Shown here: piece by piece, positions 1 through 33,862 of the stretch
Layout of the letters: each line of letters opens with the position of its first letter
Numbering within the stretch: position 1 is the first letter of the stretch
Source of the DNA: a virus
Length of the DNA: 33,862 bases
IMG/VR virus record: IMGVR_UViG_3300047365_000343
Coordinates: 1 to 33,862 of that record
Reading direction: 5' to 3' (one strand)
Notes under the pieces: generated by a model
The model's input: only the letters and a program-made list of their open reading frames with translations
What the model was told of the DNA's origin: nothing
The model's database searches: none
Position numbers and translations under genes: made by a program

Positions 1-122
1 CCACCAACCAACTTAATTTTATATTCTTTCAATTTAGTAAGTTGCTCTTCTGCTTGAGCAATTTTTGCTTCGGCATCTTTGAGTTGACCTTCAAATTCAG
101 CTTTAAGAGTTGTGGAATCCAT
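1..122 (-). CDS. Coiled-coil small phage protein, 3' end outside window
   Basis: The first 40 residues are visible, starting MDSTTLKAEFEGQLKDAEAK and continuing with a charged heptad-like pattern rich in Ala, Glu, Leu and Lys, which suggests a coiled coil. The ATG lies 35 nt downstream of the stop codon of the glycine-rich adhesin gene, and a TATAAATA late promoter fills most of that gap, so this gene probably begins a new late transcript. No enzyme motif is visible. The function is unknown; a structural or assembly role is inferred only from the position and the late promoter. The rest of the gene is beyond the left edge. Confidence 0.7.
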   Translation of the reverse strand, partial: MDSTTLKAEFEGQLKDAEAKIAQAEEQLTKLKEYKIKLVG

Positions 123-133
123 AATTATTAAAC

Positions 134-147
134 ATGATTATAATCAT
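134..147. repeat. 14-nt perfect palindrome in late leader
   Basis: ATGATTATAATCAT is identical to its reverse complement. It lies directly between the late promoter motif and the start codon of the left-edge gene, so it would be in the first nucleotides of the transcript. As RNA it could form only a small hairpin; as DNA it could be a binding site. Function not known. Confidence 0.5.
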
Positions 148-155
148 ATTTATAG
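147..155 (-). promoter_or_regulatory. T4-type late promoter (CTATAAATA)
   Basis: The minus strand reads CTATAAATA. This contains the full TATAAATA late -10 motif used by T4-like phages, which is recognised by the phage late sigma factor gp55. It starts two bases after the stop codon of the adhesin gene (158-160) and lies about 25 nt before the ATG at 122. The match and position are seen; activity is inferred. Confidence 0.7.
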
Positions 156-157
156 GG

Positions 158-1921
158 TTACTGGTCTATTGTATTAGTATTTGGGAATGCTCTTCCTGGT
201 CCCCAAATAATTCTTACTGCGCCTGAAGCACCAGTGCGACCAGAGTTATGGTTAGCTCCACCAGCTCCACCACCATATGATCCACCAGCTCCACCTGAAT
301 GAACTCCACCATTAGTTACTCCAGTACCACCAGATCCATTACCACCACCTCCACCACCCCATCCGGAAGTGCCACTAGTTCCACCAGCACCATTGAAACC
401 TTGCCCTAAGATACCGACGCCACCGCCACCGCCACCTTTTCTTTGGGAGTCATTACTATCGGTGTCGTGATGAGCAGCTCCTCCTCCACCACCACCACCA
501 GCACCGGCACTACCACCAGTATATCCACCAGCATTACCACCATTACCAGAGTAACCGCCAGCTCCACCACCGCCGCCACCCCAATAGTCGCCAGAATGAG
601 AGAGTGACCCATTTCCGCCATTTCCGCCACCATCACCATAATAACCACCACCAGTACCAGCAGTATTCGTAGCAGTATTACTACCAGCACCTCCACCTAG
701 TCCACTGGCATAAGAATTATTTGACGCTGCCCCAAAATATGAACCTTGTCCACTTGCACCAACAACAACTGAGTAATTATATCCTGGAGTTACAGGAATA
801 TTATTTTTCCAACCGAGACCACCGCCTCCACCACCTTGAGTTCCACTTGCTCCTCCTCCGCCAACAGCAACAGCACAGACACTTGTTACTCCTGCTGGAG
901 CAGTCCATGTAAAGCTTCCTGTAGATGTATATTCTACTTGTCCTGCGGGATTGGAAATAATATTAATGTCTATAGAATTATCGGGATCATTACCATCTTG
1001 ATTAAAGTTTCCTTGAGCATCCGAAAATGAATTTGACGGAACCAAGATAGTTGCAGTAACACCAGCAGTTGCGACCGGGGTGAAAAGAGCAGTATACGAG
1101 AAACCACTACCAGTAAAGTTAGAAAGGGAACCGTTAGTAACAGTGATATCACCGACTACAAAATCTGTGGAACTTTCCGACAGGTCAAAAGATACGACCA
1201 TGGTCTCACTAACCCCAACAGAAGTTTGTGGGGAGGTAATGGCAACAGTGGGAGGAGTTGCATCGGGATTAGATACTAATACTCTACGTACTGGTCTGAT
1301 AGTAGCAGTTTCGTTTTTAGAGTATCCGTATACAAGTCCATTTCCACCATTGGTAGGGAACCATTTTCCAGCAGTAGTTGTATTTCCAGTATTATTACAA
1401 GAATCTGATGAAGATGTCCAAAGTTCTCCAATAGCATTTGAAGTTCCTGCACTAGTCGAATCAAATTCTTCAGAACTACCTTGCCACCCGGATGAATTTT
1501 TTAGATTAGTATATATCACACCCGCTTCTTGATGAGCCGGAATATACCAGTCATCAAATACAGTTCCATCTATTGTAATTGATAATGCTTGAACTGTTTG
1601 AAATACCGGATGCGTTGAACTAGCACCGGATAGAACGCTAGTATAAGTATTAAAATACCCATCCCACTCTGCATTAGGAGCTGTTGTGGTTCCTGGATAT
1701 GTGTGATTACCGTCGCATGATGCTGCGTTTTTATACTGTCCTTGAGATTGAGAAACCGATTTTTCGGCAATGTATATCTCATATATGGCTCCAGCGCCAT
1801 CTAAATTAGTAAATGACTCAGATCCTGTTGTAAGAAGACCAGCATAATATCCTCCCTGACTAGGAACCCACTGACCAATTCGCAGACTCCCAGATCCGCT
1901 TAGTAGCATTGATTGCATCAT
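158..1921 (-). CDS. Glycine-rich tail fibre adhesin with DUF1566-like and Ig-like domains
   Basis: A 587-residue three-part protein. Residues about 20-215 resemble the DUF1566/Lcl family: a 'DDWYIPAHQEAGVIY' segment is followed by 'GELWTSS' and ends 'IRPVRRV', the typical order in that family, some members of which have a C-type-lectin-like fold. Residues about 222-322 look like a bacterial Ig-like domain ('PPTVAITSP', 'FVVGDITVTNG'). From 328 on the chain is dominated by GGGGG runs and ends 'RAFPNTNTIDQ'. Polyglycine tips of this kind form the receptor-binding end of T-even-type adhesins (gp38). The gene starts one base after the stop of the 772-residue fibre (TGATATGATG; a second ATG follows at once), which suggests translational coupling and partnership with that fibre. 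Role as host-recognition tip is inferred. Confidence 0.75.
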   Translation of the reverse strand: MMQSMLLSGSGSLRIGQWVPSQGGYYAGLLTTGSESFTNLDGAGAIYEIYIAEKSVSQSQGQYKNAASCDGNHTYPGTTTAPNAEWDGYFNTYTSVLSGASSTHPVFQTVQALSITIDGTVFDDWYIPAHQEAGVIYTNLKNSSGWQGSSEEFDSTSAGTSNAIGELWTSSSDSCNNTGNTTTAGKWFPTNGGNGLVYGYSKNETATIRPVRRVLVSNPDATPPTVAITSPQTSVGVSETMVVSFDLSESSTDFVVGDITVTNGSLSNFTGSGFSYTALFTPVATAGVTATILVPSNSFSDAQGNFNQDGNDPDNSIDINIISNPAGQVEYTSTGSFTWTAPAGVTSVCAVAVGGGGASGTQGGGGGGLGWKNNIPVTPGYNYSVVVGASGQGSYFGAASNNSYASGLGGGAGSNTATNTAGTGGGYYGDGGGNGGNGSLSHSGDYWGGGGGGAGGYSGNGGNAGGYTGGSAGAGGGGGGGAAHHDTDSNDSQRKGGGGGGVGILGQGFNGAGGTSGTSGWGGGGGGNGSGGTGVTNGGVHSGGAGGSYGGGAGGANHNSGRTGASGAVRIIWGPGRAFPNTNTIDQ

Positions 1922-1922
1922 A

Positions 1923-4241
1923 TCAAATTAACCCCGAACCAGAAATATAACCAGTAGTAGCGTTGACAAACAATATAGTACAAACACCTCTTGCAGATAA
2001 TACTTTAGCACCCGTAGAACCATCAGTTGCAAGATATAAACTCATACCAGTTCCTTGGATAATATCTAAATCACTTGCGGAATTATTTACAATACTAACC
2101 ATATCACCTGCGGAAAAAACATTGGGGTTAACAGTATAATCGGTACTTGCATCGGTATTCATTACAAATTTTCCTGCATCACTAGCAACTAATGTATAAG
2201 TTCCGTTTTGAGGATTATTTCCTAAACTTCTTAACGGACCCATCGCATCAGATATAGATCCACTAACACCTAAATCACCAGTAATATCTACACCGCTAGT
2301 ATTGGTCTCCAATTTTTTTAAAGTTTGATAATATAATTCCGCAGATCCAGTTGAACTACCTACGTAAGTAATGTGTCCACCAGAATACAATCCAAGTGAA
2401 CTGCGAGCTTCAATGTTTAGACCTCCGCCACCAACACCGCCATTGTTGTCAGTGTTTCTAATATATGCTTCATTAGATCCAGCAAAAATTTTAAGGTAGT
2501 TGTTATTTCCAGCAGAAATATCCAACTCACCACCATTACTAACATCACCTAATGTGATTTTATTATTGGTTTGAGCACCTCTACCAGTTACACTATCAAG
2601 CGTGTCGTCTGCAGCAATAGCACTTTGAACGACGATTGTTCCAATCATCCCTGTATGACTAGCAACCCCACATTGATAATAAAAAGTTCCTGTACTTCTT
2701 GGTTGCCAAGAAACCGTATTAGTTCCTTCTCCAACAGCTGATGGATTACTTACACTAACACCACCATCAGATACCCTAATATACATTGGGTGTCCACCAC
2801 CCAAATTAGTATTATCAAATATAAGTGTATCCCCTGCTTTAATAGTTATTGTGGGATCCGATGCATTAGTATGAGTGGTAACTCGATCTGTTCCTGAAAT
2901 ACTATAATCACTACCATTTCCTGAATTGGTAGTTATGTTAATAGTAATACCTTCAACACCAATAGGTTGATCTATCCATGCATAATCTGTGCCATTCCAA
3001 CTAAGAACATTGCCTTGAGTGGGGTTAGATTGATTTAAATGTGTATCTACATCAGCATCTGTATAACCAGAAATAGAAACCCAATCAAAATTAGTTCCAT
3101 CCCATCCCAATACTTGTCCTGTAGTTGGAGATCCACCTGCTTCAGCAACATTATATACAATACTATATGGTGTCCTGTATTCATAATTATTATCTCCGTC
3201 AACCCATTGCAGTAAATCACCATTATTTGGATTTGTATCAGATTTTACATCAATTAAATGTTGAATACTCGGGTATGTGTTTATCCACCCAGAACCATCA
3301 TATGCAAGTAGCTGATGTTGTGTTGCAGATGTAATTGTTACATCCGTTACATTATTTAAAGCAAAACTACTAACCCCACCTGTAAAAGTTGTCCAAGTAA
3401 CATTTCCTGCGCCATCACTGGTAAGAACCTGAGAACTACTTCCATTGCTGGATGGGTAAGTTAAACCTCCAGCGGTAAGATTACCTGTAGTAAGAGTACC
3501 TGTAGTGGTAATATCTTGTGTAGTTGTTGCTCCACTTGTTAAGACAGCATCTAATGTTTGTGTTTCTGTTGTTAAATATCCAGCAGTACTATGATCACCC
3601 CATCCATATGCAGTATCCCAGTCAGATGAATTATTTGTTGTGATGCTATATCCACCTGAACCATCTGTAGTCATCAGACCAGCAGTGGTAAAATCTCCAT
3701 CAAGAACTACATCAGCATGTGAAGTTTCTGATGTTAAATATCCAGCAGTACTATGATCACCCCATCCATATGCTGTATCCCAAGTACCTATCTTGGCAGC
3801 AGTAACACCAGCAGCATCACCAAGAGATGTTAGATACCCAACAACAGCATGATTACCCCAACCATACGCAGAATTCCAGTTAGTAGAATTACCACCCGTA
3901 GCAGTTATTGTTCCATTAAATGTAGAACTTCCTGGAGCAAGAGTTAATTCTATAGTAGTAGCATCGCTATAGAATGAAGAAGTTCGGATACTGTTAGCAA
4001 CCACTTGTCCAGCAATATCAATATTACTACCAAGAGTATCAGTTATATTATATTGATTAAGATCTAAGTGACCGGAAAGCCTTGGCGATGGATCATTAAC
4101 TAAATTAACCTGATTAAAAGTAACTGCGCCCGCAGCAGCATTCCAACTGGATCCATCCCAAGAATAGACAATACCAGCAGATGTATGAGTAAAAGACCCG
4201 TCTGTTGGTTGCCCTGCTGTTGCGGGAAAATTGATTGCCAT
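1923..4241 (-). CDS. Modular tail fibre with embedded cupredoxin-like domain
   Basis: 772 residues. The N-terminus (MAINFPATAGQPTDGSFTHT, then 'YSWDGSSW') is a common phage fibre start. Shaft modules follow: three copies of a WDTAYGWGDHSTAGYLT-type repeat (about 121-138, 153-171, 207-225), an 'LTAGGLTYP...VLTSDGAGNVTW' module and an 'LSWNGTDYAW' module. Residues about 430-540 form a cupredoxin-like domain: 'ITIKAGDTLIF', 'GGGHPMYI', 'TGTFYYQCG', 'ASHTGMIGTIVV', with candidate copper ligands His484, Cys524, His529 and Met532. The last 100 residues ('GTYTLVASDAGK' onward) are paralogous to the C-terminus of the 799-residue fibre. A strong Shine-Dalgarno sequence (GGAAGGAGC) and a CTAAATAAC late-promoter-like motif precede the ATG. 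Probably a long tail fibre whose tip is the downstream glycine-rich protein. Confidence 0.8.
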   Translation of the reverse strand: MAINFPATAGQPTDGSFTHTSAGIVYSWDGSSWNAAAGAVTFNQVNLVNDPSPRLSGHLDLNQYNITDTLGSNIDIAGQVVANSIRTSSFYSDATTIELTLAPGSSTFNGTITATGGNSTNWNSAYGWGNHAVVGYLTSLGDAAGVTAAKIGTWDTAYGWGDHSTAGYLTSETSHADVVLDGDFTTAGLMTTDGSGGYSITTNNSSDWDTAYGWGDHSTAGYLTTETQTLDAVLTSGATTTQDITTTGTLTTGNLTAGGLTYPSSNGSSSQVLTSDGAGNVTWTTFTGGVSSFALNNVTDVTITSATQHQLLAYDGSGWINTYPSIQHLIDVKSDTNPNNGDLLQWVDGDNNYEYRTPYSIVYNVAEAGGSPTTGQVLGWDGTNFDWVSISGYTDADVDTHLNQSNPTQGNVLSWNGTDYAWIDQPIGVEGITINITTNSGNGSDYSISGTDRVTTHTNASDPTITIKAGDTLIFDNTNLGGGHPMYIRVSDGGVSVSNPSAVGEGTNTVSWQPRSTGTFYYQCGVASHTGMIGTIVVQSAIAADDTLDSVTGRGAQTNNKITLGDVSNGGELDISAGNNNYLKIFAGSNEAYIRNTDNNGGVGGGGLNIEARSSLGLYSGGHITYVGSSTGSAELYYQTLKKLETNTSGVDITGDLGVSGSISDAMGPLRSLGNNPQNGTYTLVASDAGKFVMNTDASTDYTVNPNVFSAGDMVSIVNNSASDLDIIQGTGMSLYLATDGSTGAKVLSARGVCTILFVNATTGYISGSGLI
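3571..3620. repeat. 50-nt direct repeat, copy 1 (fibre shaft)
   Basis: This stretch matches 3733-3782 at 49 of 50 positions. It encodes the WDTAYGWGDHSTAGYLT shaft repeat of the 772-residue fibre. Its last 28 bases (3593-3620) are also identical to 7168-7195 in the neighbouring fibre gene. Confidence 0.9.
3733..3782. repeat. 50-nt direct repeat, copy 2 (fibre shaft)
   Basis: Second copy of the shaft-encoding repeat, 162 nt (54 codons) from copy 1 and differing from it at one position. A third, more diverged copy lies near 3830-3880. Confidence 0.9.
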
Positions 4242-4261
4242 TTCTAAAATGCTCCTTCCGT

Positions 4262-4270
4262 GTTATTTAG
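4262..4270 (-). promoter_or_regulatory. Late-promoter-like CTAAATAAC motif
   Basis: The minus strand reads ACTAAATAACAC in the 54-nt gap between the two fibre/tip pairs. It keeps the TAAATA core of the T4 late consensus but lacks its first TA. The same nine bases occur ahead of gp25 (29196-29204). A GGAAGGAGC Shine-Dalgarno sequence follows before the ATG at 4241. Promoter activity is inferred from recurrence and position. Confidence 0.5.
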
Positions 4271-4295
4271 TATGTCAATGTAGGACTGATTTAAT

Positions 4296-5024
4296 TTAAA
4301 CGGGCCAATCTAACCGCACATATCCTCCACCTCCAGTGCCACCACCCCAGTTTCCTGAACCGGTTCCTCCACCATAGTTTCCACCGTTGGGTGCATAGTT
4401 GTATCCATCAGTTCTCCCATTCGTTCCAGCGGATCCACCATTGCGACCTCCACCACCAGGAGATCCGTCATACCCATACGAAGCACCACCGCCACCACCA
4501 CTCGGAACGGGGAAGCCACTACCAGTTCCAGCGGCACCGCCCCCTGCTCCATTATTTGCTAATGCATATCCTCCATATCCACCGTTGCCGCCGCCAGTAC
4601 CACCTAGGTTTCCTGCCCCCATATCAGATCCATTACCTCCAAAAAATGAACCTACATTACCTGATCCACCACCACCACTACCACCACCAGTGGTGGTGGT
4701 TGGGTTTCCTCCGAATGCATATGCAGATCCATTATCACCAACAAAGATACTGCTACCACCGGCAGCGACGCCACTACCACCAGCGCCAACGATTACTTGG
4801 TAAGATGTTCCTTGAGTTACATTTACAACTGAGTGAGCAGCACCGCCTCCGCCACCGCCGCCGCGATTACTAGACATACCTCCAGAACCTCCTCCAATTA
4901 ATCTTACTCTTATCATCATAGTTGCTGGCGCGACCCAATTAAATGTTCCGCTATCTGTGTATATTCGGAAACCGGGATCAGGAGGACCATCACCACTATA
5001 ACCAAGTAAAATTTGTTGCGTCAT
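4296..5024 (-). CDS. Glycine-rich fibre tip / adhesin
   Basis: 242 residues. A short N-terminal part ('GFRIYTDSGTFNWVAPA') leads into long polyglycine stretches (GGGGGGGAAH, GGNGGYGGYA, GGGTGGGGYV), ending 'VRLDWPV'. The block 'GTFNWVAPATMMIRVRLIGGG' followed by 'SYQVIVGAGGSG' parallels 'GSFTWTAPAGVTSVCAVAVGGG' and 'NYSVVVGASGQG' of the 587-residue adhesin, so the two tips are paralogues. Polyglycine helices make the receptor-binding end of T-even gp38-type adhesins. The start overlaps the stop of the 799-residue fibre (TAATG) and has a strong Shine-Dalgarno sequence (CGGAGGT) 8 nt upstream. It is probably the tip of that fibre; receptor unknown. Confidence 0.7.
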   Translation of the reverse strand: MTQQILLGYSGDGPPDPGFRIYTDSGTFNWVAPATMMIRVRLIGGGSGGMSSNRGGGGGGGAAHSVVNVTQGTSYQVIVGAGGSGVAAGGSSIFVGDNGSAYAFGGNPTTTTGGGSGGGGSGNVGSFFGGNGSDMGAGNLGGTGGGNGGYGGYALANNGAGGGAAGTGSGFPVPSGGGGGASYGYDGSPGGGGRNGGSAGTNGRTDGYNYAPNGGNYGGGTGSGNWGGGTGGGGYVRLDWPV

Positions 5025-7423
5025 TAACTTATACCTCCGCCAGCAATATACGCAATACTACTACCACCACCTTCCCCATAAAGAATTGAGCAAACAGTTC
5101 TTGCTGCTAGGGTAAAGTTGCCACTACTTCCATCAGCAGCGTTGTAAAGCGTCGTTCCGCTACCCTGAGCAATAGTTACACTACTAGAAGAGTGTGCAAT
5201 AATCGTAATCATGGCTCCAGTACCAAACACATTGTTGGGAATTGTGATTGTATGAGCACCATTAACTCTTACTTGTTTGCCTGCATCGCTAGAAACTAAG
5301 GTATAATTGCCAGTACCTCCACTTGATGTACCAAGATATCTTACGTCTCCAATTGAGTCACTGACTGTGCCATAAAATACAGAGTTGCCGTCATCATCAA
5401 CAGTAACAATGAAAGCACTGTTGTCAGATTTACGAATCTCAACGCCACTAGTGCCACCATAGAAATAGGTTTTGCCGCTATCGACTTGCAATACGTTATG
5501 TCCACCACCTGTTATGTAACTATTTACATTAGGTAAATCAAGACTTCCAGTTACTGTAGCACCAGTAGTAGTGGTTTCAAATTTCTTGTTACTGTCGTAA
5601 TAAAGTTCTGCAGCACCAGATGAAGTAAGTTTTAAAGCAGTTTTATCTGCATTAAGACCCGCCTTCATTGTGGTAACATTTGCAGTTATATCAAGGTTGT
5701 TGCTACCAGCAACAGCAATTTTTAAGTTGTTAGCACCATCCCGGTATATTTGTACGTTAGCATCATTAATGACGACACGTGTTGCAGTAAGATCACCAAC
5801 TTCAATATTATTAGATGTAATATTACCTCTACCAGTTACAGTGTCAAGTGTGTCTACCTCGGCGGCACTACCTCCGCCAGTTTGATCTGCTACCCAAGCA
5901 TAATCAGTTCCATTCCAACTTAAGATTTCTCCGGAAGATGCACCACTAGTATTCAAATGTACATCAACACCAGCGTTGATAGTTGATTGCAGTCCACCAA
6001 TAGATGCTCCACTGAAACTAATGGTAGTATTTTGGAAGTCAATAGAAGTTCCTGCTGCATTAATACTACCACCAAAATCAAGACTCAAACTTTCAGCAGC
6101 AATCCTACCAGTAACATTAACACCCTGCGCGGAAGTTTCAAATCTTTTTCCGTTAGATCCATAATGCAACTCAACTGCGCCGCCATTGAGAATTGATATT
6201 CCGCCACTAGCACCACTACCTTTTAGATAAACATCATATGATCCAATAGTACTAGTATTGGGTGCAATAGTTAAACTTCCTGTTGTACCATTGCTATTCC
6301 AATCAAAGAAAACATCAGGATGTCCAGATGCATGTCCAGTTCCAAGTCCTAATCCTGTGCCATCTTTTAGTACAAGATAGTTTGTTTGAGAACCTGGATA
6401 TCCAGACACACTAGCGTTGTATACAATGCCGTCGTTTGGAGTCCAATTGGTTCCATCATACGCAAAAAATTCACCAGTTGCTAAACCAGTTGTATCTACA
6501 TTTCCGATCTCATTAATATCAGTTATACCACCAGCAGCAAGTGGTGGGGAAGCATCAACCCACTGAGAACTATCTGCATCTTCATAGTAAACTTTAAGGC
6601 GTCCTTTATCACTTTCCCACCACAAATCACCCGCAACAGGCGAACTAGGGATAGTATTACTAATACTTACTACTCCTGTTCCCGGTGTTAGTGATTGCCA
6701 AGTTACTGCACCAAGACCATCACTTGTAAGTAACTGTCCTGAAGATCCATTAGTAGTTGGATAAGTTAAACCACCAGCAGTCAGAGCACCAGTGATTGTT
6801 ACACCATTAGTAGTGGTTTCAATTCTTGGATTGCCATCATAGTAAAGATTTACAGAATTGTCCTCGGTTGCTGTAATTAAAAACTCAGAACCGACACGAT
6901 TCTTAACGAATAATTGATTAGTAAAGAGGTTAAGCTTACCATTACCAGATTTTTTAATGTGGGTATCGTTGAATCCGGCGGAATTATCATGATATATTTT
7001 TAACTGTAATTGAGAAGCACCAGCTACACCGTCTTGTCCAAAAAGTTCAATATTATCAGTAGTAAGTCCTCCAACTTCAATATCATTCGTTGTAACTGCA
7101 CCTCTACCAGTTACACTATCGAGTGTATCGGATGATGATATTGACGTTAAATAACCTGCTTGACTGTGATCACCCCATCCATATGCAGTATCCCAATTGG
7201 ATATCTGAGCATTAGTAAGAGGTTTGTATTGTGATAGATTAGGTGGGGTATATGAAAATATCCCGTTAGTATTATTATAAGATAATCCTGCGGTCCCTAC
7301 AGCATTTACAGTAACCGAAATAGAATCCAATGTCACCGCATTACTTAAATCGCTAGCGATTTCGTTGATCTCAATTCTCTGTTCATCTAGACTAAATGTC
7401 TTCGCTACGTTCCTAAGTGCCAT
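5024..7423 (-). CDS. Modular tail fibre protein (first fibre of the pair)
   Basis: 799 residues beginning MALRNVAKTFSLDEQRIEIN. One WDTAYGWGDHSQAGYLT shaft repeat lies at about 77-93. Modules shared with the 772-residue fibre follow in a different order: 'DTLDSVTGRG' and 'DTLDTVTGRG', 'LTAGGLTYP...LLTSDGLGAVTW', 'ILSWNGTDYAWV', and three 'xxELYYDSNKKFETTTTG'-type modules. The C-terminal 100 residues ('NYTLVSSDAGKQV' onward) are paralogous to those of the other fibre. There is no cupredoxin-like segment. It overlaps the preceding small gene by 11 nt and its stop overlaps the start of the 242-residue tip. The repetitive beta-rich sequence is typical of trimeric fibre shafts; attachment point on the virion is not shown. 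Confidence 0.8.
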   Translation of the reverse strand: MALRNVAKTFSLDEQRIEINEIASDLSNAVTLDSISVTVNAVGTAGLSYNNTNGIFSYTPPNLSQYKPLTNAQISNWDTAYGWGDHSQAGYLTSISSSDTLDSVTGRGAVTTNDIEVGGLTTDNIELFGQDGVAGASQLQLKIYHDNSAGFNDTHIKKSGNGKLNLFTNQLFVKNRVGSEFLITATEDNSVNLYYDGNPRIETTTNGVTITGALTAGGLTYPTTNGSSGQLLTSDGLGAVTWQSLTPGTGVVSISNTIPSSPVAGDLWWESDKGRLKVYYEDADSSQWVDASPPLAAGGITDINEIGNVDTTGLATGEFFAYDGTNWTPNDGIVYNASVSGYPGSQTNYLVLKDGTGLGLGTGHASGHPDVFFDWNSNGTTGSLTIAPNTSTIGSYDVYLKGSGASGGISILNGGAVELHYGSNGKRFETSAQGVNVTGRIAAESLSLDFGGSINAAGTSIDFQNTTISFSGASIGGLQSTINAGVDVHLNTSGASSGEILSWNGTDYAWVADQTGGGSAAEVDTLDTVTGRGNITSNNIEVGDLTATRVVINDANVQIYRDGANNLKIAVAGSNNLDITANVTTMKAGLNADKTALKLTSSGAAELYYDSNKKFETTTTGATVTGSLDLPNVNSYITGGGHNVLQVDSGKTYFYGGTSGVEIRKSDNSAFIVTVDDDGNSVFYGTVSDSIGDVRYLGTSSGGTGNYTLVSSDAGKQVRVNGAHTITIPNNVFGTGAMITIIAHSSSSVTIAQGSGTTLYNAADGSSGNFTLAARTVCSILYGEGGGSSIAYIAGGGIS
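7146..7195. repeat. Fibre shaft repeat shared with neighbouring fibre gene
   Basis: Homologous to the 50-nt repeats at 3571 and 3733. The 28 bases 7168-7195 are identical to 3593-3620. It encodes the single WDTAYGWGDHSQAGYLT copy of the 799-residue fibre and gives a patch of DNA identity between two adjacent fibre genes. Confidence 0.85.
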
Positions 7424-7622
7424 TGGAATTAATTAACTGGTGTAATAGGGATTTGATCTCACTAATTTCACTTTTTACATAATCCAGATCCTGCTCCATA
7501 TTGCGAAACTTATTTCTGGATTTTTTATACTTTTCAAAAGCTGATCTGTCAGTATTTATGATTGCACCTGTATCAACATCACGATACAGATTATTCTCAT
7601 CTTGCACTTTAATATATGTCAT
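7413..7622 (-). CDS. Small coiled-coil phage protein
   Basis: 69 residues starting MTYIKVQDENNLYRDVDTGA. The N-terminal part ('LYRDVDTGAIINTDRSAFEKY') resembles a small protein I recall from many T4-like cyanophages, and the C-terminus (about 40-65) is a heptad-like coiled coil. The frame opens further upstream, but only to a TTG; ATG at 7622 sits one base after the stop of the giant upstream gene (TGATATG), the same junction as at 1925-1921, so I chose it. It overlaps the next fibre gene by 11 nt. A connector or chaperone role next to the fibres is possible but not shown. Confidence 0.7.
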   Translation of the reverse strand: MTYIKVQDENNLYRDVDTGAIINTDRSAFEKYKKSRNKFRNMEQDLDYVKSEISEIKSLLHQLINSNGT

Positions 7623-7623
7623 A

Positions 7624-10600
7624 TCAATAAGATGCAACAACTCTTAGATCTTGAATTTTTGGAACAAAAGCAGGGTTGTTTGATTTCATTACAATTTTAA
7701 TAGCAAACGATGAAAATTCGGGAAGATCTTCAATGCTATAAGAAAGTTCTTGATATGAAGATTGCTTTTCGGTAATTCCACTAATAGAATTTTCAGAAGT
7801 AGCAATAACCTCATTATCAGGTACACCAGTGTCATTAAAATAATTCCATTCAATATCTTCAAAGTTTTCTTGAGATGAAGATTTTTTAATTCTGTAAAGA
7901 ATTTTTATATTTTCAATATTATTTGTATTAACTGTTGTTTTTACGTTAATGGATGTTCCAGGATTATTAATTGAAACTTCCTTGGTAACGTATTTTGCAA
8001 TATTTGAACTGTTTTTTGATTGCAGATCGGAAATGTAATCAACACCAGTTTCATAGGTTACTTTAGCAACTTCGATGAATTGATGTTCATCAGATGGTTG
8101 ATCCGCATAAGATAGGATATCTCCGACTCTGAAAATATCAGAATCTTGAGAATCTACAGAAGCATTTCTAGTAAATTCTGCTCCTTCTGTAATAGCACTA
8201 GTATAATCATCCGAGATTGGTTGCTTATCATTTACAACAGTAAGAGTACCTGTCTTTTGATTCCACAGAATAATTTTTCCATTAATTTTATTGTCGTATG
8301 TTTGTGCTAATACTGATGGATTTCTTGCTGTAACATATGATGGGGGTGATACTACATTTGGAATTTCAAATATTACTTGAGATGCTCCGGATGCTGCTAC
8401 TGATACAGTTCCACTAAAAGTATCACTTTCAAATGATAACTCCTCATTTGGAGTAAACGCATTTGTTGTTTTTAATTTAACCCATACTGTAGTTCCAGAA
8501 ACTTTTGTAATCTGCCCGGATGCTTTAGTGGTTTTCCCAGTAATAGATTGTCCTGATGTAATTGCTTCGCCACCAGCAGTATCAATCCCTTCAACGAGGA
8601 AAGTATATACCGGATAGAAGTTAAGAACTTGATTTCTACGACCAAATCTAGCTTCAAAACCATTAGCAGATTCAATTTTGTTGGAAATGGTCTTTACTGA
8701 TGCTTTTGAAAGATCAATAATAGGAGATAGATATTTTTTAGTGCTAGACAAATCTAGTTTATATGTTAATGATCTATCAATATTATTGATAATTTCATTT
8801 ACTCTAGATGCTAACATTTTTTGATTGATAAAAAAGAAATCTTCATTCAAAAATGTTTTTTCATATTGGGATTGTGAATATGAAGTATATGTGTTTAGAT
8901 TATCATCTACAGGAGAAACATTAGTTGTTTTAACAAATGCGTCAATTTTTGTTTGACTGAACGATAGATTGGGAATTAATGCATATAACTTTTCAAATTT
9001 TCTATTGTAAGAAGCCATTACCGAAGTTCCGCCACCAAAAGAATTTACAGACGCCCTAGACGAAGATGTAATTGCATAGTAATCAACACCAGTATTTGTT
9101 ACTCGGAATAACCTAGAATTTAATTGGGAAGCATTTATACCACCGACATCTTTACATCCTCTAAAGAATACGTAAGAATTATCATCAGAATCAAATCCAT
9201 TATCTTCATGAGAAATTTTAACGACAAAATTATTATTTTTAAATAGTTTTGATGATGCAGTTGTATTAGAAGATGCATTTGTTTCAATTGGATTTACATC
9301 TAACTTTTCGTAACCTAAATTAGAATTGGTTAGATGTAAAGATGCAGTTCTAGAAATATCAAAATCTGCACGATACAATTTGAACTTTAAATCTTCAAAC
9401 AGATCTTCTGTCCAAGCATTAGTATTTTGAGATTTAAATAGCGAACCTAGTAGCGGTTGTGTTGTGACAGTTGTACTGGTAGCAATTTCGGTTTCTCCTA
9501 ATTTAGATGCCCAAATTTCATAATCGCTAGAATCAGTTTCAATTGAAACTGCATATTCAGTATCATTTTGTAGATATACTGGATAGTCAAATTTAAATTT
9601 AGTGGGAGTAATAGATTTAGTTCCAGTGTCACTATCAACTGCAATACCCATACGAACAGCCGGAGTATCTATTGTAATAAATGATTCGATTTCAGCTCCA
9701 GCATTTCCAGTTCCAATTCCACGAAGAACTACTGCAGGTGGTTCTGTGTACTCAGATCCAGAAAGAACAATTTCTGTGTGATATACTTTTCCGCCAGAAA
9801 CTCTTACTGTTGCAGTAGAATTTCCCCCTCCTGGCAACTGAGGACTTTCAATGGTTAGAATTGCTGAATCATATCCAGATCCAGTATTTTTAACTCGTAA
9901 ATCAGTAACCCGTCCAGAATCTTTTGCAATTTTAATTGTTGTGTTAGTATTAGAGGTATTATTAGTTAATACTAATGATGGAATGGTTAGTCCTTCATCT
10001 TGTTGGAATGAAATACCATTATGGTTATTGAGAACAATAGTATAAACTTGATCACTTGTTAATGTAAAAACACCGGATGTTGATGCTGTCAATGCAACAT
10101 CATTTTTATCAAAAACTAAATCTACAGGACCAGATGCATTTGAAGTTGCTCCTGTTACTGTCTCTCCTTTAGTGACGGTCAAAGTATCACTAGCAATAAC
10201 ACGTAAATATGTACTAGGGTTAATTACTTTCTGTGTTCCTGGAATAATATTTTTTCCAGGTTTTCCGTTAACAACATCAGTTAGATAAACTCTAATTGGA
10301 ATTGTGCTACTTTTCTTAGCAAAAAATAGATCTAAACTAGTAGCAAATAGTCCACCTTCATAATCATCAATATTGAATGTTTGTGCAAGTGGATTTGGTT
10401 TAATGGGATTATCGGTATTACTTTCTGTAGTTTGAGTTCCTTCGTTTGCTTTAAAATATGCAGGAGATGTTGATATAATTGAGGCAGGATTTTCTGGTAG
10501 AAGACCAGTTGCATAATACTTTACCTCTGCATATGAATCCACTTCTTCTTTAGGTGCATCAGTAGAGCTAGATGTAAATCTAATCGTTTTAGTTCCAGTA

Positions 10601-13600
10601 GTAAATCTCACTTCATCGGCATCTGTATCATATGAAACCGTGTCAGTACTACCCGTCCACACAGCATTTTCTCTTGGTGGAGTTCCTGCTGGTATTAAAA
10701 TAATACCACTAGCATTTCCATTTTCGTCAGTTTCAACTTGACCATTAAATGCAGATAAAGAGTTACCTGCAATGCCGGTATATTTAAAATCTGGATTTAC
10801 CCAACGGGAAATATCTTGCCCTTCCATGAAGACAAACACTTTCGTATTTGGTTTTAATCTATTAATAATAAATTTAACCGGGACACTTCTCGCGAAGAAA
10901 GATAGTGATGTGGAAACTATGTTAGATCCGACACCTCTTGTGTTTAAACCTTTTCCAATCTCATTATTTTCTGGACTGATATTTGAAGAAGATCCTACAG
11001 ACGCTGTAGTAACACTCGAATCTGCAATGTTGCTATTAACATCCGAAAAAGAACCAATGTTAAAAAATGCTCTATTTACACCTAACCAATTTACTTTATA
11101 TGAGTTATGTAAACTTGTAAAAGCATCACTGATATCATCTTTTGCTAAGAAAATGGAATATAAGTTTGTGTTGTTATCTGTTACTAAAGGAGCAACAGTA
11201 TCATCATACCAAGAATCAACACTTGGAGATATGAATGAATCTCCAACATATTGAATAACAACAAATGGATTTGGATTTATAGTTTTAGTAGCAAATGCAT
11301 TTCCAAGAAGATCCAATTCTTCATATGGTAAAGTTATAAAATCTCCAGATCTTTGGTATCCATCAATGGACCTTTGATCTTTTCTTGTATTTACTTCCAC
11401 TAAATCAAAAGAATCTTCTTTTGATTGTGGTCTCATTACCGACTGTTGAGTATCAATTGAACACTTATAATCAAGAGATCTCAGTGATCCGATTCTATGA
11501 GTTTCAAAATTATCTACAATAAATCCACTCTTGAAACGATTCATTCCACTAGCATCAGTAACTTGCATGTTTAATGCTTGTTGCTCTAGAATACTCAAAG
11601 TTGTATAATATTCTAGACGATCAATTCGTTTTTCTAGTTTTCCAATGTCACGCATTGTATATCGACGATTGTCAATAGGCGTAATTCTTACATCTTTGCT
11701 GCTTTCAGTAAAGGCAGGGATATACATGTAATACAATGGAATTGCATCACTAATTAAATCTGGACGAGATGGATTTAATGAAGAATTTCCTTCTTTAACA
11801 ATAAATTCTCCTCGTTTGCTTAAGAACAAACCGTCGATACGATCTAAGTATTGGGATTGTGTGAATGAGAAAGTAAATTCTAAATTCTTATCTGGAGCAG
11901 GAGTACTTGAGACGATACCACCAGTTCCAGTAAATGATCTTGTATTAGATGCACCAAGCAATGAATTATTCTGGAAACCAGAAATAATAGAATCATTATC
12001 TACTTTTGGTCTAAAATCAAGAACATCCTTTAGTGATACTTTACCTAGTGCAGGTGAATTATATGATGGGATATCTTCTGCTCCTACGCCTGCTTCATGT
12101 AAATAGGAATCTACTGTACAAAAATCTCCTTGAGTATGCTCAAAATAATTGAAAGCAACAACTAGTTGTCCTGTTGGAGAATCAAATCCTGGTTTTAATA
12201 CAATCCTAGAAATATCATAAATTGTATCTCTTTGACCATCATCAAATGTAAATCTATTTGAAATATCAGTTCCACTAACTAAATTTCCATTTCTATCTAC
12301 AGTTGGTGGTTCTGATGGAGATCCTTCATAAACATAATGAAGTTTATAAACATCAGCATAACTGTATACTGATAAACTTTCTGCATCATAATCTCTTCCC
12401 CTTAAAGGAATTATTCTATCGCCAGCAGAATCAACAACAATTCTTCTATTAACTACAGAAGTTTTTAATCTTGGTTTTGCTTTAGTGACCTCTAGAGTCG
12501 CTGTCAATTTCAGTGTAGGATAAGTGCCACCCGTAGCAATAGTTCCAAAATAATCAGCAGGAAGATCTAATTTAACACTTCCTGAAGTTAAACCGCTTGC
12601 CGAGTCTGTAGATGCTTTAATCGTTACCTGAGAATCTGTAATGTATACAATATCACCCGCTGTAATATCAGGAGCATCTCCCGGATTTAATACAGTAACA
12701 ATAAAATTACTTTCGTCAAAAGTAACGAATCTTTGAGTTCCGAATGGTAATTGTGCGGCAAAAGTAATTACACCTTGCCCACCAGCACCAGTGCTAACAA
12801 AATCGCGTCTTTGATAGTAAATAATTTTTGAATCTTCACTATCAGCAACGATAGAACTTACTTGAGAAGTTCCAGTTTTATAAAGCAAAGTTCCATTATT
12901 GAAATTATCAATAGATGGTCTTACACGTACAACACTAGCATTACTTACATTTTCCGGCAAAGCTCTATCAAAATAAATTCGCGACTTCAATACACCAGCA
13001 GGTTTTGTTGCTTGCTGCACAATACATCTAATAATAATATCTGATGCTGTACTAAATTGTACTAAATCTCCCTGCTGTAAAAACTTACTAGCATCTCCGC
13101 CAAATCCATTACAATCGATATATTTTCTTCCTACTTCTCCACTAAAAGTAAAATCCGTTATAGGAGTAATTTCGGAATACTTTTCTTTATTTACTTCAAT
13201 ATCTGAAGTAAATATATTTGAATTGCCTGAACCGTATCTACAGAAAAACGATTTTGCATTCTGTGGTGTGTAAGTAGTTACAGAATTTCTTACAAGAATT
13301 GGAGTAATTACAGAAGCATTTGGAGATCCCCCACCTTGTCCTTGTACAACTTCTACTAAAGGAGGTTTTGAATACTCAGTATCTACAAGTTCTCGGTTTG
13401 AAACAACAGCAGATACAACAGATCCACTACCCGAAATATTTAACGCAATCTTTGAAGAGTCAAACTCTACACCATCAATTCTTAGTTTAGAAGATTGAAC
13501 ATAATTACTACCCCTATCATTAACAACAAAATGAGAAATGGTATTGTCTTTTGCAATTCTTAGGGTGTTGTTACTTTCATCTCTAATTGCTTCTCCAGAT

Positions 13601-15750
13601 TTAAAGTTTCCAAATAGCATTTTAACCATTAAAGTTTTGGTAGTAGTAAAAGTTCCAGTTGAAGAACCTTCTACCACTCCATATGCACCACTTTCAATAC
13701 CATAAACATATTGACCTGGAGTGAAACTATTAACTGCTGTAATTCTTTCATCTAATAGAATTTTTGTAAAGAACTGAGGATCAAAATATGATAATCCAAA
13801 CGTGCTATTGTATACAAAATCTCCATTTTCATCCCTTCCTTTTGAAAGTACAACATCGGTATCTGTATCAAAACCAGAACCAATTTCAATAAAATTAAAA
13901 TTACTTGGTTTAATAGTTCCAATAACAGGAGTAATTGTTTCGTTGTAATCTACAATTGTTCCATAAGGAGTTGAGGAAGGATTTTTAGCATCATTTTCTG
14001 AAAGATAAACTTCTCTGTATCCAGATGGACTTGCATCATACTCAAGGAAATATTGATCTAATAGATTTTTTGCAGCAGTAATTGTCAATTCAAGATAAGT
14101 AACTCCAGTTGATGAATTTACTTCAATACGATTTACCTTAGAAAATGCAATAGCAGCAACGGAGTTTGCAACAGATGGTTCTCCTGCGTCAGTTCTTGTT
14201 TGTACAAACCAAAGAGTTCCAATTTTACTCTCAAAGTTATTGGTATCTAATTGAGCAAAGTGGGATGAGGTGAAGTTGGTATTTACACTAATATAGATTG
14301 TTTTTACACCAGAATTCTCATCAAGAATTAATCCCCTGCGAGATAAAGTTTGTTTAAAATCATTTATATCTTCTGTATCGTTTAACCCAATAGATCCATC
14401 ATTAAATGTGGAACAAATAAAAATATTTGGATATGCAGTTAACTCAGATCCTTCTGAATTTAAAGGAATTGACCCAAAAGTATTTGTAATTTTATAAGTT
14501 GGCAATCCCTGTGTCTTTAATCTAATATCTTCGCGATTTAAAGTTTGTCTTGCCTTGTTTATATCAAGATATTTTGTTTCTTTATTAACAATTTCAAATC
14601 CTTTAATGTATGCTTTTCCCGGACCAACACTAGCTATTAGTTTCTCCTTCGCATCATTTTCAGAAATTCCATTAACAAGACCGAATTCATCTGAAGAATA
14701 TACACCAAAATTTCCATTCTGTTGATAGTATTCTCTAACATCTAAGGAAAAATTATCAACTACATAATCTCCAGATTCATCAAAAGTTCTTCTTGCTAAT
14801 GTTTGTTCCAATAAGTTATAATCTGTCTGTACTACTTGTTTCTGTACAGATCCGCTTTTAATAGATAAAAGTTGAATAAAATTTTTATCTGAAGTTTGGT
14901 TTAAGTTATACTTAACGAGGTCTAATGAAATTTTTAACCTATGCGCTCCGGGAGCAGTATAATTGGTAGAACCAATGGCATTATCGTATAATGACTCGTC
15001 TTCTTCTGGAGTGACAATACTTTCATTAATTTTAAAACCAACTTTTGCTGATGGTTTATCATAATACTTGTTGATAATTAAAAGTTGTTCGGAATTTCTT
15101 ACAAAATATCCATTAACAAAATAAATTCCTGCTTCTACTTGAACAGCAGAAGCATAACCCATTGCAGGACTTTCTAGAGAAGTTACTTCTGAAGTATCCG
15201 GATTTGTTACTGTAATACTAGTAGGTAGAACGCTACCATCTGTTCCCACAACCAGAAGTGGAGTATTTACTCCGTCTATTACTTCTAATGTTTCTCCTTG
15301 CCTAAAAGTATTTTCATTTCCAGAATCTCCACTATTAGTGTAGTTAATAAAAACTATATCAGATTCGGTTTCTGATGCAATATTAGCATCTACAATAGAA
15401 CCAACAACCCCGGAAGTTAAACCTCTTAGTTTTTCTCCTTTAAGTTCTCGAATATCATATTTTTTATAAACCACCTGACCATCTTGGTTTACCGGAATTT
15501 CCGAGACCGAAGATAGTTTAACAAAATGTAATTTCTTATTAAACCCCACTTCACCAGGAATGACAAGTTCGCCTTGTTTAAAAGCGTACTTGCCAAATTG
15601 CTCAACCTGATTCTGTAGAATAGATTGAAGCTGAGTTAACTCTCTCGCCTGGATGGAGTATCCAGGTCGAAAAAGCATTTTATAAAAGTTTTTTTCCTGG
15701 TCGAAATTGTCGTAGTATGGATCTACGTTAAGGTTCGTTTTTTGGGGCAT
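7624..15750 (-). CDS. Giant virion structural protein (DUF4815-like), 2708 aa
   Basis: It starts MPQKTNLNVDPYYDNFDQEK and continues with 'KMLFRPGYSIQARELTQLQS', a conserved beginning of large T4-like cyanophage virion proteins. The middle carries a segment like DUF4815 ('KFIINRLKPNTKVFVFMEGQ', 'ISRWVNPDFKY'). It also has four beta motifs of the type 'GSGYxxPPxVxI' (for example 'GSEYTEPPAVVLRG') and two or more 'GETVTGxTSxASGxV' modules, both also found in the 3127-residue protein and gp8. The position after gp8 is that of T4 genes 9-10, which encode fibre-baseplate connectors, so a role linking baseplate and fibres is inferred; homology to gp9 or gp10 is not shown. The 30-nt upstream gap has no Shine-Dalgarno but contains TACACAAG. 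Confidence 0.75.
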   Translation of the reverse strand: MPQKTNLNVDPYYDNFDQEKNFYKMLFRPGYSIQARELTQLQSILQNQVEQFGKYAFKQGELVIPGEVGFNKKLHFVKLSSVSEIPVNQDGQVVYKKYDIRELKGEKLRGLTSGVVGSIVDANIASETESDIVFINYTNSGDSGNENTFRQGETLEVIDGVNTPLLVVGTDGSVLPTSITVTNPDTSEVTSLESPAMGYASAVQVEAGIYFVNGYFVRNSEQLLIINKYYDKPSAKVGFKINESIVTPEEDESLYDNAIGSTNYTAPGAHRLKISLDLVKYNLNQTSDKNFIQLLSIKSGSVQKQVVQTDYNLLEQTLARRTFDESGDYVVDNFSLDVREYYQQNGNFGVYSSDEFGLVNGISENDAKEKLIASVGPGKAYIKGFEIVNKETKYLDINKARQTLNREDIRLKTQGLPTYKITNTFGSIPLNSEGSELTAYPNIFICSTFNDGSIGLNDTEDINDFKQTLSRRGLILDENSGVKTIYISVNTNFTSSHFAQLDTNNFESKIGTLWFVQTRTDAGEPSVANSVAAIAFSKVNRIEVNSSTGVTYLELTITAAKNLLDQYFLEYDASPSGYREVYLSENDAKNPSSTPYGTIVDYNETITPVIGTIKPSNFNFIEIGSGFDTDTDVVLSKGRDENGDFVYNSTFGLSYFDPQFFTKILLDERITAVNSFTPGQYVYGIESGAYGVVEGSSTGTFTTTKTLMVKMLFGNFKSGEAIRDESNNTLRIAKDNTISHFVVNDRGSNYVQSSKLRIDGVEFDSSKIALNISGSGSVVSAVVSNRELVDTEYSKPPLVEVVQGQGGGSPNASVITPILVRNSVTTYTPQNAKSFFCRYGSGNSNIFTSDIEVNKEKYSEITPITDFTFSGEVGRKYIDCNGFGGDASKFLQQGDLVQFSTASDIIIRCIVQQATKPAGVLKSRIYFDRALPENVSNASVVRVRPSIDNFNNGTLLYKTGTSQVSSIVADSEDSKIIYYQRRDFVSTGAGGQGVITFAAQLPFGTQRFVTFDESNFIVTVLNPGDAPDITAGDIVYITDSQVTIKASTDSASGLTSGSVKLDLPADYFGTIATGGTYPTLKLTATLEVTKAKPRLKTSVVNRRIVVDSAGDRIIPLRGRDYDAESLSVYSYADVYKLHYVYEGSPSEPPTVDRNGNLVSGTDISNRFTFDDGQRDTIYDISRIVLKPGFDSPTGQLVVAFNYFEHTQGDFCTVDSYLHEAGVGAEDIPSYNSPALGKVSLKDVLDFRPKVDNDSIISGFQNNSLLGASNTRSFTGTGGIVSSTPAPDKNLEFTFSFTQSQYLDRIDGLFLSKRGEFIVKEGNSSLNPSRPDLISDAIPLYYMYIPAFTESSKDVRITPIDNRRYTMRDIGKLEKRIDRLEYYTTLSILEQQALNMQVTDASGMNRFKSGFIVDNFETHRIGSLRSLDYKCSIDTQQSVMRPQSKEDSFDLVEVNTRKDQRSIDGYQRSGDFITLPYEELDLLGNAFATKTINPNPFVVIQYVGDSFISPSVDSWYDDTVAPLVTDNNTNLYSIFLAKDDISDAFTSLHNSYKVNWLGVNRAFFNIGSFSDVNSNIADSSVTTASVGSSSNISPENNEIGKGLNTRGVGSNIVSTSLSFFARSVPVKFIINRLKPNTKVFVFMEGQDISRWVNPDFKYTGIAGNSLSAFNGQVETDENGNASGIILIPAGTPPRENAVWTGSTDTVSYDTDADEVRFTTGTKTIRFTSSSTDAPKEEVDSYAEVKYYATGLLPENPASIISTSPAYFKANEGTQTTESNTDNPIKPNPLAQTFNIDDYEGGLFATSLDLFFAKKSSTIPIRVYLTDVVNGKPGKNIIPGTQKVINPSTYLRVIASDTLTVTKGETVTGATSNASGPVDLVFDKNDVALTASTSGVFTLTSDQVYTIVLNNHNGISFQQDEGLTIPSLVLTNNTSNTNTTIKIAKDSGRVTDLRVKNTGSGYDSAILTIESPQLPGGGNSTATVRVSGGKVYHTEIVLSGSEYTEPPAVVLRGIGTGNAGAEIESFITIDTPAVRMGIAVDSDTGTKSITPTKFKFDYPVYLQNDTEYAVSIETDSSDYEIWASKLGETEIATSTTVTTQPLLGSLFKSQNTNAWTEDLFEDLKFKLYRADFDISRTASLHLTNSNLGYEKLDVNPIETNASSNTTASSKLFKNNNFVVKISHEDNGFDSDDNSYVFFRGCKDVGGINASQLNSRLFRVTNTGVDYYAITSSSRASVNSFGGGTSVMASYNRKFEKLYALIPNLSFSQTKIDAFVKTTNVSPVDDNLNTYTSYSQSQYEKTFLNEDFFFINQKMLASRVNEIINNIDRSLTYKLDLSSTKKYLSPIIDLSKASVKTISNKIESANGFEARFGRRNQVLNFYPVYTFLVEGIDTAGGEAITSGQSITGKTTKASGQITKVSGTTVWVKLKTTNAFTPNEELSFESDTFSGTVSVAASGASQVIFEIPNVVSPPSYVTARNPSVLAQTYDNKINGKIILWNQKTGTLTVVNDKQPISDDYTSAITEGAEFTRNASVDSQDSDIFRVGDILSYADQPSDEHQFIEVAKVTYETGVDYISDLQSKNSSNIAKYVTKEVSINNPGTSINVKTTVNTNNIENIKILYRIKKSSSQENFEDIEWNYFNDTGVPDNEVIATSENSISGITEKQSSYQELSYSIEDLPEFSSFAIKIVMKSNNPAFVPKIQDLRVVASY

Positions 15751-15769
15751 CTCAAACCGTCGTTTCTAA

Positions 15770-15777
15770 CTTGTGTA
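15770..15777 (-). promoter_or_regulatory. TACACAAG leader motif before giant gene
   Basis: The minus strand reads TTTTACACAAG directly after the gp8 stop codon. The same TACACAAG octamer occurs in the leaders at 31956 and 32466. No Shine-Dalgarno sequence is visible in this gap. Function unknown. Confidence 0.3.
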
Positions 15778-15780
15778 AAA

Positions 15781-17541
15781 TTAGAATTCAATTACTAGTT
15801 TGATGTCCTCGATTTGGTCAGGAGCTCTAGTAATCTGTCTTCTATTCTCTATGTATACGACCTCTCCCGAGTTTGGTTCGATTTCTGGGGATGCCAATCC
15901 ACCAGTAAATGAAATGTCTGCGAGAGGTGCGTCCTGTGTGGTGTCTACGGTTCCTGAAGCAGTTGAAACAGCACCGTCTACACTATTTGCAGCGTCAGAT
16001 GCAAATGCTCTTACAACACCACTATCTGCATGCAGAGACGGTGTTTGGAAATACTTAAGAATACCATTAGTGGCATCCCAAGAAACTACTGTTCCTTTTG
16101 CAGTTCCACCGGCAACGGTTTGTGTAACCATTTCATCTACAACATAGTTTGCTGTAGCACCATTGATTTTTGCAACTTTTGTTCCGCGAAGAGTACCTGA
16201 AGAAGCAAATGTTGTGGATCCATACTCATATGGATCTTGGATGATACCAATACGACGGAAGTCATTATCAACCGGGAAGTCACCTTGACCTTCATCATAG
16301 GTAAGGCGAATACTTGTCATGATTCTCTTTGCGAAGAGTTCATCTTCAGCGTGTGATCCATGACCACCACGCGGAGAAATAACAATTTCAAGTGCTGCTG
16401 TTCCGGTGAATGAACCAGCAGCTGCTGTTAATCCAGCATCAGTAAATACTTTACCTGTTTCTAAGACAATATTTCCATATGTATATCCAGATCCGGGCGT
16501 TAAAATCATTGCTGATGTGATACTTCCAGATCCATCAGTTTCAAACTGGACTACACCATTGGAACCATCACCATAAACTGCGGTATACAACGTGGCACTC
16601 TGTGGTAAGTTAGCACCAGCATCTTTTACAACAGCAACATCAACAGAACCATCAACAGCGTTTGCTTCTACCGCAACTCTAGACGCTTCCCCAACCGCAG
16701 CAATCGGCATGAAATCTGAAGATAGGAAAGATAGAACATCACCGGTAGTTAATGAGAACATATGTCTCCAAATGTAACCTGCTGTTCCAGATGGTTCTGT
16801 GTAGATACCACCAGCAAATGTTCCTTGACCACCTACTGGTTGAGAAGTTGGTTCGTAAGTAGCATTTTGACCAGTTGGGAAACCAGGAGTTTCACCATTG
16901 TATATGCATTTGAATACTTGATACTGAGAATTCATCACATAAAATTTAGAACCAGAAAGTGATGTAGATCCAAGAGCAGTTTGCTTACCGATAGAACCGC
17001 CACCACCAGGAGTTGGTGAATAGTTTGGGCGATACATATCAAATTTTGGATTCAGAGTCAAGTTCCAATTGTAACGGGGAACTACAAGACGTGCAAATGG
17101 GGTTGTAATACGCTTGGCAGCAATCAATTCATCGAAGATATCTTTTCGTTCAGATTGATTGTCTAGAGGTGCTGGAGGTGCTTCTTCGGTTCCATATCTG
17201 TATACACCAGATTTGGCAGTTTTTGATGAGGTGGATCCAGTAATAGTAGTGCCAAATGCAGGTGCTGAAGTTGGTGTTGGAAGAATGCTATTAAGTAGTA
17301 AGCTATTGCTATGCACTTCAGCAACTACTCCACTCCATCCACCACCACTAACGGTCTCTCCAACTTGGAAAGCACCGCTTATGTTAAAGATTTCAAGGTA
17401 GGAATCCCACCTTGCAGATCTTCCAACAAAAAAATACATTCTAGTTCTGTCTGTGTCAGCGTCGTTTGCACCTTCACCCAAAGATTCTAGAAATTGTTTC
17501 GCATTAAAAATTCTAAACTTTTCTGAAATAATAGCTGCCAT
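15781..17541 (-). CDS. 8: Baseplate wedge protein gp8 (cyanophage type)
   Basis: 586 residues beginning MAAIISEKFRIFNAKQFLES, then 'RTRMYFFVGRSARWDS'. I recognise this start from proteins annotated as gp8 in T4-like cyanophages; they are longer than T4 gp8 (334 residues). In T4, gp8 is a wedge subunit bound to gp7 and gp10. Near residue 60 is a 'FQVGETVSGGGWSGVV' module and further on 'MILTPGSGYTYGNIVLETG', both of types shared with the flanking giant proteins. A double TATAAATA late promoter overlaps the stop codon of the upstream gene 37-50 nt ahead of the ATG. The order gp25, gp6, giant gene, gp8 follows T4 25/6/7/8 logic. Assignment by recall of the N-terminus and by order. Confidence 0.75.
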   Translation of the reverse strand: MAAIISEKFRIFNAKQFLESLGEGANDADTDRTRMYFFVGRSARWDSYLEIFNISGAFQVGETVSGGGWSGVVAEVHSNSLLLNSILPTPTSAPAFGTTITGSTSSKTAKSGVYRYGTEEAPPAPLDNQSERKDIFDELIAAKRITTPFARLVVPRYNWNLTLNPKFDMYRPNYSPTPGGGGSIGKQTALGSTSLSGSKFYVMNSQYQVFKCIYNGETPGFPTGQNATYEPTSQPVGGQGTFAGGIYTEPSGTAGYIWRHMFSLTTGDVLSFLSSDFMPIAAVGEASRVAVEANAVDGSVDVAVVKDAGANLPQSATLYTAVYGDGSNGVVQFETDGSGSITSAMILTPGSGYTYGNIVLETGKVFTDAGLTAAAGSFTGTAALEIVISPRGGHGSHAEDELFAKRIMTSIRLTYDEGQGDFPVDNDFRRIGIIQDPYEYGSTTFASSGTLRGTKVAKINGATANYVVDEMVTQTVAGGTAKGTVVSWDATNGILKYFQTPSLHADSGVVRAFASDAANSVDGAVSTASGTVDTTQDAPLADISFTGGLASPEIEPNSGEVVYIENRRQITRAPDQIEDIKLVIEF

Positions 17542-17545
17542 AGCA

Positions 17546-17562
17546 CTTGTCTCTGTATTGTA
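17546..17562 (-). promoter_or_regulatory. TACAATACAGAGACAAG leader element of gp8
   Basis: This minus-strand element, just upstream of the gp8 ATG, resembles GGTACAATACACAAG at 32466-32480 (TACAATACA followed by CAAG, with a four-base insertion). It overlaps the inverted repeat GTATT-GT-AATAC at 17555-17566. It could be a second, sigma70-like start site or a leader structure. Not demonstrated. Confidence 0.3.
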
Positions 17563-17577
17563 ATACTGAATCCGAGT

Positions 17578-17591
17578 TATTTATATTTATA
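17578..17591 (-). promoter_or_regulatory. Double overlapping T4-type late promoter
   Basis: The minus strand reads TATAAATATAAATA, which is two overlapping perfect TATAAATA late motifs six bases apart. It overlaps the stop codon of the giant 3127-residue gene (17587-17589) and lies about 37 nt before the gp8 ATG. A leader inverted repeat, GTATTGTAATAC, follows at 17555-17566. This is the strongest late promoter candidate in the window. Confidence 0.75.
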
Positions 17592-20500
17592 AAGCATTTC
17601 TGATATAATCACCTATGGAATGACTAGTAATGAGAGATTGATCAACACCCCTTGTACATCCAATGAAACGATCACTTAATTTATTGGTATAAGAAATTTT
17701 TTCTTTTCCTATCAAAATAGTTCCAGTAGAAGCAAAATTAGTAGTATCTGCATACACCACTGCTCCTGTAGCAAGATATCCAGCATCTCCCTCTGCAGGC
17801 AAATCATCTGTATCTAACTGTATGATATAGTTATTAATAGATGGGTATGCTAACTTAAACTCTCTATTAGAATCTAAGAGAGATCCGTCTGCTTGAATAT
17901 CAAAGTATCCAAGGTCTTCTATAGTAACTTTAGATACGGGGAATCCTCCGGTAGAAAGAATGTCTCCAGTATTCATAAATTTAGCATATTCCCATTGATC
18001 AAATGTATACGTAATTGTTCCAACCGAAGTGGGATACGCTTTATTCGTTTCAACTATAGTAGTCAATGATGGTTGAGAAGCAATGGTTTGATCTAATTCT
18101 AGAATAATTACTATATTAGAATTTTGTTGATTCGTAGATATATCAACACTTTGCTGCGAATTAACTCTCCACGCAATTTCTCGCGAAGCTGCAAATGTAG
18201 CAGAAAAATTCAACTCTTTATAAATTTCTAAATTAACCTTTGAATCCACACTAACGGCAGAAGATAATACAAATGCACTTGCGCTATCAAAATCTTGGAA
18301 GAACTCAAATAATGATGTTGCTTGTACTGGTGATTGTTGTTGGATTTGTGATCTTACTTCTAGAGTAACAAAACTATCAAACTTTCTACCTCTTTGCTTA
18401 ATTATTTCATATTGTTTTGCAGTTACCACTTTAGGTGGTTTCGTATATCCAGAACCAGGATTAACAAGAACAATATCAATAATTTGACCGCGTGATACAA
18501 TTACTTCAGCCCTAGCACCACCACCCTGTTGATTAACTGGAATAAAATGTAAAATTGGTGGACTTTCATAACCATACGCGGTAGTTGGTTGAATAATACC
18601 TTCATCAAATAATAGTTGCAAATCTTTCTTATTCCATTCTAAAGATGAAATTATTCCATTGGTTATATTACAAGTAACACTAAGACCAACACCTTTAGTT
18701 TCGCCATTATAATTTGATGTTACAATTGATCCAAAGAAATCGTTAGATACATCTTTACCTGGAATATAATTTTTTGGAGATACAAATTGCGGTAATTCTG
18801 ATACCGTTCTAAAATCATCTTCTCCGGAAATTTTAATAATATCTCCGGCAGTTAAGTTTGCTAAAAGTTTTTTCTTTACATAGAAAGATTCTTCTGCTAA
18901 TTTTGTACCATATAACCACTTAGTAGAATTTCTCTGCATTTTATAATTTTGATCTTCATCACTTGAAATAGAAATAGTGTTTGTCGTAAAATCTAATTCA
19001 TATTCATCACTGTAGTCAGTTGTTCCAGTAAAGAAAATTGAAGAATTATCTAGATCCGGATTTACGCCAGCAAAAGTAATAATCAATGATTGATTTGTTG
19101 TTGTGTAACCTTTGATATTACCAATAAATTTATTAACACCATTTATTTTCTGATAGGCAACTTGGTATCCATCATACGAGTTTCCATACCAAGATTTCCA
19201 ATCTGTGAAATTGTTTTGAGATCCTGCATCACAAGTAAGTGTCAATTTATTATAGTAAGAATTTCTTTCAAAGTCATACAATGTGATGGTTTGATCAATA
19301 TCTCTTCCATATAGTAAAACAATTTCTATATTGTTATCAATACGAATATTTCTACTAAATTTAATACTAGGACCAGTAATATTATAGGAAATACTTTCTC
19401 TTTGTAAAATACCGTCAATAAAAACGTATACAAATCTTGTATCGTTTATAGTTTTTACTTCATTGCTTTCAGAATCTATAATTAAGAATGGTCCAGGAGA
19501 ACCAGTTAAAATACCAGATGAATCAATTTGACATCTAATATAATTGCCTACGCTATATGCAAAGAATTTTTCTACTGCTAATGGTTCTTGTACTGTCTTA
19601 GTATTTTCTTCCTGCGCCCAAATTGGTGGAGATGCAAAAACAACTTTATTTGGTATTGATGTTCTATCAATATAATACGAACTATTATGTTGCAGGACAC
19701 CATTTAATCCAATAAATAAATTCTCATTTGGATCTGTATTTAACGGAGTACCATCCTCATAATATAAATCAAATATTTTATTTTCGTTATCAATATAATC
19801 GGCATAACTGATAGTAGATGTTCCTGCTCCAGTAATCAAAGTTTGACGAATATTTTCATACAGAGAATCAATTGCTGATGCAACTTCTTCGCATTCCTTA
19901 AAATTGCCATTGGATAATTCTGGATCTGGGAGAATATTAATATTTGTATATGTTCTTAAATTAGTCCAATTTCCTCTCGAATTTTCATTTGGTTCTATAA
20001 TAGCAATTCTATTTGGACCACCCTCTAGGATAGATTCTACAACATTAATATAAGTTGTAATGCTGCTTTCTACTTCTATACAATCTGGATTGATTGAATC
20101 ATCTGTAACGTTATCATCAGTAACTACTCCTTGATTCCTCATAGCAAGAATCATTTGATCTCTAAGATAACTGTGTGCAAATACAGTTTGCATCAATTCA
20201 TTATTGATAAACGTCAGTTCATTATCAATAAAATAACTATTACCAAATTCAACAATTTTTCTATTACCACCAAAAATTAAACATTGCTTGACAGCATCAA
20301 TTAACAATCCTAGATCCCTAGCACACTTAGACGGATAGTTATTAGCATTTAAATTTGGATACTCTGAATCAATTGCATTGATAGTTGACGTAATCATTGC
20401 AGATCTATTCTTTTCAATTAATTCTGCAGCATCAACAAAGAATCCTGCATTAATTCCACTCCAAATAAAAGTCATCTGGTTATTATCTCCAGTGACTGAT

Positions 20501-23500
20501 GCGTTATTACTTACTTTAATAGTTCTTCCGTTTACAATCTCAGTAATTTTTGTTCCTGCAGAAAAAGATCTGCCAGAAGATACTTTCATGCCAACAGTAA
20601 TATTATCGGTATTACTGAGCGTAATCTCATTAGATCCCTGAGTCCAAGAAGTTTGTCTGTCAATAAAATCCCAATTTCTCATTGCTAACTTAGACAATCT
20701 AGCAACAAACGCAAATGCTTCTATGGTTGCTTCAATTTCTCCTGAAATATAGTCAAGAACACCAGAGCTAAAATAAGATTCAACCGAAGAAATTGTTTTT
20801 TGATTTCCCCCAAATCTCAAGTCGTGTTCTAATGCATCAACAATTAAACCAATATCACGATAACATTTGGATTCTAATGTTCCCCATGTTAATGCGGGAT
20901 ACTTTTCTTTAATATATCCAAGAGTTTCGGATTGAATAAATCTTCTATTTCTACCAAGTTGATTTGCGGCATCAATCCAAGTTCCACTTCTTTGAAAAAT
21001 ATTTCTAATTTTCCTAAGATATTTTTGATTTAATGAATCCGTTTTAAACTCAAATAATCTACCGTAGAAAGTAACACCCGGAACTAATTGACCATCCTTT
21101 AGTGATTGACCTAGAGGAGGTTGTGCAAATATAATTTTATCATCTTGTATCGTATAAGATTCTCCTGGTTCTTGAGCGATACCATCGAGAGTGATAGTTA
21201 AAGATTGATTGTTATATGGTTTAATTGAATTACCATTAGTGTCTACCATGGTAAACATAGTAGTTCCAGTCAAGTTTCCTTTATCAGAAAAATTTCCATC
21301 AAAATTTGCAGTTAAGAATACTTCCTTTGCTCGGATTTCAGAGTTATTTGTACTATCAACAGAAACAGACCCAACACCCTTTTCGATGTTGAGATTTTTC
21401 ATCAAAATTATATTTTGTGTAACATTTTTTCTAGTACTCTCTACAGTAACTTTGTTTACTTCTGGATTCCAAACCTGAATAACACTTACTCCTTTAGTGA
21501 AAGTATAATCACTCATTCTTGCTTGTGATGAAGTTTCAATATCAATTTCACCAAATAATTTAAATCCAGAAGGATGAGTAGTTTCTTTAACTAATTCTCT
21601 CCAAATATTAATCGGGGTTTTTGATTTTACCAAATATGAATAATCTTGATAATAGAAAGAATCGTGAATTTTTTGATTTGCATCACTAACTTTTCCATAA
21701 TCAGATTCGTAATATCCCATATTGTCATAATAAGATCTTATTGATGCATCAAATTCAGTGTAGTTAATAGCATCAACAACTGCAGTATTATTCCTTGATA
21801 ACCCAGTTATACCAATACCTTCTCTGAAAATTCCTGTTACTCTATCAACCGATAAAATATTAGAACCCTTCCTCCATGAAGAAACTCTTGCTCTAGCAAC
21901 TTCTTTTGACCCGATGCTTTGAATAATTGTTTCTCCAACGGCAAAAGCATCTGTTACAAAGGATGATACTGTAAAAATGTAGTTTGATCTAAAAGATGAT
22001 CTTAATGTTTGATCACTATAAAATCCACCCCCATTTGCAATAACTTTCATATTTCTTGGGATTCCAATATCGTCACTGTTTAAGAAGCATCCAATTTCGG
22101 ATTCGGCAATAGTAATAGTTGGGGTACTACTATATTCAGAACCAAAGTTATCAATATTAACGCCAGTAATTCTACCAGAATCTAAAACTGCACTAAGTTC
22201 TGCATTGCCATCAATAACAATAATAGGATTTACATAGTCACTACCCGATTCCGTTACGGTTACGCTAAAAATTCTGCCGTCCCTGATAGTAGCTACTGCT
22301 TGTGCAGGTCTTGCTGGAATTGCACCTCGGATAATAGGAATTTTTTTATAATCTCCTCCAATGTTCGTAATTTTTACAGTATTGATTTTACCAATAGAAA
22401 AACTCGATTTGGTTGTATAAACAATAGTACCACTTCCGTCATGTGGTGCTTTAGTTGGAGTTGAGTATGCAATTGAAGTTGGAGTTACATATAGAGGTAG
22501 TTTTTCTCCCTGTAAAGGATCATCAATCAAATTAAAATATGAACCTTCAGAAGAAACAATATTGTTTTTATCAAAATAAAAATATCTCGAATATTGTACT
22601 TCTTTCTTTTTACTGTAGTTATTTGAATTGATTCTAGACCCAAATCCAATCTTTAAATCTACAATATTTCCATTATCTACTTTTTCTGTGGTGATTAAAT
22701 TTAAATTGATACTTGGAGATATATTAAAATTAATACCAGTCATTGATGAGTGGGATACATCAAAATTATATTTGTAGAATTTCTTAATATCAATAATTGG
22801 GTTGCGAATAAATGTTGAATTATCTTCCGAAAATTCAAAGTAAATTTGAGGATCTGAAATTGAAGAAAATTTAACTAACCTCGGATCTACACTTTGATCA
22901 AAAAATACTGTACTGAGTACTTGTCTATTGATTGAAGTAAGAGTTTCATTGTAATCATATACAAAAACTACTTTTTGAATAGCGGGGTCATAAGAGAGAA
23001 CAGTGGGATCTTTAGATGTTGCTCCCAATTGATATCCAAGGTTTAAATTATATCCAGGATCATATAAAGAAATTGTTGCACCATTGAAGTGATCTACTGC
23101 AGTTGTTTCTTTTTGCGCTCTTTGAACGGTAATTTTATTATCGGTTTTAGAAAATACTTTGACAATTTCATTACCAATTCTTAAATAATCATTATTAGTG
23201 ATTCCAATTGCACTATCAACGTTAATAATAGAGTTTTGTAATGAAAATCCAATATGATCAACACTTATCTGTAAATCTGGTGTAGTGGTGTCAGTTTTAT
23301 TCAACGCTGAGTCGCCTACCGTTAATATATCAAATTTTTCATAACCAGATCCTTTATCTGTAATAGTTACTTCAGATACATGCCCCAAGGAGTTAACCAC
23401 TAATGTAGCCTTTGCATCTTGACCTTTACCGCCAGCTAAAGCAATATCATTGTAAGTATTTGGAGTATAATCTTCACCACTATTAAGAATATCAATTCTT

Positions 23501-26500
23501 CCAACTCCTGTATCAACAAGTGTTCTTTCTACATTTGGAGTTTGAAATATTGCTTCTTGATAAATTCTTTTTCTTACGAAATAGGTTGTAGTAGTTACGG
23601 AATCATCGGGAAAAATATCAACGTTGATATTTTCGCTAACGCCAACACCATGTGCATCCGAAGTTTTTATTAATGCAACATTATCAGTTATTTGAAATAT
23701 GGTTAAATCATCGCTCAATGAGTTAATTGCAAAAATTTTAGAACCGGTAGTATTAATTAAGTCAGAACTTGATAAAAATAAACTGGTACTAGGTGTGAAT
23801 GTACCTGTTAAGATTTTAATTTTAACAGAATTTTGTGAGTTCGTTTCTTCTAGAATTTCAGCTGTTGCAATCGGTGGAGTCAACCCATCGCCAAGTGATA
23901 AAATTGCTCCTTTTGTATATGAGGAATTCTGATCCAAGATTAATGCGACTACATTCGTACTAGAAGACAATGTATCTGTACTATTAAAAGTACCAGTAAC
24001 ATTTCTCAGTACAAAATTGTTGGAAGTAAACACGTCTCCAACAATTTCTCCTGTAGCTCCTGTATTTGATTGCGTAATAGTATCACCATCAAACAAATAT
24101 GCATTTTCTTTTAATTGGAAAAATAAACATTTTGTTTGTTGTGATTCAATTGATAGCACATTTCTACCAACTACCGAATCTACTTGTGCTGCAGCACCAG
24201 ATCCATCCGTTAAGTTATCATCAACAATTAATTGAGATCCTACAGAATAAACTGCAGTACTATCATAAACCGTAGCAGAAGAAACACTTCCTCTAATAAC
24301 ATCTTCAATCTTTGAAATTACTGATGAACCGTTAGAAGGAATATCAGAAGTTCTTAATCTTCTAGCGAATTTCGGTAAATCATATTGAGAAATTTCTGAA
24401 TTGTAATTTGAATCTAATGGAAGCGAATAATAATTCACTCCAACAATGTAAGGAAACTCAGGTATATTTGATGTACTTACTGTCATGAAGTAAGCATATG
24501 TTCCATTGGGAAATTCTGGTGTTACACAAAACCTACCATTATTTTCATCTAAAGATCCTGATTCATCATTATATGTGTAATCATTGATAAATGTGCCTAA
24601 CGGATACGTTCCTGTATTTGGACCGATATCTCTAGAAATGTTTTTAGAATAACTAGTTGTCATTCTAACGATGGAACTTTGAGAATCTAAAGGATTAGAT
24701 AAACCATAAGGACCATAAATGGGATTTCCATCATAGGCAAATCCTAGGATTGGTGAGTGTGTAGATCCGGTATCATTTACTCTTAATGTTGATGGTGGAC
24801 CATAGTATGCATAACCATGTCCACGCGAGTTAACATAGTTTTTGAAAAAATAACCGTTATCCGAATCTAAAATATTTTTGTTCTTATTAAATCTATCTTT
24901 TCTCCATTTTTTAATTCCGGCAGTTGCAACTGCTCCGGAACCTACTGAAATAATATCTACAACAACGTTTTCTGCAGTATATAAACTTCCGCCATTGATT
25001 TTTTCAAATCCTACAATTTTTCCATCTGTAGAAATTATTGCGGTATAATCTGCAAATCTACCTTTACCCGCATTATCTGTAATTCTTACTTCGGGTGGAG
25101 ATGAATAATATTCACCTTCATTCTGGACTACAATACTTGTAATCTCTCCATTGGTTACAATTGCCCTTGCTTGCCCATTTCTGCCGGATAAAATCTCAAC
25201 TGTTGGAGTACTAGAATAATTTCCTGGGGTATCTAAAATTACAGATTCTACTACTTGTCCAGCAAGATTTGTTCTTGCTAGATTGGAAATGCCGTCAATT
25301 AAAATAAATGGTGCTTTTTGATAACCATTACCTCTTGTGTCAACAGTAATTGTTTCAATTGGACCAGAGAGGATAAATTCGTCATCCTTATACGAGAGAT
25401 ATGGAATACCATTCAGTGCAATACCAATATCGCGATATTTTGTTTCGTAAATCTCGGTAGTTTGAATTGGAGATTTTCTTATAATCTTTAATAATTTTTG
25501 GTCTTGAACATCACTAGGAATATTTGCGTTTGAAGGAATTATATCATGTGATGGAAAACCAGAAGATGTTATGTAGTATCCAGTTTCATCTTCAAAAATA
25601 GCAGAAACATCAGAGTTTAATTCTGCGATAGTGGCACTTAATCCAGCATTATTTGAAGAGAATGGAATTGATGATGATAAATTCCATCTTAGGTTATTTT
25701 GATCATCAACAATTTTTATATCATTCGTAAGAAATCCTGATTCGGAAACTTCAATTGATTCTCCGGGATTTGAATATGGTGTTTGACTTTGATTTTGTAG
25801 TCCATATAAAACACCATAAACGAGAATATCAACTCCATTTCCAGAAACATTAGCACCGAATGTTATTTCGCTTCCGGATAAATGACTTCCTGTCCCACTA
25901 CGAGTTTTTAAAATAAACTGATTTACGTTTTTATCTTCAAATGTAAATATTTCATTATTAATTTTAAATTGACCTTCTTTGTTCCATGCCAATGTGGAGA
26001 ACACATCAATTCTATCACCGGGAACTAAAGTAGCATCAATATCTTTTGTTAAGATAGTTTTAGCAGCAATAGAAAATTTTCCATTAACACTTTGCTCTGC
26101 TAAAATTAAATCATATAGATCTTCTCCGTTGTATTTACCAGAAAATCTGACATTATCGACAACAGCAGAAGCGTAGTCACCATCTACGTTTTGAACGATT
26201 TCTTGACCAATTAAACTGTTTGGATCACCGAAAACAACTTTTGCTCTTAGTGCATATACATTGATCCAATTTGAATCTGAGTTCTTTAAAGTAAATTCTC
26301 TTGGATATTCAATTTCAGGTGTTTGAACGTCTTTAATTAAACACTTGAACAAGAACTTGATAGAATTGTCAGTTCCTTTTGATTTATAAAATGTTGAAAT
26401 ATTTTTGATAAGAGTTCTCTTATCGACATCTCCTTTAAGATATGCTTCAGGAAATTCGCTAAGGTATTGTTTCTCGAAACTCTTAACTAAAGAATATAAA

Positions 26501-26970
26501 AATAAATTGCTGATATTTTGTACCGAAGATCCAGCAACATGATCTGCAGATTGTGTAGTTATAAAATTACTACCAGAATATAAATCACCAATCTTGGTGT
26601 TACCACTAATGCCACGACTAACTTCTAAAAATTGGCTATCGGTTCTTTGATTATAAAAACAAATTTCATCATCAATTTTAATATATCCGCCATTTTTTGG
26701 AAATGACGTTGCATCATCTACAGTAATAGTAAGATCTGTTTTTTGGATGAATCCAGTTAATGATGTAGATTGTTTGAGAATATTTTTCTCGTAAAAATCA
26801 ATATCACGATATGTTTGGATATTATTAATAATATCCAAAGGTTGCCCTTGGAGTTCTAATTGCTCATAATATTTTTGTATAAACTTACTAAAAAGTTCAT
26901 ACTCTTCATTAATGAAATCCGGTAATTGAGATTCTATCAGGAATGAGACCTGATTAGCAGTTCTTTGCAT
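17587..26970 (-). CDS. Giant baseplate-region structural protein in gp7 position, 3127 aa
   Basis: It starts MQRTANQVSFLIESQLPDFI. It lies between gp6 and gp8, where T4 has gene 7 (wedge protein, 1032 residues), but is three times that size. Visible parts: ten 'GSGYxxxPxVxI'-type beta motifs (for example 'GNGYQKAPFILIDG', 'GSGYTKPPKVV'); a YHYH-like domain at about 705-850 ('GYAYYGPP', 'GFAYDGNPIYGPYG', 'NGRFCVTPEFPNGTYAYF'); and four helical Cys-containing repeats at about 2020-2380 ('KCYRDIGLIVDALEHDLRFG', 'KCARDLGLLIDAVKQCLIFG' and two shorter ones). No enzyme active site was seen. The start is 6 nt after the gp6 stop, implying co-translation with the wedge genes. A wedge or peripheral baseplate role is inferred from order; homology to gp7 is not shown. 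Confidence 0.75.
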   Translation of the reverse strand: MQRTANQVSFLIESQLPDFINEEYELFSKFIQKYYEQLELQGQPLDIINNIQTYRDIDFYEKNILKQSTSLTGFIQKTDLTITVDDATSFPKNGGYIKIDDEICFYNQRTDSQFLEVSRGISGNTKIGDLYSGSNFITTQSADHVAGSSVQNISNLFLYSLVKSFEKQYLSEFPEAYLKGDVDKRTLIKNISTFYKSKGTDNSIKFLFKCLIKDVQTPEIEYPREFTLKNSDSNWINVYALRAKVVFGDPNSLIGQEIVQNVDGDYASAVVDNVRFSGKYNGEDLYDLILAEQSVNGKFSIAAKTILTKDIDATLVPGDRIDVFSTLAWNKEGQFKINNEIFTFEDKNVNQFILKTRSGTGSHLSGSEITFGANVSGNGVDILVYGVLYGLQNQSQTPYSNPGESIEVSESGFLTNDIKIVDDQNNLRWNLSSSIPFSSNNAGLSATIAELNSDVSAIFEDETGYYITSSGFPSHDIIPSNANIPSDVQDQKLLKIIRKSPIQTTEIYETKYRDIGIALNGIPYLSYKDDEFILSGPIETITVDTRGNGYQKAPFILIDGISNLARTNLAGQVVESVILDTPGNYSSTPTVEILSGRNGQARAIVTNGEITSIVVQNEGEYYSSPPEVRITDNAGKGRFADYTAIISTDGKIVGFEKINGGSLYTAENVVVDIISVGSGAVATAGIKKWRKDRFNKNKNILDSDNGYFFKNYVNSRGHGYAYYGPPSTLRVNDTGSTHSPILGFAYDGNPIYGPYGLSNPLDSQSSIVRMTTSYSKNISRDIGPNTGTYPLGTFINDYTYNDESGSLDENNGRFCVTPEFPNGTYAYFMTVSTSNIPEFPYIVGVNYYSLPLDSNYNSEISQYDLPKFARRLRTSDIPSNGSSVISKIEDVIRGSVSSATVYDSTAVYSVGSQLIVDDNLTDGSGAAAQVDSVVGRNVLSIESQQTKCLFFQLKENAYLFDGDTITQSNTGATGEIVGDVFTSNNFVLRNVTGTFNSTDTLSSSTNVVALILDQNSSYTKGAILSLGDGLTPPIATAEILEETNSQNSVKIKILTGTFTPSTSLFLSSSDLINTTGSKIFAINSLSDDLTIFQITDNVALIKTSDAHGVGVSENINVDIFPDDSVTTTTYFVRKRIYQEAIFQTPNVERTLVDTGVGRIDILNSGEDYTPNTYNDIALAGGKGQDAKATLVVNSLGHVSEVTITDKGSGYEKFDILTVGDSALNKTDTTTPDLQISVDHIGFSLQNSIINVDSAIGITNNDYLRIGNEIVKVFSKTDNKITVQRAQKETTAVDHFNGATISLYDPGYNLNLGYQLGATSKDPTVLSYDPAIQKVVFVYDYNETLTSINRQVLSTVFFDQSVDPRLVKFSSISDPQIYFEFSEDNSTFIRNPIIDIKKFYKYNFDVSHSSMTGINFNISPSINLNLITTEKVDNGNIVDLKIGFGSRINSNNYSKKKEVQYSRYFYFDKNNIVSSEGSYFNLIDDPLQGEKLPLYVTPTSIAYSTPTKAPHDGSGTIVYTTKSSFSIGKINTVKITNIGGDYKKIPIIRGAIPARPAQAVATIRDGRIFSVTVTESGSDYVNPIIVIDGNAELSAVLDSGRITGVNIDNFGSEYSSTPTITIAESEIGCFLNSDDIGIPRNMKVIANGGGFYSDQTLRSSFRSNYIFTVSSFVTDAFAVGETIIQSIGSKEVARARVSSWRKGSNILSVDRVTGIFREGIGITGLSRNNTAVVDAINYTEFDASIRSYYDNMGYYESDYGKVSDANQKIHDSFYYQDYSYLVKSKTPINIWRELVKETTHPSGFKLFGEIDIETSSQARMSDYTFTKGVSVIQVWNPEVNKVTVESTRKNVTQNIILMKNLNIEKGVGSVSVDSTNNSEIRAKEVFLTANFDGNFSDKGNLTGTTMFTMVDTNGNSIKPYNNQSLTITLDGIAQEPGESYTIQDDKIIFAQPPLGQSLKDGQLVPGVTFYGRLFEFKTDSLNQKYLRKIRNIFQRSGTWIDAANQLGRNRRFIQSETLGYIKEKYPALTWGTLESKCYRDIGLIVDALEHDLRFGGNQKTISSVESYFSSGVLDYISGEIEATIEAFAFVARLSKLAMRNWDFIDRQTSWTQGSNEITLSNTDNITVGMKVSSGRSFSAGTKITEIVNGRTIKVSNNASVTGDNNQMTFIWSGINAGFFVDAAELIEKNRSAMITSTINAIDSEYPNLNANNYPSKCARDLGLLIDAVKQCLIFGGNRKIVEFGNSYFIDNELTFINNELMQTVFAHSYLRDQMILAMRNQGVVTDDNVTDDSINPDCIEVESSITTYINVVESILEGGPNRIAIIEPNENSRGNWTNLRTYTNINILPDPELSNGNFKECEEVASAIDSLYENIRQTLITGAGTSTISYADYIDNENKIFDLYYEDGTPLNTDPNENLFIGLNGVLQHNSSYYIDRTSIPNKVVFASPPIWAQEENTKTVQEPLAVEKFFAYSVGNYIRCQIDSSGILTGSPGPFLIIDSESNEVKTINDTRFVYVFIDGILQRESISYNITGPSIKFSRNIRIDNNIEIVLLYGRDIDQTITLYDFERNSYYNKLTLTCDAGSQNNFTDWKSWYGNSYDGYQVAYQKINGVNKFIGNIKGYTTTNQSLIITFAGVNPDLDNSSIFFTGTTDYSDEYELDFTTNTISISSDEDQNYKMQRNSTKWLYGTKLAEESFYVKKKLLANLTAGDIIKISGEDDFRTVSELPQFVSPKNYIPGKDVSNDFFGSIVTSNYNGETKGVGLSVTCNITNGIISSLEWNKKDLQLLFDEGIIQPTTAYGYESPPILHFIPVNQQGGGARAEVIVSRGQIIDIVLVNPGSGYTKPPKVVTAKQYEIIKQRGRKFDSFVTLEVRSQIQQQSPVQATSLFEFFQDFDSASAFVLSSAVSVDSKVNLEIYKELNFSATFAASREIAWRVNSQQSVDISTNQQNSNIVIILELDQTIASQPSLTTIVETNKAYPTSVGTITYTFDQWEYAKFMNTGDILSTGGFPVSKVTIEDLGYFDIQADGSLLDSNREFKLAYPSINNYIIQLDTDDLPAEGDAGYLATGAVVYADTTNFASTGTILIGKEKISYTNKLSDRFIGCTRGVDQSLITSHSIGDYIRNAL

Positions 26971-26976
26971 TTAAAA

Positions 26977-28779
26977 CTACTCTTTATATGCTACAAATGT
27001 ACTTTTTGATATATCTACATCCAAATATACCTCACGTTTTACTTCAATATCATTTTTAGCAGGTTTCACTCTCAATTCAACGCGATTGTCTGAGAAGGAT
27101 CCCTTTAAGATAGTAAAGTCATAAAGTTTAATTTCACCTTTGTCATAATAAACATCACCAACAGAATCGTTTAGGAGAATTTTTTCTCCTGTTGTCGAAT
27201 CTATTCTATATAGAACCATTTTACCAGATCTATCTTCAAGATAGGTAGTATACTCTGGATATTCAAATACAATCATTCCCGTTGATGATACTACAGGACC
27301 ATCACAATCTTTCGCAAACTCATTCTGATAACAAACTTCGTAATACGTAGAACTGTTGATCTGAGCGATAAAATCTTTTCTTAAAGTGATATCAGTGATA
27401 TTTGAATTAATTGCAGGATCAGAACCATCGATAGTTCCAACTAATTTACTATATCTAAACTTACCATTAAATTTTTCTACAGATGAAGTTTTTAAATACT
27501 CTTGAACACCAAGAGTTGCTTTTGCTGCCATTTGTGCTGGCAGTAATTCTGATTTAGATCCGCTGTAATAAACGCTACTTGCAATCTCAATGTAGAGAAT
27601 CGAAACATCAATAAATTCTGGTTTAACTGAAGCAACTGTGTATTGCTTTAATTTTTTTGATAGATCAGATTTTGTGAAAGAAGATAAGGAAGCAGCATTT
27701 GTTGGTTTTAATGCAATAAAAACCTTTCCATATGCAGGAGGTTCTTGATCCTCTCCGCCAAAAACAATAACATCACTGACAGCAGGATACAACTCTCTCA
27801 CAATTGCACTATAGTCAGCAGTTGTTACTGCTCTATTCTGAGAACCATAGAATTTTGGAGCATTATATTTGATCTTGTTAATGCTTTCAATATTAGCACC
27901 ACCGCTAGCAATTGATGTAGTAGTAACGTTATTAACAGAAAATGGGTAAGTTACTGGAACATAGTTCTCGTCTACAATAACAGCATTGTAACTAAACTGT
28001 TTAGCACCATTCGTTGTGGGTCCATTAGTAACAATGTAACTAATTTCTACAACCTCACCATTTTCTAATTTTCTTCCTAATACTCCATCACCAAAAAATA
28101 GTTCATATGCTTCATCTTCAATCTCATTAATGAAGTATACCTTATCATCAAAACCAACATCTAATATATTATTAGCAATCTTGTATTCATCAAATATAGA
28201 TGAATTGTTAGATTGAAATACTCTTACTTCTATAGTAGTAGTATCAACCGAAGAATTTTCAATTTTAAATCTTTGCTTATTTGAAGCACCATTAACGGAT
28301 GTTCTAGTCGTAACTAATGATCCCTCACGAAAAGAAATATCGGTGAATGTTGCTGTTCCATTTATAACTTCTGCTCTCTCGTCTGCTCTTGTAACATAAC
28401 GGTAAGTTCCATTATCATAATTTGTAAGAAATCCAGATCCTGCTTTAATTATTACTGCTTGAGGAGCAGTTCCTGGAAATGCCATTTCAAAACTAATTCC
28501 TGCTGTTGGAGAAGCAATTGATTTAGGTGTGTACCCCAATTGCTTTGCTAATGTCACCACGTTGTCTCTTAACGTCGATGAATCCAAGAACAGTTCATTA
28601 ACTACCATGTTCGTATTGAACGCGGTGTAATACGTATTATACGCTAATACGTCAAGCAACTGACTTAATGCAGAACCTTCAAAATCGTAGTCAGTAAATT
28701 CTGACTGCGCTCTCATGTAATCTTTGAGCGCGGTTTTAATATTATTAAAATCTAAGTTGTTTAACTGAGTATATGGCAT
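26977..28779 (-). CDS. 6: Baseplate wedge protein gp6
   Basis: 600 residues starting MPYTQLNNLDFNNIKTALKD, a start typical of T4-like gp6 (T4 gp6 has 660 residues); the central part belongs to the baseplate J type ('LYPAVSDVIVFGGEDQEPPA', 'GKVFIALKP'). In T4, gp6 dimers form the inner ring that holds the wedges together around the hub and drives the baseplate's shape change on infection. The early 'DFEGSALSQLLDVLAYNTYY' segment is also characteristic. The start overlaps the gp25 stop (TAATG), with an AAGGA Shine-Dalgarno-like sequence upstream. The 25-6 adjacency and coupling support the call. Confidence 0.92.
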   Translation of the reverse strand: MPYTQLNNLDFNNIKTALKDYMRAQSEFTDYDFEGSALSQLLDVLAYNTYYTAFNTNMVVNELFLDSSTLRDNVVTLAKQLGYTPKSIASPTAGISFEMAFPGTAPQAVIIKAGSGFLTNYDNGTYRYVTRADERAEVINGTATFTDISFREGSLVTTRTSVNGASNKQRFKIENSSVDTTTIEVRVFQSNNSSIFDEYKIANNILDVGFDDKVYFINEIEDEAYELFFGDGVLGRKLENGEVVEISYIVTNGPTTNGAKQFSYNAVIVDENYVPVTYPFSVNNVTTTSIASGGANIESINKIKYNAPKFYGSQNRAVTTADYSAIVRELYPAVSDVIVFGGEDQEPPAYGKVFIALKPTNAASLSSFTKSDLSKKLKQYTVASVKPEFIDVSILYIEIASSVYYSGSKSELLPAQMAAKATLGVQEYLKTSSVEKFNGKFRYSKLVGTIDGSDPAINSNITDITLRKDFIAQINSSTYYEVCYQNEFAKDCDGPVVSSTGMIVFEYPEYTTYLEDRSGKMVLYRIDSTTGEKILLNDSVGDVYYDKGEIKLYDFTILKGSFSDNRVELRVKPAKNDIEVKREVYLDVDISKSTFVAYKE

Positions 28780-29174
28780 TATCTCGTCCTTGCAAGGAAG
28801 AATTCTACGTTTACGGGAGGTGTGTCAGCACCACGAATGACATAAGACAGTTCAACATCAAAACCATTATCGTCGTAATTGGGCAATACAGAAACGTCAG
28901 TTACTCCAATTCTAGGTTCAAACTTAGATAATGTACTTTTAATGCTACCACTTACTTGTCCAGCAGTTGCAAAATCAAGAGGTTCAAATAAGTATTGTCT
29001 AATACTAGATCCAAATTCAAAGTTAAACAGTCGCTCTCCTTTGTTAGTTAGTAATATATTCACAATTGCTTGTTTAATGGCAGAAGCATCCTTACTGAGA
29101 ACAATGTCGTCAGTAACAGGATGCTTTTTAAAACTGATATTAATGTCTCTAAACTTTATACCCGTAGTTGCCAT
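28779..29174 (-). CDS. 25: Baseplate wedge protein gp25
   Basis: 131 residues, almost exactly the T4 gp25 length (132). It carries the GPW/gp25 family signature: 'AIKQAIVNILLTNKGERLFN' followed by 'FEFGSSIRQYLFEPLD'. In T4, gp25 joins gp6 and gp53 in the wedge and contacts the tail sheath at the baseplate, where it helps start sheath assembly. The gene overlaps gp6 by one base. A CTAAATAAC motif follows the upstream stop codon 22-30 nt ahead of the ATG. No good Shine-Dalgarno sequence is visible. Confidence 0.95.
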   Translation of the reverse strand: MATTGIKFRDINISFKKHPVTDDIVLSKDASAIKQAIVNILLTNKGERLFNFEFGSSIRQYLFEPLDFATAGQVSGSIKSTLSKFEPRIGVTDVSVLPNYDDNGFDVELSYVIRGADTPPVNVEFFLARTR

Positions 29175-29195
29175 TAACTGTCAACGAAGTCAATA

Positions 29196-29204
29196 GTTAT
29201 TTAG
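29196..29204 (-). promoter_or_regulatory. Late-promoter-like CTAAATAAC motif ahead of gp25
   Basis: The minus strand reads TGACTAAATAACT, with the motif directly after the TGA stop of the 61-residue gene. It is identical over nine bases to the motif at 4262-4270 ahead of the second fibre gene. It retains the TAAATA core of the T4 late consensus. In the leader that follows, TAACT and AGTTA could pair. Confidence 0.5.
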
Positions 29205-29390
29205 TCAGTCCGACCAACGTTCGACAAAATCATCCATTTGAGATTTTTGTCTTTTAATCTCAGCAGATTTTTTTAAATGACGCTCGCTATCAACTTCAGT
29301 GATAAGAGTCATGCCACTTTCAATAAACATGTTACCTTTGTCAACAGATCCATCAAGGTGTTGGGGATGTGACATCATTTGATTCTCCAT
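29205..29390 (-). CDS. Small hypothetical protein
   Basis: 61 residues, MENQMMSHPQHLDGSVDKGN onward, with a hydrophilic, lysine- and glutamate-rich second half. No family is recognised. It starts one base after the stop of the 211-residue gene (TAAAATG), so it is probably translated with it, and it ends where the gp25 late-promoter motif begins. No signal peptide or membrane segment is visible. Function unknown. Confidence 0.65.
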   Translation of the reverse strand: MENQMMSHPQHLDGSVDKGNMFIESGMTLITEVDSERHLKKSAEIKRQKSQMDDFVERWSD

Positions 29391-29391
29391 T

Positions 29392-30027
29392 TTACTTATT
29401 ATCTAGGTTTTTAATTTCGTACATGAAATGATCTGACGTTTCCAGTTTACGTTTGTTTTCTACAGAGTAAATGGTTGAATCGATTTCATATCCAGGGTTT
29501 GTTTCAATTCGATTGAATACCCATGAGTTATCGTACCATATAATACGATTATTTGGATATGCATAAAAGTTACCTGTCTCTACTTTGAATAGATGGGCAC
29601 ATTTATGCTCAGGTGTCTCAGAAAAATTTAAATCTGGTATGCCTTTGTTCTCCCATGACCAATCAAGAGTAAACATATAATCACCCGTGACCTTTTTATT
29701 GTCCGGACGAATTAACTCTGCTTGAAGACCAGCAAGACGTTGGCGTCTCTGTACGTCCACATAAGGCGAGAAACAGTCCCAGTACATTATGTCTTCTATG
29801 GGTTCAATGGCAGCATCTGGACGCCAACAGAAGGCATGTAGCGGTCTTCGAGTCCAATTGACACCATTCTCTAGAAATGCTTCAAATAATGGTACTCGAT
29901 TCTCCATGCTGGCAACAGTATGGACGCTACACTTAGTTACTTCGCCATGCCCCTTTTTGTGATTATATAAAAACTCGTTACGTATGTAACAAGTCAAGTC
30001 GGGTATACTATGATTTAAATATGCCAT
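29392..30027 (-). CDS. Conserved phage protein of unknown function
   Basis: 211 residues. It matches a family I recall from marine phages, usually annotated only as hypothetical: 'MAYLNHSIPDLTCYIRNEFL', 'YNHKKGHG', 'RRPLHAFCW', 'YWDCFSPYV', 'GDYMFTLDWSW' and 'NFYAYPNNRIIWYDNSWVF'. The tryptophan-rich conserved blocks suggest a compact soluble domain. No catalytic signature is recognisable to me. It precedes the 61-residue gene and the gp25-gp6 unit, so it may be expressed with structural genes. No clear Shine-Dalgarno sequence precedes the ATG; an imperfect hairpin occupies the short upstream gap. Confidence 0.8.
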   Translation of the reverse strand: MAYLNHSIPDLTCYIRNEFLYNHKKGHGEVTKCSVHTVASMENRVPLFEAFLENGVNWTRRPLHAFCWRPDAAIEPIEDIMYWDCFSPYVDVQRRQRLAGLQAELIRPDNKKVTGDYMFTLDWSWENKGIPDLNFSETPEHKCAHLFKVETGNFYAYPNNRIIWYDNSWVFNRIETNPGYEIDSTIYSVENKRKLETSDHFMYEIKNLDNK

Positions 30028-30035
30028 TAATATAA

Positions 30036-30065
30036 TTCGGCGCTTTCGGCGTCCGCGTTCCGAAA
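30036..30065 (-). other. Imperfect stem-loop between two small genes
   Basis: In the 39-nt gap the minus strand has TTCGG, AA, CGC, an 11-nt loop, GCG and CCGAA. This makes an eight-pair stem with a two-base bulge. No run of T follows, so it is not a convincing intrinsic terminator. It could be an RNA-processing site or could shield the start of the next gene. Confidence 0.3.
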
Positions 30066-30066
30066 A

Positions 30067-30213
30067 TTACTTACCCTGTCCACGATAACGCTTCTTAGCG
30101 TTATTACGACTCGTAGATCCATACTTCGTATGCTTTCCCATACCTTGACGACTCTTCTTCGGTTTTGCTTCAATCTCTAAAGTACCCGATAGTCCTGATT
30201 TTGCTTTTGCCAT
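30067..30213 (-). CDS. 48-residue basic protein
   Basis: A short gene beginning MAKAKSGLSGTLEIEAKPKK and ending 'NAKKRYRGQGK'. About a third of its residues are Lys or Arg, and it contains 'SRQGMGKHTKYGSTSRN'. I recall very similar short proteins in cyanophage genomes, always without a function. The start is eight bases after the stop of the PAAR-like gene. Its charge suggests binding to nucleic acid or to acidic virion surfaces, but nothing shows this. Confidence 0.75.
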   Translation of the reverse strand: MAKAKSGLSGTLEIEAKPKKSRQGMGKHTKYGSTSRNNAKKRYRGQGK

Positions 30214-30221
30214 AATTAATC

Positions 30222-30605
30222 TTATTTGAGTTGTGTACCAATTAGTATTGTAGGATGTTGGAACGGTCCTGTCAAGGGCCTCGGTGTGCCTCCTATTAAC
30301 AACTGTGCTTCGTCCCCAGTAACAGCAGGTAATTGTCCGTTGATAAAGACAGTTTTATTCACCAACGGTCTGATGATCCTTGTGCCTGGTTGACAAGGTA
30401 ATGGAATAATATTCGTAGGTAACGGTACTGGGACTGTAGGAGCACACACATAGGGTGCAGGAGCGCCTGCAATGATCTTCAACGGTGTGTTGTTGACAAC
30501 CACTGTTGTTGGTATTGGACTGCCTCCTATTGCTAATGCAGGGTATATACAGAGAGCATCTGTACTTGCAGTGTCTACTGTTTCTGGTCCAACAAAATTT
30601 GGCAT
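30222..30605 (-). CDS. PAAR-like baseplate spike-tip protein (candidate)
   Basis: 127 residues rich in Pro, Gly, Val, Ile and Thr in short beta-like repeats. The C-terminal third ('KTVFINGQLPAVTGDEAQLL', then 'GGTPRPLTGPFQHPTILIGT') resembles the PAAR pattern of 'VFINGKPAARVGD' blocks spaced by glycine and histidine. PAAR proteins cap the central spike in contractile tails and type VI secretion systems; T4 gp5.4 is one. The protein lies just upstream of the baseplate genes, which fits. A good Shine-Dalgarno sequence (AGAGGT) lies 7 nt before the ATG. The classical PAAR residues are only partly present, so another small beta-rich structural role remains possible. Confidence 0.6.
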   Translation of the reverse strand: MPNFVGPETVDTASTDALCIYPALAIGGSPIPTTVVVNNTPLKIIAGAPAPYVCAPTVPVPLPTNIIPLPCQPGTRIIRPLVNKTVFINGQLPAVTGDEAQLLIGGTPRPLTGPFQHPTILIGTQLK

Positions 30606-30826
30606 TTCGCTACCTCTGTGTGAAGATAATCAAGCGTCTCCGCTATCGTCTGATAATTCTGGCATTGGGGTGGCTTGTACATCAATTGGGGGCGTTCTAA
30701 TTGTGATACCCTCTTCTCCACCGTCATCAACTTCTCTTGCAGCTCTTGGAGTTGCTCGCTTAACTTCTGCATTGTTAATTGGTTGTCTTGAGTCATCATC
30801 CAGTCCCGCAAATCGCCTCGCTGCAT
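30575..30826 (-). CDS. Possible overlapping (dual-coding) coiled-coil ORF
   Basis: An 83-residue frame that overlaps most of the 87-residue acidic gene and the first 31 nt of the PAAR-like gene, each in another frame. Its product looks protein-like: 'MQKLSEQLQELQEKLMTVEK' then 'RVSQLERPQ', a clean heptad pattern, ending 'TEVAKCQILLDQKQ'. The heptads echo the coiled coil of the neighbouring 81-residue protein. Against it, the wobble bases of this frame are G-rich, unlike the AT-rich wobble of nearby structural genes, while the overlapping 87-residue frame has AT-rich wobble. Possible starts are ATG at 30826, 30799 or 30796; none has a strong Shine-Dalgarno sequence. Confidence 0.3.
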   Translation of the reverse strand: MQRGDLRDWMMTQDNQLTMQKLSEQLQELQEKLMTVEKRVSQLERPQLMYKPPQCQNYQTIAETLDYLHTEVAKCQILLDQKQ

Positions 30827-30893
30827 TCATCTCGAACTGATCGCAGAACACATCGAAGTTGTTTAAAATCTCTTCGTAGTTATTATTTGGCAT
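30630..30893 (-). CDS. Small acidic protein of unknown function
   Basis: 87 residues from MPNNNYEEILNNFDVFCDQF to 'MPELSDDSGDA'. The N-terminal 25 residues may be helical and the rest is a disordered-looking, Asp/Glu- and Pro-rich tail. An upstream GTG would add four residues, but the ATG at 30893 has a GGAAAG Shine-Dalgarno sequence at suitable distance. It overlaps the previous gene by 11 nt and ends 24 nt before the PAAR-like gene. Codon wobble is AT-rich, which supports this as a genuine frame. No family is recognised. Confidence 0.6.
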   Translation of the reverse strand: MPNNNYEEILNNFDVFCDQFEMNAARRFAGLDDDSRQPINNAEVKRATPRAAREVDDGGEEGITIRTPPIDVQATPMPELSDDSGDA

Positions 30894-31128
30894 TGAGCTT
30901 TCCACTTACCTCGGGGTAGTCCGATAGCGCATTCTTCGGAAATCTTGCTTCCTCTTCCATGTCCATCACTTTCTTCTCTAGAGACACTAGGCGCGTTGCC
31001 ATCTCTTCGATGATCTCTGCCATCTTATTAAGTTGTTTCTCTTGTACTGCGAGTTGAAACTGAGGATCCCTCTTCAGTGGATCGTTGAGGTTTGCCAGGA
31101 CAACTTCTTGCTCGATCTTTTCAGTCAT
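30883..31128 (-). CDS. Small coiled-coil protein
   Basis: 81 residues beginning MTEKIEQEVVLANLNDPLKR. Residues about 33-60 ('KMAEIIEEMATRLVSLEKKV') form a clear coiled coil. It is the first gene after the GC-rich cluster and is preceded by a GATAAATA late-promoter-like motif 59-66 nt upstream, with a strong hairpin in the leader. It therefore probably heads the structural transcript that includes the PAAR-like gene. No Shine-Dalgarno sequence is visible. Function unknown. Confidence 0.65.
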   Translation of the reverse strand: MTEKIEQEVVLANLNDPLKRDPQFQLAVQEKQLNKMAEIIEEMATRLVSLEKKVMDMEEEARFPKNALSDYPEVSGKLNAK

Positions 31129-31163
31129 AATTTTTGCTGGGAAATTTTTTTGGAATTTAAGGT

Positions 31164-31184
31164 TTTGAAAAACGAATTTTCAAA
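31164..31184. other. Perfect 8-bp hairpin in leader of the 81-residue gene
   Basis: TTTGAAAA and TTTTCAAA are separated by a five-base loop (ACGAA on the plus strand, TTCGT on the minus strand). It lies three bases downstream of the GATAAATA motif, so it would be at or near the very 5' end of the transcript. It is AT-rich with no following T run in the direction of transcription, so a terminator is unlikely. Confidence 0.5.
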
Positions 31185-31186
31185 TT

Positions 31187-31194
31187 TATTTATC
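31187..31194 (-). promoter_or_regulatory. Late-promoter-like GATAAATA motif
   Basis: The minus strand reads CCGATAAATAAATTTG. It matches the T4 late consensus TATAAATA at seven of eight positions. It lies in the gap where the GC-rich small-gene cluster ends and the AT-rich structural genes begin, 59 nt ahead of the first structural-side gene. Confidence 0.5.
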
Positions 31195-31244
31195 GGTCGT
31201 TGGGATACTTTTGTAGGTTAGGGACTTAGGCATTTTTGCTGTCA

Positions 31245-31281
31245 CCCCCTACCCCCTGCCCAAAGTGTGATATCATGGGGG
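31245..31281. other. C/G-run element at composition boundary
   Basis: On the plus strand CCCCCTACCCCC (31245-31256) is followed by CCC (31259-31261), TGATATCA (31269-31276 region) and GGGGG (31277-31281). CCCCC can pair with the downstream GGGGG over a 20-nt loop; alternatively the minus strand has three G-tracts (GGG, GGGGG, GGGGG) that might stack as a G-quadruplex. It lies just after the stop of the GIY-YIG-like gene. It may be a transcription pause or end signal; no T run is present. Confidence 0.35.
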
Positions 31282-31287
31282 ATTGCC

Positions 31288-31941
31288 TCAAGCGTGGCAA
31301 CCCTCGGGTGCGAATCCTGTGAGTTGGCGGTAGGCGTAAGCAAAGCGCAGCGCCTTCTCTTCTACAGGGCGACCCATGCGACCGGTCATATCACAACGTG
31401 GCATGCCATCACAGTCGTAATGGAATTTCACGGGTGCGTTGGCGTGGGACTGACCGATCCAACCGTCTGCCCATACCTGAGGTTCGCGCATGGTCTGCTT
31501 GGCATCAGCGATCACTCTCTCCAACACAGACAGAGGGAGAACGAACCACTCGCCGCCACCCTCCTGCTGTGTGTAGAATTTACGGTACTCAGCAGGCACA
31601 GCGTGATCCATGCTATGCAATGTGCTGTATCCCATCTCCTGCAATGTGCTGTGCAGATCTGCCTCTGCCTTGCCCACGTTGCACACGGTCATCAGGGCAT
31701 GGAAGTACGTGTCGCCGTCGTTGCTGGTCTGGTGATTGCAGAGCACCTTGTATGCTTCTGCCTCGCCACCGCTGGCAAGACCAACCTTGACTGCAACCCA
31801 CTCGGTGTCGTTTGCTGTGATGACATTGCTCCGGGACATCATGAAATAAATGACGCCCTCACCCTTGGGTTGCTTGCCAACCTGCTTGCCCTTCTTGGTC
31901 TTGGTGGCGAACGTGTAGTTTGCAGGTAGTTGGTTAGTCAT
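31288..31941 (-). CDS. GIY-YIG/T5orf172-like protein (candidate nuclease)
   Basis: 217 residues. Segments occur in the order expected for the T5orf172/MUG113 branch of the GIY-YIG nucleases: 'GVIYFMMSRS' (29-38), 'VAVKVGLAS' (49-57), 'KAEADLHSTL' (91-100, with candidate catalytic Glu93 and nearby His97) and 'GGGEWFVL' (128-135). The arginine usually found after the 'KxG' strand is not obvious, so activity is uncertain. The C-terminal 65 residues carry 'HYDCDGMPRCDM', possibly metal-binding. GIY-YIG enzymes cut DNA in homing, restriction or repair. The coding sequence is GC-rich (about 55-60%) with G/C wobble, unlike the structural genes. No Shine-Dalgarno sequence; an ATATACACAAG leader precedes it. 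Confidence 0.5.
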   Translation of the reverse strand: MTNQLPANYTFATKTKKGKQVGKQPKGEGVIYFMMSRSNVITANDTEWVAVKVGLASGGEAEAYKVLCNHQTSNDGDTYFHALMTVCNVGKAEADLHSTLQEMGYSTLHSMDHAVPAEYRKFYTQQEGGGEWFVLPLSVLERVIADAKQTMREPQVWADGWIGQSHANAPVKFHYDCDGMPRCDMTGRMGRPVEEKALRFAYAYRQLTGFAPEGCHA

Positions 31942-31955
31942 GTCTGCGTTTGTTT

Positions 31956-31965
31956 CTTGTGTATA
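31956..31965 (-). promoter_or_regulatory. TATACACAAG leader/promoter-like element
   Basis: The minus strand reads GGATATACACAAGAAAC, 15-24 nt ahead of the ATG at 31941. TATACA resembles a sigma70 -10 box, but no convincing -35 is visible. A closely related sequence precedes 32452, and a looser one precedes 32783. Confidence 0.4.
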
Positions 31966-31982
31966 TCCTACAGGGTCAGCGC

Positions 31983-32171
31983 CTAGTGACGGTCGCTGAT
32001 GTTCCAGTTAGTGGATTGGACGGGTTCGATACGTCCTGCTCTCACTGCCTGCCTGTACTCATGCTCTGCCTGCATCTGACGTTGGATTTTCTCCATGACG
32101 GTCTGCATCAGAGGAGAGGGGTTCTCGTTGTGGAGAAAGAAACCGGTTCGTTGCATTGCTTTGTTTTCCAT
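31983..32171 (-). CDS. Small hypothetical protein
   Basis: 62 residues, MENKAMQRTGFFLHNENPSP onward, with a helical, Gln- and Met-rich centre ('MQTVMEKIQRQMQAEHEYRQ'). The frame continues upstream to a GTG at 32198 that overlaps the previous gene; the ATG at 32171 is preferred because it follows the gap and has AGGGA close upstream. GC-rich like its neighbours. No family is recognised. Confidence 0.6.
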   Translation of the reverse strand: MENKAMQRTGFFLHNENPSPLMQTVMEKIQRQMQAEHEYRQAVRAGRIEPVQSTNWNISDRH

Positions 32172-32173
32172 GT

Positions 32174-32186
32174 CCCTAGTATAGGG
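32174..32186. other. Compact hairpin CCCTA-GTA-TAGGG
   Basis: A perfect five-pair stem with a three-base loop, in the 17-nt gap between two small genes and directly before the ATG at 32171. Its minus strand also contains TATACT. Similar G/C-run hairpins occur in two neighbouring gaps (32486-32500, 32822-32832). Confidence 0.4.
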
Positions 32187-32188
32187 GA

Positions 32189-32452
32189 TTAGTTCCACCC
32201 CGTCGCCTCTGATGGGACAGTTTCAAAATCGGTTGCTAGAGGTGAGTCAAGCACGTAGCGATTAACCCACTCGCCTGCTGACTGCTTGAGATCAACCAAG
32301 AAGCGCAGCATGTCGCGGCGTCTCACCTTGTGGTTGCTGTAGTGACCCGAATGCCAGAAGATCATGCATTGACGGGTGACAGGGTAGAGGTTGATCTGAA
32401 AGGTTGCTGTGCTGTCAGTGTGGAGAATGATGACAGGGTTGATCATTGACAT
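32189..32452 (-). CDS. Small hypothetical protein
   Basis: 87 residues, MSMINPVIILHTDSTATFQI onward, including 'MIFWHSGHYSNHKVRRRDML' and ending 'SEATGWN'. The frame is open to an ATG at 32509 that would overlap the upstream gene. I chose 32452 because it lies behind the ACACAAG leader, in the same position as in the neighbouring genes; ATG at 32446 is also possible. A mixed alpha/beta fold is plausible. No recognised domain. Confidence 0.6.
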   Translation of the reverse strand: MSMINPVIILHTDSTATFQINLYPVTRQCMIFWHSGHYSNHKVRRRDMLRFLVDLKQSAGEWVNRYVLDSPLATDFETVPSEATGWN

Positions 32453-32465
32453 TGTGAGAGGTGTT

Positions 32466-32480
32466 CTTGTGTATTGTACC
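32466..32480 (-). promoter_or_regulatory. GGTACAATACACAAG leader/promoter-like element
   Basis: It lies 14-28 nt before the ATG at 32452. TACAAT resembles a -10 box, and the ATACACAAGAA part is shared with the leader of the 217-residue gene. No -35 box is evident at the usual spacing. Confidence 0.4.
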
Positions 32481-32485
32481 ATGGA

Positions 32486-32500
32486 GAGGGGCGACCCCTC
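32486..32500. other. Compact hairpin GAGGGG-CGA-CCCCTC
   Basis: A perfect six-pair G/C-rich stem with a three-base loop. It overlaps the TGA stop of the 'NGWANYETWN' gene (32499-32501). No T run follows on the minus strand, so an ordinary intrinsic terminator is not supported; attenuation or RNA processing is possible. Confidence 0.45.
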
Positions 32501-32783
32501 AATCTTCAACGAGTTCCAGCATCATCTCAACCATCTCATCCTCATCAATGGCGGGGTCGTTCCACTTAACGCCGTCTGCTGTCTCACCGAGCATCCGACC
32601 GATCTGCCCATCTGTCATGCAGCGGACGAACTTGGTCCATGGGTTCTCGCTTCCTGCGAATCTGACACATGCCCTAGCGGTGTTGTACAGAAACTCGTCA
32701 TTCTGAATCCACAGGGAAGCGTTCCAAGTTTCGTAGTTTGCCCAACCGTTGTATGTGGTGTCGGTCATGGTGGAAGCGGTCAT
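32499..32783 (-). CDS. Small protein with 'NGWANYETWN' motif (DUF7249-like)
   Basis: 94 residues. Near the N-terminus is 'YNGWANYETWNASLWIQNDE', a motif I recall from a widespread family of small proteins in phages and bacteria ('NGWTNYATW', domain of unknown function). The rest is acidic, ending 'DEMVEMMLELVED'. ATG at 32783 follows an AC-rich leader; ATG at 32768, five codons on and directly before the motif, is a fair alternative. It sits in the GC-rich early-type cluster. Function unknown. Confidence 0.7.
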   Translation of the reverse strand: MTASTMTDTTYNGWANYETWNASLWIQNDEFLYNTARACVRFAGSENPWTKFVRCMTDGQIGRMLGETADGVKWNDPAIDEDEMVEMMLELVED

Positions 32784-32800
32784 GTGGTTTGGTTTGTTTG

Positions 32801-32816
32801 CTTGAGTGTAGTATAG
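32801..32816 (-). promoter_or_regulatory. CTATACTACACTCAAG leader/promoter-like element
   Basis: The minus strand has TATACT followed by ACACTCAAGCAAAC, 18-33 nt ahead of the ATG at 32783. It resembles the TATACACAAG elements at 31956 and 32466. The -35 region is not recognisable. Confidence 0.35.
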
Positions 32817-32821
32817 AGCCA

Positions 32822-32832
32822 AGGGCGTCCCT
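32822..32832. other. Compact hairpin AGGG-CGT-CCCT
   Basis: A four-pair stem with a three-base loop, immediately after the stop of the 62-residue tryptophan-rich gene. It is the third example of a short G-run/C-run hairpin in the gaps of this cluster. Confidence 0.3.
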
Positions 32833-32834
32833 GA

Positions 32835-33023
32835 CTACCCTGCTGATGACACTTGTTCATCTGTCACATACATCCATTTCATCCACGCCTTGGTGCCTTC
32901 CTTCCATATGGTACAGTCTTCCTTCCACTCCCTCGCGTATGCATAGGCGTCAGTCATGTTGGTGGCGTAGTCACACCCGTGAGGATCAAGGCGATCCCAC
33001 GTCTTCGGTTGAATTGCGTACAT
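32835..33023 (-). CDS. Small tryptophan-rich hypothetical protein
   Basis: 62 residues, MYAIQPKTWDRLDPHGCDYA onward, with five tryptophans ('AREWKEDCTIWKEGTKAWMK'). The frame extends to a GTG two codons earlier, but the ATG at 33023 follows the upstream stop by two bases (TGAACATG) and is preferred. No family is recognised. Confidence 0.6.
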   Translation of the reverse strand: MYAIQPKTWDRLDPHGCDYATNMTDAYAYAREWKEDCTIWKEGTKAWMKWMYVTDEQVSSAG

Positions 33024-33025
33024 GT

Positions 33026-33259
33026 TCACAGTCCGTTGATATAGTCAGCGAGTGCCTCATCATACTCTGCCTTCGTGTCAAAGGTCCGACCGTAGATGGT
33101 GCGGGGATAGGTGGCATCACGACCAACAGCGGCAACCATCTCACAGTCAGCACGATCGTATCCCATTTCCACGAGGTTCGCCACGTAGGGGTTATGAATC
33201 TGCATCAGCACCTCATCGGTCTCAATTGCCATGGTGCAGGGGTCTTTGAATTTGTTCAT
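33026..33259 (-). CDS. Small hypothetical protein
   Basis: 77 residues, MNKFKDPCTMAIETDEVLMQ onward, with 'NPYVANLVEMGYDRADCEMV' and 'RTFDTKAEYDEALADYINGL'. The frame is open to a GTG at 33307; ATG at 33259 lies behind a TATTGTAGACAC sequence similar to leaders of neighbouring genes. ATG at 33232 is a further alternative. Nothing here identifies a function. Confidence 0.55.
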   Translation of the reverse strand: MNKFKDPCTMAIETDEVLMQIHNPYVANLVEMGYDRADCEMVAAVGRDATYPRTIYGRTFDTKAEYDEALADYINGL

Positions 33260-33355
33260 GTGTCTACAATACATGATCTGGGACGCTGTGCCTGTTTTGT
33301 GTGCCACTTAGTCAACTGGTTGCGGCAGCCAAAACGTTTGTGTTACATAGTGACC

Positions 33356-33499
33356 TTAATTAAATTTGGCAGTGACACTAACTACCCTAGCGTTAGGGTT
33401 ACGTGCGAGAGCAACTTGCTTTGCTTCTTGATAGTCACGGGCAACAACTTGCTCTTTAAATACAGTTCCTGCCACGTACAGTGTTACTTCGTGTTTCAC
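33356..33499 (-). CDS. 47-residue conserved-type small protein
   Basis: A short gene whose product is MKHEVTLYVAGTVFKEQVVA then 'RDYQEAKQVALARNPNARVV' and 'SVTAKFN'. It is beta-alpha-beta-like, and I recall closely similar short cyanophage proteins without function. I chose the GTG at 33499: it overlaps the upstream stop as GTGA and has GGAG seven bases ahead. An ATG at 33505 would add two residues but lies too close to the GGAG. Confidence 0.7.
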   Translation of the reverse strand: MKHEVTLYVAGTVFKEQVVARDYQEAKQVALARNPNARVVSVTAKFN

Positions 33500-33750
33500 A
33501 AACATTCTCCGAGTTCATGATCAATAGCATCCACAATTGCTGCGTGAATGTGATCATAGTCTTGCAGGTTAGTTAACACGTCCTGGCAGACTTCATCTGA
33601 TTGATACACCTCATCACCATTATCATCATACTTGATCACATCCTCGCTAGTGTATATCCACCCTGCTGCTGGTGCATCTTCTCCCTGTTGTTCAATGAGA
33701 TTTTCAACCCTTGCTTTGAATGCCTTGAGTGAGTAGAACTGTGCAGACAT
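33496..33750 (-). CDS. Small acidic hypothetical protein
   Basis: 84 residues, MSAQFYSLKAFKARVENLIE onward, then an acidic stretch ('VIKYDDNGDEVYQSDEVCQD') and a C-terminal helix. The frame is open to a TTG inside the upstream gene; ATG at 33750 lies in the clear after a 22-nt AC-rich gap. It is coupled to the following 47-residue gene by a GTGA overlap. Its base composition is nearer 48% G+C. No recognised family. Confidence 0.65.
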   Translation of the reverse strand: MSAQFYSLKAFKARVENLIEQQGEDAPAAGWIYTSEDVIKYDDNGDEVYQSDEVCQDVLTNLQDYDHIHAAIVDAIDHELGECL

Positions 33751-33772
33751 GATGTTGTTAGTTAGTGGGTGA

Positions 33773-33862
33773 TCAGTTGTTGATGTCGGTGAGGTCAACT
33801 CCTAGTTCTCCGTTCTCATCTTCAACGAGAACAGTTTCTATGTTTGGCACGTCAAAGATTTC
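33773..33862 (-). CDS. C-terminal end of an acidic protein, 5' end outside window
   Basis: The last 29 residues are visible: 'EIFDVPNIETVLVEDENGEL' then 'GVDLTDINN' and TGA. The frame has the same acidic character and AC-rich downstream gap as its neighbours. The start lies beyond the right edge, so nothing can be said about the function. Confidence 0.6.
   Translation of the reverse strand, partial: EIFDVPNIETVLVEDENGELGVDLTDINN

Follow-up and report, generated by a model that had tools for sequence, protein, structure and literature searches.

A cupredoxin domain with a conserved, predicted type 1 copper site in tail fibres and baseplate connectors of marine cyanophages

The window, i.e. 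the whole 33,862-base stretch of the viral record IMGVR_UViG_3300047365_000343 that was analysed, has its nucleotide matches among Synechococcus phages and marine viruses. It encodes a tail fibre, and around it lie genes for baseplate wedge proteins and for giant structural proteins like those of T4-like cyanophages. The features of this fibre and of its sister fibre are the following.

1923..4241, minus strand: tail fibre open reading frame of 772 amino acids, carrier of the cupredoxin (open reading frame list and PHROG matches)
2625..2948, minus strand: cupredoxin domain, fibre residues 432-539 (sequence, profile and structure comparisons)
2616..2963, minus strand: stretch modelled with AlphaFold2, fibre residues 427-542 (pLDDT 94.2)
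2790..2792, minus strand: codon of His484, first predicted copper ligand, within GHPMYI (residue check, alignment, conservation)
2670..2672, minus strand: codon of Cys524, predicted copper ligand, within YYQC (residue check, alignment, conservation)
2655..2657, minus strand: codon of His529, predicted copper ligand (residue check, alignment, conservation)
2646..2648, minus strand: codon of Met532, predicted axial copper ligand (residue check, alignment, conservation)
2949..3425, minus strand: stem modules preceding the domain, fibre residues 273-431 (blastp to gp9)
5024..7423, minus strand: sister fibre of 799 amino acids without the cupredoxin domain (open reading frame, PHROG, whole-record search, fibre comparison)

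The fibre matches the PHROG tail fibre families phrog_9729 (residues 143-346) and phrog_23731 (534-703) and, between them, the gp9 family phrog_677 (397-540). A scripted check found H, C, H and M at residues 484, 524, 529 and 532, respectively. The initial annotation had read residues 430-540 or so as a cupredoxin, and the best bounds prove to be 432-539. A search of the whole 33,862-base record returned no second copy at E <= 10, leaving the single one at 2625-2948, and the sister fibre aligns with residues 146-326 and 543-771 of the fibre and skips the cupredoxin, so that the absence of the domain from the sister, as first described, holds.

Other genes of the window deserve mention in their own right. 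The protein encoded at 29392-30027 matches the PHROG ferredoxin family phrog_3704, an auxiliary metabolic gene adjoining the baseplate genes. The protein at 158-1921 carries a bacterial Ig-like domain (Big_12), a weak similarity to Lcl_C and a glycine-rich C-terminal domain resembling that of the 242-residue protein at 4296-5024. On the plus strand, a His-rich open frame at 4391-4873 lies antisense to a glycine-rich gene and is most likely an artefact of the codon composition of that gene.

Both sequence and structure comparisons place the domain among the cupredoxins. Searched alone against the PDB, its sequence matched rusticyanin (E 1.7e-4) and plastocyanin (0.017), and in the rusticyanin alignment all four candidate ligands fall on the conserved His, Cys, His and Met of that protein, in agreement with the ligands first proposed. 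A profile of 64 family members matched amicyanin best (3.6e-6), followed by plastocyanin (6.5e-6) and further blue copper proteins. The AlphaFold2 model of residues 427-542 has a mean pLDDT of 94.2, a pTM of 0.89 and nine strands. Its best PDB match in Foldseek is rusticyanin (1.3e-6); in VIA-align, the first cupredoxin domain of a Hyphomicrobium nitrite reductase ranks at the top (Z 11.5, rmsd 2.1 A, 98 residues), followed by laccase domains and rusticyanin (Z 9.0, 30% identity). Model, Foldseek and VIA-align thus concur on a Greek-key beta-barrel, the fold whose absence would have spoken against a cupredoxin within the fibre, and together with the PDB and profile matches they rule out a chance resemblance. 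It is also unlikely that the four predicted ligands fail to converge in space, given the structural and sequence alignments. Scores against the Pfam family Copper-bind (PF00127) vary: the window domain reaches 15.0 bits, under the curated cut-off of 21.2. The family was matched individually by 61 of the 64 members at E <= 1, and proteins of P-SSM2 and of two further records (L025 and L005) exceed the cut-off with 21.5-23.8 bits.

The initial annotation pictured a one-off insert and suggested a survey of cyanophage fibres; the survey replaced this picture with that of a widespread modular family, found also in connectors and protease-like proteins. By tblastn the domain was recovered from 255 phage records, named as Synechococcus phage, Prochlorococcus phage, cyanophage or marine virus, and a second query added one actinobacterial lake phage. 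Two pattern scans of IMG/VR confirmed 393 and 227 relatives, 80 of each being retained. Every one of 17 records searched by profile holds between one and five copies, and the distinct copies divide into 72 at the very end of their protein and 169 internal ones. Its carriers are fibres of marine cyanophages, giant wedge proteins, S8-protease-like proteins and, at the C-terminus, gp9-type connectors; among the predicted structures of viral proteins that contain it, some bear the annotation tail fibre, baseplate connector or S8 peptidase. The C-terminal 100 residues of gp9, the connector of baseplate wedge and tail fibre, consist of this domain in 11 phages (S-SSM5, syn9, P-RSM4, P-TIM40, S-RIM8, ACG-2014a, P-SSM3, P-RSM6, S-SZBM1, S-H35 and S-SM1). 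The closest relative of the window fibre (record L025) shares its first 35 residues and residues 248-772, and has a second cupredoxin nearer the N-terminus. Within one frame, profile matches number up to six, in fibres and giant proteins.

Several members are noteworthy for their setting. Outside the cyanophages, an intact copy lies beside collagen-like fibre genes in Actinomycetia phage DSL-LC01 (L223:3131-4501). Two cyanophage S8 (subtilisin-like) protease proteins end in the same domain (L021:2309-4315 and L023:2288-4333). Five or six consecutive matches per protein were recorded at L099:900-10319, L145:464-3586 and L107:863-3937, an arrangement which suggests a structural protein lined with a series of copper-type beads.

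In S-CREM2 no copy was found in the parts of the fibre and baseplate regions that were read, and the domain is therefore dispensable for some cyanophages. A scan of cellular genomes, weak because limited to a pattern, returned only a distant protein from a Thermoleophilaceae MAG, and as such addresses a cellular origin only weakly. A recent capture of a host or phage plastocyanin is unsupported: plastocyanins score far below the members of the phage family, and they differ in the loop and in having His-Asn where the phage domain has His-Pro. No description of the domain was found in the open-access literature; the family is apparently undescribed, though Pfam already recognises several of its members, making it visible in databases. 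The finding is larger than first stated and concerns a conserved, probably virion-borne cupredoxin family of marine cyanophages.

The predicted metal site is conserved almost without exception. His-Cys-His-Met is kept in 191 of the 193 distinct copies that could be read at each of the four positions, counts to be taken with the proviso that strongly decayed copies may escape the profile step, and in 49/50 representatives less than 60% identical. Because the Cys was part of two search patterns, and profiles are biased towards their own consensus, the search was repeated with the ligand columns hidden, and 172 of 174 copies retained the set. As a further check on sampling bias, gp9 sequences were retrieved by tblastn without any pattern, and the C-termini of all 11 phages have the site intact. 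Among well-filled columns, conservation is highest at the four ligands, which are invariant in two alignments of relatives (A1, which is diverse, and A4). Cysteine is otherwise scarce in the proteins of the family, accounting for 0.67% of residues outside the domain. On these grounds the domain is probably under selection to bind a metal, likely copper.

The two exceptions are a copy lacking one His and a copy lacking all four ligands. The latter (L146, open reading frame 1322-4336, residues 657-747), the one representative of the 50 without the set, has T, S, S and A in their place; its domain persists next to a second, intact copy within one protein and so offers a natural control for the role of the metal site. 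The joint loss argues for ligands that act as a unit. The persistence of the domain argues against their being retained only to maintain the fold, and suggests that the fold can exist without them.

The Cys-x4-His-x2-Met spacing of the window domain was correctly noted at the outset to differ from the Cys-x2-His-x4-Met of plastocyanin (PetE). The suspicion drawn from it, that the site is altered or does not bind copper, finds no support, given the conservation of the ligands and the confinement of the x4 loop to a single clade. Among the intact copies, 181 have Cys-x2-His-x2-Met, nine, including that of the window, have Cys-x4-His-x2-Met, and the sole copy with Cys-x2-His-x4-Met is a short PetE-like protein. 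In a tree built from few columns and with many forks unresolved, one branch with support 92 has all the x4 copies on the same side. The loop of the window is a two-residue insertion restricted to one clade and, judged from the alignments with rusticyanin and amicyanin, combines two known spacings, the Cys-x4-His of the former and the His-x2-Met of the latter. A second signature is a Pro directly after the first His, present in 177/182 of the copies found by the simple pattern; in the same count, x2 members never have Pro two residues after the Cys. Plastocyanin shows the reverse placement. Plastocyanin usually has a backbone hydrogen bond to its Cys sulphur, which a Pro after the first His removes; His-Pro is also found in multicopper oxidases. 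The arrangement in the phage family would shift the position of this bond on the sulphur, and would resemble the sites of multicopper oxidases.

Comparison with known systems sets the domain apart from each of its nearest relatives. Rusticyanin, the best PDB match by sequence and by Foldseek, shares the four aligned ligands and Cys-x4-His, but has His-x4-Met where the fibre has His-x2-Met, and works as a free electron carrier in the periplasm of an iron-oxidising organism. Amicyanin, the top profile match, has the Cys-x2-His-x2-Met loop of most phage members; it is a soluble electron carrier, and the window domain has two extra residues from Cys to His. Plastocyanin and the phage PetE (phrog_515, a weak PHROG match to the domain at 0.0056) share fold and ligand set, and differ in the loop and in the Asn after the first His, which in the phage domain is nearly always Pro. 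PetE is moreover a stand-alone photosynthesis protein, and separate short PetE-like copies occur in S-BM3 (a 113-residue frame with Cys-x2-His-x4-Met) and P-SSM2 (a 131-residue frame).

A further likeness is to cyanophage gp9 (phrog_677), in which the same cupredoxin family forms the end of the protein, with the preceding stem modules also alignable. By blastp, the C-terminal half of gp9 from S-SSM5 and P-RSM4 (gp9 164-410/412) matches fibre residues 273-540 at about 30% identity, so that the stem modules may have moved together with the bead. The gp9 profile matches over its positions 275-410 of 412 and not along its whole length; the window fibre differs from gp9 in its N-terminus and in the further modules that follow the domain. 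Metal in a phage fibre has a parallel in the iron-binding HxH tail fibres of T4 (gp37) and alterophage R22Y, for which a role in attachment is likewise proposed; there the iron sits on paired His residues of a trimeric needle, with no cupredoxin barrel (PMC11705849).

Taken together, these observations make it fairly probable that a complete type-1-copper cupredoxin forms a bead between stem modules of the fibre, serving as a metal-locked stiffening or adhesion element. The domain would fold metal-free in the host cytoplasm and take up copper from the periplasm or from seawater, at or after lysis. The bound metal would lock the Cys-His-Met loop and stiffen the domain at junctions between fibre and baseplate parts or at the contact of the fibre with the cell, so that the bead would be structural and adhesive, and not an electron-transfer enzyme of the infected cell. 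Homology is the ground for assuming that virions contain this fibre; the binding of a metal, its identity as copper, its loading outside the cytoplasm and its part in stiffening or docking are what we infer. Three observations count against the copper bead: the score of the window domain under the Pfam cut-off, the His-Pro of most members and the S-CREM2 regions without the domain. Of the phages concerned, S-SM1, with the domain in gp9, has had its virion proteome studied, and a virion proteome has also been published for S-CREM2. The idea that the copper is a nutrient delivered to the host was dismissed, as some tens of atoms per virion would be trivial.

Among the alternatives to a copper-locked bead, it is rather unlikely that the site holds another metal, zinc or iron, or provides a Cys-based crosslink. 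Cupredoxin sites do bind Zn and other metals in vitro, and virion assembly takes place in the cytoplasm, away from the compartments that handle copper. The set of His, Cys, His and Met, their order and their loop are nevertheless those of type 1 copper proteins, and the axial Met, needless for zinc or a crosslink, is as strictly kept as the His residues. Very unlikely is the reading of the domain as a metal-free, Ig-like decoration, a cupredoxin fold with a relic site that holds no metal in the virion. Phage fibres often bear non-catalytic beta-sandwich beads, the window domain stays under the Pfam cut-off, and the two exceptional copies lost one His or all four ligands; a relic would however be expected to decay, yet the site persists across divergent representatives and under the ligand-masked search, in columns that are the most conserved of those well filled and in proteins otherwise poor in Cys.

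It is also unlikely that the loaded domain acts as a Trojan horse, offered to an outer-membrane metal receptor or porin of the host for attachment. Copper in cupredoxins is buried and tightly held, unlike a siderophore-like offer, and we know of no host receptor matching a copper-loaded domain. In its favour are the location in fibre and connector, the several copies per phage and the precedent of the HxH tail fibres of marine phages, for which iron has been proposed to take part in attachment (PMC11705849); the C-terminus of gp9, on the other hand, is annotated as the joint between fibre and baseplate, and no role as a receptor-binding tip is known for it. Finally, a switch linked to redox or light, in which the oxidation state of the copper would alter conformation or docking and tie adsorption to redox near a photosynthesising host, appears highly improbable. 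Type 1 copper is redox-active, but its sites change little upon reduction, and to our knowledge there is no cell-surface electron donor. Light-dependent adsorption has been reported for marine cyanomyoviruses (PMC2984593), but has so far no link to the domain. It is distinctly unlikely that redox-active type 1 copper in cyanophage fibres and gp9 connectors controls, through its state or occupancy, fibre deployment or adsorption and in this way offers a route to light-dependent adsorption.

The domain is a marker for tail modules that are shuffled among connectors, fibres and protease-like proteins, many of which are annotated as hypothetical. If the sites are loaded, copper centres are part of the attachment machinery of many oceanic T4-like cyanophages. 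This would be a class of metal protein new for virions, as judged from the open-access literature, and would allow a direct test of the effects of trace metals or redox on phage adsorption or decay.

Follow-up and report, generated by a model that had tools for sequence, protein, structure and literature searches.

The T4 Seg endonucleases and I-TevI join an N-terminal GIY-YIG domain to a C-terminal DNA-binding part and are associated with exchange between co-infecting phages. Genes encoding T5orf172 domains are treated, in part of PMC10448857, as homing-type genes located at borders of genetic exchange, and another part of that article describes I-TevI as doubling as a transcriptional repressor. 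For Odn, a T5orf172 nuclease that keeps the catalytic arginine, a section of PMC8263062 reports cleavage of a satellite origin and dependence on the conserved glutamate; the same source mentions an atypical plant domain in which other residues occupy core motif positions. An arginine at the centre of the domain and a glutamate are given as the hallmarks of GIY-YIG proteins in passages of PMC1564403, and a section of PMC9071465 likewise names arginine and glutamate. In that section, HIGLE uses Arg55 with Glu95, Tyr31 and Tyr45, and the arginine coordinates the nucleophile and contacts the scissile phosphate. The mechanisms set out in these portions of PMC9071465 and PMC1564403 depend on a helix-1 arginine. 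Here we describe a cyanophage gene family that appears to belong to the T5orf172 branch and in which the arginine is missing from its expected position in every member.

The gene lies in a virus record of 33,862 bases, the whole of which is referred to as the window. Its gp6- and gp25-like genes, together with the isolates that it matches best (Synechococcus phages ACG-2014e, h, i, j and S-CAM4), identify the window as a fragment of a T4-like cyanophage. The open reading frame at 31288..31941 on the minus strand has an ATG start and a TGA stop and encodes 217 amino acids. It is a real gene under purifying selection, with dN/dS values of 0.16-0.24 between the window and loci L004, L006, L007 and L009 and of 0.03-0.40 over all 16 pairs computed. 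Elsewhere in the window, a 3,127-residue open reading frame (17587-26970, minus strand) lies beside gp6; at the corresponding place, ACG-2014e encodes a virion structural protein.

All relatives found came from uncultivated viral contigs, which gave 26 distinct near-full-length members; over the length of the window protein, ten of these have just 33-45% identity to it. Scanning IMG/VR yielded 25 loci, and more members were reached through the adjacent DNA element described below and through the C-terminal part of the protein. The member search covered 180 sequences (197 less 17 re-fetched copies or reference phages) and gave 66 matches, 59 of them with at least 190 residues and many of them repeats of one contig; collapsing these left the 26 members, a count that excludes one truncated copy of another member, and the 28 rows of the alignment include the window twice. 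A tblastn search of 50,697 phage records returned nothing for the window protein (E <= 1) or for the L018 member (E <= 10), and two scans of prokaryote-genome contigs yielded no relative. BFVD contains a T5orf172-named protein of S-RIM14, but a search of the isolate genome gave no match even at E <= 10. Among the papers listed by our literature searches, taken at the level of the listings, we saw no report of T5orf172-type genes in marine T4-like cyanophages, to which the present family adds them.

We then compared the protein with known families. The motifs GVIYFMM (residues 29-35), VKVGLAS (51-57), EADLH (93-97) and GEWF (130-133) occur in the order of the T5orf172 family, as a preliminary description of the window had noted. 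The Pfam T5orf172 profile (PF10544) matches residues 30-145 with an E value of 0.0031 and 18.4 bits, under the curated cut-off of 20, and the MUG113 profile (PF13455) matches with an E value of 0.015, likewise under its cut-off; the profile search proposed in that description thus found both families, each below threshold. Among 15 aligned relatives, 14 matched both profiles at E <= 10, the best at 0.00024 and 0.00056. In six-frame searches of eight relative records with PF10544, four gave matches at E <= 0.001, three of these above the cut-off and only with neighbours in frame, and the other four, all of them gene-bearing, gave none. The same profile found nothing in seven isolate cyanophage genomes, with ICP1 (seven places) and T5 (two) as positive controls; this negative result is weak on its own because the profile missed four of the eight gene-bearing records. 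No family for the 217-residue protein was found in PHROGs, NCBIfam or PADLOC.

An AlphaFold model built from an 18-sequence alignment (mean pLDDT 71, with ten-residue blocks from 31 to 120 at 77-94) predicts strands at 28-36, 48-56 and 78-87 and helices at 60-72 and 89-102, in the GIY-YIG order of elements, and a further helix at 137-150. The motifs sit on a predicted three-strand core, whose absence was to have counted against the original assignment. From the Pfam match and these elements we place the core and its C-terminal helix at residues 28-147 (31501..31860, minus strand). Searched against viral models in BFVD with Foldseek, the model matched many T5orf172-named proteins with probability 1.00, and the named viral proteins were mostly of this kind, among the best 50 of 328 matches; the top E value there was 8.5e-4, the single one at or below 0.001. 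Plain Foldseek against the PDB placed no GIY-YIG chain among the best 50 of 97, and phmmer and profile searches of PDB sequences found none either; profile matches to a capping protein (E 0.09) and a glycosyltransferase (E 0.24) were rejected. In a second look at the PDB with VIA-align, the top eight matches were all GIY-YIG enzymes (Slx1 seven times, HIGLE once), with Z scores of 4.9-6.1 against 3.8 for the next, although the tool's documentation treats values under 8 as weak when they stand alone. In a direct comparison with nine T5 and ICP1 domains, the protein keeps the family order of K-I/L/V-G followed by glutamate, and hhalign aligned those columns, yet with a P value of 0.019 and a probability of 1.2%. 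Because motif, profile and fold agree, we assign the protein to a diverged T5orf172/MUG113-type GIY-YIG group, on sequence and model evidence, in support of the assignment first proposed.

Tyr32, Lys52, Gly54, Gly59, Glu60, Thr72, Asn74, Gly76, Glu93, His97 and Glu131-Trp132-Phe133 are invariant in all 26 members. Tyr32 (31846..31848, minus strand, as are all positions in this paragraph) is the GIY tyrosine, and Lys52 (31786..31788) belongs to the K-V-G at the YIG position, where the T5 and ICP1 domains also have lysine. The hallmark glutamate in the C-terminal part of the domain is present as Glu93 (31663..31665), a candidate metal-binding catalytic residue already singled out in the preliminary description, and His97 (31651..31653) completes an E-x3-H found in both T5 and three of the seven ICP1 reference domains. 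All nine T5orf172 reference domains (seven ICP1, two T5) have an arginine ten residues after the lysine of K-I/L/V-G. This arginine, described at the outset as not evident, is absent at +10 after Lys52 from every one of the 26 members, which have glutamate, serine or alanine there. Two members (L052 and L058) have arginine at +9, adjoining the expected place, and nine of 26 have it at +19; neither is conserved. At +13 in helix 1, Lys65 (31747..31749) is a candidate stand-in for the catalytic arginine: 24 of the 26 members have lysine at this position, L089 has asparagine and L026/L027 have alanine. The lysine and glutamate are 38 residues apart in the T5 domain L049 versus 41 in the window protein, so a turn longer by three residues would place Lys65 at the arginine position; the hhalign alignment, which lacks this three-residue gap, puts Glu62 there instead. 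Searching the literature for lysine in connection with the catalytic arginine yielded no papers.

The C-terminal part (residues 157-217; 31291..31473, minus strand) has no recognised fold, and all relatives of sufficient length carry it together with this GIY-YIG domain. No other fusion partner turned up: five further loci comprised two GIY-YIG members and three contig-end fragments, which are uninformative. Zinc-finger-type ligands are not conserved in what the earlier description called a Cys/His part, with cysteine at position 177 in three and at 183 in 14 of 26 members and a variable residue at His174. Conservation instead falls on Trp157 (22/26) and Trp161 (24/26), on a GRxGRP motif at residues 187-192 (31366..31383, minus strand), whose Gly187, Arg188, Gly190, Arg191 and Pro192 are each present in 25 of 26, and on the helix that follows, with invariant Phe200, Arg205 and Thr208. 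GRxGRP could be a minor-groove DNA-binding arm; we take such GRP arms to resemble AT-hooks and the arm of Hin recombinase. Predicted alone (mean pLDDT 68), it gave a best Foldseek E value of 1.6 against the PDB, and none of 228 chains reached a VIA-align Z of 2, which is no proof of a new fold. Two tblastn matches among the phage records, at E 5-6, were taken as chance.

In the family loci read, the gene is surrounded by small genes, with the baseplate operon following. Its upstream neighbour in the window is phrog_14769 (31983..32198, minus strand), which ends in NISDRH and has no assigned function; downstream, an 81-residue gene that we call g81 (30883..31128, minus strand) starts the baseplate-side operon. 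Between the latter and the GIY-YIG gene lies a single-copy 20-bp element, CCTAACCTACAAAAGTATCC (31203..31222, minus strand), which we treat as a neighbour of the gene. The element is exact in 21 of 25 family loci, has one mismatch in two and was not found in L026/L027. Besides the window, it was noted in L001-L007, L009-L021, L024, L025 and L034-L036. Of ten records examined, seven have it, each as a single copy and one with three mismatches. This non-coding sequence is identical across cyanophages whose gp25 proteins are about 47-76% identical, and it lies ahead of the baseplate-side operon, 8 bp 5' of GATAAATA (31187..31194, minus strand), which matches the cyanophage late promoter motif NATAAATA given in a section of PMC2984593. 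At least 119 IMG/VR stretches carry the element.

To see where the gene is present, we compared 123 element-bearing stretches (at least 118 from IMG/VR, the window and four isolates), 64 of which extend at least 900 nt upstream. Nine of the 64 have the GIY-YIG gene and 55 do not; a smaller set of 85 stretches gave 45 comparable ones, eight with the gene and 37 without. The gp25 proteins are 61-73% identical to that of the window in stretches with the gene (the window left out) and 33-63% identical in those without it, and presence of the gene, as far as these comparisons reach, mostly follows phage lineage. The 81-residue gene accompanies it in all nine stretches and occurs in only one (L096) of the 55 others, and is probably a lineage marker. 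The members that most clearly fall outside the main lineage are L014 and L015, which have gp25 identities of 56-57% and lack the g81 gene. In the isolates ACG-2014i and S-CAM4, the interval from the NISDRH gene to the element contains phrog6036 and DUF7249 genes in place of the window's GIY-YIG gene.

Several other features of the slot were considered. The 20-bp element was set aside as a homing target because its sequence is the same whether or not a phage has the gene. The boundary sequence CTGACCCTGTAG was dropped as a recombination site, having one exact copy in the window and its other matches far away; at up to two mismatches it has five matches against 1.28 expected, a number reached in 2 of 100 shuffles. 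The preliminary description had placed the gene at the edge of an island, and this claim did not hold: the G+C step at that edge recurs at the equivalent place in the isolate ACG-2014e and is therefore no marker of a foreign island. Rfam found nothing around the gene. At 30575-30905 of the window, genes of 91 and 83 residues overlap in different frames of one strand, and the two occur together in most of the loci compared. Directly downstream of the GIY-YIG gene in L014 and L015, and also in L148, is a short open reading frame (MNTKQLHKIAKINGWTKARNGGKHFIYKHEQ...) that may be HicA-like.

We next examined divergence across the slot. Between the window and L002-L005, the GIY-YIG gene has a dS of 0.07-0.09, the lowest of all genes measured; upstream neighbours have 0.16-0.76, and downstream g81 is saturated, gp25 reaches 1.8-2.2 and gp6 1.34-1.43. 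In 50-base bins, identity is 88-100% across the gene and 56-76% from about 150 to 450 bases past its stop. The GIY-YIG protein tree unites the window with L002-L005 (support 100/98). In the gp6 protein tree the partner of the window is L006 (100/99), and the gp6 data reject the GIY-YIG clade of the window and L002-L005 (p-AU 0.0064). The gp6 data also reject a group of L014-L017 (p-AU 0.0149), which is missing from the best GIY-YIG tree and unrejected by the GIY-YIG data (p-AU 0.33). L009-L012 form a weakly supported group (66/52) in the gp6 tree, one that the GIY-YIG data do not reject (p-AU 0.074). The groups in these tests were picked after the distances had been seen, and in the gp6 tree L004, L005 and L026 have under half of the gp6 columns, L026 being a long branch.

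The pairwise comparisons were made among loci sampled for carrying the gene. In 16 of 253 pairs the pS of the GIY-YIG gene is below 0.30 and that of gp6 above 0.40, with the reverse in 0 of 253; these 16 pairs share members, are not independent and represent few events. Taken over all 253 pairs, the pS of the GIY-YIG gene falls below that of gp6 in only 144 and below that of gp25 in 141. The same low-pS test is passed by neighbouring genes as well, namely the 91-residue gene g91 in 14 of 231 pairs (a gene whose pS is biased down because its frame overlaps that of the 83-residue gene g83), DUF7249 in two of 78 and phrog_14769 in two of 36. L015 shares with L016/L017 a block of 678 bp at 93-94% identity, whose end lies 11 bases after the GIY-YIG stop; the L015 contig starts inside the gene, so that the upstream edge of the block lies beyond view, and past the block, all that aligns is a gp25/gp6 stretch at 67-69%, several short pieces and 42 bases at the 20-bp element. 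Around the gene, L014 aligns with L016/L017 over 726 columns (85% identity), and just upstream a second block of 279-289 bases, covering DUF7249, is 90-91% identical; in this case more than the gene itself was therefore transferred. L148 matches L015 at 98% over 3,875 downstream bases and L014 at 99% over 326 bases starting four bases after the L014 GIY-YIG stop, and the L148 contig ends 18 unmatched bases later. These sequence comparisons indicate that divergent phage backbones have exchanged the GIY-YIG gene at a constant slot.

Our preferred reading, which we hold tentatively and as somewhat less than an even chance, is that the gene encodes a free-standing, homing-like DNA nuclease of the T5orf172 branch of GIY-YIG with an altered active site. 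Tyr32, Lys52, Glu93 and His97 would have been kept and the helix-1 arginine lost, with Lys65 probably substituting in most members, and the C-terminal part with its GRxGRP arm would probably bind DNA and direct the cut. When two related cyanophages enter one cell, the gene product would cut the gene-less copy of the locus, and repair would then copy the gene and some flank across. The exchange between divergent backbones thus bears out part of the mobile-type label first given to the gene; homing by its own cut goes beyond what the exchange shows. Small genes nearby are shuffled as well, presence is mostly a matter of lineage, and a passive exchange of neighbouring genes would yield the same transfer pattern. 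Against the homing-like reading, the arginine is missing throughout, L026/L027 and L089 are without Lys65 as well, and we hold the reading lower because L014 shares DUF7249 with L016/L017 and presence tracks lineage. No target site of the gene product was identified.

The exchange of neighbouring genes also fits a second explanation, that the protein is an active nuclease for some other phage function, such as attack on host DNA, competing phages or satellites, and rides passively in a region where small genes shuffle. Purifying selection on the gene fits this explanation, as does a presence that largely follows phage lineage, the pattern of a vertically kept function; Odn of ICP1, whose cleavage of a satellite origin depends on its conserved glutamate (a section of PMC8263062), is an example of such a role. 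Against it, 55 of the 64 comparable element-bearing stretches are without the gene, so that most relatives manage without it, and we regard this function as unlikely but a serious contender.

The loss of the arginine at its position in every member also fits a third explanation, that the GIY-YIG domain is catalytically dead and is retained for DNA binding, for instance in a regulator of the adjacent early-late boundary. The GRxGRP arm could bind DNA, the gene adjoins a conserved single-copy 20-bp element 5' of a late promoter, and I-TevI provides a precedent as a transcriptional repressor (part of PMC10448857). A dead domain, however, need not keep Glu93, Tyr32 and His97, which are invariant even at 33-45% identity, and the element is also found in phages without the gene and is absent from the record of the gene-bearing L026; we consider this account doubtful as well. 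That the protein has no GIY-YIG kinship and carries its motifs by chance would fit the sub-threshold Pfam score, the absence of PHROG, NCBIfam and PADLOC families and a plain Foldseek PDB list (best 50 of 97) devoid of GIY-YIG chains, but is highly improbable given the predicted fold, the viral structural matches and motif residues invariant across 26 members.

A broader and more speculative proposal, improbable as a whole on present sequence evidence, is that these proteins form a GIY-YIG subfamily of marine cyanophages in which the arginine has been replaced by a lysine-based or otherwise rebuilt site, perhaps involving the invariant Gly59-Glu60, Thr72, Asn74 and Gly76 and, in most members, Lys65. 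Such proteins would still cut DNA, would spread as cassettes at the early-late boundary and might perhaps also bind the 20-bp element. A conserved and exchanged phage family without the arginine offers a test of active-site rebuilding, or of a nuclease turned DNA-binding protein.

Among known systems, Slx1 and HIGLE, GIY-YIG resolvases, are the best second-look PDB matches of the window protein (Z 4.9-6.1); they are cellular enzymes with 7-12% identity to it, and HIGLE uses Arg55 (as described in part of PMC9071465). The T4 Seg endonucleases and I-TevI resemble it in architecture, an N-terminal GIY-YIG domain followed by a C-terminal part, and the window protein differs from them by the missing arginine. 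Odn (ICP1 gp88), which acts against the PLE satellite, likewise joins a T5orf172 domain to a separate part and has the conserved glutamate, according to sections of PMC8263062. The same sections give Odn a catalytic arginine and an N-terminal RepA-like DNA-binding domain, whereas the extra part of the window protein is C-terminal and found no match in the searches made. The T5orf172/MUG113 proteins (PF10544, PF13455), represented by two from T5 and seven from ICP1, share with it the GIY-YIG core, the lysine of the second motif (K-I/L/V-G) and the conserved glutamate; E-x3-H is present in five of these nine references and EWF in one, the T5 domain L049. Like the window gene, they are phage-borne, and they are reported at borders of genetic exchange (part of PMC10448857). 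The window family differs from these references in having no arginine at +10, a C-terminal part of its own, a sub-threshold Pfam score and the specific invariant residues Gly59-Glu60, Thr72, Asn74 and Gly76. Because the family fits the T5orf172 homing-type kind but lacks its arginine, we regard it as a variant of that kind.
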